DNA of 64,000 nucleotides, from NCBI GenBank assembly GCA_027483445.1, contig JAIXUS010000085.1, positions 1 to 64,000 on the forward strand, in the 5' to 3' direction. Below, in pieces: positions 1-64,000 of the stretch. The notes under the pieces were generated by a model. That model did not search any database. It was not told the DNA's origin and saw nothing but the letters and a program-made list of their open reading frames with translations. Source of the stretch: Bacteroidota bacterium. GTDB lineage: Bacteria; Bacteroidota; Bacteroidia; M30B66. How positions within the stretch are numbered: the first letter of the stretch is position 1; each line of letters opens with the position of its first letter. Position numbers and translations under genes: made by a program.

Positions 1-135
1 ATCATCTCTCTCCCGCGGAGAGAGACAGGAGAGAGAGGTAAATTCAGAGCGAGAGCGATTCCCCTTTCACCCCCAATCTCCGTTTTACCGCGAAGTATCA
101 TCTCTCTCCCGCGGAGAGAGACAGGAGAGAGAGGT
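1..135. repeat. 39-bp direct repeat, two copies, each with a hairpin
   Basis: A 39-bp sequence occurs at 1-39 and again, identical, at 97-135, separated by 57 bp of unrelated sequence. Each copy contains a perfect 9-bp inverted repeat (TCTCTCTCC / GGAGAGAGA) around a 3-nt CGC loop, followed by a purine-rich GA tract. The second copy ends 5 bp before the stop codon of the neighbouring minus-strand gene. The first copy touches the window edge, so more copies may lie outside. No T-run follows the hairpin, so I do not call it a terminator. Confidence 0.8.
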
Positions 136-140
136 CTCCC

Positions 141-1712
141 TCACCACTCTACCATCACCTTTGCCGAGCCTAATTCGCTACGCAGCACATAAATACCCGA
201 AGGTAAGTGGGCCGGAACCTGCAATTCGTTTGCGTAGAATGCTGTAGCACAAACCCTTCCACCCAGGTCTACCAGTTCAACACGTTCTGTCATCCGCGAC
301 CAGCGCAGTGTTTGCCCCGATTGTATTGGATTCGGTGAGAGCGACCACGCCAACGCTGAAGTTGGAAGCAATGTAACATCATCGCCTTCGCGGCGCATAA
401 TCCACAAATCGGTTTCGCCGGCATTCGACGCCACATCTCCACTTGAGCCCTGAGAACGGCCTACCAGATAAAAGTCGCCCGTTGGACCGGTTAGCAAGGC
501 ATGCAGATGGTCGTTTTGACTACTGCCGTAGCGGCGCACGTAAAGTGTGTCGCCACTCCCATTCACTGCAGCCAGCCATCCGTCGAAGAGTCCTTGCACA
601 CCGCTGCCCGCTGTATTGTCGTTGCTTCGTGTTGAGCCTACCATTACCGCATTTCCCGATGGGTCGGTCGATAATCCGAAGGCATAGTCGAGACCGCTGC
701 CTCCAAATGTTTTTTCCCAAACAATGGCGCCGGCATTGCTCACCTTCAGTAGCCATGTGTCGGCATTGCCGCCCATGAAATTGCTTACATTTTGGCCGCC
801 TCCGCGGATGGTACCCAGCAGCAGCATCGAGCCGTCTGATTGCACATGTAGGCCCGCAGGCGAGTCGCCTCCAGTGCTGCCATAGGTATAGCGATTTTGC
901 ACCACACCGCTTTCATTAAGCACGCACAGAAACAGATCGTCCGAATTCACGTCGTTAAAATTGTAACTCGCTCCAAGGCAATAGATGCGTTGATCCTCAG
1001 GGCGGTACTGCACATACCAAAAGCTCTCTTCCCAGTCTTCATTGTTAATCAAGCCATTGGTAATTCGGCTCCAAATGGGTGTTCCATTGGGTTGCAGGCG
1101 CATCACCCAAGCCTTGTTTGCCCCAACCCATGTGCTATTCTGAATGTCTCCATCGATCGAACCCGTTATGCCACAAGCCAGCAAATCGCCATTGGGCAAC
1201 TCACTTGCGCCAAAAAAAGTTTCCACAAGGGTTCCGCCGTAGCGGCGCGACCAGAGCAAGTTGCCGTCTTGACTAATTTTTAGCAATAGGGCATCTTCAC
1301 CACCAAGAGCGGTTCCCAAATTGCCGCCATTAGAGGCCGTTTTACCAGCCACCAACAAGTTTCCATCACTTAGAATTTTCAGCGCGTAACAACGCTCAAA
1401 GCTCTCACCACCAAAGGTTCGCGTCCATACAGTATCGCCTGCCGCATTCAGTTTTAATACCCAAATATCCTCGCTGCCGGCATTACTCTGCACATCGCCA
1501 TCGTTCGATTCCGTGTAAGTAGCAATGTATATGTTGCCTTCGTTATCGCTTTGGGCTGCAATGGCCGGAGCCCCCGATGTTCCTGCACCTAAACCAACAG
1601 GTTCGTCGGCGCTTCCACCTAAACTTTGCGTCCAAACCAAGTTTGAAGGTTGTGCCGATATGCTCGCTGATAACAAAACAAAGGCGCCGAGGCTAAGGAG
1701 AAATGTTTTCAT
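141..1712 (-). CDS. T9SS type A sorting-domain protein with beta-propeller-like repeats
   Basis: Predicted secreted or cell-surface protein of 523 residues, enzymatic role unknown. Residues 1-20 form a signal peptide (hydrophobic core, cleavage after SISA). The body carries repeats of a W-[ST]-[RQ]-x-[FY]-GG motif (WTQSLGG, WTRTFGG, WSRRYGG, WEKTFGG), spaced as in repeat propellers, usually followed by D/N-G-N or D-G-x-L turns. The last 70 or so residues (SPNPIQSG ... LPSGIYVL) match a T9SS type A C-terminal sorting domain, so export to the periplasm and then across the outer membrane by T9SS is expected. A near-consensus -7 box (TTATTTTG, 1717-1724) lies 4 nt before the ATG. The gene stands alone; the downstream end abuts the 39-bp repeats. 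Confidence 0.85.
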   Translation of the reverse strand: MKTFLLSLGAFVLLSASISAQPSNLVWTQSLGGSADEPVGLGAGTSGAPAIAAQSDNEGNIYIATYTESNDGDVQSNAGSEDIWVLKLNAAGDTVWTRTFGGESFERCYALKILSDGNLLVAGKTASNGGNLGTALGGEDALLLKISQDGNLLWSRRYGGTLVETFFGASELPNGDLLACGITGSIDGDIQNSTWVGANKAWVMRLQPNGTPIWSRITNGLINNEDWEESFWYVQYRPEDQRIYCLGASYNFNDVNSDDLFLCVLNESGVVQNRYTYGSTGGDSPAGLHVQSDGSMLLLGTIRGGGQNVSNFMGGNADTWLLKVSNAGAIVWEKTFGGSGLDYAFGLSTDPSGNAVMVGSTRSNDNTAGSGVQGLFDGWLAAVNGSGDTLYVRRYGSSQNDHLHALLTGPTGDFYLVGRSQGSSGDVASNAGETDLWIMRREGDDVTLLPTSALAWSLSPNPIQSGQTLRWSRMTERVELVDLGGRVCATAFYANELQVPAHLPSGIYVLRSELGSAKVMVEW

Positions 1713-1966
1713 GCTTCAAAATAAGCATCAATGCATGGGCAAAACAAATGCTCAGGGTTTGCCCGGCTTATTCAGCCGGATGACAATACGGCTTAGTGTA
1801 TTGGTAATCTGTATTTTGATGCGGATCGATAGATCACATACGGCTTATTTTCAGCCCTACAGGCCGAACAATTGCTTGAAGCCAGAAACCGAAGTGCTAT
1901 TTGGGTTGGATGACCTCCCGTCGCTTCCTACAACTTTAACGCAGTTACCGTTAATCTTTCTGTTAC

Positions 1967-4267
1967 CTACCACTTGAAATTCACCCCAATGCTCGGCAGA
2001 ATAGGCAATTGGTCAACGCGTTCGAATTTTACACGGTCGAAGTAAAAGATGTTCTCACGGTTGTAAAGGTTTGTAACCCCCGCGGTAAACTCGAACAAAC
2101 TGCGGTCGCCCACAGGCAAGGTTTTCTTAAGGTTTACATCGAGTCTGTGATAATCAGGCAGGCGCCCTCCGTTTAAGTCGCCAAAGGCTGTTCCAAGTGT
2201 ACCATTGCCGGTGGTGTAGTCGCCGGCAATGTTTCCAGCAAGGTTGAAGTTCTCGTAAAAACCTTGAGTTTGTGTGAACGGAAAGCCTGATCCGTAGTTC
2301 CACCGTGCGTTAAATTCCCAATCGAGCTTCTTGCCGAAATTGTACGAAATCAAGAGGTTCACATTGTGTCGGCGATCCCAAACGGGGCTGTAGGTAATCA
2401 GGTCGTCTTCGCGGGTTACTTTCATGAGCGAGTACACAGCCCAGATGTACACGCGCTTGCGCTCGTATTTGAGCACCATGTCGAATCCTTGCGAAGTACC
2501 GCGTTCGAGAATAAAATCTTGCTTGAGAATATCAGGTTGGTCTTCGTTGGCCGGAATATCATCGTACAGCTTGTTTCGATTGATATTGGTGAGTTGGTTG
2601 AAGTCGAAGAAATAAGCTTCTGCGTTGATTTTCAGGTAGCGGGTAATGTTGCTTTCGAAGCCCGCGATCAGGTGTCGGGCCTTCTGTAAGCGTGAGTTAA
2701 CAGTTTCACCCTGAAAGGTGTTTGGCGAATTGTCGGGGGCCGAAAGGAATCCGTAAAAGAGATTCACCACATCTCGGTCTGATACACCGGCAATGAGGTT
2801 TTGCGAGTACAAACCTCCAGAGGCCTTCAACCTGAAATTGTCGGTAACATTGTATTTGATACCCAAACGTGGTTCGGGCGAAGCTTCGGAAAGCGAAGCA
2901 TAATACTGAAGTCTGAAGCTTGGCTCCACCACGAAGTTACCCGCAATTAGTCTGTATTTGAAATACAGCCCCAATTCGGAAGAGTTGTTCACCTGCTCAA
3001 TTTTCCGGTTTACCTCGTTAAAGAAGGTGAAGTCTGTTGAGAAACCGATGGTTTCTACACCCCATTGAAAGTCGTTTTTCCCGAGAAAATACTTGAAATT
3101 CAAATTTAGGTTAAAGCCTGAAATGCGGCTTGATCTTGCAGGCTTGCTGGCTTCTTCCAAACGGATGGCATAGTCGGAAAAACTCACAGAACCATCGAAA
3201 ATAAACCCTGAATTGTTGGGAATCAACACGAAACTTGATCCTCCGCCAAAGGTGTTCCAGCTGAGGTTTTGCAAACTGCGGTATTTAACACGATCGGTAA
3301 AGTTAAAGCCGCTCAGACTCAGCTTTGAGCCATTGTTACCGGCAAAGGTGAGCTTTCCGTAAAGGTCGGTAAAATTGAATGGTAGCCCTGCTGTGTCTAC
3401 GTATGGGTAGAACACTTTTGACGATTGTTCAAGGTACGACGTACGTCCGCTAAGCACATAGGAAATCGAACTTGCATCGTCGTCTTTTTGCTTGCTTAGT
3501 GGTCCTTCGAACTGGATTTTAGACACGAATGGGCTCACTGAGGCCTTACCACTGAGGCGCTTTTTATCGCCATCCTTGGTGGTTATCTTCATGATCGACG
3601 AAACCCTTCCGCCAAACTCAGCCCCAAAACCTCCGGTGTATACATCGGCATTACGCACCACGTCGGTGTCGAATACTGAAAACAACCCAATGGAGTGGAA
3701 AGGATTGTAAATGATCATGCCATCCAGCAACACTTTATTCTGAATGGGCGAACCTCCGCGGATATAAAGCTGACCGCCCTGGTCGCCTGTAAATGTTACA
3801 CCCGGTAATACCTGAAGATACTGCGCTAAGTCGGGTTCTGCACCCACGGTAGGCAGTTTATTGATTTCTTTGGAAGTAATCGTGGTAACGCCTGTTCCCA
3901 CGCGGCCTTGCTCATTGTCTTTCTCGCTGCTGATCTCAAACTCTTTGAGTACAACATCCTTCTCGGTAACATTGAGGTTCTTTTGGAGAATCTGACCAGC
4001 TTTAAGGCTCACCGAAACGGCCAAAGAATCAAAGCCCATCGCGCTGAACACGAGCTTGTAGTTGCCTTCGGGAATTCGGGTGATCGAATAAAAACCGTTT
4101 ACGTCAGTTTGTGCTCCCAACTGGGTACCTTGCAGGTAAACATTGGTGAAAATGACCGGTTCGCCATTCTTTTTATTGTAGATGAATCCTCGTAATGTAG
4201 CCGTTTGAGCGGCAATGTTTAATGAGAAAACGGTGAGCAGCAGTGCAAGTAGAGAAAATCGATTCAT
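1967..4267 (-). CDS. TonB-dependent receptor with carboxypeptidase-regulatory-like N-terminal domain
   Basis: Outer-membrane receptor of about 766 residues for energised uptake of an unidentified ligand. The first ATG (4267) gives a clean signal peptide ending NIAAQ; an upstream in-frame TTG was rejected because a perfect -7 box (TATCTTTG, 4285-4292) would leave it almost no leader. After the signal comes a CarboxypepD_reg-like beta-sandwich (TLRGFIYNKKNGEPV, then GAQTDVNGFYSI), then a plug domain (QLYIRGGSPIQNKVLLDGM and the GFGAEFGGR motif), then an aromatic-rich barrel ending in a terminal FKW. No SusD partner or substrate enzyme lies next to it, so it is not a standard SusCD polysaccharide locus. 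Confidence 0.9.
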   Translation of the reverse strand: MNRFSLLALLLTVFSLNIAAQTATLRGFIYNKKNGEPVIFTNVYLQGTQLGAQTDVNGFYSITRIPEGNYKLVFSAMGFDSLAVSVSLKAGQILQKNLNVTEKDVVLKEFEISSEKDNEQGRVGTGVTTITSKEINKLPTVGAEPDLAQYLQVLPGVTFTGDQGGQLYIRGGSPIQNKVLLDGMIIYNPFHSIGLFSVFDTDVVRNADVYTGGFGAEFGGRVSSIMKITTKDGDKKRLSGKASVSPFVSKIQFEGPLSKQKDDDASSISYVLSGRTSYLEQSSKVFYPYVDTAGLPFNFTDLYGKLTFAGNNGSKLSLSGFNFTDRVKYRSLQNLSWNTFGGGSSFVLIPNNSGFIFDGSVSFSDYAIRLEEASKPARSSRISGFNLNLNFKYFLGKNDFQWGVETIGFSTDFTFFNEVNRKIEQVNNSSELGLYFKYRLIAGNFVVEPSFRLQYYASLSEASPEPRLGIKYNVTDNFRLKASGGLYSQNLIAGVSDRDVVNLFYGFLSAPDNSPNTFQGETVNSRLQKARHLIAGFESNITRYLKINAEAYFFDFNQLTNINRNKLYDDIPANEDQPDILKQDFILERGTSQGFDMVLKYERKRVYIWAVYSLMKVTREDDLITYSPVWDRRHNVNLLISYNFGKKLDWEFNARWNYGSGFPFTQTQGFYENFNLAGNIAGDYTTGNGTLGTAFGDLNGGRLPDYHRLDVNLKKTLPVGDRSLFEFTAGVTNLYNRENIFYFDRVKFERVDQLPILPSIGVNFKW

Positions 4268-4284
4268 GCCAGTATTCAAGCGGC

Positions 4285-4292
4285 CAAAGATA
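4285..4292 (-). promoter_or_regulatory. -7 box of TonB receptor gene
   Basis: Perfect TAnnTTTG (TATCTTTG on the minus strand). With transcription starting 4 nt after the box, the leader would be about 13 nt. No convincing TTTG -33 box is visible. Confidence 0.55.
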
Positions 4293-4544
4293 AACGCTTT
4301 TATAAACGCTTGGCGGCGACAAATTACCGACTTTATCGTCGCTCATTTACTCATGTTAAGGAAAACACTTGGCAGGCTATCGACATTGTTCAGTGTGGAA
4401 AATCATGGATTAATTCGACATAGAAAAAGAGCCGTAAGGTTTGTTATTACTAAGTAGTTCGATGAATGATTGGCTTTGGAAGCGTAAGATTGTTGTATCC
4501 TTTTTTGTGCTGCCCGACGCTGCGTAACTGGAATAGTGTACTTT

Positions 4545-4552
4545 TATTTTTG
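4545..4552 (+). promoter_or_regulatory. -7 box upstream of the 1206-residue T9SS protein
   Basis: TATTTTTG matches TAnnTTTG and lies 19 bp before the ATG, giving a leader of about 15 nt. The roughly 300-bp divergent gap 4268-4571 otherwise shows no gene. Confidence 0.45.
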
Positions 4553-4571
4553 AAACCAACATACACGCTAC

Positions 4572-7500
4572 ATGAAATCAACACTACGCGCCCTCCTCAC
4601 GATGATAGGCCTATGGCTTTTCATCGGGGCCAAAGCCCAATGTCCGCAGGATTTTCTGCAGATACAGCCCACAATCACAGGCTCCGAACTCAACCTTTTC
4701 GTGTTCAATCAAACCAATGTGGCTTTTCCCATCAATCTGAATGTCAATTTTGGAGATGGAAGCATGCCCATTAACACGCAGATGTCAACAGCCTTCACCT
4801 GGCAGCATTCCTATAACAGTCCTGGAACCTACCTGCTCTGTATTACTGGTATCGATGCTAACGGTTGTGCTGATACTTTGTGCCAGCCCATTTTCGCGCA
4901 ACCTTGTCCGCCCGGCACTTTACAGCTTACCGTTGCCGATTCGGTAGTTGGTAACAATGCCTATTTGTACCCAAGTGTTATTGGGGGTATGCCACCTTAT
5001 TCCTTTCAGGCTACCTCAAACGGGAATACATCAACAGGCTTTCCGCTTACGTTCAACTACCCTTCCACAGGGCTTTATCAATATTGCGTAACAGTTGCAG
5101 ATGGTTCGGGCTGCAGCACAACCTTATGCGACTCCGTTCAAATTGGAGGCTGTAGTGGTGTGCCGGTAACCTTTGTAGCACAGCCACAATTGCCATCCAC
5201 GGCTGTTGTTTTTTCGGGTACTGCCTCAGGCAACATTGCGGTGTATGAATGGGTCATTCAAGGGCAAACTGTTGGAACCTCTCCCAATTTCATTTACACT
5301 TTTCCTACACCTGGAGTGTACACAGTTTGCCTCGATGTAATCGACGTAAATGGGTGCACCGGAAGCTACTGTCAACAGGTACAGGCTGGTCCAAACTGTC
5401 AAACCAATCCAATCATAGCCAACTTTGTTCCCTCGGTTTCGGGCGACAGTGTAGTTGTTCAAGGACAAGTAACCGGAGGATGTGGCAATTACACCTATAA
5501 TTGGACGGCAAACGGTGGCCAGCTGCTCAGCGGCGGGGCTTCACCAGTATTTTTGTTTTCTCAGGACGGCAATTATGCCATTGTTGTAACACTCAGCGAT
5601 GCTTGTGGATGTGTGAGTACCATCACTATTCCTGTGACAATTGGCTGTGGACAAAGCACTCCGATAAACATAAACATGGGAGATGGGGGAAGCACAATCA
5701 CCACTTGTGCGGCTAACTTCTACGACCCCGGTGGGCCCAATGCAAACTACCCAAGCAACAATGCCAACATTACGCAAACATTTTATCCTTCGCAGGCAGG
5801 GGGGCAGTTAAGGGTAACCTTCAATAGCTACAACATCGAAGATAACTTCGATTACCTGCGCATTTACAACGGAACTTCTGTCGCAGCTCCTCTTTTGGCA
5901 ACCCTCGATGGGATTTCGAATTCACCAGTAACGTTTATTGCGAACAACCCATCAGGAGCACTCACATTTAAATTTACTACCGATGGCTCTGTTTTAGCAG
6001 CCGGCTGGAATGCGACCTTGAGTTGCTTAGGTGTATCCTTCACCGCTGCACCCCTCAATGGCGGTCCTGAAATGGTGTTTACTGCCTCAACCAGTCAGGC
6101 TGTGACTACTTACGATTGGACCTTTGGAGATGGCAACCTGGGCAGCACAGGACCAACAATTATCCACGATTACGCAATTGGTGGCAGTTACCCTGTGTGC
6201 CTTACGGTTACAACAGACCAGGGCTGCACGTTTCAGGCCTGCAGCACCATTTACGTGCCTTGCAGCAATCTAGCGCAGCTAAGCACTAGTGTAGATGGCA
6301 ATCAGGTGCAACTAATTGTTCCCGAAATCGACCCTAACTTCTTTTATTCTGTTCAATTGTTTAGCGGCAATGGAACGCAAGTTTGGCAACAGCTCACTTC
6401 CGACACCACAACCATCACCCTCGACGCTCCGGGCACCTATCAGGCTTGCCTCTACGTCGATGGTCCTTGCTTCGATTCTACCTGCACGAGTGTCACAATC
6501 TCTGCGGAGGGAGCTAACACAGTTTCAGGCTGGGTTTGGGACGATGAGAATGGCAACGGTATCTTTGATGAGGGTGAATTGCCCATTCCTCAAGCGTATG
6601 TTCAAATTTGTGCTGATGGCGATACTTCAAACTGCCAATGGGCCATCACCGACGTCAATGGCTTCTATTCATTCGTAGTTTTCGATGGAGAGTACACCGT
6701 TCATGCCTGGTCGTGGAATCAACTCATGGTACAAACACTGCCTACCGGAGCAGGAAACTACAGCATCAATTTAATCGGTGGAGTAGAGCAAGGCAACCTG
6801 AATTTTGGCTTCAACGAGCAAAGTGCAGTCGTCTCAGGAACGGTGTATCAGGATTATAATGGAAATGGAGTTCAAGACCCCGGCGACCCCGGTTTACCGA
6901 ACAAATGGATTTCGATTTCGGGTGGTTTTGGAGTTTACACAAACGCTCAGGGCTTTTACACAGCAATTGTGGCTACCGGCGCTACAGTTATCAGTCTCAA
7001 TCAGGTTCCCTCCGGAAATGTGCTTACCGAGCCGGCTTCACCACCGCACCATTACAGCCTTAGCTTGGCTGATGGAATGGTTTACGATAGTCTCGATTTT
7101 GGTCTGTATGCTGATCCCGATTTGCAAGACCTCAGCGCTTCCATCTACAACATTTCTACCGTTACGCCAGGTTTTCCGGTGATGAACTCTCTGAGTTATT
7201 GTAACAACGGAGCCATCGCTCAATCGGGAACGTTTACCCTTTATTGGGATCCACTTCTGAGCATTTCTTCATCCTCGGTATTCAACCCGCAGCCTTCTAG
7301 CTTCAATGCAGCAGCCAATACTGCAAGTTGGAGTTTCAATAACCTTTCACCGGGGCAATGTGGCTATATCTACTGGAATTCGCCGGCTCCGGTAAGCCTC
7401 CAGCTCGGCACGCCAATCTTTAACACGGTAATGGTTATGCCGCTAAACGATGCCAACAGCAGCAACAACATCGACACCACTCATCAGGTAGTGGTGGGTA

Positions 7501-8192
7501 GCTGGGATCCAAACGACAAACATGGCACTCCGGCCGGTGTTGGCGAGCAAGGCTCGGTATTGCCGAACACCCGAATCACATACACGATTCGTTTTCAGAA
7601 TACAGGAACAGCCCCGGCCGTAAACGTAGTGTTGGTCGATACCATCAGCACCGATCTCAATCTAGAGTCCTTTACCATGAATGCCTCCTCGCACAATTAC
7701 CAGCTCACCGTCGACAACGACACACGGGTGTTGCGTTGGGTGTTTAGCGGCATCATGCTGCCCGACAGCACCAGCGATCCGATTGGCAGCATTGGGTATG
7801 TGAACTTCAGCATTTCGCCCAATCCAAACCAGCCCGATGGTACTGTGCTAGCCAACTTCTGCGATATCTATTTCGACTTTAACGAGCCTATTCGCACAAA
7901 TACCGAAATACACACCATCGACCGTTTCCTCTCCGTGGCCGATATGCCCCAGTTGGGTGTAGAGGTATTCCCAAATCCTAGCTATGGCGTTGTTCAGTTC
8001 AAGGTGTTCACCGGCAATGCGGAACCCGCGCAGGTAGAGGTTCTCAATGTGCTCGGACAAGTAGTTTCGGCCTTCGAAGCCGAGTCGGGCAAAACTACCC
8101 TATTCGATGGAAGCGCTCTGGCATCGGGATTGTATGTCTACCGCGTTCGTTCAGCAGGCCGCACACAAAGCGGTAAGCTGGTGATTCGTTAA
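4572..8192 (+). CDS. Large secreted adhesin-like protein: PKD, CUB, SdrB-like and T9SS domains
   Basis: 1206-residue T9SS cargo with a signal peptide at 1-22 (ends GAKAQ). Residues about 30-350 hold PKD-like beta-sandwiches with WQHSYNSPGTY and TFPTPGVYTVC signatures, each bracketed by paired Cys. About 376-485 is a CUB-like domain (NYPSN, then DNFDYLRIYNG, ending in a Cys). A further PKD unit (YDWTFGDG) follows. Residues about 649-846 contain two SdrB-like repeats (GWVWDDENGNGIFDEGE and GTVYQDYNGNGVQDPGD) with Asp/Asn-rich, likely calcium-binding turns. About 977-1113 is a DUF11/DUF7619-like segment (SWDPNDKHG, YTIRFQNTGTAPA, IYFDFNEPI). The last 85 residues are a type A sorting domain (VFPNPSYGVV ... 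SGLYVYRV). Architecture suggests adhesion or surface structure rather than catalysis. A hairpin terminator follows. Confidence 0.85.
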   Translation: MKSTLRALLTMIGLWLFIGAKAQCPQDFLQIQPTITGSELNLFVFNQTNVAFPINLNVNFGDGSMPINTQMSTAFTWQHSYNSPGTYLLCITGIDANGCADTLCQPIFAQPCPPGTLQLTVADSVVGNNAYLYPSVIGGMPPYSFQATSNGNTSTGFPLTFNYPSTGLYQYCVTVADGSGCSTTLCDSVQIGGCSGVPVTFVAQPQLPSTAVVFSGTASGNIAVYEWVIQGQTVGTSPNFIYTFPTPGVYTVCLDVIDVNGCTGSYCQQVQAGPNCQTNPIIANFVPSVSGDSVVVQGQVTGGCGNYTYNWTANGGQLLSGGASPVFLFSQDGNYAIVVTLSDACGCVSTITIPVTIGCGQSTPININMGDGGSTITTCAANFYDPGGPNANYPSNNANITQTFYPSQAGGQLRVTFNSYNIEDNFDYLRIYNGTSVAAPLLATLDGISNSPVTFIANNPSGALTFKFTTDGSVLAAGWNATLSCLGVSFTAAPLNGGPEMVFTASTSQAVTTYDWTFGDGNLGSTGPTIIHDYAIGGSYPVCLTVTTDQGCTFQACSTIYVPCSNLAQLSTSVDGNQVQLIVPEIDPNFFYSVQLFSGNGTQVWQQLTSDTTTITLDAPGTYQACLYVDGPCFDSTCTSVTISAEGANTVSGWVWDDENGNGIFDEGELPIPQAYVQICADGDTSNCQWAITDVNGFYSFVVFDGEYTVHAWSWNQLMVQTLPTGAGNYSINLIGGVEQGNLNFGFNEQSAVVSGTVYQDYNGNGVQDPGDPGLPNKWISISGGFGVYTNAQGFYTAIVATGATVISLNQVPSGNVLTEPASPPHHYSLSLADGMVYDSLDFGLYADPDLQDLSASIYNISTVTPGFPVMNSLSYCNNGAIAQSGTFTLYWDPLLSISSSSVFNPQPSSFNAAANTASWSFNNLSPGQCGYIYWNSPAPVSLQLGTPIFNTVMVMPLNDANSSNNIDTTHQVVVGSWDPNDKHGTPAGVGEQGSVLPNTRITYTIRFQNTGTAPAVNVVLVDTISTDLNLESFTMNASSHNYQLTVDNDTRVLRWVFSGIMLPDSTSDPIGSIGYVNFSISPNPNQPDGTVLANFCDIYFDFNEPIRTNTEIHTIDRFLSVADMPQLGVEVFPNPSYGVVQFKVFTGNAEPAQVEVLNVLGQVVSAFEAESGKTTLFDGSALASGLYVYRVRSAGRTQSGKLVIR

Positions 8193-8213
8193 GTGTTGAA
8201 TTGTTTTGGTTGG

Positions 8214-8240
8214 AGAGCCGGTCGTTAGATCGGCTCTTTT
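8214..8240 (+). terminator. Rho-independent terminator
   Basis: Stem AGAGCCG / CGGCTCT with a 10-nt loop, followed by a short T-run, 21 bp after the stop codon of the large T9SS gene. Confidence 0.7.
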
Positions 8241-8779
8241 GCTTTTGTGACCAAGCGATTTCCAGACATTTGGGCAAGCTTTCTTGGTCGCCGATACACT
8301 TCGCGAGAATTAAGAGCAAGCGTATCAAAGGTCAGAGTGACCATAATAGAGTATCTAAGAATACTTTTCCCATGCGCTTAACCACAGTGCCAGAATAGCA
8401 AGGAATTGAGGAAATCAGATGGACTTGTATGTGGTTTTTGGGAAGTAGCTTTTTATTGAATTAGCGCATGATTTTGTTGCTATCTAAATTTTACTCGAAA
8501 ATTCCCAATGTCAAATAGACCTTCTTTTTTGAAGTGTTGACAAGCATCGCATTAATTCAAAAGTATTCATTTCTGAGTGATCTTTCTGCCGAAAAACTTA
8601 TAGCAATTGGAAATAAAAAAAGCGAATTACATCAAATCGAAAAAATGACCTTTAATAAGACTATCTGTTAATGAATTATTGAATAAGCTTTGAAGTCTCA
8701 TTACTACACAACGTTTTGTTGGTGAGAAGAGCTTTCAAACCAATGTATGTATTTATTACTAATAAAATGGGTTAAACCC
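8241..8779. other. Gene-free AT-rich intergenic stretch
   Basis: About 540 bp between two terminators, with stops in all frames, no recognisable coding remnant, no repeat related to others in the window, and no RNA gene that I recognise. Confidence 0.5.
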
Positions 8780-8780
8780 A

Positions 8781-8835
8781 AATCCCGCCAAAACAAAACA
8801 GCCCCTTTCGCAAGCTGTTTTGTTTTAACGGGATT
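8781..8835 (-). terminator. Long hairpin terminator after the GerW-like gene
   Basis: Outer stem AATCCCG / CGGGATT and inner stem AAAACAAAACAGC / GCTGTTTTGTTTT around an 11-nt loop. A/T tracts flank the stem on both sides, so it could act in both directions. It lies 30 bp past the stop of the minus-strand GerW-like gene. Confidence 0.75.
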
Positions 8836-8864
8836 AACTCAGGCGGAAAATATTTTTCCAAGGC

Positions 8865-9242
8865 CTATACTGCTTTGCTTTCTTTTTTGGAATCCATAAA
8901 CTTACCAATCACATCAGGCAGTTTTTCAATGGCGGCTGAAAGTCCGCTGGGGTTGTGCGCAGGGATAAATTGAATTTCATTTTCTCTGGTAACTAGAAAG
9001 CCGACCGGTCCTAATCCCATTCCTGCGCCGCCTCCGGAACCATGTCCTTCGCCATCGTTTTTACCCTTTTCACCGCCTTTGCCTTCTCCGCCACCGGCGC
9101 CAAAGCCCATACCAAGAGACATTACAGGCACACAAGTAAATTCGCCCAATTGAAATTGCTGACCAATAATGGTGTCTGTTTTTGCTTCGTTTTTTAAGAA
9201 CTCTGTCATTTTTTCAACGAGTTCATCTGAATTGTAGTTCAT
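8865..9242 (-). CDS. GerW (YtfJ) family protein
   Basis: 125-residue cytoplasmic protein of the GerW/YtfJ family (spore-formation proteins in Bacillus). Visible signatures: an N-terminal helix (ELVEKMTEFLKNEAKTDTIIG), the motif GEFTCVPVMSLGMGFG, a glycine/charge-rich loop, then GAGMGLGPVGFLVTRENEIQFIP and a final helical tail. Length agrees with family members. Bacteroidota do not sporulate, so the Bacillus role in germination cannot apply; the function here is unknown. It is the downstream gene of a two-gene minus-strand unit with a membrane protein 20 bp upstream, recalling the Bacillus ytfI-ytfJ arrangement. Confidence 0.8.
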   Translation of the reverse strand: MNYNSDELVEKMTEFLKNEAKTDTIIGQQFQLGEFTCVPVMSLGMGFGAGGGEGKGGEKGKNDGEGHGSGGGAGMGLGPVGFLVTRENEIQFIPAHNPSGLSAAIEKLPDVIGKFMDSKKESKAV

Positions 9243-9262
9243 ATTTATTTGGTTTTAAATGG

Positions 9263-9796
9263 TTACGTTTTTTTTGGCTTAATATAAGCCCACAGCATCC
9301 TTGCCAAGCTGTTTTCGAGGTGCATTACCAGCTCATTTCTGTTATTAAAATTCACCTGAAAATCTTTGCCGCTCCATTTGCTTAGCCAGAAAAACAATGG
9401 AAATAAAAGCCCGTTTAAAGGATAATCGCCGGTATCGATATGAAGTCTAAATACCCTAAATCGAAAACTGTATAGCACATTCATTAACTTTCTAAGCGAA
9501 AATGACTTGTTTTGCCTGGGTTTAGGATGAGCTTGAATATCAGCATGAATTTTTTGTTTTTTCTTCCTTACACCATACTTTATTATCTTCTCTGTAATAT
9601 TTAGTCTAAAACCTACTCCAAACACACGAATTAAAAGAACAATATCACAGTCTACGATTAAAGGCTCAGCGCTTGCTATTCCAAATAGCTTTATTCGAAT
9701 CAGCGCTTTGTTGCTGTCCACAATCAATACAAAGGGCGCCACCAACAAGTAGATGATAAAACCAACCAAACCAACCAGAATGATCGTAGGAACCAT
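9263..9796 (-). CDS. Membrane-anchored protein, possible DUF2953/YtfI-like
   Basis: 177-residue protein with one N-terminal membrane helix (residues about 4-26, TIILVGLVGFIIYLLVAPF) followed by a basic region. The start of the soluble part (VLIVDSNKALIRIKLFG) and the later short helical and aromatic blocks recall DUF2953 proteins such as Bacillus YtfI, which is encoded beside GerW/YtfJ; here too it directly precedes a GerW-family gene with a 20-bp gap. The family assignment rests on context and a loose resemblance only. Likely topology is N-terminus anchored in the inner membrane. Confidence 0.55.
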   Translation of the reverse strand: MVPTIILVGLVGFIIYLLVAPFVLIVDSNKALIRIKLFGIASAEPLIVDCDIVLLIRVFGVGFRLNITEKIIKYGVRKKKQKIHADIQAHPKPRQNKSFSLRKLMNVLYSFRFRVFRLHIDTGDYPLNGLLFPLFFWLSKWSGKDFQVNFNNRNELVMHLENSLARMLWAYIKPKKT

Positions 9797-9983
9797 AGTG
9801 CGAAACTATGATGTAAATCTAATTTAGAATAAAGCCTGAAAAAATGACAAAAATCATATAATCAAATATTTAACATTAATTTATGGATGATGACGAATTT
9901 CAATGCTATTACCTCAGCATTGTCTGCTTTTGAGCGTATCGTGCTCCACTTTTGGTGTGTTTTTATCAAATCGGGAGAATCAA

Positions 9984-10391
9984 TTACCCCTCCGAAAGCT
10001 CTAATATCCGATCAAATTCCTCCTGCTTCAAAGGCATCACACTCAAGCGGCTTTGGCGAATCAATGCAATTTGAGCCAATCGCTCATCCGCTTTGATTTT
10101 TTCCAAACTCACCGGTACCTTTAACGCTTGTACTGGCTCCAAATCAACCACAGCCCAGCGCGTATCTTCCGTTGTAGGGTCGGGGTAATGCTCCTTGATC
10201 ACCCGGGCAATGCCTACTACCTCCATTCCTTCGTTGCTGTGGTAAAATAGCACGAGATCACCGGTTTTCATCGCCATCAAATTATTTCGGGCCTGGTAGT
10301 TACGCACTCCATCCCAAAATGTCTTTCCGTCCTGCACAAAACGGTCCCAACTGTATTTAAAGGGCTCCGATTTAACCAACCAATAGTTCAT
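9984..10391 (-). CDS. EVE domain-containing protein
   Basis: 135-residue single-domain protein of the EVE (PUA-like) superfamily, close to the thymocyte nuclear protein 1 group. Signatures are the N-terminal NYWLVKSEPFKYSWD, WDGVRNYQARNNL, the MKTGDLVLFYHSN strand-turn-strand, and VGIARVIKEHYPDPT. Relatives bind modified bases in DNA or RNA; no target is known for this one. Its ATG overlaps the holA stop codon (TAATG), so the two are translationally coupled and co-transcribed. No restriction or modification genes are nearby. Confidence 0.88.
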   Translation of the reverse strand: MNYWLVKSEPFKYSWDRFVQDGKTFWDGVRNYQARNNLMAMKTGDLVLFYHSNEGMEVVGIARVIKEHYPDPTTEDTRWAVVDLEPVQALKVPVSLEKIKADERLAQIALIRQSRLSVMPLKQEEFDRILELSEG

Positions 10392-11491
10392 TAGTGTAAA
10401 ATTTTAAAAACCAATTCTTTCATCAAAGCACCATAGCCCGCACTTGGGTTATTCCAGCCCTTGCTCTTCATGTCGGTATCGCGGATGTGATGCACGATTT
10501 TAATCAGCTTGGCCGGACTGTACAAACGGGCTGCTGCCTCATATTGCCGGGCTACAAATGGAGGGAGACCCAATAATGCCGCCGAATCAGACTTTTGACC
10601 CGAGCTTTTGGCCCAGTGCAACAAGAGCAGCTTCGAGAAATAAGTCAACAAACCGGGCAAGATCATCTGAATGGGCATAGCCTTATCATTATTACCCATA
10701 AAATGCGCAATCCGATTGGCCCTCAATACATCTTTGCGGCTTAAAGCATTGGTTAATTCAAACAAGCTATATTCCTTCGAAATCCCAACCGACTCTTCAA
10801 TGTGTTTAACCTGAAACTCTGTTCCGACAGGGAAATTCAGCATGAGCTTGTCGGCCTCGTTCACCACCTTATCGAGCTCATTACCCACCGATTCGGCCAG
10901 AAGCAGGGCTGCCTGACCTTGCAAACGGTACCCTTTCTTGCTGAAATAATTGCTGGCCCATTCTGGGATTTTTTCATCCTTCAGCCGGTTCGATTCCACA
11001 ATCACATGAGCCTTTGCCGCTTCTCCAAAACTCTTCAGCTTTTTGGCCGGTTTAGCCGCTTTGCCCGATGCATCGGTTACTGGAGCCGCCTCCGGCTTAG
11101 CTTCGGCCGCCCCAGCCGCTGCACGCTTAGGCATGGTTTCACCCCTGAAAAAAAGTAACAAAATGGTATTCGGATTCGGGTTTTCCAAATAAGGCACCAG
11201 TCGCTGAAAAACATCAGACCCCGGTCGTTTCATCGCCTGCGCCTCCTTCACTATAGTTACCTGATATTCTGCCATCATCGGAAAACGGCGCGCAGCTACA
11301 ATTACGTCCTCCGGACTCACATCGGCGCCATACAATACATTGAAGTTAAACTCCTTTTCATCAGCACTTAGAATGTGCTCTTCCATGTATTTTACCAATT
11401 GCTCAGGATAATAAGGCTCATCACCGTGAAATATATACACGGGCTTGTATTTCTTCGCCTGAAGTTCCTTAAGCAGCGCATCAACAGTCAT
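10391..11491 (-). CDS. holA: DNA polymerase III subunit delta
   Basis: 366-residue clamp-loader subunit that opens the beta clamp. Typical features: N-terminal YIFHGDEPYYPEQLVKYMEE, the VVIAARRFPMMAEYQ-like helix of domain I, ERLVPYLENPNPNTILLLFF, and the C-terminal collar with VNEADKLMLNF, KEYSLFELTNALSRKD and NPSAGYGALMKELVFKI. An Ala/Pro/Lys-rich insert (about 125-150) is unusual and looks like a flexible linker. The ATG at 11491 is preceded 5 nt upstream by GTAATTTG, an imperfect -7 box. It forms a two-gene unit with the EVE gene and diverges from the efflux operon. Confidence 0.9.
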   Translation of the reverse strand: MTVDALLKELQAKKYKPVYIFHGDEPYYPEQLVKYMEEHILSADEKEFNFNVLYGADVSPEDVIVAARRFPMMAEYQVTIVKEAQAMKRPGSDVFQRLVPYLENPNPNTILLLFFRGETMPKRAAAGAAEAKPEAAPVTDASGKAAKPAKKLKSFGEAAKAHVIVESNRLKDEKIPEWASNYFSKKGYRLQGQAALLLAESVGNELDKVVNEADKLMLNFPVGTEFQVKHIEESVGISKEYSLFELTNALSRKDVLRANRIAHFMGNNDKAMPIQMILPGLLTYFSKLLLLHWAKSSGQKSDSAALLGLPPFVARQYEAAARLYSPAKLIKIVHHIRDTDMKSKGWNNPSAGYGALMKELVFKILH

Positions 11492-11639
11492 GAGCGCAAA
11501 TTACGGGGTTTCATACATGCTAAATCGCACTGTTAATAATTGTCGGCTTTCAGTCCTAAATGCCATATACCTTATCCTGGAAATTTACGTTCTTCGTGTT
11601 CAGTCCCAACACCGCTTCAAACAAACCAACGTATACTCT

Positions 11640-13046
11640 ATGGCCCTCAGGCTAAGTCCACAATTCGGTAAACTCAACCGAAAACACCTGCTTTTTGCAC
11701 TGCCTATTCTTGTTATTGGCTACTTTTTATTGTCCGGCAAGCGGGATGACAACACGGTACTCCTGGCCACAGTGGTTCAAGGCGATTTTAACATCCGCGT
11801 CCAAACAACAGGCGAGATTAAAGCGAAAACCCAAACCGATATCGAAGCGCCCGGAAACGAGATGCAGCAGGCCGGCTTGTGGAATGGAATAAAAATACAG
11901 GAACTCATCCCGGAGGGAACCCGCGTTAAAGCCGGCGATTTTGTGGCCACCCTCGATAAAACGCCGCTCATGACCAAGCTTCAGGAGGTTGCCCTTGAGC
12001 TCGATAAAAAAGAGTCGGAACTGAAGCAAACACGACTCGACACGGCCATCACCCTCCGCGATGCACGCGATGAGTTACTCAACCTTAAATCGGCGGTCGA
12101 AGAAGCCCGACTCGAAGTGGAGCAATCGGTGTATGAAGCTCCGGCCATCCAACAACAAAAACGCCTCGCGTTGGAAAAGGCCGAACGAAACCTGCTGCAG
12201 AAAAAGGAAAATTATCAAACCAAGGTTGCGCAGGCTGCTACACGGGTGGCCATCATCTATGCCGATCTGAGTAAAGCGAAAAACAGTTTCGACCGGGTGA
12301 GCGATCTGTTAAGCAATATGGACGTGAAAGCGCCCAAAGACGGAATGGTGGTGTACGTGAAAAATTGGAATGGTCGCAAGAAAACCACCGGAAGCAATGT
12401 GTCGCCTTGGGAGCCGGCGGTGGCTACACTGCCCGATTTACGAGAGTTACAGGTAATCACCTATGTAAGCGAGGTGGACGTTCGAAAAGTGAAACCCGGA
12501 CAGGAGGCCGACATAACCCTCGATGCTGAGCCCGACAAAAAACTCAAAGGCGTGGTGGTTCAGGTGGCCAATATTGGCGAACAACGCCCCAATCAGGAGG
12601 CTAAAGTATTTGAGGTTTTAATCGACATTCTCAATCCCGACAGTACTTTGCGCCCCGCCATGACCACCTCTAACGTGATTCATATTGATGCCTACAAAAG
12701 TGTGCTCAGTGTGCCGCTGGAGGCCCTCAATACAGAGAAAAACTTAAGCTATGTATGGGTGAAGAAAGGCGCTTCGCTTAAACGCAATGAGGTTCGGGTT
12801 GCCGCTGTTAACGAAAAAGATGCGCTTGTTTATCAAGGTCTAGAGGCGGGCGACGAAGTTGTACTTACCGCGCCGGCCGACACCAGTGGCGTTACCCTAA
12901 ATCGCCTGGCGAATAAGGCCAATCCGCCAAAACCATTTGTCGACCTTGAAAAACAGAAGAAATTGCAGGAACATCTTGCCAGAGTCAAGGCACAGGCGCC
13001 TGTTCCCGGAGCTGCAGGCGCCGAAATGATGGTCACCGAGGAATAG
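11640..13046 (+). CDS. HlyD/MacA-type periplasmic adaptor of an efflux system
   Basis: 468-residue membrane-fusion protein linking an inner-membrane permease to a TolC channel. The ATG at 11640 is chosen because it directly precedes the basic-hydrophobic anchor (LNRKHLLFALPILVIGYFLL); in-frame upstream codons run into the divergent holA start and encode nothing typical. A lipoyl/barrel half-motif (GTRVKAGDFVATLD) is followed by a long coiled coil (about 110-215), the second half-motif (VKAPKDGMVVYV), a beta-barrel domain and a membrane-proximal domain (YKSVLSVPLEALNTE). It is the first gene of a tight three-gene operon (5-bp gap to the permease). Confidence 0.88.
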   Translation: MALRLSPQFGKLNRKHLLFALPILVIGYFLLSGKRDDNTVLLATVVQGDFNIRVQTTGEIKAKTQTDIEAPGNEMQQAGLWNGIKIQELIPEGTRVKAGDFVATLDKTPLMTKLQEVALELDKKESELKQTRLDTAITLRDARDELLNLKSAVEEARLEVEQSVYEAPAIQQQKRLALEKAERNLLQKKENYQTKVAQAATRVAIIYADLSKAKNSFDRVSDLLSNMDVKAPKDGMVVYVKNWNGRKKTTGSNVSPWEPAVATLPDLRELQVITYVSEVDVRKVKPGQEADITLDAEPDKKLKGVVVQVANIGEQRPNQEAKVFEVLIDILNPDSTLRPAMTTSNVIHIDAYKSVLSVPLEALNTEKNLSYVWVKKGASLKRNEVRVAAVNEKDALVYQGLEAGDEVVLTAPADTSGVTLNRLANKANPPKPFVDLEKQKKLQEHLARVKAQAPVPGAAGAEMMVTEE

Positions 13047-13051
13047 ACCTT

Positions 13052-14413
13052 ATGGAGCGCGAACGCATACTTTTTAATCTCCGAAATGGTTGGGAGGCCA
13101 TGAATGCCAACCGTTTCAGAGCAGTACTCACCTCGCTTGGAATCATTTTCGGAGTGGCGGCTGTTATTGCCATGCTCGCGATTGGCAACGGGGCCGAACG
13201 CGAAATTTTACAACAAATCAAGCAAATCGGGAGTAACAACATTGTCATCAAAGCCAAAATACCCGAACCCAAAAGCGAAGAAGAGCAGCGAAACAGCAAG
13301 CCCGGACAAGAGAATGAGCGATTCTCGCCCGGATTAAGTTTAGCCGATGCCGATAACATTGCCGCAAGTGTTCCCGGAGTGGAATATGTGAGTCCGCAGG
13401 TTGAAATGGAAGTACAGCTCTACGCCAACGGACAAAAGCTCAAGGCCCGATTGATTGGCGTAGATAATCGGTATTTCGAAGCCAACAACTTAGAATTTGC
13501 CCAGGGGAGAGGCTTCTCAGAAAGTCAGCAGGTTCGCTCGCTGCCGGTTTGCGTAATTGGCAAAGGTGTACAGTCGAGGCTTTTTGCAAACATCGAAGCC
13601 ATGGGAAACACCCTGAAGGCCGGCGACCAGCATTTTACCGTTGGTGGGGTTCTCGACGACCGCGATTTCGACGAACAGGCGGCCGGAAAACTGAGTATTC
13701 GCAATGTAAACCTCGAAGTGTACATTCCTATTCGTACCTTTCTGGTAAGGGTGCTCAACCGGTCTGAGGTAACACAGTCTGATATCAAGCGATTTCAGGA
13801 ACAGCAATCGATGGAGGAGGAGGAAGGCACCGAAGATTCCGAGAAAAAAGTGGCCTACAACTACCACCAAATCGATCGAATGGTGGTACACGTAAAAGAG
13901 AGCAGCGCCATGGAACCCGCCGTTGAGGTGATACAAAAACTCCTGCGCAGGCGACACTTCAACGCCGAAGATTATGAAGTAGTGGTGCCCGAGCTTTTGC
14001 TCAAACAAGAACAGAAAACGAAGAACCTCTTTAATCTTGTGCTGGCTGTAATTGCAGGTATTTCGCTGCTTGTAGGCGGAATAGGAATTATGAATATCAT
14101 GCTCGCTTCAGTACTTGAACGCATCAAGGAGATTGGATTACGTTTGGCACTTGGAGCAAGAAGAGAAGACATTGTTCAGCAATTTTTAGCTGAGGCCATT
14201 GTAATTAGCCTCAGTGGCGGCATTCTGGGTATTTTGTTGGGCGTGAGCTTCTCTTACGCCATCGAGTATTTGGCCGATATTAAAACTTTGGTTTCGCCGG
14301 TATCGGTGGTTCTTTCGTTTGCAGTCTCTGTTTCGGTGGGCTTGATATTCGGCATTTATCCGGCCCGCAAGGCATCACAACAAAACCCTATTGAATCGCT
14401 ACGGTATGAATAA
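13052..14413 (+). CDS. MacB-type ABC transporter permease (no ATPase domain)
   Basis: 453-residue FtsX/MacB-family permease. N-terminal helix with the signature RAVLTSLGIIFGVAAVIAMLAIGNGA, a large periplasmic MacB_PCD domain (GVDNRYFEANNLEFAQGRGF), then three C-terminal helices (LAVIAGISLLVGGIGIMNIM, then the coupling helix with RIKEIGLRLALGARREDI, and the final PARKASQQNPIESLRYE). Unlike E. coli MacB there is no fused ATP-binding domain, and no separate ATPase gene is in the operon. A charged, Glu-rich loop (MEEEEGTEDSEKK) occupies about 248-265. Substrate unknown; candidates are small toxic compounds or lipoproteins. Confidence 0.88.
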   Translation: MERERILFNLRNGWEAMNANRFRAVLTSLGIIFGVAAVIAMLAIGNGAEREILQQIKQIGSNNIVIKAKIPEPKSEEEQRNSKPGQENERFSPGLSLADADNIAASVPGVEYVSPQVEMEVQLYANGQKLKARLIGVDNRYFEANNLEFAQGRGFSESQQVRSLPVCVIGKGVQSRLFANIEAMGNTLKAGDQHFTVGGVLDDRDFDEQAAGKLSIRNVNLEVYIPIRTFLVRVLNRSEVTQSDIKRFQEQQSMEEEEGTEDSEKKVAYNYHQIDRMVVHVKESSAMEPAVEVIQKLLRRRHFNAEDYEVVVPELLLKQEQKTKNLFNLVLAVIAGISLLVGGIGIMNIMLASVLERIKEIGLRLALGARREDIVQQFLAEAIVISLSGGILGILLGVSFSYAIEYLADIKTLVSPVSVVLSFAVSVSVGLIFGIYPARKASQQNPIESLRYE

Positions 14414-15857
14414 GCATTTCTGGCTGCTGCTTTTTTGCGCGGGCTCGCTGCTCAGCGCCGCTCAAACCTCAATTACACTACAGCAAGCCATGGAGCGTGC
14501 CGAGTTAAACAGCCCGCTGGCCCGGCAAATACACGCCCGTTGGGAAAGCAGTCGCTGGATGTACCGTTCGGCGCGCGCTTTTCTCACTCCTCAGCTGGGA
14601 TTAAACGGCGATTTTCCGGGCTACCAGCGCCGCATTAATCAAGTGGTTCAGCCCGATGGAACCTTCCTTTTCATTCCGGTGCAGCAGGCTCTGTCGTCGG
14701 GCGGATTAAGCCTTTCGCAGCAAATTCCCTTTACCGGCGGCTCCATTAGCTTGGAGAGCAGGCTAAGCCGCGGCGATATTTTTGGCGACCAGGGCAGCAC
14801 CTTTTGGCAGTCGAACCCCTTGCTGATCAGCCTGAATCAGCCGGTTTTTCGATTTAATGCCCTCAAGTGGCAATGGAAGCAGGAAAAGCTAAGACTCGAG
14901 CTCGCCGGGCGACAACAAGCCGAACAGCTGGAGGAGCTGCGCATGGAGGTAATTTCGCGCTACTTCGATTGGTATATCGCACGGTTGCAGCTGAGCAATG
15001 CCGAGCAAAATCGAAACATCAACGATACCATTTACCGCATCGCCAAAGGCCGTTTTGGGGTGGGAAAGATTGCCGAGAACGAACTCCTTCAGGTAGAGCT
15101 GAGTTACACCAACGCCCGAAATGCTGTTGAGGTTCAACAAGTGCAGGTGCAGCTTGCCCAGCAGCAGTTAGAGCGGTTCACAGGCAAACTGGAGCCAGCG
15201 AGCCTTCCAACAGCGCCGGTAGCCTTGCCCGTGGCCGACCCCGACCCGTCGAAGGCCCGCGACGAGGCACTTTTAAACCGAAGCGATAATGTCAATCAGG
15301 CCATCAGCCTGGAACAGGCAAAAAGAAACCTCAGCGAAGCCAAACTTTCTCGCTACCCACAAGCCAACATTAACCTCAGTTATGGCCTCAACCAAACCGG
15401 TTCGAGCTTCGACCAGGCCTTGCAGGCGCCGGTGAATTCACAATTTGCCGGCCTTGGCTTTTCAATGCCTATTTTTGGAATGGGCTCAAACCGCGCCGCT
15501 TACAAGTCGGCACAATATGCTTACGAAGCCGCCCTTTCGGCCAACGAATTTGGCATCCAGCAGCTTGAGGCCGAGGTAATTGGCATGGCCTTGCAGGTGA
15601 GCCAGCTCAAAAAATCGGTTGGCATCTCGGCCAAGGCCGATACGATTGCCCGGAAACGCTTCGAAGTGGCCGGTAACCGTTACCGCATCGGCACTGTAGA
15701 TATTACGAACCTGCTCATCGCGCAGAGTGAAAAAGACATGGCCTTCATCACGTACATGAATACCCTTCGCGACTTTTGGATGGCTTGGTACCGCCTGCGC
15801 AGGCTCACCTTGTACGATTTCGAAAAATCGGCAAGGCTCTACGTTCAGGAGCCTTAA
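14406..15857 (+). CDS. TolC family outer-membrane efflux protein
   Basis: About 483 residues with a signal peptide (CAGSLLSAAQ). The start at 14406 overlaps the permease stop (ATGAATAA), a classic coupled arrangement; an ATG 15 bp earlier is less likely. The two long alpha-hairpin halves of the OEP family are visible as heptad-rich stretches (about 165-250 and 365-450), including ARNAVEVQQVQVQLAQQQLE and the equivalent second-half motif with RYRIGTVDITNLLIAQSEKD. It completes the adaptor-permease-channel set of this operon. The gene ends 4 bp before the stop of a convergent gene, with no terminator between them. Confidence 0.9.
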   Translation: MNKHFWLLLFCAGSLLSAAQTSITLQQAMERAELNSPLARQIHARWESSRWMYRSARAFLTPQLGLNGDFPGYQRRINQVVQPDGTFLFIPVQQALSSGGLSLSQQIPFTGGSISLESRLSRGDIFGDQGSTFWQSNPLLISLNQPVFRFNALKWQWKQEKLRLELAGRQQAEQLEELRMEVISRYFDWYIARLQLSNAEQNRNINDTIYRIAKGRFGVGKIAENELLQVELSYTNARNAVEVQQVQVQLAQQQLERFTGKLEPASLPTAPVALPVADPDPSKARDEALLNRSDNVNQAISLEQAKRNLSEAKLSRYPQANINLSYGLNQTGSSFDQALQAPVNSQFAGLGFSMPIFGMGSNRAAYKSAQYAYEAALSANEFGIQQLEAEVIGMALQVSQLKKSVGISAKADTIARKRFEVAGNRYRIGTVDITNLLIAQSEKDMAFITYMNTLRDFWMAWYRLRRLTLYDFEKSARLYVQEP

Positions 15858-15861
15858 GCCG

Positions 15862-16902
15862 TTAATCTTTTACTCTTTGCCAGCCCATCGTTCTGAGCAT
15901 CCAGTCGGGAAGTGGCTTACCTGGCTTGCGCTTGCGAAGGTCGAGATACCACTTAAGCTTTTTAACCAGTGGTAATTTATGGGTTTGCACAAATTCGATC
16001 AACGCTCCATCAGGATCTTCGGTGTAGGCAAACTGCCCAGCCGCTTCTCCCATATCGAAGCTATTGCCACTGTTTACCGTAAATGGATGTCCTTCGCGGG
16101 CACAATGCTGCTCAAGTGCGGGCATATCGTTCACGTCGAAGCACACGTGGATAAAACCCATGTCGCCCCAAAATCGCCCATCATAGATTTTTCTGCCCTG
16201 CCCGTTGTCGAGTTGAAAAAGCTCAATTTCGGCAGCGCCCAGCAAGCGGGAAAATGCACCACCAAAAGGCGTTTTAGCTTGTAAAACTACGCGTCGGCCT
16301 TCTTTGCCACCATACTCAGCAAAGGCCTTTTTTTCGTCGGCGCGAACCCGGGTAAACCCCAGCACGCGGGTGTAAAAATGGATGGAGGCTTCAAGGTTTG
16401 AAACCCCAATTTGCACACCTTGCACACCACCGTTGGGGTGCGTTGTTTGACCAAACCACGACTCTCCGCGGGTGAATGTGAAGCGGTTGCCGTCGGGGTC
16501 GTTCACAAAAAAGCGTTCACCCTGAACCGGATCTTCGAACAGCGGCGATGGCTGAAGGCCCTGCGCTTGCATGAATGCGTGCGATTTTTTCACGTCGCGG
16601 GTTTTCATAATCACCCCAAAAATGCCCAAATCGCCGGGCTCAATGGTAAACTTGGGCATTTCGGATTTCCGCTCGGTATATTGCCAAATTTCAAATCCGC
16701 CGCCACCTTGCATGTTCAACGCTAAAATGGCGTATCGTTTACGCGGTTCACCTCCGGTATAGCGGAGCATCAGTTCGGCGGTCGAGGCGTCCTTGAACAC
16801 GGGAACGTCCATTCCAAACATCTTTCTGTACCAGGTAAAGCGGGCGTCGGCGTCGCGAACACCTATGCCAACTTGTTGAATTCCACTCAGCAACGAGATC
16901 AT
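15862..16902 (-). CDS. VOC family protein with two or three glyoxalase-fold domains
   Basis: 346-residue vicinal-oxygen-chelate protein. The first half begins IQQVGIGVRDADARFTWYRKMFGMDVPVF, a typical VOC opening, and the second domain begins GVQGVQIGVSNLEASIHFYTRVLGF. Candidate metal ligands are His in MGFIHVCFDV and Glu near ALIEFVQTH. Closing strands (DPDGNRFTF, DPDGALIEF) are present twice. Length and arrangement resemble extradiol dioxygenase or 4-hydroxyphenylpyruvate dioxygenase-type proteins, but the reaction is not evident. The start is the ATG at 16902; an upstream in-frame TTG was rejected. It is 18 bp downstream of an SDR gene on the same strand, so the two probably form an operon acting on a small lipid or aromatic substrate. 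Confidence 0.8.
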   Translation of the reverse strand: MISLLSGIQQVGIGVRDADARFTWYRKMFGMDVPVFKDASTAELMLRYTGGEPRKRYAILALNMQGGGGFEIWQYTERKSEMPKFTIEPGDLGIFGVIMKTRDVKKSHAFMQAQGLQPSPLFEDPVQGERFFVNDPDGNRFTFTRGESWFGQTTHPNGGVQGVQIGVSNLEASIHFYTRVLGFTRVRADEKKAFAEYGGKEGRRVVLQAKTPFGGAFSRLLGAAEIELFQLDNGQGRKIYDGRFWGDMGFIHVCFDVNDMPALEQHCAREGHPFTVNSGNSFDMGEAAGQFAYTEDPDGALIEFVQTHKLPLVKKLKWYLDLRKRKPGKPLPDWMLRTMGWQRVKD

Positions 16903-16920
16903 GCGCAATTGTTTGGTGAT

Positions 16921-17700
16921 TTAGGTGGGTTTTACTTTTTGAATGAGCCAATAGAAAATCGAAGGTACAAACCGTTTCAGGTAAACGGGTAGAAGTTCCA
17001 GTCCTCCGGCAAGCACTTCATAGCGCTTACCGCGGATGGCTTTATGGATAACCTTAGCGCAACGTTCGGCGGTAATGCCTTTGCGTTGACCTTCATCCAT
17101 AATCTGGTGCTCGCTGCCATCGCCTTTTACGGCGTGAAGGGAGATTGAAGTTTTTACGCGGCCCGGACAAATGATGGTGACATGTATCGGAACTGTTCGC
17201 AATTCCAGCCTCAATGCTTCGAAGTAACCGTGAAGTGCATGTTTAGCTGCGGCATAACTGCTTCTTAACGCAAAGCCAAACTTGCCGGCAATGCTCGATA
17301 CAACCACAACATGTCCTTTTTTGCGGGACATAAAATGAGGGAGTATTGCTTTTGTGAGGGCCACCGGTGCAAAGTAATTCACCTCTAGAATTTTGCGTTC
17401 TACCGAGGCTTCGGTTTGGATGGCTTCAGAGCGTTGACTGAAGCCGGCGTTGTTTACCAGAACATCAACATGACCGTGGGCGTTGATGGCTTGTTGTACC
17501 AGGGTCGGGAAACGGTCGATATCCATCAAATCGAAAGGCAGTAAGGCGCAAGGAACCGAAGGCGGAAGCTGAGCTTTCAGTGTTTGCAGTGCTTCCAGGT
17601 TTCGACCACTCAGCACCAAGGCATTACCGGTTACGGCCAACTCCAGAGCCAGTGCCGCACCAATTCCCGAAGAGGCTCCAGTAATCCAGTACACTTCCAT
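16921..17700 (-). CDS. SDR family NAD(P)-dependent oxidoreductase
   Basis: 259-residue classical short-chain dehydrogenase. The Rossmann glycine motif TGASSGIGAA sits at about residues 6-15, NNAG at about 88, the catalytic Ser in VVSSIAGKFG and the Tyr-Lys pair in SSYAAAKHAL, all intact. The C-terminal stretch (ELLPVYLKRFVPSIFYWLIQK) is hydrophobic and basic, suggesting membrane association, as in DltE-like or sphinganine-reductase-like members. The start MEVYW (17700) is preferred: a 7/8 -7 box (TATCTTGG, 17706-17713) lies 5 nt upstream, which would place the in-frame upstream TTG inside the promoter. Confidence 0.88.
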   Translation of the reverse strand: MEVYWITGASSGIGAALALELAVTGNALVLSGRNLEALQTLKAQLPPSVPCALLPFDLMDIDRFPTLVQQAINAHGHVDVLVNNAGFSQRSEAIQTEASVERKILEVNYFAPVALTKAILPHFMSRKKGHVVVVSSIAGKFGFALRSSYAAAKHALHGYFEALRLELRTVPIHVTIICPGRVKTSISLHAVKGDGSEHQIMDEGQRKGITAERCAKVIHKAIRGKRYEVLAGGLELLPVYLKRFVPSIFYWLIQKVKPT

Positions 17701-17806
17701 CGCGGCCAAGATAGTTCAAGGATGGCAATGGGGCAAATTCAAACAGCTTTCCCTCCAATCTTGCATCACCATGCAGCAGTTTGCCACAATTTGCTATCAT
17801 TGAAAA

Positions 17807-20512
17807 ATGATTTCATACCTTAAGTGGATTAACGCACTAAAAACCACCTTTACCTTCCTTTTTCTGTTTTTAGTAAATGCCATAATGGCGCAGACCGATA
17901 CCGAATTCTGGTTTGTGGCCCCGGAAGCTTCGTCAGGCCATGGCGATTCGCCCATTGTTTTGCGGGTGAGTGCCTTTACCGGCGATGCCGACATTAATCT
18001 GAGCATGCCGGCCAATCCCGGATTTGCGCCTATCATCCTCACCATTCCTGCCGGAAACACCGAATCCATCGACCTTACTGCGTTTATGAATGAGGTCGAA
18101 AACCAGCCTGCCAATCAGGTTTTAAACAAGGGCCTTAAGTTAAGTTCTTCGGTTCCGGTTACAGCCTATTACGAAGTGAATAGCTTTGTAAATCCCGAAA
18201 TTTTCGCCTTAAAAGGGAGCAATGCCCTCGGATTGGAGTTTTACACCCCTTTCCCTTCAACCTATAATAACGGAACCTTTAGCCCGATGCCCCAGAGCGG
18301 TTTCGACATTGTAGCTACCCAAAACAATACGGTGGTAACCATTGTGCCAACAACCAACCTGGTAGGTCACCCGGCTGGCGTGCCTTTTTCGGTTACACTT
18401 CAAGCCGGAGAAACTTACTCCTGCCTTTCGGCATCGGCCATTGCCACCGAACGCCCAATCGGCACACGCATCACTTCCAACAAGCCAATCGGCGTAACCC
18501 TGAAAGACGATTCGGCCTCGCTTCAAGGCTGCCGCGACTTGATGGGCGACCAACTGGTGCCTACCGGCGTAATTGGCACTGAGTACATCGTTATGCGTGG
18601 ATTTTTAAACTCGGGCGACCGTGCATTCATCCTTGCGACAGCAAACAATACCGATGTATTTATTGATGGAAGCCCCACACCGGTAGCTACGATAAATGCA
18701 GGCGAGCAGTATAGCCTCGATATTCTTACCCCGAGCGTTTACATCACAAGCTCTAATCCCGTTTATGTGCTGCATGCCACCGGATTTGGGTGCGAACTGG
18801 GAAGCGCCATTTTGCCCTCCATCGAGTGCACAGGTTCATCGGCGGTTATTTTTACCCGTTCTACCTCAGAGCAATTCGGACTGAACATCATGGCGCGTCC
18901 GGGTTCCGAAGGAAGTTTCGTGCTCAACGGAAGCACTACCTTAGTCACAGCGGTCGACTTTACTGCGGTGCCCGGCGCCGGAGGGCAGTGGCTTTCGGCG
19001 CAACTCACCTTTAGCGAATTTGATGTGCCGGTGGGTACAACATCTGTATTGGCCAATACCTCAAGTGGAAATGAGTTGTTCCACCTCGGCATCATCCACG
19101 GTGGAACCGGAACAGGCTGCCGTTATGGCTATTTTTCCGATTTCGCCTCTACCTATCTTGGCGACTCTCGCACTGTGTGCGTAAACGACTCCATTCAGCT
19201 GGATGCCGGAGGGGGAAAAGACACGTATTTGTGGAATACCGGCGATACCTCTCAGGTAATTTGGGTTGATACGCCCGGCGAATACTGGGTGTTAACCGTC
19301 AAAGACGGCTGCGAAACAACCGATACTGTGCAGGTTGTAGAAGAAGATCCGGCCATCGACTTTGGGCAAAACATCAGCATTTGCGAAGATTCTGTGCTGG
19401 TGCTCAATCCCGGCACTGCATTTTCGACCTTCAATTGGCAAGACAACAGCACCAATTCGACCTTCACCGTGAGCGCCCCCGGGGTTTATTGGGTGGAGGC
19501 GTTTACCTCAGCCGGCTGTCGGGCCTCCGATACGGTTAGCGTTGCTTTTCAGCCCACGCCGCCCATGCTTAACCTGCAATTTCAGTCGCCCGTTTGTGAA
19601 GGCAGCACAGTGGTTTTCGAGGCCCTCGATGCAGTTGCTGAAGTGAACTGGAACGGCCCCGGCAGTTTTGAGGCGAACGAGGCCGAAATTGTGTTCGATA
19701 ACGCACAGGTGAACCAAAGTGGTGTTTATTCGGCGGTGCAAATCGAAAACGGATGCTCCAGCCCACCTGCAAACTTCACCTTACAAATTAATCCAAGTGC
19801 TTCGGTGGAAATCGACGGCGATACGCTGATTTGTGCAGATACCTTGACATTGTTGACCGCCAGCGGAGTGTACACCGATTTGTTGTGGTCGAATGGCGAA
19901 ACTGATGACTCTCTTGAAGTGCAGGCCGGCGAATATTCGGTAATTGCCAGCAATACCAACGGGTGCAACGATACCGCCCTTGTAAATGTGTTGCTCGCTC
20001 AGCCTCTGGCCAATTTCAGCGTAGATCCGCTGAGTCAGGTTGTGCAATTAGGAAACCCATTCGTGTTCACCGATTCCACGCAAATCCTGGCCAATGTGCC
20101 TATCGACGTATATGCCTGGGATTTAGACGATGGCATTCTGCAAACCGGCAATACTGTTACGTACACCTATCCCGATACGGGCACTTACACCGTTGTTCTG
20201 GTGGTGAGCAACGAGATTGGTTGCGTTGATACAGTAAGCAAAGAGGTGAAAGTGATTGATGGCATTGTAATTCCAAATGTATTCTCTCCGAATGGAGATG
20301 GGAAGAACGACGTGTTGAAAATCGGCAATCTGGAGGCTTACGAAAATCCCAACCTGCGCATTTACAATCGTTGGGGCGTATTGCTTTATCAGAGCGACAA
20401 TTACCAGAACGATTGGGACGGTGGCGATGTTCCTGATGGCACCTATTTTTATGTCTTGCTTTTACCAACTGAGCAACAAGACTTTAAAGGCACTGTGTTT
20501 ATTGCGCGGTAA
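17807..20512 (+). CDS. Surface protein with IgGFc-binding-like N-terminus and CHU_C gliding-type sorting domain
   Basis: 901-residue T9SS cargo. Signal peptide 1-29 (ending NAIMAQ), then a 300-residue domain beginning TDTEFWFVAPEASSGHGDSPI and including SSVPVTAYYEVNSF and SNKPIGVTLKDDSA, which resembles IgGFc-binding protein N-terminal domains. Next come several Ig-like or SprB-like modules with the recurrent signature D-T-V-x-V and paired Cys (YLWNTGDTSQVIWVDTPGEYW). Residues about 745-815 form a PKD domain (VYAWDLDDG ... YTYPDTGTYTVVLVVSN). The final 80 residues, IPNVFSPNGDGKNDVLKI ... RWGVLLYQS ... GTYFYVLLL, are the CHU_C (type B) sorting domain used by SprB-like gliding and surface adhesins. 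Followed 73 bp later by a TonB receptor gene. Confidence 0.87.
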   Translation: MISYLKWINALKTTFTFLFLFLVNAIMAQTDTEFWFVAPEASSGHGDSPIVLRVSAFTGDADINLSMPANPGFAPIILTIPAGNTESIDLTAFMNEVENQPANQVLNKGLKLSSSVPVTAYYEVNSFVNPEIFALKGSNALGLEFYTPFPSTYNNGTFSPMPQSGFDIVATQNNTVVTIVPTTNLVGHPAGVPFSVTLQAGETYSCLSASAIATERPIGTRITSNKPIGVTLKDDSASLQGCRDLMGDQLVPTGVIGTEYIVMRGFLNSGDRAFILATANNTDVFIDGSPTPVATINAGEQYSLDILTPSVYITSSNPVYVLHATGFGCELGSAILPSIECTGSSAVIFTRSTSEQFGLNIMARPGSEGSFVLNGSTTLVTAVDFTAVPGAGGQWLSAQLTFSEFDVPVGTTSVLANTSSGNELFHLGIIHGGTGTGCRYGYFSDFASTYLGDSRTVCVNDSIQLDAGGGKDTYLWNTGDTSQVIWVDTPGEYWVLTVKDGCETTDTVQVVEEDPAIDFGQNISICEDSVLVLNPGTAFSTFNWQDNSTNSTFTVSAPGVYWVEAFTSAGCRASDTVSVAFQPTPPMLNLQFQSPVCEGSTVVFEALDAVAEVNWNGPGSFEANEAEIVFDNAQVNQSGVYSAVQIENGCSSPPANFTLQINPSASVEIDGDTLICADTLTLLTASGVYTDLLWSNGETDDSLEVQAGEYSVIASNTNGCNDTALVNVLLAQPLANFSVDPLSQVVQLGNPFVFTDSTQILANVPIDVYAWDLDDGILQTGNTVTYTYPDTGTYTVVLVVSNEIGCVDTVSKEVKVIDGIVIPNVFSPNGDGKNDVLKIGNLEAYENPNLRIYNRWGVLLYQSDNYQNDWDGGDVPDGTYFYVLLLPTEQQDFKGTVFIAR

Positions 20513-20585
20513 AGCGGATTTTTCTCAACTTGCAGTCGGCCGGCTTTAACTCCGGCTGAGGTTGCTGTTAAGTAATGAAAGCATT

Positions 20586-23396
20586 ATGATGAAGTATTGG
20601 AAATACTGGCTTTTTCTTGGTCTATTTGGCCTTTCGGCCGGATGGCTTCAAGCACAAAACCTGAGTGGAAAAGTGCTCGATGAGAAAAGCGGTGAGCCTT
20701 TAATCGGCGCAACGGTAGTCCTTAAGGGTACAACCCGTGGAAGCACCGTAGATATCAACGGGCAGTTCAGTATTCCCAATCCAGGCACCCCACCGTTTAC
20801 CATAACTGTGTCGTATGTGGGCTACACCCCGAAAGACGTTCAGGTAACAACCTTGAGTAAGCCCCTCAACATCACCCTCCAAACGGTCGAGAATGTGTTG
20901 GGCACCATGGAGATTACCGATATTCGGTTAACAGAAAAGCAGCGCGAATCTCCCCTCACCGTCGAAGCCCTCGATCTGATTGCCATCAAGGAAACGCCGG
21001 CAGCCAATTTTTACGACGGCCTCGGCTCGCTCAAGGGCGTTGACCTCACTGCGGCAAGTCTCGGATTCAAAATCATCAACACCCGGGGCTTCAACAGCAC
21101 CTCGCCTGTACGTTCTCTGCAAATTATCGATGGGGTCGACAACCAGGCGCCGGGCCTTAACTTTTCATTGGGAAATTTCCTCGGCTCCTCCGAATTAGAC
21201 GTGCAGAAAGTCGATATCATTGTGGGCGCCTCCTCAGCCTTTTATGGTCCGAATGCCTTCAATGGGGTTATCAGCATGACCACCAAGAACCCCTTCGACT
21301 TTACCGGGCTCACAGCCCAGGCGAAGGTGGGTGAGCGAAACCTCTTCGAGAGCTCCGTTCGCTGGGCCCAGAAATTCAAGAATAAAGAAGGTGTCGATAA
21401 GTTTGCCTACAAACTCAACCTCAGCTTCATGCGCGCACTCGACTGGGAAGCCGACAATATGGACCCCACCGAGCAATCGCTCACCGACGCAACAAACCCC
21501 GGTGGTTACGATGCCATCAATCGGTATGGCGACGAAGAACTGGGAGGCTTTCAATTTAATTTTGCCCGCACACCCAGCGAGAAAAATACCTATTCCGGAT
21601 TGGGCATCATTTACCGCAATGGTTACCGGGAACGCGATCTTGTCGATTACAATACCGAAAACATCAAGCTTAACGCGGCCCTTCACTACCGGATTAAACC
21701 CGATTTAGAGCTTATCTTCAGCAGTAATTTCGGAACCGGAACAACCATTTATCAAGGAGAAAACCGATTTAGTTTGCGCGACATCCTCTTTTTCCAAAAT
21801 CGATTGGAGTTGGTTAAGAAAGACAAGGGGTTCATCCGCATTTATGCGACCAACGAAGATGCCGGCAACTCATTCGATGCAGTAGTTACAGCTTTCGAGC
21901 TCCAAAACCTGAGCAAATCGAACAATGCCTGGAAATCGGCTTACCAGAATGCCTGGACCTCCGGAGGGTTCAATGCCCCGCGTTTCAAGGTACGCAGCCT
22001 TCCCGGCTACCCCAGTCCATTTAACGAGACCGTGTACGATTCGCTCATGTTGGTATTTTCCGATTCGTTATTCAAATACCACGAATTTGCACGCGGCGTG
22101 GCCAACAATGGCAATGGTTCTACTACACTCGACTTTTTCGAAGCCGGAACAGCCCGCTTCGATTCGGCCAAAGCAGCCATCCAATCGCGCACCCTGGCCG
22201 ATGGTGGAAGCCGGCTGATCGACCGAAGTGCCTTGTATCACATTCATGGTGAATACAAGATTCAGCCTAAATCGTGGAAAACCACCGCAGTAACCGTTGG
22301 GGCTAACGGACGAATGTACAGGCCTAATTCTGAGGGAACGATTTTTAGCGACACGCTCGAAATCGATCGGATTGAAAATGGCGATACGCTGTTTAAGCGC
22401 CGGGTAATTGTGAATAGCGAATGGGGCGCTTACCTCGGCGTACAACAGAAGCTTCTTGTTGATCGGCTAAAGTTGAATGCAACGATTCGGGTCGACAAAA
22501 ACCAGAATTTCAACCTGATTTCTACCCAAAGCGGCTCGGCCATCTACACGGTAAATAACAACCATACCTTCAGAGTGGTATATTCTTCGGCCATTCGAAA
22601 TCCCACCTTGCAGGATCAGTACCTGTTTTACAATGTAGGTCGGGCAATTTTGCTCGGTAACATCACCGGGCGCGACTCGCTGGTGAATATTCCTTCCTTC
22701 TTCGATTACCTCGAGAATCTCGACCCTTCTAAACTCGTGTATTTCGACGTCGATCCGATTCGCCCTGAGCGTGTTCAGACCATCGAGCTGGGCTATCGTG
22801 GAACCCTGTTCAACAAGGTGTTTGTAGACATGAGCTATTACCGCTCGATGTACCGCGATTTTATTGGCTTTAAGGTTGGGCTCGATGTTACGCCTACCGG
22901 CGGATTGCCACTCATCCAGGCCTATCGTTTAGCGGCCAATACCAACGATTTGGTGTTCACCCAGGGCTTTAGCGGCGGGGTGAACTACTATTTTGCCGAA
23001 AAATTTGCCCTCAACGGGAACTACTCATGGAATGTACTGAGCCGCCCCGACAGTACCGATGAAATCATCACCGCCTTTAACACCCCCGAGCACAAGTTTA
23101 ACCTTGGCATCAACGGTCGTCAACTGAAATTGCCCTGGATTACCGGTGAGAACTTCGGGTTTAACATCAATTACAAATGGGTCGAAGGCTTCCGGTTCGA
23201 GGGCGCTCCCCAGTTTACGGGTTCCATTCCATCGTATGGCATGGTCGACGCCCAAGTGAATTATGCCGTGCCCAAATGGAAACTCGTTTTCAAACTGGGT
23301 GCCTCTAACCTTCTCAACAATAAGGTGTTTATGGTGTATGGAGGTCCGCTCATTGGGCGACTTTCCTACTTCTCCGTCACTGTTGATATTCCGTAA
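20586..23396 (+). CDS. TonB-dependent receptor
   Basis: About 936-residue outer-membrane receptor. The chosen ATG (20586, or the adjacent one at 20589) precedes a signal peptide KYWKYWLFLGLFGLSAGWLQAQ. Then a CarboxypepD_reg-like domain (LSGKVLDEKSGEPLIGATVVL ... STVDINGQFSI), a plug (INTRGFNSTSPVRSLQIIDGVD, then ASSAFYGPNAFNGVISM) and the beta-barrel with large aromatic-rich loops. The terminal residues LSYFSVTVDIP lack a terminal aromatic, which is slightly unusual. No SusD. The T9SS esterase-like gene follows at 82 bp and may share its transcript; the transported ligand is unknown. Confidence 0.9.
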   Translation: MMKYWKYWLFLGLFGLSAGWLQAQNLSGKVLDEKSGEPLIGATVVLKGTTRGSTVDINGQFSIPNPGTPPFTITVSYVGYTPKDVQVTTLSKPLNITLQTVENVLGTMEITDIRLTEKQRESPLTVEALDLIAIKETPAANFYDGLGSLKGVDLTAASLGFKIINTRGFNSTSPVRSLQIIDGVDNQAPGLNFSLGNFLGSSELDVQKVDIIVGASSAFYGPNAFNGVISMTTKNPFDFTGLTAQAKVGERNLFESSVRWAQKFKNKEGVDKFAYKLNLSFMRALDWEADNMDPTEQSLTDATNPGGYDAINRYGDEELGGFQFNFARTPSEKNTYSGLGIIYRNGYRERDLVDYNTENIKLNAALHYRIKPDLELIFSSNFGTGTTIYQGENRFSLRDILFFQNRLELVKKDKGFIRIYATNEDAGNSFDAVVTAFELQNLSKSNNAWKSAYQNAWTSGGFNAPRFKVRSLPGYPSPFNETVYDSLMLVFSDSLFKYHEFARGVANNGNGSTTLDFFEAGTARFDSAKAAIQSRTLADGGSRLIDRSALYHIHGEYKIQPKSWKTTAVTVGANGRMYRPNSEGTIFSDTLEIDRIENGDTLFKRRVIVNSEWGAYLGVQQKLLVDRLKLNATIRVDKNQNFNLISTQSGSAIYTVNNNHTFRVVYSSAIRNPTLQDQYLFYNVGRAILLGNITGRDSLVNIPSFFDYLENLDPSKLVYFDVDPIRPERVQTIELGYRGTLFNKVFVDMSYYRSMYRDFIGFKVGLDVTPTGGLPLIQAYRLAANTNDLVFTQGFSGGVNYYFAEKFALNGNYSWNVLSRPDSTDEIITAFNTPEHKFNLGINGRQLKLPWITGENFGFNINYKWVEGFRFEGAPQFTGSIPSYGMVDAQVNYAVPKWKLVFKLGASNLLNNKVFMVYGGPLIGRLSYFSVTVDIP

Positions 23397-23478
23397 CAGA
23401 CCCTTGAATTTGCTCACGCATTTAACGCTAACTTAGTCCACTGATTCAAAAACCATTTCTCTCTAACCTCAATCAACT

Positions 23479-25182
23479 ATGAAAAAACTCTCCGTTTGTA
23501 TCCTGGCTGCCGCGTCCCTACTTATAGGCAGCAAAGCCAGTGCACAGCGATACCTGACCGAGGTATTCACCGATGCACAAATTACCATTACCAACGACGT
23601 GCAGTATGCCCAAAACATTTCGGTTTTGGCTACCATACTGGCCGCCTTGCAGCAACAAACACCACCACCACCCGACACCATTGCCCTGCGCATGGATGTT
23701 TACCAACCAACCCAATCGGTAGATACCGAAGATGAACGTCCGCTCATCATTTACCTTCCCACCGGAAACTTCTTGCCTCCCGTAGTGAACGGAGCTCCAA
23801 CAGGATCGCGCAAAGACAGCTCTTGTGTGAACATCGCCAAGCAATTTGCCAAGCGCGGGTACGTATGCGCCGTGGTTGAATACCGCCAGGGCTGGAACCC
23901 GGTTTCTACCAGCCAGGTTGTTCGTACCGGTACCATCCTCAATGCCGCTTACCGCGGTCAGCAAGACAGTAAGGCGGCCGTACGTTTCTTCCGTGCCGAC
24001 CGTGCTACCTCAAACACCTACAAAATCGACCCGAACCGTGTAGCCCTTCTGGGCGAAGGTACCGGCGGATATGTAGCCATGGCTCACGCCTTCCTCGATA
24101 GTCCGGGAAAAATCGGACGCCTTCCAGGCCTTGGCGACGATAAATTCCTGCGCACCCAAAACCCCGATTCATCAGTGGTAGACACCAACCGCGTTGGTAA
24201 CTTCGATGGAACCAATAACATTCCGCTCAACCTCATGGATTTCGCCCTGAGTGGCGGCGACCTTTTGAAGGTAACCGGTAACGTAGCCAACAATCCGGGC
24301 TACCCGTCTGATGTACAATTGGTGATGAACATGGGTGGTGCCCTCGGCGATACTTCATGGCTTGATCCGGGTCAAATCCCAATGATTGGTATCCATGCCG
24401 TACGCGATCCGAACGCTCCGCATCAGATTGGCGACGTAATCGTTCCTACCACCGGCGACCTTGTAATTCCATTTGCCAGCGGTGCCGGATTTAACCTCGC
24501 CCGCGCAAACCAGTACGGAAATAACGCATCATTTGCCAACGTACAGTACAACGACCCTATCACTGCCATCGTTGAGTCGCGCTACAACCAGAACATTCCG
24601 TTTGGCCCTGCCACCATCAACACCGGTAGTGGCAAAGGTTTGTTGCCATTCATTCTTCCCGAAGCAGCCGTATTTCGATACAACCACGGTAGTCCATGGC
24701 AGTTCTGGAATTCAACACAAATAACCGCGACGCTTAATATTCCGGGTTCTAATCCTCCTATAACTACACACCAAGAAGGTATCCAAAGCAATATCTTCAT
24801 GGCTCAGGGCGACGTAGTTGGTCGTCAGCGCGCAATGCAGTACATCGATACCGTTCAGCAATACGTTAACCCACGTATCGTATGCGCATTCGACCTTCCC
24901 GAGTGCGACGTGGTAGGCATCCGCGACGTTGAGAACACCGCTTCGGCCATCGAGGCCTTCCCGAATCCGGCCCGCAACGAAGTAAACATCCGCGTGAAAA
25001 ACCCTGGTGCATCAATCACTGCGTGGACACTCATCGACCCAACCGGGCGTGTGGTGGCAACCCAGCAAAACATCAAAGAACAGCAGGTGTTGGTTTCACG
25101 CAATGGACTGGCTGCAGGCCTTTACCTCTTGAAATTCGAAACCACTAACGGCGCCGGAAGCACACGCCTCGTGTTCGAGTAA
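23479..25182 (+). CDS. T9SS-secreted alpha/beta-hydrolase-like protein lacking the nucleophilic serine
   Basis: 567 residues with a signal peptide (1-22, SKASAQ) and a C-terminal type A sorting domain (AFPNPARNEVNI ... GLAAGLYLLKF). The middle (about 60-300) follows the carboxylesterase/BD-FAE pattern: RMDVYQPTQ, RPLIIYLPTGNF, the helix with AKRGYVCAVVEYRQGW, RGQQDSKAAVRFFRADRA, and then DPNRVALLGEGTGGYVAMAH where the nucleophile elbow should be. Residues 192-196 read G-E-G-T-G instead of G-x-S-x-G, so the Ser is replaced by Gly194 (codon GGT). It is probably a non-catalytic relative or acts by another mechanism. A strong terminator follows. Confidence 0.8.
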   Translation: MKKLSVCILAAASLLIGSKASAQRYLTEVFTDAQITITNDVQYAQNISVLATILAALQQQTPPPPDTIALRMDVYQPTQSVDTEDERPLIIYLPTGNFLPPVVNGAPTGSRKDSSCVNIAKQFAKRGYVCAVVEYRQGWNPVSTSQVVRTGTILNAAYRGQQDSKAAVRFFRADRATSNTYKIDPNRVALLGEGTGGYVAMAHAFLDSPGKIGRLPGLGDDKFLRTQNPDSSVVDTNRVGNFDGTNNIPLNLMDFALSGGDLLKVTGNVANNPGYPSDVQLVMNMGGALGDTSWLDPGQIPMIGIHAVRDPNAPHQIGDVIVPTTGDLVIPFASGAGFNLARANQYGNNASFANVQYNDPITAIVESRYNQNIPFGPATINTGSGKGLLPFILPEAAVFRYNHGSPWQFWNSTQITATLNIPGSNPPITTHQEGIQSNIFMAQGDVVGRQRAMQYIDTVQQYVNPRIVCAFDLPECDVVGIRDVENTASAIEAFPNPARNEVNIRVKNPGASITAWTLIDPTGRVVATQQNIKEQQVLVSRNGLAAGLYLLKFETTNGAGSTRLVFE

Positions 25183-25207
25183 TCTCAATTGCAAAACATT
25201 CATTCCC

Positions 25208-25237
25208 AAAAAGTCCTCCCCTGTGGAGGACTTTTTT
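25208..25237 (+). terminator. Rho-independent terminator
   Basis: Twelve-base-pair stem AAAAAGTCCTCC / GGAGGACTTTTT with a 5-nt loop, a run of T at the end, 25 bp after the T9SS hydrolase-like gene. Its T-run overlaps the -7 box of the following gene. Confidence 0.9.
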
Positions 25238-25248
25238 AGTTTTAGGCC

Positions 25249-26931
25249 ATGCTAAACGCAGCGTACCGCCCCTGGTTGTTTTTTGGATTAAACGTGCTGT
25301 TTATCGTCCTGTTTCTGGAGGCCGACCCCTTCTGGTTCAAGGCCACCGACGATGCCCACGACGCAGCCTGGTGGGCCGATCCGGCGCGCCTCTACCTTAC
25401 CCAACACATCTGGATGGTAGACCATTTCGCCGGCGCCCTGGCAGTAGGCCCATTCGCCGTGCTTTGGCATTGGCTGGTGTTTAGCCTAGCTTCGTGTGGT
25501 TTGTGGCAGCTCAAGCTACTCTCTGTAGTGCCGGCGGTAGGTATAGCCTATATGATTGGCCGCAACAAGGCCGACCGCAGCGCACTGCCCGCCTTGCTGC
25601 TTTTCCCGTTCTGGCTGGCTTATGCCCGCAGTGGCTTGCCCGAAATTATGCAAGCAGCGGCCTTGCTCTGGTTCGCCCAAAACATACATCAACAATCGCC
25701 GGTTCGCTGGTTCTTACTGGGCCTGGCCCTGGGTTGCGCCACCTTGTTTAAAGTCTCATTCATCTATCTGCTACCGGCCCCATTCATCGCCTGGTGGTGG
25801 AACGACTCCCGAATCGAACCGCGCAAGCACCTCATTCTGGCCTCCGGTATTGCTGTCGTTTTAGGCACTGCCACCATGCTTTGGTTCATTCCTCAAGGAA
25901 AGGCGCTGCAGCCTTTCTTGAATGCCTTTGGCGAGTCGTATTTCAGCACCGTGCAGCTTATACATCCCGAAGGACTCATTGCCCGGTGGGTATATGCCGG
26001 CACCAAGCCCTTCTGGGCCGACCCTTTGGTGCTCATGAGCCTCCTGTGGGTTTTGCATGCGCTATCGCGGGATGGCCTTGTGCATCCCTACCTTAAGCTC
26101 TTCTTACCCGCCTTGCTTCTCTTGAGCTTCAGCGATTTTACCAGCCGTCGGTTTGTGCCCCTGCTTCCCCTGCTCATCATCATGGCCAATAGCCCGATGG
26201 AGGAGGTGCTCAGCCCGAACAAACGGAAAGCCCTCGAATGGATTTTGGTCTTGCTGCTCTTCTGGCAATACGTTGGGCTTTTTGATGTCGGGTACCACCT
26301 CATTCGCTACGATGGCCAATACTTCCACCTTAGCCCGGCAGCCTGGGTATTGCTGGTGGTCATCCCGCTTGCGGCCGGCCTGCACTACTGGCGAAGCCCG
26401 CACCTTGGCTCTAAGCAACTGGCCCCAATTACCGCATGTATACTAGGTATTGCCGGATTTATGCAGCACAACCCCTCCGGCAACGTGCTGCCCTGGCAAG
26501 CCGCCATGGTATTTGTTTTTGGGCTTTTACTATTCGCCTCCAGAAGCCTGTCGAGAGGCTGGATTTTAGGCTGCGGACTGTTTTTGATTTATTCGGGGTT
26601 TAAGCATACCGCGTTTTCTGAACGTGCCGCCATAGAAGCCTTTGCCCGGCAAACACCGGGTTCGCCAAGGGTAGCCGGAAACAGCGGGGCCTTTCTGCTG
26701 GCCTTGAAATCGAAAGCCCAGGTGATGCATTTCCCCGAAAAAGCCGCACAACGCGAGGCTCCCCAAGTGCTGGCCGGCCTCAGTACAGCCGAGATGGATT
26801 CGGTGGCCCTCAGCACCACCTTGCAGCATTTGGCCGGGCTTTACCACTTGCAATGCGAAGCCAAAGCCCCCTTTCCCGTGTGGAATAACCGGGCGCAGGC
26901 CCTCATTTTCGACTGCGAACAAAAGCCTTGA
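25249..26931 (+). CDS. Multi-pass membrane glycosyltransferase-like protein (GT39/PMT fold)
   Basis: 560 residues with about a dozen predicted membrane helices. The first helix ends in an acidic loop (FKATDDAHDAAWW) as expected of the catalytic loop of ArnT/PMT-type lipid-linked sugar transferases; further hydrophobic blocks include LALGCATLFKVSFIYLLPAPFIAWWW. The C-terminal 100 residues are soluble. Substrate unknown; sugar transfer from polyprenyl phosphate donors to lipid or protein is the family role. A 7/8 -7 box (TAGTTTTA, 25237-25244) lies 4 nt before the ATG. Its stop overlaps the start region of the next gene by a few bases, so a shared transcript is likely. Confidence 0.65.
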   Translation: MLNAAYRPWLFFGLNVLFIVLFLEADPFWFKATDDAHDAAWWADPARLYLTQHIWMVDHFAGALAVGPFAVLWHWLVFSLASCGLWQLKLLSVVPAVGIAYMIGRNKADRSALPALLLFPFWLAYARSGLPEIMQAAALLWFAQNIHQQSPVRWFLLGLALGCATLFKVSFIYLLPAPFIAWWWNDSRIEPRKHLILASGIAVVLGTATMLWFIPQGKALQPFLNAFGESYFSTVQLIHPEGLIARWVYAGTKPFWADPLVLMSLLWVLHALSRDGLVHPYLKLFLPALLLLSFSDFTSRRFVPLLPLLIIMANSPMEEVLSPNKRKALEWILVLLLFWQYVGLFDVGYHLIRYDGQYFHLSPAAWVLLVVIPLAAGLHYWRSPHLGSKQLAPITACILGIAGFMQHNPSGNVLPWQAAMVFVFGLLLFASRSLSRGWILGCGLFLIYSGFKHTAFSERAAIEAFARQTPGSPRVAGNSGAFLLALKSKAQVMHFPEKAAQREAPQVLAGLSTAEMDSVALSTTLQHLAGLYHLQCEAKAPFPVWNNRAQALIFDCEQKP

Positions 26932-26951
26932 TTTTGCATCTTTGCTCAACC

Positions 26952-27425
26952 ATGAAAAAAATCGCGATTTACCTCCTGCTGCTCACTATCAGCCTCTCCT
27001 GCAAAAAAGAGAAGAAAGGCTGCACCGATACAGGAGCCATCAACTACGTGGCCGAAGCCACCAGCGACGACGGCACTTGTACCTACGAGCGCGACGTTTA
27101 CATTGGCGTGTACGATGCCATAAAAACCTGTGGTATATACAGCTCCGATTCGGCAATGGTGTTCCAGATTTCCCGTTCGCCCGAGGCTGCAAACCGAATC
27201 CTCCTCGAAGAATTTCCCGAAACAGGGGGTATCCTCTATGCCAATGTCGATTTAAGCGATGTGAATAAAATTATTATTCCTAACCAAACACTCGAAAATG
27301 CACTCGACATTTCGCAGGTTTCAGGCACCGGAACCCTGTCGGGCTCGGCGCTAAGCCTTAGCATTTACCGCATCGACCAAAGCAATAGCCTCGACACTTG
27401 CACCATCGAGGCCATCCGCCGGTAA
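26952..27425 (+). CDS. Small lipoprotein with GCTD...DDGTC motif
   Basis: 157-residue predicted lipoprotein. Signal and lipobox KKIAIYLLLLTISLSC, then KKEKK and the motif GCTDTGAINYVAEATSDDGTC common in Bacteroidota surface proteins (pattern G-C-T-D-x-x-A-x-N-Y ... D-D-G-x-C). The rest is beta-rich with no known catalytic motif. The ATG at 26952 is used because the upstream codons lack a signal. A sister gene with the same architecture lies 79 bp downstream. A 7/8 -7 box (CATCTTTG) ends 8 nt before the ATG. Anchored in the inner or outer membrane; function unknown. Confidence 0.75.
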   Translation: MKKIAIYLLLLTISLSCKKEKKGCTDTGAINYVAEATSDDGTCTYERDVYIGVYDAIKTCGIYSSDSAMVFQISRSPEAANRILLEEFPETGGILYANVDLSDVNKIIIPNQTLENALDISQVSGTGTLSGSALSLSIYRIDQSNSLDTCTIEAIRR

Positions 27426-27481
27426 CCCGATACTATTTTTGACGTAACATTCGGTGTAACACATTAAACCAAATTTCTTTT

Positions 27482-27489
27482 TACATTTG
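27482..27489 (+). promoter_or_regulatory. -7 box before the second lipoprotein gene
   Basis: Perfect TAnnTTTG (TACATTTG). Spacing implies a leader of about 11 nt. No matching -33 box is evident. Confidence 0.5.
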
Positions 27490-27504
27490 CGTTCCGCCAT
27501 AAAT

Positions 27505-27975
27505 ATGCTATCTACTTCTACCAAATTCATCTTAAGCACGATTGCAGTTTCGTCCTTCCTGTTTCTGGGCTCCTGCGACAAAAAAGGAGGCTGTACCGAT
27601 GTGCGCGCAGAGAATTTCGACCCTACCGCCGAGGTAGAAGACGGCTCCTGCATTTCGCAACGCGAAAAGTTTATTGGCGTTTATCAGGGCAATGTATTGT
27701 GCATACAACCCCCCAACGGAACCTTCCAAAGTGAAGTGAGGCCGGCCAACGACAATCTGAACGACATCTTTATCGATAACCTCGGCGGCCGCTTCCAAAA
27801 TCCCACCCGCGCTACCATCGACCGAAACACCATTACCATTGCCCGCCAAGATCCCGACGCCGTTGGCTTCTACGTAACCGGCTCTGGCAATATTATAGGC
27901 AACGTAATTACCATCTCCTTCGAAACCCAGTCGGCCGGCGTAACCAACGCCTGCGTTTACACCATGGAGAAGTAA
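27505..27975 (+). CDS. Small lipoprotein, sister of the preceding gene
   Basis: 156 residues. Lipobox FLFLGSC followed by DKKGGCTDVRAENFDPTAEV then EDGSC, the same module as in the upstream neighbour, and a comparable beta-rich body (REKFIGVYQGNVLC; YVTGSGNIIGNVITISFETQ). Both start after the lipobox with a Lys-rich linker and contain an R-x-x-F/Y-I-G-V-Y segment, so they look like products of a tandem duplication that has since diverged widely. An upstream in-frame TTG lies inside the -7 box and was not used. No function is known. Confidence 0.75.
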   Translation: MLSTSTKFILSTIAVSSFLFLGSCDKKGGCTDVRAENFDPTAEVEDGSCISQREKFIGVYQGNVLCIQPPNGTFQSEVRPANDNLNDIFIDNLGGRFQNPTRATIDRNTITIARQDPDAVGFYVTGSGNIIGNVITISFETQSAGVTNACVYTMEK

Positions 27976-28099
27976 GGGCGATTTCTCCCGTGTAAATCGG
28001 GATTCACAGCTCAAACCTAGTTTTATTGGTCAATATTACCGTGAATTTTTCAGGTCTAAATGATCATGCTCAATGAGCAACCTTCTTGCAATCCTAGCT

Positions 28100-28345
28100 A
28101 GGGCTTACTGAAAAAGTCAAAAATGCGGCAGATGCAAGGCGACTAGGCGAAGCTGTATATTGAATACTGCGAGCTGCGGGCAACGAAGCAGATGCTGCAT
28201 TTCTGGCTAACGAGAAATTGAACTTCATGAATTCAGGAGTGCATGGATTTTCAAAAGCTAGACTAAAAACCCTTGCATTAAGCCTCATTCAAACAGGGAC
28301 TAAAACGTTATAAATAAACCTATTGAGTGTTTTTCAGTAGGCCCT
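28100..28345. mobile_element. MITE-like element (246 bp) with terminal inverted repeats
   Basis: Terminal repeats AGGGCTTACTGAAAAA (28100-28115) and TTTTTCAGTAGGCCCT (28330-28345) are inverted and differ at one of 16 positions. The interior has no open frame of note and contains imperfectly palindromic sequence (GGCGAAGCTG ... ACGAAGCAGATGCTGC). No clear target-site duplication: flanks read CTAGCT and GGCTAT. A shorter, more diverged relative lies at 31367. It fills most of the 370-bp gap between the lipoprotein and glycosyltransferase genes, and may also act as a terminator. Confidence 0.7.
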
Positions 28346-28347
28346 GG

Positions 28348-30027
28348 CTATTTCAACTTTAAAACATACCCCTCATTCAGCACCCCGGCCCTGGTTTTTG
28401 GGTTGCCAAAATTCATCGTGAGCAGGGTTACGGCGTAGTGTGGCGATTTAAATACAGACTCAACCTTGAAGCCTGCTTCTTCGAGCTTGGCTTTTCCCTC
28501 CCGTTGGGTGTACACGTACGCCGGCTCTCCGCTGAGTAGCGCCGCTTTGAGGTGCTCGATATTGGCCTCCTGCTGCACATGGCCCGTGTACACATCGAGT
28601 GCACGCCCATTGCAGTCGAACACATAGAGGCGATTGAGCGGAATTCCGTTTTCGAGGGCATAACGGCCGGCATGGGCCGACGATTGGTAGTGTAATATGG
28701 ATGGATAAAAGTGTGTGGCCAGCAGAATGTTAATGCTCAGCGAAGAGCAGAGGGAGGCCAGCAAAAACCTGGAGTCGAAAGGTATTTTCCGGCGAAAGCC
28801 GAAGAACAAATACCCCAGCAGGCCCAAAACGCCTACCAGCATTAACAGTGGGTTTTCGAGGGGGAAGAAATACACGAAAATCAATCCGCCGAAGGCCCAA
28901 CATGCCAAAAGCACAATAAGTTGTATAGTAATGAGTGTTGATTTAAGCCTTTCGGCTTCCGATTCTACCAAGGCCACAAAGTAGGCAGCGGTAAAAATGG
29001 CGGCAAAGGGGAAGGTAACGTAGATATAGTGCGGCAGCTTGTATTTCGAGAGCGAGAGGGCCAAAAAGGGCAGGATAAATCCACCCAAACTAATCCACTC
29101 GCTGCGGCTGCTGCGCAAGGTCTGCAGGTTTCTAAGGCCGCCTATGAGCTTGATCAATGCGGCTACGAGCAGCACCGACCAGGGCAAAAACGACCAGGCC
29201 ATGTTGTGTACAAAGAAGAAGGGGCCGGTGTCGTTTTTCCAGACATTTTCTCCGGTGATGCGTCCAAAACTTTGCTCCCAGAAGAAAAAGCGAATGCCCG
29301 AAACCCCGGTTCTGCCGTTAACCAAAGTATTGGGCTGAGCGTCGAACTGGGTGTAGAGGCCGTAGAGCATCGGGCTGAGTACGATCAGGCTGATGCCTAG
29401 TCCGGCAATCCAAGGCCAACGGAAAATGTTTTTCCACTCGCCTTTGAGCAGTAGATGTGTACCGAGTGCTGCTGCGGGTGCCACCAGGGCCATCGGGCCT
29501 TTGGCCAACATACCTATTCCGATAAAGGCAAAACCGGCCATCCACCAGTAGGCCTTTCGGTTGCCGTAGAGGAATTCGGCGAGCATCCAAACGGCGGTAA
29601 TTACGCTATTGGTTAGGTAGGTGTCGGTGCGGATGTCGTTGTTGAAGTGGAAATAGCCCTGAGAGGTGGCCAGCATGAGTGCAGCGAGGCGGGCCGTTTG
29701 TTTATTGTAAAACAGGGCGGCGAGGCGGTAGGTGGCGTACCAGCCGAGGATGGAGAATAAGATACTGGGCAGCTTGAAGGCGAATTCAGAACTCCCGAAA
29801 ACACTGAAGAACAGCCCTGAAATCCAGAAGATAAAAGGCGGCTTATCGAGGTAAGGTTTATTCCGGTCGGTGAATTCGAGCCAGTTTCCGCGGTGCAGCA
29901 TTTCGTTGGTCATGGAGAAATACTGGGCAGAATCTACTTCCATCACATCAACGGGAATGGCCAGCAGGTAGATGATAGCCACAAGGCCAAACAGAAAGAG
30001 CGGGTTAGTAAGCAGGCGGTTCAGCAT
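28348..30027 (-). CDS. ArnT-like (GT39/GT83) glycosyltransferase, multi-pass membrane protein
   Basis: 559 residues, about 11-13 membrane helices. The N-terminal helix is followed by VMEVDSAQYFSMTNEMLHRG (catalytic-loop Asp) and NKPYLDKPPFIFWISGLFF, the Lys-Pro-Pro signature of ArnT-type undecaprenyl-phosphate-sugar transferases. Further helices include GMLAKGPMALVAPAAALGTH. The soluble C-terminus has a YVYTQREGKAKLEEAGF segment, common in this family. ATG at 30027; an in-frame TTG 24 bp upstream was rejected. The gene lies 3 bp from the MITE at its end and just downstream of the SRP RNA, whose U-run separates them. Confidence 0.8.
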   Translation of the reverse strand: MLNRLLTNPLFLFGLVAIIYLLAIPVDVMEVDSAQYFSMTNEMLHRGNWLEFTDRNKPYLDKPPFIFWISGLFFSVFGSSEFAFKLPSILFSILGWYATYRLAALFYNKQTARLAALMLATSQGYFHFNNDIRTDTYLTNSVITAVWMLAEFLYGNRKAYWWMAGFAFIGIGMLAKGPMALVAPAAALGTHLLLKGEWKNIFRWPWIAGLGISLIVLSPMLYGLYTQFDAQPNTLVNGRTGVSGIRFFFWEQSFGRITGENVWKNDTGPFFFVHNMAWSFLPWSVLLVAALIKLIGGLRNLQTLRSSRSEWISLGGFILPFLALSLSKYKLPHYIYVTFPFAAIFTAAYFVALVESEAERLKSTLITIQLIVLLACWAFGGLIFVYFFPLENPLLMLVGVLGLLGYLFFGFRRKIPFDSRFLLASLCSSLSINILLATHFYPSILHYQSSAHAGRYALENGIPLNRLYVFDCNGRALDVYTGHVQQEANIEHLKAALLSGEPAYVYTQREGKAKLEEAGFKVESVFKSPHYAVTLLTMNFGNPKTRAGVLNEGYVLKLK

Positions 30028-30058
30028 GAGAAGAGCGTTCCGGCAGGGCAAAAAAAAT

Positions 30059-30154
30059 GGGTAAGTTACTTACATCGCACCGCTCAACCATCTACCCTTG
30101 CTATCTTCCGATCCTGGGGGAGTTCAACAGGAGCTGGTCGTATAAGACTTACCC
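30059..30154 (-). ncRNA. ffs: Signal recognition particle RNA, small bacterial (4.5S) type
   Basis: About 96 nt. The ends GGGTAAGT and ACTTACCC are complementary and close the helix. The core TCGGAAGATAGCA, then AGGGTAGATG and TGCGATGTAAG, corresponds to the universal 4.5S segment (E. coli TCCGGAAGGAAGCAG and GGCAGATGACG ... GGGATGTAG), including the GGAA tetraloop and the asymmetric internal loop that binds Ffh. A run of eight U follows the 3' strand, so the molecule ends in its own terminator. A perfect -7 box sits 4 nt before the predicted first G. Confidence 0.85.
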
Positions 30155-30158
30155 GCTG

Positions 30159-30166
30159 CAAATGTA
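30159..30166 (-). promoter_or_regulatory. -7 box of the SRP RNA gene
   Basis: TACATTTG, perfect TAnnTTTG, 4 nt before the RNA 5' end. A TTTG lies 22 bp upstream as a possible -33. Useful as an internal ruler: it indicates that transcription starts 5 nt after the last base of the -7 box. Confidence 0.65.
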
Positions 30167-30231
30167 ATGATTCTGACTCACGGCGCTACAAAAATTTGCG
30201 GCCCGCAAAAATTAGGTTAAATACTTCGATT

Positions 30232-31296
30232 TCAGGGCTTAAACCAAATGTCGACATACACCGGCAGGTGGTCGCTAAAGCCGCCGAGGTATTTTTTCCC
30301 GGCATAGGTGCGCTTGGTTTGCCAGTTACCGTATTTCTCGTTTTTCTCTACGAGGAAGTCGGGCCGGTAAACTTTGGCCGCCTTGTAATAGGTTTTCAAT
30401 CCCGATTGGCCTTTGATGAGGGCTTCTGAGGCAATAATCTGATCGAGGAAGCCCCATTCGCCTTTGTAGGTGTGCGAGCCCCACTCTTTGGTTTGCTGCC
30501 AGGCCACGAGGTTAAAGAGGTCGCCGCTGGGAACTGTGGTGTCGGCCTCGGCCATAAGCATTTCACGAATGCTTTTGTCGTTGGGGTAATCGTTAAAATC
30601 GCCCACCAAAACAATATTGGCGGCCTTTTCATTCTGTTGAATGGAGTCGGTGAGGCGCTTGGCCGTTTTGGCCGCAACGAGTCGTTTGGCTTCGGTTTCG
30701 GCCTGTCCGCCCGAGCGACTTGGCCAATGGTTCACCAGAATGTGGAGCTTGCTTTTATTGGGCAACTCGCCTTTCACGTAGAGAATATCGCGGGTTGGCT
30801 TATCGTTGTCGCCGGGAATAACCACCGGGTATTTACCCATTTTCACGGGGGCAAAACGGTTTTTGCGATAGATCAGTCCCACGTCGATGCCGCGCTTATC
30901 GGGCGAGTCGTAATGGATTACGCTGTAGCCCGCTTTCGAGAGGGCTGTTTTCTGAATGAGCAGATCCAGCACCCTACGGTTTTCAACTTCGGCAAACCCC
31001 ACCACATCGGGGAGGTCTTTGCCGCCCACACTTAAAACAACGCGGGCAATATTGTCGAGCTTTTGTTGGAACCGTTCGGCCGTCCATTGCGACTCCGAAG
31101 TGGGAAGGTATTCCTGGTCGTCGATATTCGGGTCGTCGATGGTATCAAAGAGGTTCTCCACATTGTAAAACATCACCCGAAAGGGCTTGTCTTTTTTCTT
31201 TTTTTTGACCGAACTCAGGGGGGATGACCAACTCAATAAAATCAGGGTGCTCATCACCAGTAAGGCCGATACTGCGCGAAACAGATTCTTCTTCAT
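30232..31296 (-). CDS. Secreted endonuclease/exonuclease/phosphatase (EEP) fold protein
   Basis: 354 residues with a signal peptide (TLILLSWSSPLSS), then a Lys-rich linker. EEP signatures are intact: FRVMFYNVENLFDTIDDP (Asn and acidic metal ligand), DVVGFAEVENRRVLDLLI (catalytic Glu), NHWPSRSGGQAETEAKR (His/Arg), VLVGDFNDYPNDKS (Asp/Asn) and the C-terminal GFSDHLPVYVDIW (Asp-His). Members hydrolyse DNA, RNA or phosphoesters; a nuclease working outside the cytoplasm is plausible. A 7/8 -7 box (TTACTTTG, 31304-31311) lies 7 nt before the ATG. The SRP RNA gene follows on the same strand. Confidence 0.85.
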   Translation of the reverse strand: MKKNLFRAVSALLVMSTLILLSWSSPLSSVKKKKKDKPFRVMFYNVENLFDTIDDPNIDDQEYLPTSESQWTAERFQQKLDNIARVVLSVGGKDLPDVVGFAEVENRRVLDLLIQKTALSKAGYSVIHYDSPDKRGIDVGLIYRKNRFAPVKMGKYPVVIPGDNDKPTRDILYVKGELPNKSKLHILVNHWPSRSGGQAETEAKRLVAAKTAKRLTDSIQQNEKAANIVLVGDFNDYPNDKSIREMLMAEADTTVPSGDLFNLVAWQQTKEWGSHTYKGEWGFLDQIIASEALIKGQSGLKTYYKAAKVYRPDFLVEKNEKYGNWQTKRTYAGKKYLGGFSDHLPVYVDIWFKP

Positions 31297-31366
31297 AGGC
31301 CTGCAAAGTAAGTTACTTCCGCTAATTGATTGGTGTGAAGGAATTGTAAAATTGTTGATTTTCTCT

Positions 31367-31495
31367 AGGGTTTACTTAAAAAATCAGATGCGCATCGCTT
31401 TTGGAAAATCGAATTAAAAACCCTTGTACCAAGTCCCATTTTAACAGGGCATAATGTGCGATGAAAGGCCTTTTGCGTGTTTTCCGGCAGGCCGC
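31367..31495. mobile_element. Diverged, shortened relative of the MITE at 28100
   Basis: AGGGTTTACTTAAAAA at the left end and TTTTCCGGCAGGCCGC at the right resemble the termini of the 28100 element, and the right half aligns with it through TAAAAACCCTTG and AACAGGG. It is about half as long, so an internal deletion is likely. It lies between the EEP gene and rarA; no target-site duplication seen. Confidence 0.55.
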
Positions 31496-31541
31496 GCTAA
31501 GTAGGCCCTAAGCAAGGGGCATTTACCGATTTACAGGGTAA

Positions 31542-32828
31542 TCAATACCCATATTTTTCTTTCCACAGTCGCTTTAAGCGTTCGCGCATCTCCGCTTCGC
31601 GGGCGTTGTTTCCGGGTATGTAAAAGGCCATCCCGCTTGCGGCCTCGGGCATAAACTCCTGCTCTACAAAATTGCCCGGAAAGGCATGGGCATACTTGTA
31701 TTCCTCGCCGTAACCGAGCTCCTTCATCAGCTTAGTTGGGGCATTGCGCAGGTGCAGAGGCACGGGCAAGTCGCCGGTTTGCCGCACATAATCGAGTGCG
31801 CCACGAATGCCATTGTAAGAGGCGTTGCTCTTGGGCGAACAGGCCAAATAGGCCACCGTTTGCCCTAAGATAAGGTCGCACTCGGGGTAGCCAATTACCG
31901 TAACAGCCTGGAAGCAGGAGGTGGCCAGCATCAGCGCGTTTGGATTCGCATTGCCAATGTCTTCGGAGGCCAAAATGAGCATACGGCGGGCAATAAACTT
32001 AGGGTCTTCGCCCCCATGAATCATTCTGGCCAAATAATACAGAGCCGCATTGGGGTCGCTGCCCCGAATGCTCTTGATGAATGCCGAAATGATGTCGTAA
32101 TGCTGCTCCCCGTTTTTGTCGTAAAATGCCAGGTTTTGCTGTAAAGCGGCAGTGGTATTTTCGTTGGTGATGACCACCGTGTCGCCCTCTGCAAAGGTGT
32201 TTACCACGAGTTCGAACAGGTTGAGGAGCTTACGGGCATCGCCGCCAGAATACCGAAGCAGGGCCTCCGTTTCCTGAAGCTCGATGTTCCGTTTACCGAT
32301 CACGTCATCCTCGCGTAGCGAGCGCTCTACCAAGCCCAGCAATTGCTCGGGTTCAAGCGGCTTGAGCGTATACACCTGGCAACGCGAAAGCAAGGCCGGT
32401 ATCACCTCAAACGAGGGGTTTTCTGTGGTAGCGCCCACCAGGGTGATGACCCCTTTTTCGACCGCGCCAAGCAGTGAGTCCTGCTGCGATTTAGAGAAAC
32501 GGTGAATCTCGTCGATAAACAAGATGGGCTTCTTTAACAGGCCGCCACGGCGGGATGCATGCTCGATGACTTCGCGCACTTCTTTCACGCCCGAGGCAAT
32601 CGCGCTCAGGGTAAATAGCTCGGTATGCGTAGCCTCGGCCAGCAAACGGGCCAGGGTGGTTTTGCCAACGCCCGGCGGCCCCCAAAAGATGAGCGAAGGT
32701 AAATTCAAGCCTTGTGTGATGATTTTCCTCAGCACCATGCCTTCGCCGAGCAGGTGGGCTTGACCGGCATACTCCGATAGGTTACGCGGCCGCATTCGTT
32801 CCGCCAAGGGGGCATTGGACGCATTCAT
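31542..32828 (-). CDS. rarA: Replication-associated recombination protein A (RarA/MgsA) AAA+ ATPase
   Basis: 428 residues. N-terminal PLAERMRPRNLSEYAGQ, Walker A GPPGVGKTTLA (about 50-60), Walker B LFIDEIHRF, sensor 1 GATTENPSF, arginine finger LLSRCQVY, then the C-terminal domain with GSDPNAALYYLARMI and the typical RarA ending (PGNNAREAEMRERLKRLW). Acts at stalled replication forks, interacting with SSB. It overlaps by 4 bp the acyltransferase gene upstream on the same strand (ATGA), which suggests translation coupling; the pairing has no obvious functional logic. Confidence 0.93.
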   Translation of the reverse strand: MNASNAPLAERMRPRNLSEYAGQAHLLGEGMVLRKIITQGLNLPSLIFWGPPGVGKTTLARLLAEATHTELFTLSAIASGVKEVREVIEHASRRGGLLKKPILFIDEIHRFSKSQQDSLLGAVEKGVITLVGATTENPSFEVIPALLSRCQVYTLKPLEPEQLLGLVERSLREDDVIGKRNIELQETEALLRYSGGDARKLLNLFELVVNTFAEGDTVVITNENTTAALQQNLAFYDKNGEQHYDIISAFIKSIRGSDPNAALYYLARMIHGGEDPKFIARRMLILASEDIGNANPNALMLATSCFQAVTVIGYPECDLILGQTVAYLACSPKSNASYNGIRGALDYVRQTGDLPVPLHLRNAPTKLMKELGYGEEYKYAHAFPGNFVEQEFMPEAASGMAFYIPGNNAREAEMRERLKRLWKEKYGY

Positions 32829-33727
32829 AGGCGATAGGCAGGGTAGAGTGGAAGCCCCTGAGGCCTGCGGTGCTTCCAGCGTTTATGGGTCCACAGCCAG
32901 TATTCGGGCTGCTCGGCAATGATGCGTTCGAGTATGGCCGTATGTTTTCGGGTTATCTCGGCCTCGGCAGTTGGCCCTCCCAGCTCACAAACCACCTCAT
33001 ATTCGAGTGTGTAGTATCCGCGTTTCAGCTTCCTGATTCGTCCGAACACCACGCCTTTATTATAGGTTCGGGCGTATTTCTCGGTGCCTACAGCTACCGG
33101 CGTTTCCTGGTGGAGGAAATCTACCCACAGGGCCTTTTCCGGCTTGCCCGGACTCTGATCCACCACAAAGCCCCACATGGTAAGGCGTTCGGCACTTTGC
33201 GCCATCACCTCCGATATTTCTTTTACCGACACCAGGCTGAGCCTGAACCTTGAGCGGGAGCGCATCATGGCCTTGTTAAACACAGGGGCTTTGAGGGGTA
33301 AATACAGGCCCAGGGCTTCGAACCTGCTTTGCAGTGCCAGCGAAATGGCAGCCCACTCCCAGTTTCCGTAATGGCCGGTAATGCCGATAAGCGGTATGCC
33401 CCGTTGGTAGAACGAATCGAGCAATTCAGGGTTCACCAGCTTCATGCGCTTGCGGAGCTCTGCTTCGGAGATGCTAAACGACTTGATGGTTTCGACCATA
33501 ATGTCGCAGAGATGTCGGTAAAAGGCGCGTTCGATGCGGTCGAGCTCATGTTGCGGTTTTTGCGGAAAGGCCATGCGGAGATTTTTCCGCGTTACTTTTA
33601 CCCTGTATCGAAGCAGGCGGTAAATGAGCAGAAAGAGGCCATCCGACACTACATACAACACCCTGAATGGAAGCAGGGCAATGAGCCTGATTAGGCCTAA
33701 TAGCAGATAGGAAAACACAGCTTTCAC
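32825..33727 (-). CDS. Lysophospholipid/lipid A-type acyltransferase (LpxL/HtrB family)
   Basis: 300 residues. N-terminal membrane anchor (LLLGLIRLIALLPFRVLYVVSDG), then VTRKNLRMAFPQKPQHELDRIERAFYRHL and the catalytic motif GHYGNWEW (His119, Glu124). The product adds a secondary acyl chain to lipid A precursors on the inner-membrane cytoplasmic face. It starts with GTG, chosen because TATTTTTC (33732-33739), a 7/8 -7 box, lies 4 nt upstream, and the same 4-nt spacing recurs in the window. Overlaps rarA by 4 bp. Confidence 0.85.
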   Translation of the reverse strand: MKAVFSYLLLGLIRLIALLPFRVLYVVSDGLFLLIYRLLRYRVKVTRKNLRMAFPQKPQHELDRIERAFYRHLCDIMVETIKSFSISEAELRKRMKLVNPELLDSFYQRGIPLIGITGHYGNWEWAAISLALQSRFEALGLYLPLKAPVFNKAMMRSRSRFRLSLVSVKEISEVMAQSAERLTMWGFVVDQSPGKPEKALWVDFLHQETPVAVGTEKYARTYNKGVVFGRIRKLKRGYYTLEYEVVCELGGPTAEAEITRKHTAILERIIAEQPEYWLWTHKRWKHRRPQGLPLYPAYRL

Positions 33728-33731
33728 GGCC

Positions 33732-33739
33732 GAAAAATA
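33732..33739 (-). promoter_or_regulatory. -7 box of the acyltransferase-rarA operon
   Basis: TATTTTTC differs from TAnnTTTG at the last base and lies 4 nt before the GTG start, the same spacing as at the SRP RNA. Confidence 0.4.
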
Positions 33740-33754
33740 CGTGAAAGTGTCGAT

Positions 33755-34375
33755 TTAGCGGCAGTAAAATCGCAGCAAATCAAACGCTTCGGAGTAGCCC
33801 AGTTCGGCCGATTTCGACATGTCGATGCAACCGGCCTCGCGGCTTCCGTTTAGGTATTGAGCAACTCCTCGTTTGAAATGGTATTTGCCTTGCGCCGGAT
33901 TGAGCTGAATGGCAGCATCGAAATCGGCAACGGCCGCGCTGTAATCGCCCAGCTGGTGATTAACCTGTCCGCGCTCGAAGTAAATGGCTTCGTTTCGGGG
34001 GTCGAGGCTTTGGGCATCGTTTAAGTCTTTGAGTGCGCCGCTGAGTTCGCCCATCAAAAACCGCACGGTTCCGCGGTACAGATAGGCCTTCACGCTTTGC
34101 GGATTGTTCTTCAGCACCCAGTTAAAATCGTTCACCGCCTCTTTGTATCGTTTGGTGCGGGTAAAGCACAAACCCCTCCCAATTCGGGCATCTTCAAAAT
34201 CAGGCTCCATTTCAAGGGCCTTGCTGAAATCGCTAATGGCCCCAAGGTATTCTTCCTTCAGGCCTTTGGCGGTTCCACTGTAATAATACTCCTTGGCCGT
34301 AGCCTGGCCTAACAATGGAGCCTTGCAGAACAGGGTTAAAATCAAGGCTATGGAAAGCCATTTCGCCGACTTCAC
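33755..34375 (-). CDS. Secreted TPR protein (first of three sisters)
   Basis: 206 residues with a signal peptide (MKSAKWLSIALILTLFCKAPLLGQ) and four TPR units (GAISDFSKALEMEPDFEDA, KEAVNDFNWVLKNNPQSVKA, GALKDLNDAQSLDPRNEA, SAAVADFDAAIQLNPAQGKY). Ends with GCIDMSKSAELGYSEAFDLLRFYC. Its two neighbours upstream share the ending pattern [GA]-C-x-D-x-x-x-A-x-x-x-G-x-x-x-A-x-x-x-L-x-x-Y-C. The start overlaps the next upstream gene by 4 bp. Probably a periplasmic or outer-membrane scaffold; binding partner unknown. Confidence 0.8.
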   Translation of the reverse strand: MKSAKWLSIALILTLFCKAPLLGQATAKEYYYSGTAKGLKEEYLGAISDFSKALEMEPDFEDARIGRGLCFTRTKRYKEAVNDFNWVLKNNPQSVKAYLYRGTVRFLMGELSGALKDLNDAQSLDPRNEAIYFERGQVNHQLGDYSAAVADFDAAIQLNPAQGKYHFKRGVAQYLNGSREAGCIDMSKSAELGYSEAFDLLRFYCR

Positions 34376-34737
34376 TTCCCGGTTGCGTTCAAGGGTTTAC
34401 GGGTTCTGCCCGGTGCGTTTTTACCGCAGTACTTATCGAGATATTCTTTAGCCGGCTCCCAACCTGCTTTATAGCTAATGGCAAAGTCGACGCAGGCCTT
34501 ATCGCGTTCGTTTAACATTAAAAAGCACTGCCCGCGGGCAAACTGAGCTTCTCTGTAATCGGGCTTAAGTTGCAGGGCCTGGTTAAACAACAGAACGGCC
34601 TCCCGGTAGCGTTTTTCGCCGAGCTCCTTCACCCCATCATTGTAAAGTTTGCTGTATTGGTCGGCACGCGCCTGTTGGGCCATCAAACCACCTATTGCGC
34701 TGAGGCTAAGGCAAAGTAATACAAGTATCTTTTTCAT
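34372..34737 (-). CDS. Small secreted TPR protein (second of three sisters)
   Basis: 121 residues. The ATG at 34737 gives a signal peptide (KKILVLLCLSLSAIGGLMAQ); an upstream in-frame TTG is not used. Two TPR units (KLYNDGVKELGEKRYREAVLL, FNQALQLKPDYREAQFARGQ), then the Cys-containing tail DKACVDFAISYKAGWEPAKEY and LDKYCGK, then a basic Pro-rich extension. It is the shortest of the cluster and may bind peptides or act as a modulator of its larger sisters. Confidence 0.75.
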   Translation of the reverse strand: MKKILVLLCLSLSAIGGLMAQQARADQYSKLYNDGVKELGEKRYREAVLLFNQALQLKPDYREAQFARGQCFLMLNERDKACVDFAISYKAGWEPAKEYLDKYCGKNAPGRTRKPLNATGK

Positions 34738-34749
34738 GGTCAATGTCAA

Positions 34750-35553
34750 TTATTCGGTACAATAAGAATTGTAATTGTTTTCGGCCTCGTCGTTACCGAG
34801 GTCGCGGGCTTTAACCCAATCGGAACAAGCCCCTTTTTTATTGCCGCTCAGGTATTTTGCCGAGCCACGATAATTCAAGGCCTCGTCGTGATTCGGATTG
34901 AGCTCTATGCACTTGTTGAAATCTTCAATGGCTTCCTTGTCTTTTTCCACACCACCGCGTGCAACTGCTCTGTAATAATAGGCATCTGCCAATTTGGGAT
35001 TAAAATGGATGGCTTTGTTGCAATCTTTGATGGTGTACTTGAAGTTTTCGGCTTCAAAGCTCAGCTCAGCCCGCGACAGATAAGCCTCTGCCAGCGTGGA
35101 ATCGAGGTCGAGTGTGGCGTTGAAATCTTTCATGGCCATGTCGTCGTTCCCAAACTCAACATAAGCTTGTCCGCGCTGAAAAAAGGCCTGTGCGTTTTTG
35201 GGGTCCAGCTGAATCGATTTATCCAGGGCCACAATGGCTTCTTTGTGCTTACCGAGCAGATTTAAGGTATTTCCTTTTTGGTAATACAAATAGGCGCTAT
35301 TGAGTTTCAACGAGTCGGCTTTGTTAAGGTCTTTCAAGGCTTTACCGGGCTCTTTCATGGCCAGAAATGCCACAGCACGGGTAAGGTAGTTTTCGGCCAG
35401 GTCGGGATCTGATTTGACCAAGGCTTCAGCTTTTTCGAGGGCTTTGGCGCCCTCACCTTGTTTGATGAGCAAGGCCACGTCGGTTTGTACACCGGTTTGG
35501 GCACCGGCCATCACCACCCATAAACTCAACAAAAATGTAAACGTGTATTTCAT
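34750..35553 (-). CDS. Secreted TPR protein (third sister, largest)
   Basis: 267 residues, signal peptide MKYTFTFLLSLWVVMAGAQ, six or seven TPR units (KALEKAEALVKSDPDLAENY, KALKDLNKADSLKLNSAYLY, EAIVALDKSIQLDPKNAQAF, MAMKDFNATLDLDSTLAEAY, and EAIEDFNKCIELNPNHDEAL), ending in KKGACSDWVKARDLGNDEAE and NNYNSYC. Twelve bp separate it from the next sister; the 180-residue gene upstream is 21 bp away, so the four genes probably form an operon read from the minus strand. Confidence 0.82.
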   Translation of the reverse strand: MKYTFTFLLSLWVVMAGAQTGVQTDVALLIKQGEGAKALEKAEALVKSDPDLAENYLTRAVAFLAMKEPGKALKDLNKADSLKLNSAYLYYQKGNTLNLLGKHKEAIVALDKSIQLDPKNAQAFFQRGQAYVEFGNDDMAMKDFNATLDLDSTLAEAYLSRAELSFEAENFKYTIKDCNKAIHFNPKLADAYYYRAVARGGVEKDKEAIEDFNKCIELNPNHDEALNYRGSAKYLSGNKKGACSDWVKARDLGNDEAENNYNSYCTE

Positions 35554-35574
35554 GCAATCTTCTTATTTATAGGG

Positions 35575-36117
35575 TTAAGCCGCGCCGCAGTAGGCAATCC
35601 GGTAACGAATACCGGTGTAAAACTCGCTGTTTTTATACAATTCCAATTCCTGCCGAATGCCCAGCTCTTCTTCAATGTAACTGAGGTTGTTTCCGGCTTC
35701 CAGCACACTTTGCACTTCGGCAATGCAGGGAATCACCGATTTGAGGTTCTCCAGCAATTCGTGTTTTGAGGTGGTTTGTTGTGCCCATTTGCTGAGGGCC
35801 TCCACCGCCAGCAGCCTTCCACTTTCGAAGGTGCAGGTAACCAGCGTATCAACGGCACAGGCTTCATTGCGCATCTTCCAACGAAGGCGAAGTATGTTGC
35901 CCTCTTCTTCCAGTACCTCGGCCTGTATGCCTTGCGCCTGGAGCATTTCAGGACTTTGGCCAAGCCTGATGGCAGTATTTCCTAAGCACACCGGAGCGTC
36001 TAGCATCAAACGGTCGTCTACTTCGGCTACCGTATTGAGGGTATAGCGTACATTTTCTGGGGCATCGGCCAACCAGAATATGCCGGCTGCAGCTAAAAAA
36101 ATCAAGAGAATTCTCAT
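35575..36117 (-). CDS. Small exported protein of unknown function
   Basis: 180 residues. MRILLIFLAAAGIFWLADA is a signal peptide or anchor. The rest contains six Cys outside the signal (APVCLG, NEACAV, VTCTF, SVIPCIAEV, AYCGAA) in an exported setting, hinting at disulfides. No domain recognised. First gene of the putative TPR operon: a perfect -7 box (TAGGTTTG, 36132-36139) overlaps a short palindrome (GGTTTCAAACC, 36127-36137) 15 bp upstream, which might be an operator. Confidence 0.65.
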   Translation of the reverse strand: MRILLIFLAAAGIFWLADAPENVRYTLNTVAEVDDRLMLDAPVCLGNTAIRLGQSPEMLQAQGIQAEVLEEEGNILRLRWKMRNEACAVDTLVTCTFESGRLLAVEALSKWAQQTTSKHELLENLKSVIPCIAEVQSVLEAGNNLSYIEEELGIRQELELYKNSEFYTGIRYRIAYCGAA

Positions 36118-36172
36118 CGGCTTAGGGGTTTCAAACCTAAGAAAAACCGAAGGAAAATAAAAATGAACCTAG

Positions 36173-37336
36173 TTACCTTCTGCGGCGACGCTTCCTTTCC
36201 TTCACCAAAAGGTCGAGCTCACGGGTGGTTTGCCCGGCTACCGAGGTGTTTTCCTGTGCCCTTCGAATCAGGTATGGGAGCACATCTTTAACCGGACCAT
36301 AGGGTACATATTTGGCCACGTTGTAGCCTTCGTGTGCCAGATTAAAACTAATGTGGTCGCTCATGCCCAGCAACTGCGAAAAGTACACATTGGGGTGATC
36401 GTGACGGATGCCCTTCTTTTCTAACAACTCGGCGAGAAGCATTGAGCTTTCTTCGTTGTGTGTTCCGGCGCAAAGCCCGATGCGCTCGAGGCGTTCTACA
36501 ATAAATTCGAGGGCTTCGTTGTAGTCGCGGTCCGACGAGGCCTTGTCGGGCTGCACCGGCGAAGGGTAACCCATTTCCTCAGCCCGTTTGCGCTCCTTTT
36601 CCATGTAGGCGCCCCGAACCAGCTTCACTCCGATGTAGAAACCTTCTTTTTCGGCTATAGTGTACCAGCGTTTGAGGTCGGCCAAGCGGGCGTGCAGATA
36701 CATTTGAAAGGTGTTGTAAATCAGCGGTTTTTCGGTGTTGTACTTCCGCATCATGTCCAGAATAAGCTCATCTAACACCGGTTGAATCCAGGTTTCTTCG
36801 GCATCAAGCATAATGCGAATGCCGGTCTCATGGGCTTTTTTGCAAAGCTTCTCAACACGCTGCTTTACCCGCTCAAATTCGGCTTGCTCGGCAGTGCTCA
36901 GACTTTCGCCTTTGCTTACCTTTTCGAGCAGGGCAAAACGGGCCATTCCGGTGAGCTTAAATACGGTAAATGGCACTTTATCATCGAGTTGTGCCCTATG
37001 TTGGGTCTCCATGATTTCGGCCAGCGTTTGCTCAAAATCCTCCTCGCTTTCCTTGCCTTCGACCGAATAATCGAGAATGGTACCTACTCCATACTTGTGC
37101 AGTACGTTTATGGTATGGTCGCAGTCGGAAATGCTCTCGCCTCCACAGAAATGTGAGAAAAGGGTTTCACGAATTACATAACGGGTAGGGAAGAATCGAA
37201 CGGCCAAGGGCGCAAAGGGTGTGCTGAGCTTAACGAGGGTGTTGCTGCGGATGAAACTAAACAACCACCAGGCTTTGTCTAAGGCTTTGTTCGACTTGTA
37301 TTCGAAGGCAATTTCCGTATTGTCGAATGAAATCAT
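36173..37336 (-). CDS. Proline dehydrogenase family protein
   Basis: 387 residues, monofunctional PRODH: FAD-dependent oxidation of proline to pyrroline-5-carboxylate on the membrane face. Visible elements: VGTILDYSVEGKESEED, FTVFKLTGMARFALLEKV, RIMLDAEETWIQPVLD, the flavin-binding QMYLHARLADLKRW, GVKLVRGAYMEKER, FLVERLERIG-like, and HNEESSMLL. Start at 37336 (MISFDN); an alternative start 60 bp upstream is less likely because the -7 box TACATTTG (37355-37362) lies between, giving a 14-nt leader. No delta-1-pyrroline-5-carboxylate dehydrogenase gene is adjacent. Confidence 0.88.
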   Translation of the reverse strand: MISFDNTEIAFEYKSNKALDKAWWLFSFIRSNTLVKLSTPFAPLAVRFFPTRYVIRETLFSHFCGGESISDCDHTINVLHKYGVGTILDYSVEGKESEEDFEQTLAEIMETQHRAQLDDKVPFTVFKLTGMARFALLEKVSKGESLSTAEQAEFERVKQRVEKLCKKAHETGIRIMLDAEETWIQPVLDELILDMMRKYNTEKPLIYNTFQMYLHARLADLKRWYTIAEKEGFYIGVKLVRGAYMEKERKRAEEMGYPSPVQPDKASSDRDYNEALEFIVERLERIGLCAGTHNEESSMLLAELLEKKGIRHDHPNVYFSQLLGMSDHISFNLAHEGYNVAKYVPYGPVKDVLPYLIRRAQENTSVAGQTTRELDLLVKERKRRRRR

Positions 37337-37354
37337 ACAGTTTGAAAGGGATGA

Positions 37355-37558
37355 CAAATGTATGCGATACAACCCTTTTTTGGCCTTGGTGTTCAATTAT
37401 CGCGTGGAAATTCTCGTTTCTACAAGCCTGCCTTTCTTCGCGAAATCTGGCTTTTGGGCTTGCCGCTTTGGCTTTTTCAAGAGTTCCCCATTCGGGGTGA
37501 TGACCTTTTCTTTACCCTTTGCCACTTTCGTAACGTTTGGTGCCGAAGTTTATCTTTG
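37355..37558. promoter_or_regulatory. Divergent -7 boxes between PRODH and aroB
   Basis: On the minus strand TACATTTG (37355-37362) faces the proline dehydrogenase gene with a 14-nt leader. On the plus strand TATCTTTG (37551-37558) faces aroB with a leader of about 44 nt. Both match TAnnTTTG exactly. The -33 boxes are poor. Confidence 0.5.
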
Positions 37559-37606
37559 CCCCACATCAAAAAAGCGCAAACATCTGGTTCAGAGCCGTGT
37601 TTGCTT

Positions 37607-38656
37607 ATGTACATGTCGATTTTACAAGCCACTTCCATTCCAAGGCCCCATGAGGCTCGCGCTGCTTTAAAAGAGCAGCTTGGTAAACGTAAGGCATTCC
37701 TGGTGTGCGACGAAAATACATCAAGGCTCTGCCTTCCCCGCTTTCCCGAGCTTCAATCGCTGCCCCGATATGTTTTACAGCCCGGAGAGTCTCGCAAAAC
37801 CATGGAGCAGGTTCTGGAATTCTGTGGTTCAATGCAAATGCTTGGTCATCCGCGGAGCGGCCTGATTGTAAGCCTTGGTGGCGGCGTTGTAAGCGATATG
37901 GCAGGCTTTGCCGCATCCATTTACAAACGTGGTCTCGATGTATTACACATTCCAACTACACTTATGGGTATGGTGGATGCAGCCACGGGCGGAAAAACCG
38001 GGGTTAACTTCGATTATGTGCGCAATGCCCTTGGTACCACTCACTTTCCTGTTCAGGTACTGCTTTTTCCTGACTTGCTCGAAACCCTCGAACGGGACGA
38101 TTTGCTATCGGGAATGGCCGAAATGCATAAGCATGCCTTCCTTGCGGGTGCACCGCACTGGGAACGAGCCCTGAACATGCATTTCGACGATTTTTTGAAG
38201 CCTGAACTCATCCATTGGCATGCACAATTCAAACAGGCATTGGTTGAGCGCGACCCATTCGACAAGGGACTTCGGCAACAGCTCAATCTCGGACACACCA
38301 CCGCCCATGCGGTAGAATCGTTGCTGTTGAAACACCAGGTTGAAATTCCTCATGGTTTTGCGGTGGCTGCCGGCATCGATTTCGAGATGCGCCTTGCCCT
38401 TGAGCTTAATACGGGCATTTCGGAAGATGAAGTGAAGAGAACAAGCCAAAGGATGCGCGATTTTTTCCCTCCTTTGCCACACGCTCTGCTGCAGGCAAAC
38501 GCGATTGTGCACTTCATGCAAAACGACAAAAAGAACCGGCGTGGAATCACATTCACCTTAGCCAAAGCACCGGGCGAAATACTTACCGGCGTTGAGGTCG
38601 ATGAAGCCATCATTCTTAAACACCTTCAACTTTTCCTCCATGCCCGAAACGCTTGA
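37607..38656 (+). CDS. aroB: 3-dehydroquinate synthase
   Basis: 349 residues (start ATG 37607 or 37613). Converts DAHP to 3-dehydroquinate in the shikimate pathway. NAD-binding core SLGGGVVSDMAGFAASIYKRG, then HIPTTLMGMVDAATGGKTGVNF, metal ligands in MAEMHKHAFL (Glu), QLNLGHTTAHAVESL (His) and HGFAVAAGI (His). The motif MAEMHKHA differs from the usual MAEVIKYG, but the ligands are retained. The gene overlaps aroA by 17 bp, so the two shikimate genes are co-translated. The 5' region carries a perfect -7 box. Confidence 0.92.
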   Translation: MYMSILQATSIPRPHEARAALKEQLGKRKAFLVCDENTSRLCLPRFPELQSLPRYVLQPGESRKTMEQVLEFCGSMQMLGHPRSGLIVSLGGGVVSDMAGFAASIYKRGLDVLHIPTTLMGMVDAATGGKTGVNFDYVRNALGTTHFPVQVLLFPDLLETLERDDLLSGMAEMHKHAFLAGAPHWERALNMHFDDFLKPELIHWHAQFKQALVERDPFDKGLRQQLNLGHTTAHAVESLLLKHQVEIPHGFAVAAGIDFEMRLALELNTGISEDEVKRTSQRMRDFFPPLPHALLQANAIVHFMQNDKKNRRGITFTLAKAPGEILTGVEVDEAIILKHLQLFLHARNA

Positions 38657-39881
38657 GCTGGTAAGCGCCACCCGGCAGATTCAGGCCATCCCCCGCTTGC
38701 CGGGCTCCAAAAGCATTAGCAACCGATTGTTGATGCTTGAGGCCGTTTCGGGAGGTGCTATTCGGCCGGGCAGCCTGTCGGAGGCCGACGATACCCAAAG
38801 GCTGTTGAAGATTTGTAGGGAGCTCCCGGCCAATGCCGAGGCCGGACATGGCGGTACCACCTTTCGATTTGCCCTGGCATTGCTGGCCTCAACGCCCGGT
38901 TATCAAGGTAGGCTCGGTGGTTCGGTGCGCCTCAACGAGCGACCGCAAGCTTCGCTGATCGAGGCTTTACGCAGTTTAGGAGCCGATATCCGCTGCCTTC
39001 AAAACGAAGGCTTCGCCCCGGTGTCGATTCAGGGCAAAGCTTTGCATGGCGGGCAATTGCATATTGATGCCACCGTGTCGAGTCAGTTTTTAAGCGCATT
39101 GTTGTTAATCGCCCCCCGCATGCACAAAGGGCTGGAACTTTTTCCAACAGCCGAAATCGTTTCGCCGGGCTACCTCGAAATGACCCTTCGTTTGCTAGAG
39201 CAATCGGGAGCCATTGTTGAGCGGCGAGAAAGCTCTATTTACGTAGGACCGGGCGAGTGGAAAAACACGACCATTGAAGTGGAACGCGACTGGTCGTCGG
39301 CTTCGTATTGGTATGCCTTCATGGCCCTCTGCTCTAAGGGTTCGGTTTTATTGGAAGGCTTGCATTTTTCGGGACTCCAACCCGACGAAGCCTGTGCAGA
39401 AGCATTTCGCAGCCTCGGTGTTAACAGTGAGCCTTGCCCGGAAGGCATCAGACTGCGGCGCACCGAAAGGCATGCGACCCATTTTAAGTGGGACGGAAGC
39501 GAGAGTCCCGATATTGTTCAAACCCTCGTTTGTGTATGCGCAGGGCTGGGAATTCAGGCAGAGTTTACAGGATTAAAAACCTTACGCATCAAAGAAACCG
39601 ATAGGCTTGCGGCCTTGCAGAACGAGCTTCGCAAGATAAAAGTAGGGGTGGAGCTGGAGGGTGATCACCGTTTGCTGCTAAATCCATCACAGGCCGATTA
39701 CAGCCGAACATTGATTGCCGAAACCTACAATGATCACCGAATGGCGATGGCCTTTGCGCCCCTTGTTTTACGGTGTTACCGGGTGGCCATCCGAAATCCG
39801 GAAGTGGTGAATAAGTCGTACCCCGGATTTTGGCGCGATGTGCGGGAAGCCGGAGTGCAATTTGCCGAGTTGGAGGGCTGA
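38640..39881 (+). CDS. aroA: 3-phosphoshikimate 1-carboxyvinyltransferase (EPSP synthase)
   Basis: 413 residues. The start MPETLEL (38640) is inside the end of aroB. PGSKSISNRLLMLEA (PEP/shikimate-3-phosphate binding), LNERPQASLIEALRSLGADI, SSQFLSALLLIAP, SESPDIVQTLVCVCAG, LRIKETDRLAALQNEL and TYNDHRMAMAFAPL all match the family. The usual NAGTAMR is replaced by HGGTTFR, keeping the key Thr and Arg. Catalyses the sixth step of aromatic amino acid synthesis. Confidence 0.92.
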   Translation: MPETLELVSATRQIQAIPRLPGSKSISNRLLMLEAVSGGAIRPGSLSEADDTQRLLKICRELPANAEAGHGGTTFRFALALLASTPGYQGRLGGSVRLNERPQASLIEALRSLGADIRCLQNEGFAPVSIQGKALHGGQLHIDATVSSQFLSALLLIAPRMHKGLELFPTAEIVSPGYLEMTLRLLEQSGAIVERRESSIYVGPGEWKNTTIEVERDWSSASYWYAFMALCSKGSVLLEGLHFSGLQPDEACAEAFRSLGVNSEPCPEGIRLRRTERHATHFKWDGSESPDIVQTLVCVCAGLGIQAEFTGLKTLRIKETDRLAALQNELRKIKVGVELEGDHRLLLNPSQADYSRTLIAETYNDHRMAMAFAPLVLRCYRVAIRNPEVVNKSYPGFWRDVREAGVQFAELEG

Positions 39882-39890
39882 TGCTTTGTC

Positions 39891-39898
39891 TATCTTTG
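39891..39898 (+). promoter_or_regulatory. -7 box of the ABC exporter gene
   Basis: TATCTTTG lies 4 nt (CCGC) before the ATG. A possible -33 (GTTG, 39869-39872) is 18 bp upstream. The geometry implies a leaderless message. Confidence 0.6.
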
Positions 39899-39902
39899 CC
39901 GC

Positions 39903-41657
39903 ATGAGTGTATCCGGTAACGCCTTCGACTTTAGTTTGCTTAAACGCGTACTGAAGTTTGTTAAGCCACATCGGAAACTATTGTATGCCGCAGTGGGTAT
40001 TACGGTGTTTCTGGCGTTTTTGTCGCCGCTTCGACCGGTTCTCATACAATATACAGTTGATGAGTACATCCTGAACAGCGATGCCTCGATGCTCTTTAAA
40101 ATGACCTTGCTCATGATCGGCATTTTGGTGGTTGAGTCGGGCGGTCAATTTCTTTCGAGCTACATCATCACCTTGCTGGGCCAAAGTGTTATCCGCGATT
40201 TACGTGTAAGTGTTTATCGGCATATTTCGGGGCTACGGGTAAAGTATTTCGACAATAACCCGATTGGTATGCTGGTAACCCGTGTGGTGAGCGACATTGA
40301 GACGATTGCTTCCATTTTTACCGAAGGTGTGGTAATTGTTTTCGGTGATCTCTTACAGCTTAGCGTGGTATTGGTGGTGATGTTTAGCACCGACTGGAGG
40401 TTGTCGTTAATCGCCATTTCAACCATTCCATTGTTGCTGGTAGCGACCAATATTTTCAAGAACGGCATTAAGTCGGCGTTTCAGGACGTAAGAACCCAGG
40501 TTGCGCGCATCAATACCTTCGTGCAGGAGCACATCACGGGCATGAATATCGTGCAGATTTTCAACCGTGAGGAAAAAGAAATGCAGAAGTTCCGCGAAAT
40601 CAACCACGAACACGCGCGGGCACACATTCGTTCGGTTTGGCATTACTCGATATTTCTGCCCATCGTCGAAATTTTGAGTGCCGTATCTATCGGTTTGCTG
40701 ATTTGGCTGGGCGCACGTGGCGTGCTCGATGGCAGTTTTACGGTCGGAAATCTCATTGCCTTTACCTTATATGTGAACATGTTGTTCAGGCCAATCCGTA
40801 CGCTGGCCGATCGTTTTAACACCCTCCAAATGGGAATGGTAAGCTCTGAGCGTGTGTTCAAGGTGCTCGACGATCAGCAATATGTGAAAGATGAAGGCAC
40901 CTACATTCCTGAGCGCATTTCCGGCGAAATTCATTTTAAGCAGGTGTGGATGGCCTATGAGGACGAAAATTGGGTATTGCGCGACCTGAATTTCCACGTA
41001 AAACCGGGAACCACCGTGGCCATTGTTGGAGCCACCGGGTCGGGAAAAACCACCATCATTAACCTCATCAATCGTTTTTATGAGTATCAAAAGGGAAGCA
41101 TTTGTTTAGATGGCCACGATCTGCGCGAGTACCCTGCCGCATTTCTCCGGCAGCACATTGCCGTGGTTTTGCAGGATGTCTTTCTCTTTTCCGATTCCAT
41201 TACCAACAATGTGAGTCTGAACAATCCGGCAATTACCAAGGCCGAGATCGAAGCCGCAGCCCGAGAAATCGGAGCCGATGAATTCATCAGGCGCTTGCCG
41301 GGCGAATACGACTACAATGTGATGGAGCGCGGGGCCATGCTCAGTGCCGGCCAACGACAGCTTATTGCCTTCATCAGAGCTTTCTTGTATAATCCGGCTA
41401 TTTTGGTGCTCGATGAGGCCACCTCTTCGCTCGATACCGAAACAGAAGAGCTCATTCAGCGCGCCACCGAACGCATCACCAAGAACCGAACATCAATCAT
41501 CATTGCCCACCGCTTAGCCACCATTCAAAAGGCCGATCAGATTTTGGTGATGGATAAAGGTCAAATCATCGAATCGGGCAATCACCAGTCGCTCCTGGCG
41601 CAAAACGGAAAGTACAGGCAGTTGTACGAATTGCAATTCAGCGAGGTGGAAGGCTAA
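39903..41657 (+). CDS. ABC exporter, fused transmembrane and ATPase half (MsbA-like)
   Basis: 584 residues with six membrane helices (about 25-300) followed by the nucleotide-binding domain: Walker A GATGSGKTTIINLI, Q-loop VVLQDVFLFSDSI, signature MLSAGQRQLIAFIRA (a variant of LSGGQ), Walker B ILVLDEATSSLD and switch His IIAHRLATI. It works as a homo- or heterodimer moving lipids or drugs; no partner half is adjacent. The variant signature (LSAGQ) is within the family range. Convergent with truA. Confidence 0.9.
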   Translation: MSVSGNAFDFSLLKRVLKFVKPHRKLLYAAVGITVFLAFLSPLRPVLIQYTVDEYILNSDASMLFKMTLLMIGILVVESGGQFLSSYIITLLGQSVIRDLRVSVYRHISGLRVKYFDNNPIGMLVTRVVSDIETIASIFTEGVVIVFGDLLQLSVVLVVMFSTDWRLSLIAISTIPLLLVATNIFKNGIKSAFQDVRTQVARINTFVQEHITGMNIVQIFNREEKEMQKFREINHEHARAHIRSVWHYSIFLPIVEILSAVSIGLLIWLGARGVLDGSFTVGNLIAFTLYVNMLFRPIRTLADRFNTLQMGMVSSERVFKVLDDQQYVKDEGTYIPERISGEIHFKQVWMAYEDENWVLRDLNFHVKPGTTVAIVGATGSGKTTIINLINRFYEYQKGSICLDGHDLREYPAAFLRQHIAVVLQDVFLFSDSITNNVSLNNPAITKAEIEAAAREIGADEFIRRLPGEYDYNVMERGAMLSAGQRQLIAFIRAFLYNPAILVLDEATSSLDTETEELIQRATERITKNRTSIIIAHRLATIQKADQILVMDKGQIIESGNHQSLLAQNGKYRQLYELQFSEVEG

Positions 41658-41765
41658 GACCGGGTTCTCAGAACTGTTTTCCTAATCAGGTCTTCTCATT
41701 CACAAAGCCTTGATAATTGGTGGTTTATTGGGTTTTGGGCGCTATGCTTTGATGACCTTCCCGTT

Positions 41766-42506
41766 TCACTCAAACCCGGGGTATTCAATTTTAGTGAGAA
41801 ACAAGCCACAAGCGGGAACGCTTTGTCCAGCCTCCGTGCGCTTGCCACTTGCCAACACGCGACCAAGCTCTCCGGGCGACTTTTTCCCCAGTCCTACGTC
41901 TACCAAAGTGCCGGTGAGGGCGCGCACCATGTTGCGCAGAAAACGGTCGGCCCTGATTTCAAAAACCAGGCTTTCTTCCAGCTCGTGCCACTGGGCTACA
42001 CTCACCGTACAAAGGTTGGTAAAGGTTTGGGTGTTGCTTTTCGAAAAGGCGCTGAAATCGTGCTTTCCTAAAATGCACTTGGCCTCTTCGTTCATTAGAG
42101 TAACATTGGGCTTTTGGTGCAAATGCCAGGCAAGGCCTTCGAGGAACGGATTTCGCCTTAACATGATTCGGTATTCGTAGGTTCTGGCTGTGGCGCTGAA
42201 TCGTGCGTGGAGGTCATCCGCAACCGCGAAAAGGGCCGTGGCATCAATACCTTTCAGCCGCATGCCCTCTAACCGGCGAAGTACCTCATGGGTATCGACA
42301 ATGGGTTCCGGCAAATCGAAGTGCGCGTAGTAATCTTGAGCATGCACGCCTGTGTCGGTGCGGCCGCAGCCCACCAGCTCTATTCGATTTTTGAGCAAAA
42401 GGCTGAGCGCCTCCTCCAGGGTTTGCTGAACCGAAATGGCATTGTCTTGAATTTGCCAGCCGTGATAAGGGCTTCCGTTGTAGCGCAGACGTAGAAAATA
42501 CCGCAT
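41766..42506 (-). CDS. truA: tRNA pseudouridine(38-40) synthase
   Basis: 246 residues. The start at 42506 is supported by a perfect -7 box (TATCTTTG) 4 nt upstream and by the family N-terminus RYFLRLRYNGSPYHGWQIQ. The catalytic Asp lies in GCGRTDTGVHAQDYYAHFDL (Asp51). FSAFSKSNTQTFTNLCTV and FEIRADRFLRNMVRALTGTLVDVG are characteristic. Modifies U38-40 of the tRNA anticodon stem-loop. An upstream extension of 40 codons carries no family sequence and would cover the divergent promoter, so it was excluded. Confidence 0.94.
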   Translation of the reverse strand: MRYFLRLRYNGSPYHGWQIQDNAISVQQTLEEALSLLLKNRIELVGCGRTDTGVHAQDYYAHFDLPEPIVDTHEVLRRLEGMRLKGIDATALFAVADDLHARFSATARTYEYRIMLRRNPFLEGLAWHLHQKPNVTLMNEEAKCILGKHDFSAFSKSNTQTFTNLCTVSVAQWHELEESLVFEIRADRFLRNMVRALTGTLVDVGLGKKSPGELGRVLASGKRTEAGQSVPACGLFLTKIEYPGFE

Positions 42507-42510
42507 GCCG

Positions 42511-42568
42511 CAAAGATAAACAGGCTTCGGATTAAGCCGGGTCAAACAGCGATTTTCGTTTACATTTG
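42511..42568. promoter_or_regulatory. Divergent promoter pair between truA and the YdeI-like gene
   Basis: Minus strand TATCTTTG (42511-42518), 4 nt from the truA ATG. Plus strand TACATTTG (42561-42568), 6 nt from the YdeI-like ATG. The whole 68-bp intergenic gap holds two -7 boxes and no clear -33. Confidence 0.6.
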
Positions 42569-42574
42569 TCGGGC

Positions 42575-43168
42575 ATGGAGGTGCATAAAGGATTTGAAGC
42601 CCGGCAATTTGAGTCGGCCGATGCATTCAGGGGCTGGCTGGAGCAGCATGCCGAAAGTCATCCTCCCATTTGGGTAATTATTTACCGAAAATCACGATTT
42701 ACCCTCAGCGAAGCCATCGATGAAGCCCTGTGTTTTGGTTGGATTGACAGTAAGCCGAATAAGCGCGATGCTGAGAGCTATTACCTGTTTTTCTCGCCCC
42801 GTAACCCTAAATCGCGCTGGAGTGCGGTGAACAAAGAAAAGGTGAAGCGTTTGCTTTCAGAAGGGAAAATTGCGGCTCCGGGCCTGCGGATGATTGAACT
42901 CGCCAAATCGACCGGCACATGGGATGCGCTGAACACCGTTGATGCCTTGGAAGTTCCGTCCGATTTGGCTGAGGCACTCGACGAAAATCCGCCGGCAAAA
43001 ACTAATTTTGAAGCCTTCCCGCCCTCCGTAAAACGGGGCATACTTGAATGGATTTTGAGCGCCAAAACCGAAACAACCCGTCGAAAAAGAGTGCTGGAAA
43101 CCGCTCAACTGGCGCGGTTTAACCTGAGAGCGAATCAATATCCTCCACAAAAAATTCCCGGTTCATGA
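42575..43168 (+). CDS. YdeI/OmpD-associated family protein
   Basis: 197 residues. The pattern PPIWVIIYRKSRF, then LSEAIDEALCFGWIDSKPNKRD, YYLFFSPRNPKSRWSAVNKEKV and the C-terminal helical block (VKRGILEWILSAKTETTRRKRVLETAQLARFN) matches the YdeI family of bacteria; some are linked with antimicrobial tolerance, but the biochemical role is unknown. The ATG at 42575 is supported by the promoter; an upstream TTG is not used. It overlaps the following gene by 4 bp (ATGA). Confidence 0.85.
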   Translation: MEVHKGFEARQFESADAFRGWLEQHAESHPPIWVIIYRKSRFTLSEAIDEALCFGWIDSKPNKRDAESYYLFFSPRNPKSRWSAVNKEKVKRLLSEGKIAAPGLRMIELAKSTGTWDALNTVDALEVPSDLAEALDENPPAKTNFEAFPPSVKRGILEWILSAKTETTRRKRVLETAQLARFNLRANQYPPQKIPGS

Positions 43169-43851
43169 CCTTTTCAATTCCCCTGATTACCGTATTTCAT
43201 CTTGTTTTTCTCTTTGCCGGACTCGCATTTATTCAGAGTGCGCCGGAGCCTCGTCAACGCCTTTCTCGGGTGTTGGCGTTTTGGATTTTAACGCAGGTTG
43301 GCCTCAGCTTTTCGGGGTTTTATAGTCTCGAAAATGGGGCTTCTCCGCGGCCTGTTTTACTGGTATTGCCGGCCGTGTTGCTTATTGCCGGGCTTTTGCT
43401 CAGTGCGAAGGGAAGGGCTTACATGGCCGCCTTCGATCAGCAAAAACTCCTATTGCTGCATAGCCTTAGGGTGCCTGTAGAGTGGTGTCTGTTTGTGTTG
43501 GCTTCAGAAGGCTGGGTGCCCGAGGCGATGACCTGGAACGGTACTAATTTCGACGTGCTCAGCGGAATTGCAGCACTAACGCTCTACGCATGGTCGTTGA
43601 AGGGTACGGTTCCGGCCGGGGTGATGCGTGCTTTCAATGTTTTGGGATTGCTTTTATTGCTCAATGTCATGTTTACCGCGTTGTTGTCGGTTCCCGGGCC
43701 CTTGCAGCAGTTTAACTTCGATCAGCCCAACAAGGCCGTGTTGGAATACCCTTTTGTGTTGCTTCCGGCTTTAATCGTACCGATGGTGTTGTTTGCCCAC
43801 CTGGCATCGTTTATTCCCAAACGAGGCGGCGTAAAAAAGTCTGAAAAATGA
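43165..43851 (+). CDS. Polytopic membrane protein of unknown function
   Basis: 228 residues with six or seven hydrophobic helices (FSIPLITVFHLVFLFAGLAFI, VLAFWILTQVGLSFSGFY, VLLVLPAVLLIAGLLL, FNVLGLLLLLNVMFTALLSV and LLPALIVPMVLFAHLASFI). No catalytic motif seen; weakly like small lipid-phase or respiratory accessory proteins. It is the second gene of a coupled pair with the YdeI-like gene. Confidence 0.55.
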   Translation: MTFSIPLITVFHLVFLFAGLAFIQSAPEPRQRLSRVLAFWILTQVGLSFSGFYSLENGASPRPVLLVLPAVLLIAGLLLSAKGRAYMAAFDQQKLLLLHSLRVPVEWCLFVLASEGWVPEAMTWNGTNFDVLSGIAALTLYAWSLKGTVPAGVMRAFNVLGLLLLLNVMFTALLSVPGPLQQFNFDQPNKAVLEYPFVLLPALIVPMVLFAHLASFIPKRGGVKKSEK

Positions 43852-43910
43852 AAACCAACAAGTTGTCGTTGATTCCTACATTCGATGCAACAATGCCTCG
43901 AATAGTTCCG

Positions 43911-43941
43911 TTTGCATTCCTCACAAACCCCATTACCTTTG
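43911..43941 (+). promoter_or_regulatory. Full consensus promoter TTTG-N19-TAnnTTTG
   Basis: TTTG (43911-43914), 19 bp, TACCTTTG (43934-43941), then 4 nt and the ATG. This is the complete Bacteroidota housekeeping promoter and the cleanest in the window. The mRNA should start at or within a base of the ATG. Confidence 0.8.
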
Positions 43942-43945
43942 CCGT

Positions 43946-44476
43946 ATGAACTGGCTTGATTCTGTACTTGAAATCCTGAAATACACCATTCCGATTGCGG
44001 TGGTTTTTGCGTTTATCTACTTCATTCTCAACAACTATCTGGAGGAGAACTTCAAGTTACGCTCGCTCGATTTAAAACTGCAAAACCAGCAGTCAATCAC
44101 ACCGGTGCGTATGCAGGCCTACGAGCGAATTGTGGTTTATCTCGAGCGCATTACCGTGAGCAATATGATCATGCGTATTCACAAAACCGGAATGAGCTCC
44201 AAGTTGCTGCATGCCGAAATGATTAAGAGCATACGTAGTGAGTACGATCATAACATCGCGCAGCAAATCTATATGTCGAATGCTTCTTGGGAATTGGTGA
44301 AAAGTGCCAAAGAAGAGATGATTAAGCTCGTGAATACTGCGGCACACAAAGTGAACGACAATGCCGACGGTGTAGAGCTTTGCAAGGTATTGCTCGACGT
44401 AACGATGAATGTTGAAAAGCTTCCTACTCAAATCGCCCTTGATTATGTAAAGAAAGAGATTCGACAGTCGTTTTAA
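43946..44476 (+). CDS. Conserved small membrane-anchored protein
   Basis: 176 residues, one N-terminal membrane helix (YTIPIAVVFAFIYFILNNYL), then a helix-rich cytoplasmic part (LRSLDLKLQNQQSITPVRMQA, ERIVVYLERITVSNMIMRIH, EYDHNIAQQIYMSNASWELVKSAKEEMI). No family named with confidence. It has its own consensus promoter and is followed by two hairpin terminators, so it is expressed alone. Confidence 0.65.
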   Translation: MNWLDSVLEILKYTIPIAVVFAFIYFILNNYLEENFKLRSLDLKLQNQQSITPVRMQAYERIVVYLERITVSNMIMRIHKTGMSSKLLHAEMIKSIRSEYDHNIAQQIYMSNASWELVKSAKEEMIKLVNTAAHKVNDNADGVELCKVLLDVTMNVEKLPTQIALDYVKKEIRQSF

Positions 44477-44495
44477 CAGGGCTGTCCATGATTTT

Positions 44496-44566
44496 GACGG
44501 GTGCTCAAGACTGACCCCGTCTTTTACCGAATTAGGCTGTGTCAAGCAATCGATACAGCCTTTTTT
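44496..44566 (+). terminator. Two tandem hairpin terminators
   Basis: First: GACGGG / CCCGTC with a 14-nt loop and TTTT (44496-44525). Second: AGGCTGT / ACAGCCT with a 14-nt loop and T6 (44534-44566). Both follow the membrane-anchored protein gene. Confidence 0.8.
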
Positions 44567-44738
44567 GCTTTTGGATTTTGGAGGGAATTCAGCATGAATA
44601 CTGATTGTTTCTCCTTCGGTTATGAAAATTTGAGGTTTGCTTCATCGTATTTTTTAAATTGCACGTTAATCAAAGGCACTGGTATTTCTGGCTTTAGACC
44701 ATTTATACTTCCGGTTAACCGAATCAAATCTACAAACG

Positions 44739-45137
44739 ATGCAGTTTTATTTTATTGATGATGATGCTGTTATTTTTATGCTCATAAATCGAAATTTACT
44801 AAAACAGTCGTTTTTTCCTACCCCAATCACGTTTGAGCAGGCTGATGCTGCGTTCAATCATCTAAGAGAAAATTACGATGCCGATGAAGAATACCTTGTG
44901 ATGCTCGATATCAATATGCCGGGTATGAATGGCTGGGAGTTTTTGGATGAGCTTCCCAAATTGGCCAGCCCATCAAATGTGTATGTGGCCATCTGCTCCT
45001 CATCCATCAACGAGCGCGATTTTATCAAAGCCGAAGGAAATCCTTACGTGATAAAATACCTGGTTAAACCCCTGAACCTCGAATCGCTGCAAGAGCTGGA
45101 AGCCCTCATCTTAGAAAAGCGCGCTCAACAGGCTTAA
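44739..45137 (+). CDS. Single-domain response regulator
   Basis: 132 residues, receiver domain only. Acidic pocket IDDDA (residues 6-9), phospho-acceptor Asp57 in VMLDINMPGMNGWEFL, Ser/Thr switch in AICSSS (about 85-88) and Lys110 in IKYLVKPLN. The C-terminus has no output domain, so it acts as a phosphate shuttle or by direct binding, as with CheY-like and Spo0F-like proteins. No cognate kinase is beside it; the only kinase remnant in the window lies about 8 kb away and is broken. Confidence 0.9.
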   Translation: MQFYFIDDDAVIFMLINRNLLKQSFFPTPITFEQADAAFNHLRENYDADEEYLVMLDINMPGMNGWEFLDELPKLASPSNVYVAICSSSINERDFIKAEGNPYVIKYLVKPLNLESLQELEALILEKRAQQA

Positions 45138-45189
45138 AATTTCATGAGGCCTGTAAGATGGTGTACGCCGAACACACTAACTTGCTGCC

Positions 45190-47310
45190 ATGAAGAAAAG
45201 TACATCATACCTTATTCTAATGGCCTGTATTCATACAAGTTACACTGAATTTCAGGCCCAAAATCTTAAGTATCCCGAGTCGCGCCGTGAAAATGTAGTC
45301 GACAATTACCACGGAACTCCGGTTGCCGATCCATACCGCTGGCTCGAAAACGATACCTCTGCCGAAACAGGCCGTTGGGTTAAAGCCCAAAATGAAGTTA
45401 CGTTTAACTTCCTCAACCAGATTCCTTACCGCACGAAAATTAAGGACAGAATAACGGAACTGTTCAATTACCCTCGCTACTCTGCGCCTTTCCGCGCCGG
45501 AGAGTATTACTTGTTCAGCAAAAATGACGGCCTTCAGAATCAAAGCGTGTACTACCGTCAAAAGGGCCTGAATGGCACCCCGGAAGTATTCCTCGATCCC
45601 AATTCAATGTCAGACAACGGTACGGTGAGCATTGGCATTGCCGGCCTGTCGAACGATAAGAAATACCTCGTTTATAACCTTAGTAAAGCCGGAAGCGATT
45701 GGTCGGAGCTTCGCATCAAAGAAATTGCAAGCGGAAAAGAGTTGCCCGAGGTTATTCGTTTTGTAAAGTTTTCCGGGGCCGCCTTCAAAGGCAATGGATT
45801 CTATTATTCCCGCTACCCCGAGCCCTCCAAGGGAACAGAACTCTCAGCCCAAAACCAGTTTCACCAGGTTTGGTATCACACCCTTGGTACCGACCAGAAA
45901 GACGATAAACTGGTGTACATCGATAAACAAAATGCCCTCCGTTACCATAGTGCTGAAGTTACCGAAGACGAACGTTTCCTCATCCTTTCGGTGAGCGAAG
46001 GAACCGATGGCAACGAGCTCCGGGCGATGAATCTATCCAAGGGCGATACCGAATTTCGTCCGATCGTTTCTGGTTTCGACTACAGCTCGGGCGTTGTCGA
46101 CAATGAAGGCGATCGACTTCTTGTCATCACCAATTATAAAGCCCCGAACTATCGTTTGGTTTCTATCGATCCGCTCAACGCCGATCCTTCCAATTGGCAA
46201 GACGTTATTCCCGAAAAAAGCGATCTGCTGAAATCGGTGGTGGTGGCCGGAAACACACTGGTGGCCTCTTATCTTAAAGACGTAACCACGCGGGTTTACC
46301 AGCATGAACGAAACGGTAAGCTTATCCGCGAAATCGAGCTTCCTGCGGTGGGAACTGCCGGCGGTTTTGGTGGTGAACGCAAAGAAACCGAGGTGTTCTA
46401 CAGTTTTACCTCGTTTAATTATCCGCCCACAATTTTCAAATACACCATTGCCAGCGGGAAATCAGAGCCATTTCGCACTTCTGAGTTGAAGTTCGATCCA
46501 TCGCAGTTTGAAGTGAAGCAGGTATTTGTTCCTTCGAAGGATGGCACTGCGAAAATCCCAATGTTTATCGTTCACCGCAAGGGTCTCAAGCTCGACGGAC
46601 AGCGCCCCACATTATTGTATGCCTACGGCGGATTTAACATCAGCCTTGAACCCTCGTTTTCGCCCTCGCGCATTGCCTTTCTGGAGAACGATGCTGTGTA
46701 TGTGCAGGCAAATCTGAGAGGCGGCGGAGAGTATGGCGAGAACTGGCACAAAGCAGGAATGTTTGGGAAGAAACAGAATGTGTTTGATGACTTTATCGCT
46801 TGCGCGGAGTGGCTTCAAGCCAATGGATATACATCCAAGGAGAAGCTGGCCATCCAGGGTGGCTCGAATGGAGGCTTGCTGGTAGGGGCCTGTATGACCC
46901 AAAGGCCTGATCTTTTCAAAGTGGCCATCCCGCAAGTAGGAGTGATGGATATGCTCCGTTTTCAGAAGTTTACGGTAGGCTGGGGCTGGGTTGATGAGTA
47001 TGGCACTTCCGACAAGGCCGAAGATTTTCAGTGGTTGATTAAGTATTCTCCGTTGCACAACATCCGCGAAGTGGCGTATCCTGCAACGATGGTTACAACC
47101 GCCGATCACGACGACCGTGTGGTTCCGGCCCACTCATTTAAATTCATCGCCGAATTACAACACAAGCACCGCGGTAGCAATCCAGTGTTAATCCGCATCG
47201 AAACGCAGGCCGGACATGGTGCAGGCACATCGCTTACCAAAGCCATCGAAGGAACTGCCGATATTTATTCCTTTATTTTCTACACCACCCAATCGCCGGT
47301 GAAATACTAA
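45190..47310 (+). CDS. Prolyl oligopeptidase family serine peptidase (S9A)
   Basis: 706 residues with an N-terminal signal (MACIHTSYTEFQAQ). A seven-bladed propeller (about 50-430) opens with YPESRRENVVDNYHGTPVADPYRWLEND, then the hydrolase domain with Ser559 in QGGSNGGLLVG, Asp641/642 in TADHDDRVVPAHS and His676 in TQAGHGAG, all intact. Cleaves short proline-containing peptides; the signal suggests a periplasmic site. First of three closely spaced genes (6-bp and 13-bp gaps), of which the third is a second S9 peptidase. Confidence 0.93.
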   Translation: MKKSTSYLILMACIHTSYTEFQAQNLKYPESRRENVVDNYHGTPVADPYRWLENDTSAETGRWVKAQNEVTFNFLNQIPYRTKIKDRITELFNYPRYSAPFRAGEYYLFSKNDGLQNQSVYYRQKGLNGTPEVFLDPNSMSDNGTVSIGIAGLSNDKKYLVYNLSKAGSDWSELRIKEIASGKELPEVIRFVKFSGAAFKGNGFYYSRYPEPSKGTELSAQNQFHQVWYHTLGTDQKDDKLVYIDKQNALRYHSAEVTEDERFLILSVSEGTDGNELRAMNLSKGDTEFRPIVSGFDYSSGVVDNEGDRLLVITNYKAPNYRLVSIDPLNADPSNWQDVIPEKSDLLKSVVVAGNTLVASYLKDVTTRVYQHERNGKLIREIELPAVGTAGGFGGERKETEVFYSFTSFNYPPTIFKYTIASGKSEPFRTSELKFDPSQFEVKQVFVPSKDGTAKIPMFIVHRKGLKLDGQRPTLLYAYGGFNISLEPSFSPSRIAFLENDAVYVQANLRGGGEYGENWHKAGMFGKKQNVFDDFIACAEWLQANGYTSKEKLAIQGGSNGGLLVGACMTQRPDLFKVAIPQVGVMDMLRFQKFTVGWGWVDEYGTSDKAEDFQWLIKYSPLHNIREVAYPATMVTTADHDDRVVPAHSFKFIAELQHKHRGSNPVLIRIETQAGHGAGTSLTKAIEGTADIYSFIFYTTQSPVKY

Positions 47311-47315
47311 ACAAC

Positions 47316-47837
47316 ATGGAAAACGATAACAACCAGGAGCTCAGCGAAGCCAATTTTTTCACCACCGAAGAATTGTACACGCTGGCCTCATTGGTAAATG
47401 AGCAACTGGCAGGCGTTGTTTACCATTACTGGGTAAATAAGGCTTCTGAAACAGCTTTTGAAGTACTCGATTATATCACACTGGCATTCAAAAGCGGAAA
47501 TTCACTCACCTTAACGGCCGGCGAAGAATCGGATGGATTAAAAATTACCGAACCCGATTTCAATGCGATCCGCACACGCCTGGAAGCAGAATTTAAGGGT
47601 AAGGTAACCATCGAAAGTCGCGATGTGAGTAAACATAAGCTCTGGAAGGAGACTCTAGGAAAAGTGCCTACCCCTTCACTGATGCGATACGAAGGCCGGG
47701 TGCTCAACGACAGCCTTGTGCTCAAATTTCCGGATACCGATTCCATAGAGATTTTCCTCGGCCTGGAAGGCATGGAGGTCGATTATTTCGATGAAGACAG
47801 CGAACTCTACCTTTCCGATGTAGAAGCCAAACCCTAA
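47316..47837 (+). CDS. Unknown protein encoded between two S9 peptidases
   Basis: 173 residues without a signal peptide. Acidic, with TTEELYTLASLVNEQLAGVVYHYW, VLDYITLAFKSGNSLTLTAGE and DSIEIFLGLEGMEVDYFDED; probably a soluble alpha/beta protein. I recognise no family. The tight spacing inside the operon implies co-expression with the peptidases, but its predicted cytoplasmic location differs from theirs. Confidence 0.6.
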   Translation: MENDNNQELSEANFFTTEELYTLASLVNEQLAGVVYHYWVNKASETAFEVLDYITLAFKSGNSLTLTAGEESDGLKITEPDFNAIRTRLEAEFKGKVTIESRDVSKHKLWKETLGKVPTPSLMRYEGRVLNDSLVLKFPDTDSIEIFLGLEGMEVDYFDEDSELYLSDVEAKP

Positions 47838-47850
47838 ACCAACATAACCC

Positions 47851-49746
47851 ATGAAAGTAAAATCCATCATTCTAGCTATGAGCTTAGTGGCCATAAACCC
47901 AACAGTAGAGCTGGAAGCCCAACAGGCACCGCTCATTCCGTTAAAGGACTTTTTCCGAAATCCCGAGAAATCATCGTTTCGCATTTCGCCCGATGGCACC
48001 AAGCTCGCATTTATGCAGCCCTGGAAAAATCGGATGAACATCTTCGTGCAAGAGATCGGTAAGCCCGGCGAGGTTCAGGCAACCTTTGCCGAAACCCGCG
48101 ACATTGCCGGTTATTTCTGGAAAAACAACAATCGCTTGGTGTTCTTGCAAGACAAGGGCGGAAACGAAAACTTCCACCTTTTCGCCGTAGATGGTGATGG
48201 GAAAAATCAGGTTGAACTCACTCCGGGTGATGCCGTGCGCGCTGAAATTATCGATGATCTGTTCGACAATGAAAGCGAGATGATCGTGGGCCTCAACAAG
48301 AGGAACCCCGAAATTTTTGATGCCTACCGCATCAACATCGTTACCGGCGAAATGAAAATGATTGCCGAGAATCCCGGAAACATTACCGGGTGGATTACCG
48401 ACAACACGGGAGCCATCCGCGGAGCGACAACCACCGATGGCATTAATACCGCAGTGCTTTACCGCAAAAATGAAACGGATGCCTTCCAGGTATTGAAATC
48501 GACCAACTTCAAAGAAACCTTTTCGCCGCTGTTCTTCGATTTCGACAATAAAACCATGTTCGTTTCTTCGAATCTTGGGCGCGATAAAGCGGCCATCATC
48601 GCCTACGATCCGGACGCCAATAAAGAGCTTCGCCTCGTTTACGAACACCCTGAGGTTGACGTTTCTGCCTTACTCCGCAGCCGCAAGAGAAAGGTAATTA
48701 CCGCCGTTGCTTATGAAACCGATAAGTCGCACTACCACTTCCTCGACGCGCAGCGCGAAGCCCTTCAGAAGAAATTCGATAGCCGCTTTCCGGGTTACGA
48801 AGTGTCGCTTACCGGCACCAATCGCAATGAGGACAAAATGCTGATTTATGTAGGTTCTGACCGGAGCTACGGCCAGTATTGGTTTTACGACCAGGGAAAG
48901 GATGAATTCATCAAACTGGCCGATATGGCACCATGGCTCAATGAGAATCAACTCAGCGAAATGAAGCCTGTACGCTACACTTCGCGCGATGGAATGGTCA
49001 TCAACGGCTACCTTACCCTGCCCAAAGGTGTTCCGGCCAAAAATCTTCCTGTGGTAATCAATCCACATGGTGGTCCTTGGGCCCGCGATTCCTGGGGTTT
49101 TAACCCTGAAGTACAATTCCTCGCAAACCGCGGTTATGCAGTATTGCAGATGAATTTCCGCGGTTCTGTGGGCTACGGCCGGAAGTTCTGGGAAGCCTCT
49201 TTCAAGCAGTGGGGTAAAACAATGCAGGATGACATCACCGATGGGGTGAACTGGCTCATCAAAGAAGGCATTGCCGATCCGAAACGGGTGGCCATTTACG
49301 GGGCTTCTTACGGTGGATACGCCACTTTGGCCGGTATTACCCTCACACCCGAATTGTACGCCTGTGCCGTAGATTACGTAGGTGTATCGAACCTCTTCAC
49401 CTTTATGGGTACCATTCCTCCTTACTGGAAGCCTTACCTCGATATGATGTACGAAATGGTGGGAGATCCTGAAAAAGACAAAGACCTGATGACCGCGGCC
49501 TCACCGGTATTTCACGTCGATAAAATTAAATGTCCACTGTTCATTGCCCAGGGAGCCAACGACCCGCGCGTGGCCAAAGCGGAATCAGATCAGATTGTTG
49601 AGGCTTTGAAAAAACGGGGAATTGATGTGCCTTACATGGTAAAAGACAATGAAGGTCACGGTTTTGCCAACGAAGAAAATAGAATGGAATTTTATCGTGA
49701 AATGGAGAAGTTTTTCGCCAAATATTTGGGTGGAAGAGTTGAGTGA
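47851..49746 (+). CDS. S9 family serine peptidase (acylaminoacyl peptidase-like, S9C)
   Basis: 631 residues, signal peptide (SIILAMSLVAINPTVELEAQ). A propeller-like N-terminal part (IPLKDFFRNPEKSSFRISPDGTKLAF) and an alpha/beta-hydrolase domain with Ser486 in YGASYGGYATL, Asp571 in GANDPRVAKAES and His603 in NEGHGF. Family members remove dipeptides or N-acylated residues. Third gene in the operon; followed by a terminator. Likely works with the upstream S9A peptidase in peptide digestion in the periplasm. Confidence 0.93.
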   Translation: MKVKSIILAMSLVAINPTVELEAQQAPLIPLKDFFRNPEKSSFRISPDGTKLAFMQPWKNRMNIFVQEIGKPGEVQATFAETRDIAGYFWKNNNRLVFLQDKGGNENFHLFAVDGDGKNQVELTPGDAVRAEIIDDLFDNESEMIVGLNKRNPEIFDAYRINIVTGEMKMIAENPGNITGWITDNTGAIRGATTTDGINTAVLYRKNETDAFQVLKSTNFKETFSPLFFDFDNKTMFVSSNLGRDKAAIIAYDPDANKELRLVYEHPEVDVSALLRSRKRKVITAVAYETDKSHYHFLDAQREALQKKFDSRFPGYEVSLTGTNRNEDKMLIYVGSDRSYGQYWFYDQGKDEFIKLADMAPWLNENQLSEMKPVRYTSRDGMVINGYLTLPKGVPAKNLPVVINPHGGPWARDSWGFNPEVQFLANRGYAVLQMNFRGSVGYGRKFWEASFKQWGKTMQDDITDGVNWLIKEGIADPKRVAIYGASYGGYATLAGITLTPELYACAVDYVGVSNLFTFMGTIPPYWKPYLDMMYEMVGDPEKDKDLMTAASPVFHVDKIKCPLFIAQGANDPRVAKAESDQIVEALKKRGIDVPYMVKDNEGHGFANEENRMEFYREMEKFFAKYLGGRVE

Positions 49747-49765
49747 GTAAAAGCGTAAACCATTT

Positions 49766-49803
49766 AAAAGCCTGCTTTGCCAATGCATTGCAGGCTTTTT
49801 TAT
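49766..49803 (+). terminator. Rho-independent terminator
   Basis: Ten-base-pair stem AAAAGCCTGC / GCAGGCTTTT around a 14-nt loop, T-run after it, 20 bp from the stop of the S9C peptidase. Confidence 0.85.
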
Positions 49804-49922
49804 TGCGTATTTATGGTGTGGCATTCTTTAATTCATTTGGAAATTCATACAGTTGGATTAAATTCTTTTAATTACTCAACAAGAAGATAATCGTTTCGTT
49901 GAGTTCGCGTGATGCTAACTCC

Positions 49923-50339
49923 ATGAAGAAAATCCTCTTGTTCCTGATTCCCTGCGTCTTGTTCTCTTCGTGCGATGATGATGCAAACCCCACCATAGTC
50001 AACAATACGGTAAATACGAATCTTGCTCCCGAATTAATCAGCCAGGGCGGTTTGCGAATTTCAGAAATGATCGAAGAAGGTGAAAATAAAACCGCCGCAT
50101 TTAGTCCTTATCTATTTGTGTTTTCGGCCAACGGTGTGGTTACCGCCACATTAAATGGGCAGGTAAATGCCGGAACTTATCTGTTGTTCCAAGATGATGG
50201 CCAAACTGAATTGCTGATGAATTTCCCCAATTCGCCTGCGCTGTTTGAGTTAAACGACGATTGGTATAAGGTATCGTCTAACAACGGCGTTTTACGCTTT
50301 AACGACAGTGGCGATATTCTTGAATTTCAACCTCAATAA
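49923..50339 (+). CDS. Small lipoprotein of unknown function
   Basis: 138 residues. Signal and lipobox KKILLFLIPCVLFSSC, followed by DDDANPTIVNNTVNTN, then a beta-rich domain (AAFSPYLFVFSANGVVTATLNGQ, GTYLLFQDDGQTELLMNF) resembling small lipocalin-like or META-like lipoproteins. The ATG at 49923 follows the signal pattern; upstream in-frame codons are not typical. The next gene, an outer-membrane barrel, is 8 bp downstream. Confidence 0.7.
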   Translation: MKKILLFLIPCVLFSSCDDDANPTIVNNTVNTNLAPELISQGGLRISEMIEEGENKTAAFSPYLFVFSANGVVTATLNGQVNAGTYLLFQDDGQTELLMNFPNSPALFELNDDWYKVSSNNGVLRFNDSGDILEFQPQ

Positions 50340-50347
50340 ATAAACAC

Positions 50348-50965
50348 ATGCACAAACCCCTCAATCAATTTCTTCTTGTTGTCTGTTGCCTGATTATAAC
50401 GCATGTAAATGCACAGGAAGCCCCTGAAGCCAAGACCCTTTTTGGAAAAGGGAATGGCATCAACATAAAAAAAATCGGTTTTAATGTGGCTCCTGCTTTA
50501 GGGTATACCCGATTCGATGGCAGCGATGCAGCACTTTTTCATTTGCGCGGTGGCGTAACCTTAAACGATCGGCTAACCATTGGCGGATATTATGCGGTTT
50601 CGATGAACAATGTTGTTCCCCGAAGTGAAACAATTCCCAATATTTACATGGATTATTGGTCATTCGGCGGATTGATAGAGCCAACTTTATTCGCAAAAAA
50701 ACTTTTCCATGTTACTTTGCCTATCACCTTAGGTTATGGTGAGGTTGAAATGGACAATGAACCTGATGACCTTAATTTAGGTGAATCCAATTTTTTCCAG
50801 GCAGAAGCGGCGTTGATGTTGGAGGCGAACTTGATTAAAAATCTCCGATTGAACATTGGAGCCGGCTACCGTCAATTGGGCGCAATGACATACCGCAATA
50901 TGACTGAGAGCGATATTTCTGGTCCCACATTGTACATTGGTTTACGCGCCGGACTGTTTCGGTAA
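50348..50965 (+). CDS. Outer-membrane beta-barrel protein
   Basis: 205 residues with a signal peptide (VVCCLIITHVNAQ) and alternating amphipathic strands (IGFNVAPALGYTRFDGS, FHLRGGVTLNDRLTIGGYYAVSM, LFHVTLPITLGYGEVEM, ISGPTLYIGLRAGLFR), typical of an eight-strand barrel. Probably paired with the lipoprotein directly upstream. Ligand or partner unknown. Confidence 0.65.
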   Translation: MHKPLNQFLLVVCCLIITHVNAQEAPEAKTLFGKGNGINIKKIGFNVAPALGYTRFDGSDAALFHLRGGVTLNDRLTIGGYYAVSMNNVVPRSETIPNIYMDYWSFGGLIEPTLFAKKLFHVTLPITLGYGEVEMDNEPDDLNLGESNFFQAEAALMLEANLIKNLRLNIGAGYRQLGAMTYRNMTESDISGPTLYIGLRAGLFR

Positions 50966-51055
50966 ATTGAAAGTGGATAAAAATGCCTGAATAAATTGGT
51001 ACTACATCGATTTATTCAGGTAATTTGCATTTCCCCAATTTATGCCCCTTTAACC

Positions 51056-51583
51056 ATGCGAAAACTAACCGTATTTATTGCCTGCAGCATCGACGGTTTT
51101 ATTGCTGATGAGAATGAATCATTGGATTTTCTGAATCCTATGCATGATGAGGATGAAGACTATGGTTATGGCGATTTTTACGAATCTGTCGACACAGTGG
51201 TAATTGGCCGAAAAACGTACGACAAGGTGATGGGATTTGGAGAGCCATTTCCGCATGCCGACAAAACCTGCTATGTGTTTAGTCGCAAGGCGATTGAGTC
51301 TACGCCTTGGGCCATATTTGTGCAGCAGGAGCCCATTGGCTTTGTTCAAAAATTGAAACGTGAAAAAGGAAAGGGCATTTATTGCGATGGTGGAGGTACG
51401 CTGGTTACCCAGCTGATGGCCGCCGGTTTAGTCGATGAACTCATCCTTTCGGTTGTTCCTTGCGTATTGGGCAGAGGAACCCGGTTGTTTCAGGAAAATT
51501 TGGGAGGCTATAAAAAAGCCACATTGATGTCGGTCAAAAGCTTCCCCAGCGGATTGGCTCAGTTGCGTTATCAGTTAACCTGA
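51056..51583 (+). CDS. Dihydrofolate reductase family protein (RibD C-terminal/YyaP-like)
   Basis: 175 residues. MRKLTVFIACSIDGFIADENE, DTVVIGRKTYDKVMGFGEPFP, TCYVFSRKA, YCDGGGTLVTQLMAAGLVDELILSVVPCVLGRGTRLF are the RibD-C fold signature, with NADPH-binding glycine motif. Members reduce small pteridine- or flavin-like substrates; a housekeeping role is not proven. The start at 51056 (MRKLTV) is used because the upstream in-frame sequence lacks family similarity. Confidence 0.88.
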   Translation: MRKLTVFIACSIDGFIADENESLDFLNPMHDEDEDYGYGDFYESVDTVVIGRKTYDKVMGFGEPFPHADKTCYVFSRKAIESTPWAIFVQQEPIGFVQKLKREKGKGIYCDGGGTLVTQLMAAGLVDELILSVVPCVLGRGTRLFQENLGGYKKATLMSVKSFPSGLAQLRYQLT

Positions 51584-51639
51584 AATGCACAAACATATTT
51601 TGGGAAGTAATTTTAAATGAATAAAAATGCTGTTCGAAT

Positions 51640-51662
51640 AAATCAATAGGATTCATTGATTT
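51640..51662. other. AT-rich hairpin between DHFR-like and binding-protein genes
   Basis: AAATCAAT / ATTGATTT around a 7-nt loop, nested in an outer TTCGA / TCGAA pair. Could be a weak terminator of the upstream gene or an attenuator; no clear T-run. No TPP riboswitch sequence is seen in this leader. Confidence 0.4.
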
Positions 51663-51687
51663 TGGTCGAATTTAAATCCAACGAAAA

Positions 51688-52596
51688 ATGAGAAAATTAC
51701 AATTGGCCTTAGACTGGACACCCAACGTGAACCATGTTGGTTTTTTTGTTGCCCGCGAATTGGGGCTTTACGCCGATCAAGGTATAGAGCTTGAATTGTT
51801 AAGCCCTCTCGATGACAATTATGCGCTTACACCCGGTAAAAAACTGGAACTAGGAATGGCCGATTTTGCTATTGCCCCTTTTGAAACTGTGATTAGCTTA
51901 AACAATAAAGCGAATCCGGTTCCGGCAGTAGCGATTTACGCAATTTTACAAGAAGATTTGAGCTGCATCGCTACGTTAAAATCTGCGGCCATTACCTCTC
52001 CGAAGGAGCTAGATGGCAAAAGTTACGCCTCCTACAAAGCCCGGTATGAAGACCATATTGTTCGGGAAGTGATTAAAAACGATGGGGGAAAAGGTGAATT
52101 AAACATCATTTACCCCGAAAAACTGGGTATCTGGAATACCTTGTTAAGTGGAAATGCCGATTCAACCTGGATTTTCGACAATTGGGAAGGCATCGAGGCT
52201 GAAAGCAAAGGGATTGAACTCCATAAATTTAATTTGGGAACATTCGATATTCCTTATGGCTATTCGCCGGTTGTATTCACCAATATCAACAAACTGAAAT
52301 CCCACGGTCCGCTATTCTCCCGTTTTATTCAAGCGAGCCGAAATGGTTTTCTGTATGCGCGAAATAACCCGAAACACGCTGCTGAGATACTCAAACCTTT
52401 CTTAACAGAATACGATTTAAATAACGTCGATTTAGAGAAAGCGATTTCTTTTTCAGCCCCATTTTTCGGCGACGAAACTAACGCAGGTTTCATGAATCCA
52501 GAGCGTGTGAATGACTTTGTTCAATGGCTTGTTGATCGCGGATTGGAGCATGAGAAAATACTGAGGCAGGAATTGTACACCAACGAATTGTTTTGA
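51688..52596 (+). CDS. NMT1/Thi5/SsuA-like solute-binding protein lacking a signal peptide
   Basis: 302 residues. LQLALDWTPNVNHVGFFVARELGLYADQG, ELELLSPLDDN, KLELGMADFAIAPFETVISL and SYASYKARYEDHIVREVI fit the periplasmic-binding fold of the ThiY/Thi5 family. It begins MRKLQLALDW with no signal peptide or lipobox. In place of the yeast Thi5 catalytic His and the PLP-binding Lys, this protein has other residues in the ELGMADFAIAPF segment, and there is no Cys cluster, so it is not a Thi5-type pyrimidine synthase. No permease, ATPase or thiamine gene is adjacent. It may bind a pyrimidine or other small ligand in the cytoplasm. Confidence 0.75.
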   Translation: MRKLQLALDWTPNVNHVGFFVARELGLYADQGIELELLSPLDDNYALTPGKKLELGMADFAIAPFETVISLNNKANPVPAVAIYAILQEDLSCIATLKSAAITSPKELDGKSYASYKARYEDHIVREVIKNDGGKGELNIIYPEKLGIWNTLLSGNADSTWIFDNWEGIEAESKGIELHKFNLGTFDIPYGYSPVVFTNINKLKSHGPLFSRFIQASRNGFLYARNNPKHAAEILKPFLTEYDLNNVDLEKAISFSAPFFGDETNAGFMNPERVNDFVQWLVDRGLEHEKILRQELYTNELF

Positions 52597-52748
52597 TTTT
52601 TTGATTCATATTTAACTCGACAAGATTTTTTTGGGTTTTGGGGCTTAAACACCTATAAGTCCTTGGAGTAAGCTCATGGTTAAGTTCATGAAAAATAGCC
52701 ATCAAAAGCCAATTAAACCTTGAGTAATCTGCATCTGTAACCAATAAA

Positions 52749-53360
52749 GCCTTTGGTGAAGCAGAGTTTAATTATGCTCTGCTACATCGCCTTACGGAGC
52801 TGGCACCCGGCGCGATTTTTCAGCTGGAAGTGAAGCCCAACGGCGATATGCGCTTTAACTTTATGAGCCGAGGTATTGAAGGCATTCATCCCGATTTAAA
52901 CCCTGAATTGCTGCGCGACAATCCACGCCTGGGATTTTCATCCATACACCCCGATGATTTGCAGCAGGCGCGTTTGGCCATGCACGAAGCCCGCATGCAA
53001 AATACCCAGCGGTAATCGGAATTCAGAGTGGTGGAATCAAACGGCAGCATCCATTAACATAGCGTAAATGCCACCCCTGAGCCGCAAGCCGATGGCACCG
53101 TGATTTGGTACGGCATTTTTCAGGATATCACCGAGAACAAAGAGTACGAAAAGGTGCTGGAGCAAATACTCTTCGACATTTCGCATGAGATTCGCCGTCC
53201 CGCATCCTCCATTTGGGCATTCTGGCCTCGATGGAAGCCGAGCAGCAAGCAGGTTCGGGTTCCGGTAAGCATCTCGAGCTCCTCCGCAAAGCCACATTAG
53301 AGCTCGTTGAGTACATTCACCAGCTCAACGATGCCTATCGCCAGAGGCGCTCCCGAAATA
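52749..53360 (+). pseudogene. Decayed PAS-histidine kinase remnant
   Basis: One frame reads FGEAEFNYALLHRLTELAPGAI, FQLEVKPNGDMRFNFMSRG and IHPDDLQQARLAMHEARM, a PAS/PAC-like sensor part, then hits TAA at 53013-53015 and again at 53055-53057, continuing in the same frame as DGTVIWYGIFQDITENKE and the dimerisation box LFDISHEIRRPASSI. Around 53208 the frame shifts, apparently from loss of one base, to GILASMEAEQQAGSG and KHLELLRKATLELVEYIHQL. No ATPase domain (N, G1, G2 boxes) follows. Two stops, a frameshift and the missing ATPase show the gene is dead; the phospho-His motif (ISHEIRRP) is still legible. It may once have served the orphan response regulator at 44.7 kb, but nothing links them. 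Confidence 0.8.
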
Positions 53361-53392
53361 CATTCAAAAGGCTTAATTCAGCCGAAATTCTC

Positions 53393-53400
53393 TATTTTCG
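53393..53400 (+). promoter_or_regulatory. -7 box of the T9SS propeller protein gene
   Basis: TATTTTCG, 7/8 to TAnnTTTG, lies 4 nt before the ATG. It sits in the tail of the decayed kinase. Confidence 0.45.
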
Positions 53401-53404
53401 AATC

Positions 53405-54844
53405 ATGATCAAACTACGCACGCTCCTGGCAATGCTCTGCTTTGCCTCACATGGCCTTTGGGCGCAATCGCTCACCGGGCCCGAAAGCATCGAATTCGAC
53501 CTCTTTCACAACCGTTACCTGATTTCCAACTCCGACAATGGGCAGATTCTGGCCCGCGACATGGCCGGAACCCTCAGTGTATTTGCCGATAATGTAAGTC
53601 CCAGTCCTTATGGCCTCGAAATTCTGGGCAATGTGCTCTACGCCAATTGCGGCGGGCTGGTGAAGGGCTTCGACCTTGAGACCGGCAGCGAAGTTTTCTC
53701 ACTCAACCTTGGCGCAACCTTCCTTAACGGTATTACTACCGACGGACTTTTCAATCTTTTCGTTACCGACTTCAGCACTAAGCGTTTATACCGTGTTCGC
53801 CCTGCCGCCAATGCCTTTAACGTGATGGCCCAAAACCTGGTGCAGAGTCCCAATGGCATCGAATACGACCAGGCCAACCAACGGCTGGTGTTTGTAAACT
53901 GGGGAAACAACGCGCCCATCAAGGCCTTCAACCTGCTCGATTCTACCGTAACCACCATTGCCACAACCACCCTTGGCAATTGCGATGGCATCTGCTGGAA
54001 TGGCCTCGACAGTTGGTACATCACCGCGTGGACCGGCGCTAAGCTCGTAAAGTTCGACCGCGATTTTGCCCAGGCGCCTCAAACCATCGCCACCGGTTTG
54101 TCGTCGCCGGCCGACATCGATTACAATCTCCGTGGCGACACGGTAGCCATCCCCAATTCGGGCAACAATACACTTCGTTTTGTAGGAATGCCAGCCATTT
54201 CGAACGTAAATTGTAACCTGCTTCCACTCGAAACGCTGCAAGGTTCGGCAGCCTTCTACAACGACCTCAGTTCGTTTGGCGACTCGGTGCTGAGCATCAG
54301 GTTGCTAAATAACTCAGGCCTAGGCTTTGCTTACCCACTTGCCCGGTTTACACCCATTTCGGCCCTTCCGGAGGGCATGAGCATCACGCCGGGCTTCGAG
54401 CAGTTTAACGTCTTCGCCTCCGCCTGGAACCCCGATTCGATAGTCGAAGCCACTTGTCCTTTCCTGGTTACGCAGCCCATCATGCCCAACACCATTTTGC
54501 AGTTTAAGGTCGACATCACCAACCTGCTTCCATCCAATGCCGATACCTGCTTTTTCACCGATACATTCAGCGTAAACCTCAATCCCGATAACGTTTTGCA
54601 GGCCATGAAGGCCGAGTATTCACCGGTCGTTTTCCCCAATCCATTCGCCGATCAAATTCAGGTAGAGTTAAGCAGCGCATCCAGCCCTGCGCCGCTGTTG
54701 TTCGACATGAGCGGTCGCAAGTGGGTGGTGCCCGCAACGCGGGATGGCCAAACGCTTCGGTTCAAAACAACCGACATTCCATCGGGAGTTTACCTCTTGC
54801 ATTTTCCGGGACAAGGCATTAAGCCCCGGCGTTTGGTGAAATAG
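53405..54844 (+). CDS. T9SS protein with NHL/SMP-30-like beta-propeller
   Basis: 479 residues, signal peptide (LAMLCFASHGLWAQ). The propeller (about 25-290) shows recurring SPNGIEYDQANQRLVFVNWG, SPYGLEILGNVLYANCGGLV, NGITTDGLFNLFVTDFS and SPADIDYNLRGDTVAIPNSG blades, like SMP-30/gluconolactonase and NHL folds, without the clear metal triad. The C-terminal 75 residues (VFPNPFADQIQVEL ... TDIPSGVYLLHF) form a T9SS type A sorting domain. The ATG at 53405 is preferred over an extension running into the pseudogene. Confidence 0.8.
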   Translation: MIKLRTLLAMLCFASHGLWAQSLTGPESIEFDLFHNRYLISNSDNGQILARDMAGTLSVFADNVSPSPYGLEILGNVLYANCGGLVKGFDLETGSEVFSLNLGATFLNGITTDGLFNLFVTDFSTKRLYRVRPAANAFNVMAQNLVQSPNGIEYDQANQRLVFVNWGNNAPIKAFNLLDSTVTTIATTTLGNCDGICWNGLDSWYITAWTGAKLVKFDRDFAQAPQTIATGLSSPADIDYNLRGDTVAIPNSGNNTLRFVGMPAISNVNCNLLPLETLQGSAAFYNDLSSFGDSVLSIRLLNNSGLGFAYPLARFTPISALPEGMSITPGFEQFNVFASAWNPDSIVEATCPFLVTQPIMPNTILQFKVDITNLLPSNADTCFFTDTFSVNLNPDNVLQAMKAEYSPVVFPNPFADQIQVELSSASSPAPLLFDMSGRKWVVPATRDGQTLRFKTTDIPSGVYLLHFPGQGIKPRRLVK

Positions 54845-54969
54845 CGCGGAAATACGCTATACAAATTGTGTTTGTTTTGGGTTGATGGCTTTTCCAGGCG
54901 CCTGAAATGAACCTGTTTTATGCATCATCAACGAGAAATCAAATAGAATAACCCCAATTCAGGTTCCGC

Positions 54970-55359
54970 ATGCTCAAAGGAATTCATCATGTAGCCATAA
55001 TTTGCAGCGACATCGAGCGCTCCAAACAATTTTACACCGAATTGCTGGGTTTTCGAGTTGCTGCAGAAGTGTATCGCGAGGAGCGCCAATCGTGGAAAGT
55101 AGATTTACAACTCAACGGAGTTTATTGTATCGAGCTCTTTAGCTTTCCGCAGGTGCCGGCACGCCTCTCGAGGCCCGAAGCGGCGGGCTTGAGGCATCTC
55201 GCTTTTTCTGTCGAAAACCTGCATGCATGGGTGGATGCGCTTGAGGCAAAAGGCCTTCCCTGCGAGCCCATACGCACCGATCCATACAGCGGAGCACAAT
55301 TCACCTTTTGCTCCGACCCTGATGGATTGCCAGTAGAGTTTTATGAGTGGCAAGTTTAA
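54970..55359 (+). CDS. Small VOC-family protein (glyoxalase I-like, YaeR type)
   Basis: 129 residues. LKGIHHVAIICSDIERSKQFYTELLGF, then CIELFSFPQVPARLSRPEAAGLRHLAF and DPDGLPVEFYEW give the metal ligands His7, Glu (CIELF), His (LRHLAF) and Glu (VEFYE), as in SMU1112c/YaeR proteins. Probably detoxifies or isomerises a small carbonyl compound; substrate unknown. Stand-alone gene. Confidence 0.88.
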   Translation: MLKGIHHVAIICSDIERSKQFYTELLGFRVAAEVYREERQSWKVDLQLNGVYCIELFSFPQVPARLSRPEAAGLRHLAFSVENLHAWVDALEAKGLPCEPIRTDPYSGAQFTFCSDPDGLPVEFYEWQV

Positions 55360-55555
55360 ATTTCCAGGGCATCAAACACCGTGACCCTTTCTGGATGGCG
55401 AATTATTCAGCGTTTACCGCCAGGGCAAGGGGTAGCTTCAGTTTGCGCTTGGACGTAAACGTGGGTTTTCGGTGCATTCAACTTTCTGCCCGCACCGAAT
55501 CGGATATGCACAAAGGTTCATGTTTGCGCGGCACCTTGGCTGACACAAGGCCTGT

Positions 55556-56609
55556 GTTATACCCAGTTACGTTTATTTTATTTCATAGATTAAATGAATT
55601 ATCTATTATGTAACATTATTTTTGATAGCTAAACTTTTTTTTTAACAACGTGTTTTTTGCAAAATAACGATATGATTTTACTCGACCTTTTTTGTCAAAC
55701 CATGATACACTATAGTAAGAATCATGAGTTGGTGAATTTTCGAAGTATAATCTTATTCGCCATGGTATGCTTGTCTTTATAGGTTGGATGTCTGTCAAAT
55801 TGTTCCGTTTATAGTAAGTACTATACAGATTTATTTGCTTTCTTCCCCAATATCGATAAACAGTTCTGATCTCAGTTACTTTCTCCGTATCGAATCCAAT
55901 CTCTACAACCGTTTTTTTTCGTATACGTCCTTGTTCATCTGTCTCGTATTGAAATGTGAGTTTATTACCTTCACAATTGCAATTTGAATTTGTTGCAGAA
56001 ACGAATGCGTTTGTTGTAGAGTCAAATTGCATCGTCATGCCACAGTCATTGCAACGACTCCTGCTGGAAGTAGATAAGTGATTCATAGAATCATATTCAA
56101 ATCTTCTTATATCAATGGTGTCTCCACCCGCTGTCAGTCGTATTTGTTTTTTGAGTCTTCCCGAATCGTCAAGAAGACTTTCGAAATAGTAAGGCCTCGG
56201 ATTTCTGGTTGTGTCCCAGATCAAAAATCTTGTGCTATCTATCCCGTCTATATATCTTGCCCAGCTGAATTTATATCTAAACTTTTTTTCTAGCAATGAG
56301 TGATATACTAGTTTATATGTCTGGCTATAGTTGTCCCGTTTTTTAGAGTCTTTCGAATTCCAGCTAACAAAATTTAAACTATCAACAGATCCTGACCAAC
56401 TGTAAAACCTATTGCCTGTTTCGTCTGATTTTATTTTGCATTTAATACGAAAGTTTGATTCATAAAAAACAGAATATTCGTCCGGTTCGAAAATCAATTG
56501 TGCACGTCCGTAATTTGTTAGACTAAAAAGAAGAAATAAAAGATATATTTTAATTTGTGTCATCGAAAAGTATCCTGGGCCTATAGCTTTGTCTGTAATT
56601 GGGCATAAC
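55556..56609. repeat. Short inverted repeat bracketing one AT-rich gene
   Basis: GTTATACCCAGTTAC at 55556-55570 and GTAATTGGGCATAAC at 56595-56609 are inverted and agree at 13 of 15 positions. They enclose one AT-rich gene (55616-56563). A weaker relative, GTTATACTCATTTG, lies at 59141-59154 beyond the other end of the AT-rich block. The function is unknown; a recombination or insertion site is one possibility. Confidence 0.5.
55616..56563 (-). CDS. Secreted protein with RHS/YD-like repeats, unknown function
   Basis: 315 residues when started at MTQIKIYLLFLLFSLTNYGRAQ, which is a good signal peptide; a longer reading to 56704 lacks one. The C-terminal half contains YD-like strands (RFEYDSMNHLSTSSR, FQYETDEQGRIRKKTVV and SWFDKKGRVKSYRYF), and a Cys cluster (RCNDCG ... 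NCNCEG) that may hold metal. The gene is much richer in A and T than the adjoining regions, with matching codon use, and is bracketed by short inverted repeats, so recent acquisition is likely. Confidence 0.6.
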   Translation of the reverse strand: MTQIKIYLLFLLFSLTNYGRAQLIFEPDEYSVFYESNFRIKCKIKSDETGNRFYSWSGSVDSLNFVSWNSKDSKKRDNYSQTYKLVYHSLLEKKFRYKFSWARYIDGIDSTRFLIWDTTRNPRPYYFESLLDDSGRLKKQIRLTAGGDTIDIRRFEYDSMNHLSTSSRSRCNDCGMTMQFDSTTNAFVSATNSNCNCEGNKLTFQYETDEQGRIRKKTVVEIGFDTEKVTEIRTVYRYWGRKQINLYSTYYKRNNLTDIQPIKTSIPWRIRLYFENSPTHDSYYSVSWFDKKGRVKSYRYFAKNTLLKKKFSYQK

Positions 56610-56743
56610 GTAGGCAGATTTGCGTCCGTTTCGGATTTTGGACCGAAAGGCTGCTTGTCATGACGTAAAAATAGTAAAAAACGAGAAGCCCAAAATGTCC
56701 TCAAATGCCCAAATGGCGAAAATTTGTGGTTGGTGGCTGTGCT

Positions 56744-57766
56744 TTATTCTTCATATCCAATAAAAAAGTCGGAATTAGATTTTATCCTTACGTCTTTACT
56801 TAATTCAATATTTTCATTACTTATTAAGTTTAAATCCTCATTAATAGCTTGATAGTAAGTTTCTAAAAGCAGTTTCATTGTAACTAGTTCAATCATATTT
56901 CTGTGCATAATTGTAAATTCATTGTGGGTTGAAGAAATTTTGTTTTGATGTTTCATCATCTCCTCATTGAACTTTATGTTTTCGGGAAGCCGTCTAGTAA
57001 CCTCAATGGGTTCGCCATTCCAATGGCCTCCGGGTCTTGCTGGTCCATAATGCAAGAAAGTTTCAGTTTCAGGCTTCTTTGAGGCAAGCGAATATGAAAA
57101 ATCAAAACTATTTAGTGTCGCTTTAATGCTATACTCCTTGACATATTTTGTCATAAGTATATTTTCAAAATTTGTTAAGTACTTATTGTATTGCTTTTCA
57201 TATTCATTGAATAGCTTTACAAGCCTTTCCTTTTTTTCCTCAATTATTTGCTTAACCACAGCTGCACCTTTTCTTTCGGATACAACTTGTGCAAACTCAC
57301 AGATTTGTATTAATCGTGGAATGTGGCTCACCCTATTTTCAAATTTAAAAATATAGGTAAGATTTTCAGTAAGCCTGTCCCAACCTTGCGTATGTATTCT
57401 GTACCTAAGACGTTCTTCTTCCGGTAAATTAAAATAGTTGTTTTGGATACTAATAATGGATGAATATCTTTCATCTAGGGTACTTATATTCAGTTCATTT
57501 CTTACCTCTTCTGCAACAATGGCTCTAATTTTAGATGGTAATTCATCAAGCATAGTTATTATTTGCCTATTTTGTTCAGTAATGAAGTCAATTTTCCTGT
57601 CAATAATATTTAGATGATTCTTTATGTCTTTAAGTAGGCCAATTATTTTTCTATTTTCATCACGTTGTGCAAAGTACCCTGCTATCGCAGCAGCTACGCT
57701 TATACCAGTTGTTACATCGCCTACCGTAACACTTTTCCAAATTATTTTTTCAGTTATACCAGCCAT
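56744..57766 (-). CDS. Helical protein with N-terminal membrane segment, unknown
   Basis: 340 residues. A hydrophobic stretch (about 13-33, VTVGDVTTGISVAAAIAGYFA) is followed by a coiled-coil-rich region (LLKDIKNHLNIIDRKIDFITEQNRQIITML) and then an almost wholly helical body (VVKQIIEEKKERLVKLFNEYEKQY). A Gly-Pro loop (HYGPARPGGHWNGEP) interrupts it near the C-terminus. No catalytic motif. It may be a membrane-associated or pore-related protein, but this is a guess. Part of an AT-rich operon reading 58706-59023, 57778-58728, then this gene (11-bp gap). Confidence 0.6.
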   Translation of the reverse strand: MAGITEKIIWKSVTVGDVTTGISVAAAIAGYFAQRDENRKIIGLLKDIKNHLNIIDRKIDFITEQNRQIITMLDELPSKIRAIVAEEVRNELNISTLDERYSSIISIQNNYFNLPEEERLRYRIHTQGWDRLTENLTYIFKFENRVSHIPRLIQICEFAQVVSERKGAAVVKQIIEEKKERLVKLFNEYEKQYNKYLTNFENILMTKYVKEYSIKATLNSFDFSYSLASKKPETETFLHYGPARPGGHWNGEPIEVTRRLPENIKFNEEMMKHQNKISSTHNEFTIMHRNMIELVTMKLLLETYYQAINEDLNLISNENIELSKDVRIKSNSDFFIGYEE

Positions 57767-57777
57767 AATTTTTGTTT

Positions 57778-58728
57778 TTAGAAAAAGTTCAATAGTGTTG
57801 AATTAAATCTAATTGTCACCATTCCGCCATATTCAATCTTATTAAAATCATCCATTCCTTTTGTCATAATGCTCAAAAACGGACTTAAACCTATTTTTAC
57901 ATTTGCGTTGCCTTTGATTAGCGGATAATAAAAAGTCCAAAACTCAAGACGTAATCTATTTAGACTGTTGAATGGATTTGTTTGTCCTTTGCTTCCAATT
58001 ATATCATAATAAACCGCAGGTGCATAGCTAAAATCTCCCTTACCTGGATAGAATTGAAAAGCAAAGGCAGGTGAGAATGTTGGCTGCACTGAAGGTTGGT
58101 CAACAATCATATTCGTAGTTGTAATTACCCCATTGGAGTTGGGTAGATTAACAACTCCAACTTCCTTTCCTGCCCTCCAATCATAAGAATATCTAATCCT
58201 AATTTGAGGTGAGAATTGCTTTGTTCCAAACTTACCTTGAGTAAAGAACCCAATATATTTGATTTCACCACCAAATGAATTTTCTGCATTTATATTCTCC
58301 TCAGATTTATTTCCTGTTGGATAGTATTTAAACTCTGCAAAGCCATACTCAAATTGTCCGCCAAATGAATGTGTGTTAATTAAACCCCCATCACTGATAT
58401 TATATATGGTATATTGAAGCGCCAGAATGCTTCTCCAAGTACTTGTAAATCTATCAATTTGAACTACATTATCGTTCTTGTTTGTTAAAGGAATTCTGAA
58501 GGTCGGTCTTATCAAAAAAGAATTTCCTCCATCTTTAGATACTTTTGAACCACCAATATCAACTGAATCTTGTTTAAATATAAATTCTGGTCCAACTTCT
58601 AATTGGGCTTCTTTTATAGATGTGTTAACTGTAGCAAATGGTGCTATTTTAAAATTTGCATTTTGAGCAAATGTTTGAGCAGTTGTCACTAACAGTATCA
58701 GGATACTACAAAGTAATGTCTGTTTCAT
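57778..58728 (-). CDS. Outer-membrane beta-barrel protein, unknown
   Basis: 316 residues from the ATG at 58728, which starts a signal peptide (LLCSILILLVTTAQTFAQ); another ATG 9 bp upstream is possible. The body shows amphipathic strands (SFLIRPTFRIPL, SFGGQFEYGFAEFKYY, GEIKYIGFFTQGKFG, IRIRYSYDWRAG, FSPAFAFQFYPGKGDF, YGGMVTIRFNSTLLNFF), ending in Phe as outer-membrane barrels do. No family identified. Its start lies inside the end of the 105-residue gene (overlap of at least 23 bp). Confidence 0.6.
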   Translation of the reverse strand: MKQTLLCSILILLVTTAQTFAQNANFKIAPFATVNTSIKEAQLEVGPEFIFKQDSVDIGGSKVSKDGGNSFLIRPTFRIPLTNKNDNVVQIDRFTSTWRSILALQYTIYNISDGGLINTHSFGGQFEYGFAEFKYYPTGNKSEENINAENSFGGEIKYIGFFTQGKFGTKQFSPQIRIRYSYDWRAGKEVGVVNLPNSNGVITTTNMIVDQPSVQPTFSPAFAFQFYPGKGDFSYAPAVYYDIIGSKGQTNPFNSLNRLRLEFWTFYYPLIKGNANVKIGLSPFLSIMTKGMDDFNKIEYGGMVTIRFNSTLLNFF

Positions 58729-59023
58729 AATAACCATTATTTAGTGTTAAAGTCAAAGATTGGTCATCTGCGGTTCCCGGCAAGTCGATACTTAACTTGA
58801 ATGAAGCTTTTCCAATTCCAACAACACGAATTTTAATTCTAACTTGAGCATCAGGAATTTTTCCCGAAGTGCTTCTTTTCTTTGTACCATCTGCTTGAAT
58901 TACAGGTATGCCATTAATGGAAGCGTAAAATAATGAAACACTTCCACTAACTGCTTCTAAAGAGAGAGAAAATTCTCTTGTCTTTTCTATCTCAAGTATG
59001 TTTAAGTTTTTCTTTTTTGCCAT
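58706..59023 (-). CDS. Small beta-rich protein of unknown function
   Basis: 105 residues, no signal peptide. Lys-rich start (AKKKNLNILEIEKTREFSLS) and two blocks of alternating hydrophobic residues (VSLFYASINGIPVIQADG; VGIGKASFKLSIDLPG) with a C-terminal NNGYYETDITL, suggesting a compact beta-sandwich. First gene of the AT-rich three-gene unit and overlaps the next gene. No match recognised; a chaperone, an immunity protein or a component of a structure would all fit the context. Confidence 0.55.
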   Translation of the reverse strand: MAKKKNLNILEIEKTREFSLSLEAVSGSVSLFYASINGIPVIQADGTKKRSTSGKIPDAQVRIKIRVVGIGKASFKLSIDLPGTADDQSLTLTLNNGYYETDITL

Positions 59024-59230
59024 TTTATATAAAGTTTTAAAGTTCCAAATTATTGTTGCGTTTCTGTTAGCATTACCACCAACTAGTTTATACGCCCATC
59101 TTTATTCGTTTATTCTTCCTTTATGTATTGATTTGCGCAAGTTATACTCATTTGTTGAAAGTGCAAGTACAATTTGCAAAAATTGCTAAAACCAATGGCT
59201 TGGGTTCATAGCACCAGTCGCGATTTTTAA

Positions 59231-59605
59231 TTCGGCTCCCATGGCCGGTTTCGGTTTTTTGTTTGAAGGAGTGCCTTTTATGCGCCCGTTTTCCCGCGGC
59301 ACGCAAAACTTGCGTTAGAGGCTCGTGTGGTATTGGGCTGTTTGGGGCTCGCCACGGGGCTTACATTTTACCCTGGTGCAGCGGTAAGCCCGCGTTAGCG
59401 GTTGCAGCGGAAAGCCCGGAGCCGCGGCGCAGTGTCCGGCGCGGAGCCGCGGGGGGCGCTGCGGGCGAGGACTTGCAGCGGAAAACGCGGCCGCTGTACG
59501 TGGGTTTACAGTGTTGCCTGAGGCTCGAAATGCGGCAACGCCCAAAACACAGTAAACCACACCTCACTCGCATGTGTGCAGTTTGCTGTGCCTTGGGCGT
59601 GGAAA
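59231..59605. repeat. GC-rich intergenic repeat patch
   Basis: A strongly GC-rich block in the middle of AT-rich sequence, with three copies of TGCAGCGGwAA (59377, 59403, 59474; first two 26 bp apart and extending to TGCAGCGGwAAGCCCG), two copies of GGAGCCGCGG (59418, 59443; 25 bp apart) and an inverted pair GGCTTAC / GTAAGCC (59358-59364 / 59384-59390). Open frames here have no coding features. It may be a REP-like element or the remnant of one; not a CRISPR because the units are uneven and spacers differ in length. Confidence 0.5.
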
Positions 59606-59614
59606 ACCGTTTAG

Positions 59615-62600
59615 TTACAACTTGATGAGCTTAAAGGTTTTTTCAAAGGTGCTGTTGTAACACTTCACAAAGTAATTGCCGGGAGCAAAGCCTTGCAGTG
59701 AAATAAGGGTTTTGCCACCTTCTTTATTCGAAAGGGTGCCTGAATGTACTGGTCGCCCTAGCAAATCAACAATAACGATGCTTACATTTTCGGAGATTGA
59801 AGCTCCCGGAGCCAGTTCGATGGTTACCTGATCAACGGTTGGATTGGGGTACATCCTGAGCAAATGCTGCGCTTGATCGTTTTGCAATTGCTCAAGCGAT
59901 GTGCTGATACCAATCGGAACGGTTGCCCTGAAATTGCATAAGCCTGAACCGTCTTTCACAATTACATTGTAGTTCCCCACGGGCAGATTCGAAAATACAT
60001 TGTTAGTCACGAAGTTGTTTCCTCCATCATTGCTGTAGAGTATCGGAGCCACGCCCGCACCGGGAGTAATTACAATGGAACCATCGGCAGTGGCCGATGA
60101 TGTAGCCGGTGTTACGTCGATATCGGCAACGGTAAATGAGCAAAGCTCGACAATTATGGTTGTATCATAGGTGCAATTCATCATTCCACCCTGAACAACT
60201 ATATTGTATGAACCAGGAGCTAATCCGGCAAAGGTATTGGAGGTTTGGAAGGTGACACCGTTGTTTAAGCTATACTGATATGGCCCAACTCCCGATGTCA
60301 TGAAAATTTTGATAGAGCCGTTGTTGTTGTAAGTGTGTGTGATCTGGATATCGGCTTCCATTCCGCAGCCTCCTGCGGGACAAAAACTTTCTGTTACTTC
60401 ATCTTCGAATTCACCATTGTTTGATACAAGCACAGTACCTGTGGAATTTAAGACTTGGAAATTTCCATTTCCAAAATTGCAGCAAATACCATCTCCAAAA
60501 GAATCAAAAAGCGTGATGCTAAAACAAGAATTATAATCTACGCAAATATCCTTGGTGAATACACCCGTAGCAAAATCTAAATCGCCGCTATCCACAACTC
60601 TTTGCTGGGTATTGTCGTAAATTTCCCAAGTAGTTTCATTAGGGAAATCGTCAGGATTAATTACCAGAATTATGATGTCGTAATTCGACTCTTCATTGGT
60701 CGTTCCTGTAGCCGAATTGTTTCCACCTCCGCCATCAACCTGATTATTCACACTCAAAATATTGATGGTAATTAAATTTCCTTGGGTTGATAGATTATTA
60801 TCAATATTAACCGCTAGTGTAGCTTGCTCCTGAGAAGGAATATTTACCACCTCAGAGAAAGTTCCGTAAGTCAACCCATTTACAATTACCACATATTGAA
60901 CGTTTGTGATGGTGGTTTCTCCATGGTTGGTGATTTTAAAAGTGGCTTCCACTTCATCATTACAAGCGACATTCAATGAACCTATCGTAATTCCGCCATC
61001 CAAAACAGGTATTTTACTGATGGTTGCAATTAACGTGTCGTTTTTGCTAAATTGATCTTCATCATCAGAAACGATGCACTTTACGGTGTAATTGCCAATC
61101 GCTGAAAAGTTTGCCGGTGTTGTAAATTGATAATTGGCGCTGTTAAAGGCATCAATTGTTTCGCTAATCGTAAGTGTTTGAATAAATTGATTATTCACGT
61201 AAAGTGAAATGTCAAAATTACTCATCGGATTTAATCCATTGTTTGAAATGGTTACTGATACCAATTCATTATTTCCTAAACTGGATGAGGATTGAGGATT
61301 AATCACAGCCTCCACGCCCAAATCATAATCTCCTCGAATATCTCCCCAAAACGACACCCATGGCCGGGCTTGTTTAATAATCAATTGCCCTGATGAATCT
61401 ACTTTGTATTCAATATCCATGGCAAAACCTTCCTGGCCAACCGCATCATAAAGAATGGCAAATTCATTGTGAATTACGGTTAAATAATCTCTTAACTGAT
61501 CAAGATAAACCTGATCCATAACGAGTTGCCCCGGAGCCGTGAGGTTCGATAAATTCAATACGAGGTAACCTGAGCCCTGAGTAGGGTTTTCATACAATAA
61601 GAGTTCTTCAGGTACAGAATTGGGATCGGGGTTTGTAATTAGCGATTCTCCCACCTGAGTATTCAAATAGAAGGTTCCTTCTGTATCATAAATGGGGTCG
61701 ATACTGATACCCACACCGTTCGATTCTTCTTCTTCGTAGTTGGGGTGGCAAAGCACCGCCATTGCTGCAACATAATGGTCGACGCGATAGAAGTCTCTTT
61801 CTTCAAAAGCCCTGAAATTCCACATGCTGGCAAAAACCTGCTTGATGGTTTTGGAGATATGGCCTTCGTCGAGGCGATGTGTTTTTGAGGTGTATAAACC
61901 GGCACCGCTAAATCCGGGCAAATCTTCGTTGTTTGTACTCGAGCGGCATCTCACTTTAGTGCCCGGCGGGAAGGCGTTGTGCATGGCTTGAAGAGAATCC
62001 ATCATCCAAGCCGGCATTGGCGCATTCCGGATATCTTCTCTGAAGGTGCTCAACCGTTCTTCCCGAAAATTAATGTCGTTGATAAATGCCGGATTATTAA
62101 TCATCACTTCTATTTCTGCATAGAAATTATTGAATTTCATAAATTCATCGTAATAATAAAACGGAATGCCGAAACCGTTGGGAATCGTTCCTTCAGGAAA
62201 TCCGAATGTTCTCATCGTGGCCACATTGGCGCATTTTGCCCCAAAGGCCCGCGACATTTCAAATTCAATTTCGTTGAGGGGTTTGATTTGCGTTACGCTC
62301 AGATCACGAACAGGTATCTGGGGCTCTGTGGGCCTTAAGTTTTCATACCAGGCATTCACCTCTTCGAGCGTGGCCGGCAGCAAAATATACCGATCATTTT
62401 CTACGATATAATGCACATACGTTCCCAGCAGATTGGCAATGGAGTCGATGGAGAGCGGGTTTGCGATGTAGGCATTGGGAATATCTTCCTGAATGGCTCT
62501 CAGATTCACGTGCGAAAGGGGAGTTTGAATTACCGAAGTAATAATCCCGCCAACCCTGGGCAAGGAATTAGGCAGTTGATCATACAACACGATATCTCTT

Positions 62601-63550
62601 GAACCCGGAGTTTCGCTCAAATCCATTTGCCTGAAAAATCCATAGCCCTCCGCCTCATGAAAAGGAATGAAATTAAAATCACCAAATACCTCAGATTCCA
62701 GAACCACTTCAATTCTCGACCCCACATAATCGTCGGCAAAATTGTTCAGGTAATTGTTTTCATCATTTTGACCGATAAAGTGATTCATATTGTTTTGGAG
62801 AAAAGGCATATTGGCCGCCAATAGTTCGAATGTTCGTTGCGTAGCAGCAAAACTCAAAGCATCGCCAAAAGAAAAATTGAAGGAATAGGTTCCAATTACG
62901 CCATTGGGAGAAATGTCGGTTGGATTAAAAACGATTTCACCGGAACCATCATCACCCGTAACGTTTGCTCCAATCGCATTGAAAAAACCGGCATGGATGG
63001 TATGCGTGTTACTATTGATAAAGTAAACTTCCGGTTGCGGGGTGTCGCGGTTGAGGATTCCGAATTTAACATACAGCTGTCCATCCAGAAATGGAGCCCA
63101 AGGCACATCATTTACTGCGGCTAAAGCCATGAAGGTTTCAGCATCCGGAATGGAAGTGGAACCATCCACAAAATCGATTGCAAAAGCATGATTAATCGGT
63201 GCATCGGTGGGCATATTGTTGTACTCCACCAAATCGTTAATGCCATCACCATCCCAATCGCCGGGGTTTGCAATATCATACGCAGTGATGGTGTACCTAT
63301 CCTGCGGGTACGCCGCTCCGGGCTCAGTAATAATCATTGTTCCGTTCACCCCCAAAGTCATCGAAACCACCCAGTTAAAGGTTGGATTGTGCTGAGCCCG
63401 CAAGAGGTAATATTTGCTGGCATCGCCCTGAATCGACAGTTGGACCTGACCGGTAGGACTTACGGCATAATTTGTAATGGCAACTGTTTGGGCTTCAATA
63501 AGATGGATTGAGAGCAGCAGGCAAAGAAGAGAGAGTAGAGTTCTTTTCAT
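59615..63550 (-). CDS. Secreted giant protein with dikinase-like phospho-His and ATP-grasp core, SprB-like and T9SS domains
   Basis: 1311 residues, signal peptide LLCLLLSIHLIEAQ. Residues 98-110 form a calcium-type turn (DWDGDGINDLVEY). At 344-352, PLSHVNLRA, with His347, resembles the phospho-histidine domain of dikinases. From 430 to 735 follows an ATP-grasp PEP/pyruvate-kinase-type domain: GAKCANVATMR (437), PNGFGIP, VRCRSSTNNEDLPGFSGAGLY (533-553, with Arg536), FASMWNFRAFEERDF (573), and the Glu/Gln/Arg ending MDIEYKV ... IIKQARPW (714-731). The remainder contains a CARDB-like sandwich (about 745-860), SprB-type repeats (YQYSLNNG, GSYNIVV) and a type A sorting domain (MYPNPTVDQVTIEL). Its order (His then ATP-grasp) and the NNEDL-GFSGAGLY stretch recall alpha-glucan water dikinase. 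An ATP-dependent enzyme outside the cell has no ATP supply, so real activity is uncertain. Confidence 0.82.
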   Translation of the reverse strand: MKRTLLSLLCLLLSIHLIEAQTVAITNYAVSPTGQVQLSIQGDASKYYLLRAQHNPTFNWVVSMTLGVNGTMIITEPGAAYPQDRYTITAYDIANPGDWDGDGINDLVEYNNMPTDAPINHAFAIDFVDGSTSIPDAETFMALAAVNDVPWAPFLDGQLYVKFGILNRDTPQPEVYFINSNTHTIHAGFFNAIGANVTGDDGSGEIVFNPTDISPNGVIGTYSFNFSFGDALSFAATQRTFELLAANMPFLQNNMNHFIGQNDENNYLNNFADDYVGSRIEVVLESEVFGDFNFIPFHEAEGYGFFRQMDLSETPGSRDIVLYDQLPNSLPRVGGIITSVIQTPLSHVNLRAIQEDIPNAYIANPLSIDSIANLLGTYVHYIVENDRYILLPATLEEVNAWYENLRPTEPQIPVRDLSVTQIKPLNEIEFEMSRAFGAKCANVATMRTFGFPEGTIPNGFGIPFYYYDEFMKFNNFYAEIEVMINNPAFINDINFREERLSTFREDIRNAPMPAWMMDSLQAMHNAFPPGTKVRCRSSTNNEDLPGFSGAGLYTSKTHRLDEGHISKTIKQVFASMWNFRAFEERDFYRVDHYVAAMAVLCHPNYEEEESNGVGISIDPIYDTEGTFYLNTQVGESLITNPDPNSVPEELLLYENPTQGSGYLVLNLSNLTAPGQLVMDQVYLDQLRDYLTVIHNEFAILYDAVGQEGFAMDIEYKVDSSGQLIIKQARPWVSFWGDIRGDYDLGVEAVINPQSSSSLGNNELVSVTISNNGLNPMSNFDISLYVNNQFIQTLTISETIDAFNSANYQFTTPANFSAIGNYTVKCIVSDDEDQFSKNDTLIATISKIPVLDGGITIGSLNVACNDEVEATFKITNHGETTITNVQYVVIVNGLTYGTFSEVVNIPSQEQATLAVNIDNNLSTQGNLITINILSVNNQVDGGGGNNSATGTTNEESNYDIIILVINPDDFPNETTWEIYDNTQQRVVDSGDLDFATGVFTKDICVDYNSCFSITLFDSFGDGICCNFGNGNFQVLNSTGTVLVSNNGEFEDEVTESFCPAGGCGMEADIQITHTYNNNGSIKIFMTSGVGPYQYSLNNGVTFQTSNTFAGLAPGSYNIVVQGGMMNCTYDTTIIVELCSFTVADIDVTPATSSATADGSIVITPGAGVAPILYSNDGGNNFVTNNVFSNLPVGNYNVIVKDGSGLCNFRATVPIGISTSLEQLQNDQAQHLLRMYPNPTVDQVTIELAPGASISENVSIVIVDLLGRPVHSGTLSNKEGGKTLISLQGFAPGNYFVKCYNSTFEKTFKLIKL

Positions 63551-63578
63551 GATACAATTGTGGTGATCGACGAGTTAA

Positions 63579-63586
63579 CAAATATA
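63579..63586 (-). promoter_or_regulatory. -7 box of the dikinase-like gene
   Basis: TATATTTG, perfect TAnnTTTG, 28 nt before the ATG (leader about 24 nt). No clear -33. Confidence 0.5.
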
Positions 63587-63742
63587 GGTTAAGGTATGAT
63601 TAAGTTGACGTTACCCCAAACTTTAGGGTTATAATCCTGAACAATACTCAAGCGGTTAGTGGCTTGGTAATCACTTCCTTATTGGGTACGAATGGGCGGC
63701 CGCATTCCATGCGGATGACATCGCGTTCAATGCAATGAACCC

Positions 63743-64000
63743 TCATTCACTGCATTCGAAGGAGGAATGTAACAATTGTAGCTGGCGCTTTTTTCCGGTA
63801 ATGATGACTTGATAGATGCGGTTGTAGATGGCCAAATCGATATCGCCTAAGGCTTCTCCGGCAAGCAGGCCGGCTAACACTGCAGTGGTATTGCTGTGGC
63901 CCACAACGAGAGCATTTTCTTTGTTTTCGATCAATTGTTTGGCAAAGTCTTCAAGCTGATCCGGATTATACAGCGAAATTTCGAGCCCTTTGGAAGTGGC
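63743..64000 (-). CDS. Histidine phosphatase family protein, C-terminal part
   Basis: The last 85 codons of a gene that continues past the window edge. NALVVGHSNTTAVLAGLLAGE is the second catalytic-His motif (VVGHSNT) of the phosphoglycerate mutase/SixA branch; DIDLAIYNRIYQVII and the C-terminal strand follow. The N-terminal RHG motif is outside the window. Function is phosphate removal from a small or protein substrate; not identified further. Confidence 0.8.
   Translation of the reverse strand, partial: ATSKGLEISLYNPDQLEDFAKQLIENKENALVVGHSNTTAVLAGLLAGEALGDIDLAIYNRIYQVIITGKKRQLQLLHSSFECSE

Follow-up and report, generated by a model that had tools for sequence, protein, structure and literature searches.

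A short AT-rich segment was found to carry an overlapping gene pair, genes 1 and 2, whose order is conserved in a second genome, and the gene following the pair differs between the two genomes. The segment lies within the 64,000 nucleotides of Bacteroidota DNA analysed here (the window). The composition and the distribution of the genes point to a small island that a Bacteroidota chromosome gained by horizontal transfer. In the reading that we favor, which we consider probable, the core of this island is the pair of genes 1 and 2, acting as an accessory module of the cell envelope that is accompanied by changing third genes. The features on which the analysis is based are listed in Table 1.

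Table 1. Features of the AT-rich island and its surroundings, in window coordinates.
Feature	Position	Strand	Description
Gene 1 (P0001)	58706..59023	-	105-aa ORF without signal peptide; predicted to fold as a small beta-sandwich, N-terminus disordered and basic
Gene 2 (P0002)	57778..58737	-	319-aa ORF with signal peptide; predicted outer-membrane beta-barrel
Gene 3 (P0003)	56744..57766	-	340-aa ORF without signal peptide; helical/coiled-coil orphan in the variable third position
Fourth AT-rich gene	55616..56563	-	315 aa from its ATG; ORF open back to 56704
DNA homology block with L023	57771..59083	-	blastn, 79% identity over 1315 columns; 60-bp leader with genes 1 and 2
Short G+C-rich intergenic repeats	59371..59490	.	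right of the island only

The three open reading frames that the earlier note had described as one operon, with an overlap and an 11-bp gap, were confirmed on the minus strand. Genes 1 and 2 overlap by 32 bp, genes 2 and 3 are separated by 11 bp, and no terminator-like site was found on the minus strand among the three genes. Gene 2 encodes 319 amino acids, or 316 from an ATG three codons downstream, which was the start chosen in the earlier note. The G+C content of the segment from 56744 to 59023 was 33.1%, against 49.0 ± 3.3% in the other 2280-bp windows of the 64 kb; the lowest of these had 39.4%, and the segment is the minimum of the whole 64 kb. The AT-rich island described previously is larger than had been stated, as it includes a fourth gene of 33.9% GC that adjoins gene 3. 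The product of this gene is predicted to be secreted, and it showed a weak match to RHS_repeat (E 0.0088), which is below the cut-off of Pfam. The fourth gene is a neighbor within the island and at most a candidate for functional membership in the set of genes 1–3. The flanking repeats that had been taken as a sign of acquisition were present on the right side only, and nothing comparable was found on the left side of the island. The right-hand repeats (GGGCTTTCCGCTGCAA and its variants) lie in a G+C-rich intergenic stretch from 59315 to 59560, and the surrounding sequence has 48% GC.

The proposal that the segment was acquired held up, on evidence other than the repeats. None of genes 1, 2 and 3 was present in any of the nine other genomes of the same family that were compared. 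Horizontal transfer is indicated by the low GC content, this sporadic distribution and a block with 79% DNA identity in a distant genome of another order, a Bacteroidales MAG (L023). The genes that flank the island match congeneric genomes best, and therefore the contig itself is native. The window comes from a genome assembled in 87 contigs (4.26 Mb), and its order is sparsely sampled, with 10 genomes. No empty site was obtained from congeneric genomes: the contig of the closest relative ends inside the left flanking gene, and G398 is arranged differently.

When 84,980 species genomes were scanned for gene 2, by a method that detects close relatives only, L023 was the single close relative. 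Its copies of gene 1 and gene 2 encode proteins 84% and 78% identical, respectively, to those of the window, and there too gene 1 is located directly upstream of gene 2 and overlaps it by 32 bp. The DNA identity begins 60 bp before gene 1 and ends 7 bp past gene 2, with none beyond, and it thus leaves out nearly all of the leader of gene 3 and the whole of gene 3. The differences between the two copies of the pair are concentrated at third codon positions, and the dN/dS values (NG86) of genes 1 and 2 were 0.12 and 0.11, respectively. From these values, both genes are under purifying selection. At least these two open reading frames are therefore genuine genes that did not arise by chance. The pair in L023 is followed by the gene for a 144-aa membrane protein (P0008, L023 6029–6463), which is unrelated to gene 3, and no counterpart of gene 3 was found in L023. 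Upstream of the pair, at 1852–4488, L023 encodes a protein of 878 aa that contains three repeats of the GWxFDFxSxDHHIN type and, at its C-terminus, a domain resembling transglutaminases (PF01841, E 3e-6).

More distant relatives of gene 2, with 41–42% identity, occur without the other genes in two further Bacteroidota genomes (G794 and G1026), and the neighborhoods of the barrel gene differ between them. HEPN-like and YccF-like genes lie near it in one, and a MutS2-like gene in the other. One of these two genomes was searched as a whole and gene 1 was not found; in the other, the MutS2-like gene lies within the approximately 1.5 kb that is readable upstream of the barrel gene. Of the gene order proposed for the three genes, only the part comprising genes 1 and 2 is conserved, with two known instances of the pair; gene 3 is replaced in L023, and gene 2 is also found alone. 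The unit so appears to be a conserved, horizontally moved pair with an exchangeable third position, the latter from one comparison, because the pair is known in two genomes only.

For the product of gene 1, a small beta-sandwich is predicted. The AlphaFold2 model, made from two sequences, had a pLDDT of 77.5 and a pTM of 0.68, and contained five beta-strands. Its best fold matches were to the periplasmic partner domains of MmpS5 (PDB 8em5 and 9mvz), with Z scores of 8.0 (89 residues, rmsd 3.2 Å) and 7.8 (100 residues, 4.2 Å), followed by the DUF4425 beta-sandwiches (3u6g and 4qey) with Z 6.9; all of these scores are within the background that the structure-search tool states for such models. 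Foldseek gave no match for the model at E ≤ 0.001. As the Z scores are at the level of models without true relatives, only the beta-sandwich is claimed here. Gene 1 has no export signal, and therefore its product is probably cytoplasmic. Unlike MmpS, the product lacks a membrane anchor at its N-terminus and no partner resembling MmpL was seen, and the identity to the MmpS5 and DUF4425 fold matches is 10–15%. What gene 1 shares with them may be no more than a common beta-sandwich arrangement. The model also weakly matched a viral caspase protein (E 0.05), which suggested a Trypco-like nature of gene 1; this had no Pfam support and was rejected.

Gene 2 very probably encodes an outer-membrane beta-barrel, as the earlier note had proposed, because it combines a signal peptide, an alternating hydrophobicity above that of shuffled sequences and a C-terminal Phe in all family members (4/4). 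The N-terminus, MVIMKQTLLCSILILLVTT, is hydrophobic (mean hydropathy 1.94) and is followed by an AQ-type cleavage site; the signal peptide was judged from hydropathy and by eye. The family-averaged beta amphipathicity (mean moment) was 0.967, compared with 0.755 ± 0.062 in shuffles, and 50 windows of the family exceeded the amphipathicity threshold, compared with 13 ± 7 after shuffling. A C-terminal aromatic residue is the BAM signal. In its signal peptide, beta-amphipathicity and C-terminal Phe, gene 2 resembles the Bacteroidota outer-membrane beta-barrels of about 300 aa. However, sequence searches of Pfam, NCBIfam and the PDB matched it to no family. Its subfamily is unnamed, and the coupling to gene 1 is seen in just two genomes.

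Gene 3 remains an orphan. No relatives were found in viral contigs, the 84,980 species genomes, plasmids, phages, or samples of 395 genomes from the phylum and 395 from the class. The weak matches that appeared (an SMC-like protein, a TetR-like regulator and a histidine-kinase-like protein) were rejected as unrelated. Its structure model was mostly helix, with a very poor and unusable pLDDT of 38, and its best 19-residue mean hydropathy was 1.33, which falls short of the 1.6 customarily taken for a membrane span. Of the previous description of a helical, membrane-associated protein, the helical part agrees with this very poor model and the membrane association is weak; the product is helical, with at most a weak membrane segment.

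The profile searches also agreed with the previous impression that no domain is recognisable, since Pfam, NCBIfam, PADLOC and PHROGs gave no credible match for genes 1–3. Sequence searches of the PDB gave no match, no viral relatives of genes 1 and 2 were found, and plasmids contained no credible relatives of genes 1–3. The fourth gene had no credible PADLOC match either, nor had three flanking proteins. Literature searches on integron cassettes in Bacteroidetes and on outer-membrane barrel islands gave nothing bearing on the island.

In the reading that we favor, the barrel, which presumably uses Sec for export and BAM for insertion, would serve as a surface channel or receptor, with the probably cytoplasmic beta-sandwich of gene 1 as its partner. 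The 32-bp overlap would couple the translation of the two genes. The pair would travel with changing accessory genes, and the third position would here be occupied by the orphan helical protein. This has to be weighed against the proposal of the earlier note that the three genes form a dedicated system for transport, defence or antagonism, made of a soluble partner, an outer-membrane barrel and a helical effector. The overlap, the 11-bp gap, the uniformly low GC content and the lack of a same-strand terminator-like site between the genes all agree with such a system, and the absence of gene 3 elsewhere would then be a sampling gap or the result of rapid divergence. However, the only other known pair, in L023, has an unrelated third gene and the homology ends 7 bp past gene 2; the barrel is found without the other two genes; and gene 3 has no relative in the two 395-genome samples, from the phylum and the class, or in the 84,980-species scan, which detects close relatives only. 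We therefore consider a dedicated three-gene system improbable. A somewhat better, but still unlikely, explanation is that the genes are unrelated passengers: genes 1 and 2 would be a mobile pair, gene 2 being an ordinary accessory outer-membrane protein of Bacteroidota, and genes 3 and 4 would be separate acquisitions in an insertion-prone spot, with no joint function beyond the pair. The occurrence of gene 2 alone in two different neighborhoods, the fourth AT-rich orphan adjoining gene 3 and the homology boundary just before gene 3 are in line with this explanation; on the other hand, gene 3 follows gene 2 in the same direction after 11 bp, which favors co-transcription.

An explanation of a different kind invokes site-specific recombination, integron-like or other: the island would be a gene cassette, and the conserved leader GTTGGTGGYAATGCTAAC would be its recombination site. 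It draws on the homology with L023 beginning exactly at GTTGGTGGYAATGCTAAC. However, the leader is present as a single copy in the window, it is hardly enriched in its own genome (7 matches, compared with 5 in the reversed control), the 395 phylum genomes contained 16 matches against 10 in the control, and the viral matches resemble coding sequence (VGGNAN). With copies not clearly above the control in window, genome or phylum sample, a role of the leader as a dispersed recombination site was not supported, and the cassette explanation is very improbable.

As for the role of the conserved pair, the most likely one would be an accessory part in inter-bacterial or phage conflict; we hold this weakly and regard it as rather doubtful. 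Uptake or export across the outer membrane, with no role in conflict, is the next most likely. A conflict role is conceivable, the single and indirect pointer to it being P0008, the third gene of L023, which lies outside the window. The distant relatives of P0008 (27–33% identity) are small membrane proteins. On a Fischerella plasmid, one of them is located between an EAD1-trypsin gene and genes for EAD1-VMAP-C and AAA-ATPase proteins, and on a Bradyrhizobium plasmid another directly precedes a CHAT gene. Loci of the EAD/VMAP/MoxR type belong to the NTP-dependent conflict systems described by Kaur et al. (2020, PMC7159879). The likeness of the pair to the vWA-MoxR/EAD and CHAT systems (PMC7159879) thus runs through P0008 of L023, whose relatives occur in such loci, and the transglutaminase-like protein upstream of the pair in L023 is a further likeness. 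The window proteins differ from the vWA-MoxR/EAD systems in that they have no match to EAD, peptidase, VMAP, MoxR, vWA or Trypco; these Pfam families were absent from genes 1–4 at E values up to 10. The boldest form of the idea would be an undescribed modular anti-phage or inter-bacterial envelope system, in which a fixed pair moves between Bacteroidota orders with interchangeable effectors, one of them from the membrane-protein family of the EAD/CHAT loci. We consider this a long shot.

The P0008 family (L023 6029–6463, L150 4001–4408 and L151 3932–4393) has no Pfam model and shares a motif like IPSEIIAGYL. Its members lie in an EAD1-trypsin/VMAP-C locus of a cyanobacterium, in a CHAT locus of an alphaproteobacterium and, in the Bacteroidales MAG, behind the pair. 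The family may represent a component of EAD/CHAT conflict systems that has gone unrecognised.

The pair is thus an uncharacterised example of a common kind, the horizontally moved outer-membrane protein modules of Bacteroidota, and it provides a modest lead rather than a demonstrated new system. The island is one of many acquired orphan operons, for which a conserved core pair is now defined and the extent has been measured. Should the pair prove to be a genuine module whose third gene changes, two protein families missing from Pfam and NCBIfam would merit models, and the pair would give a handle on undescribed envelope-based interactions in Bacteroidota.
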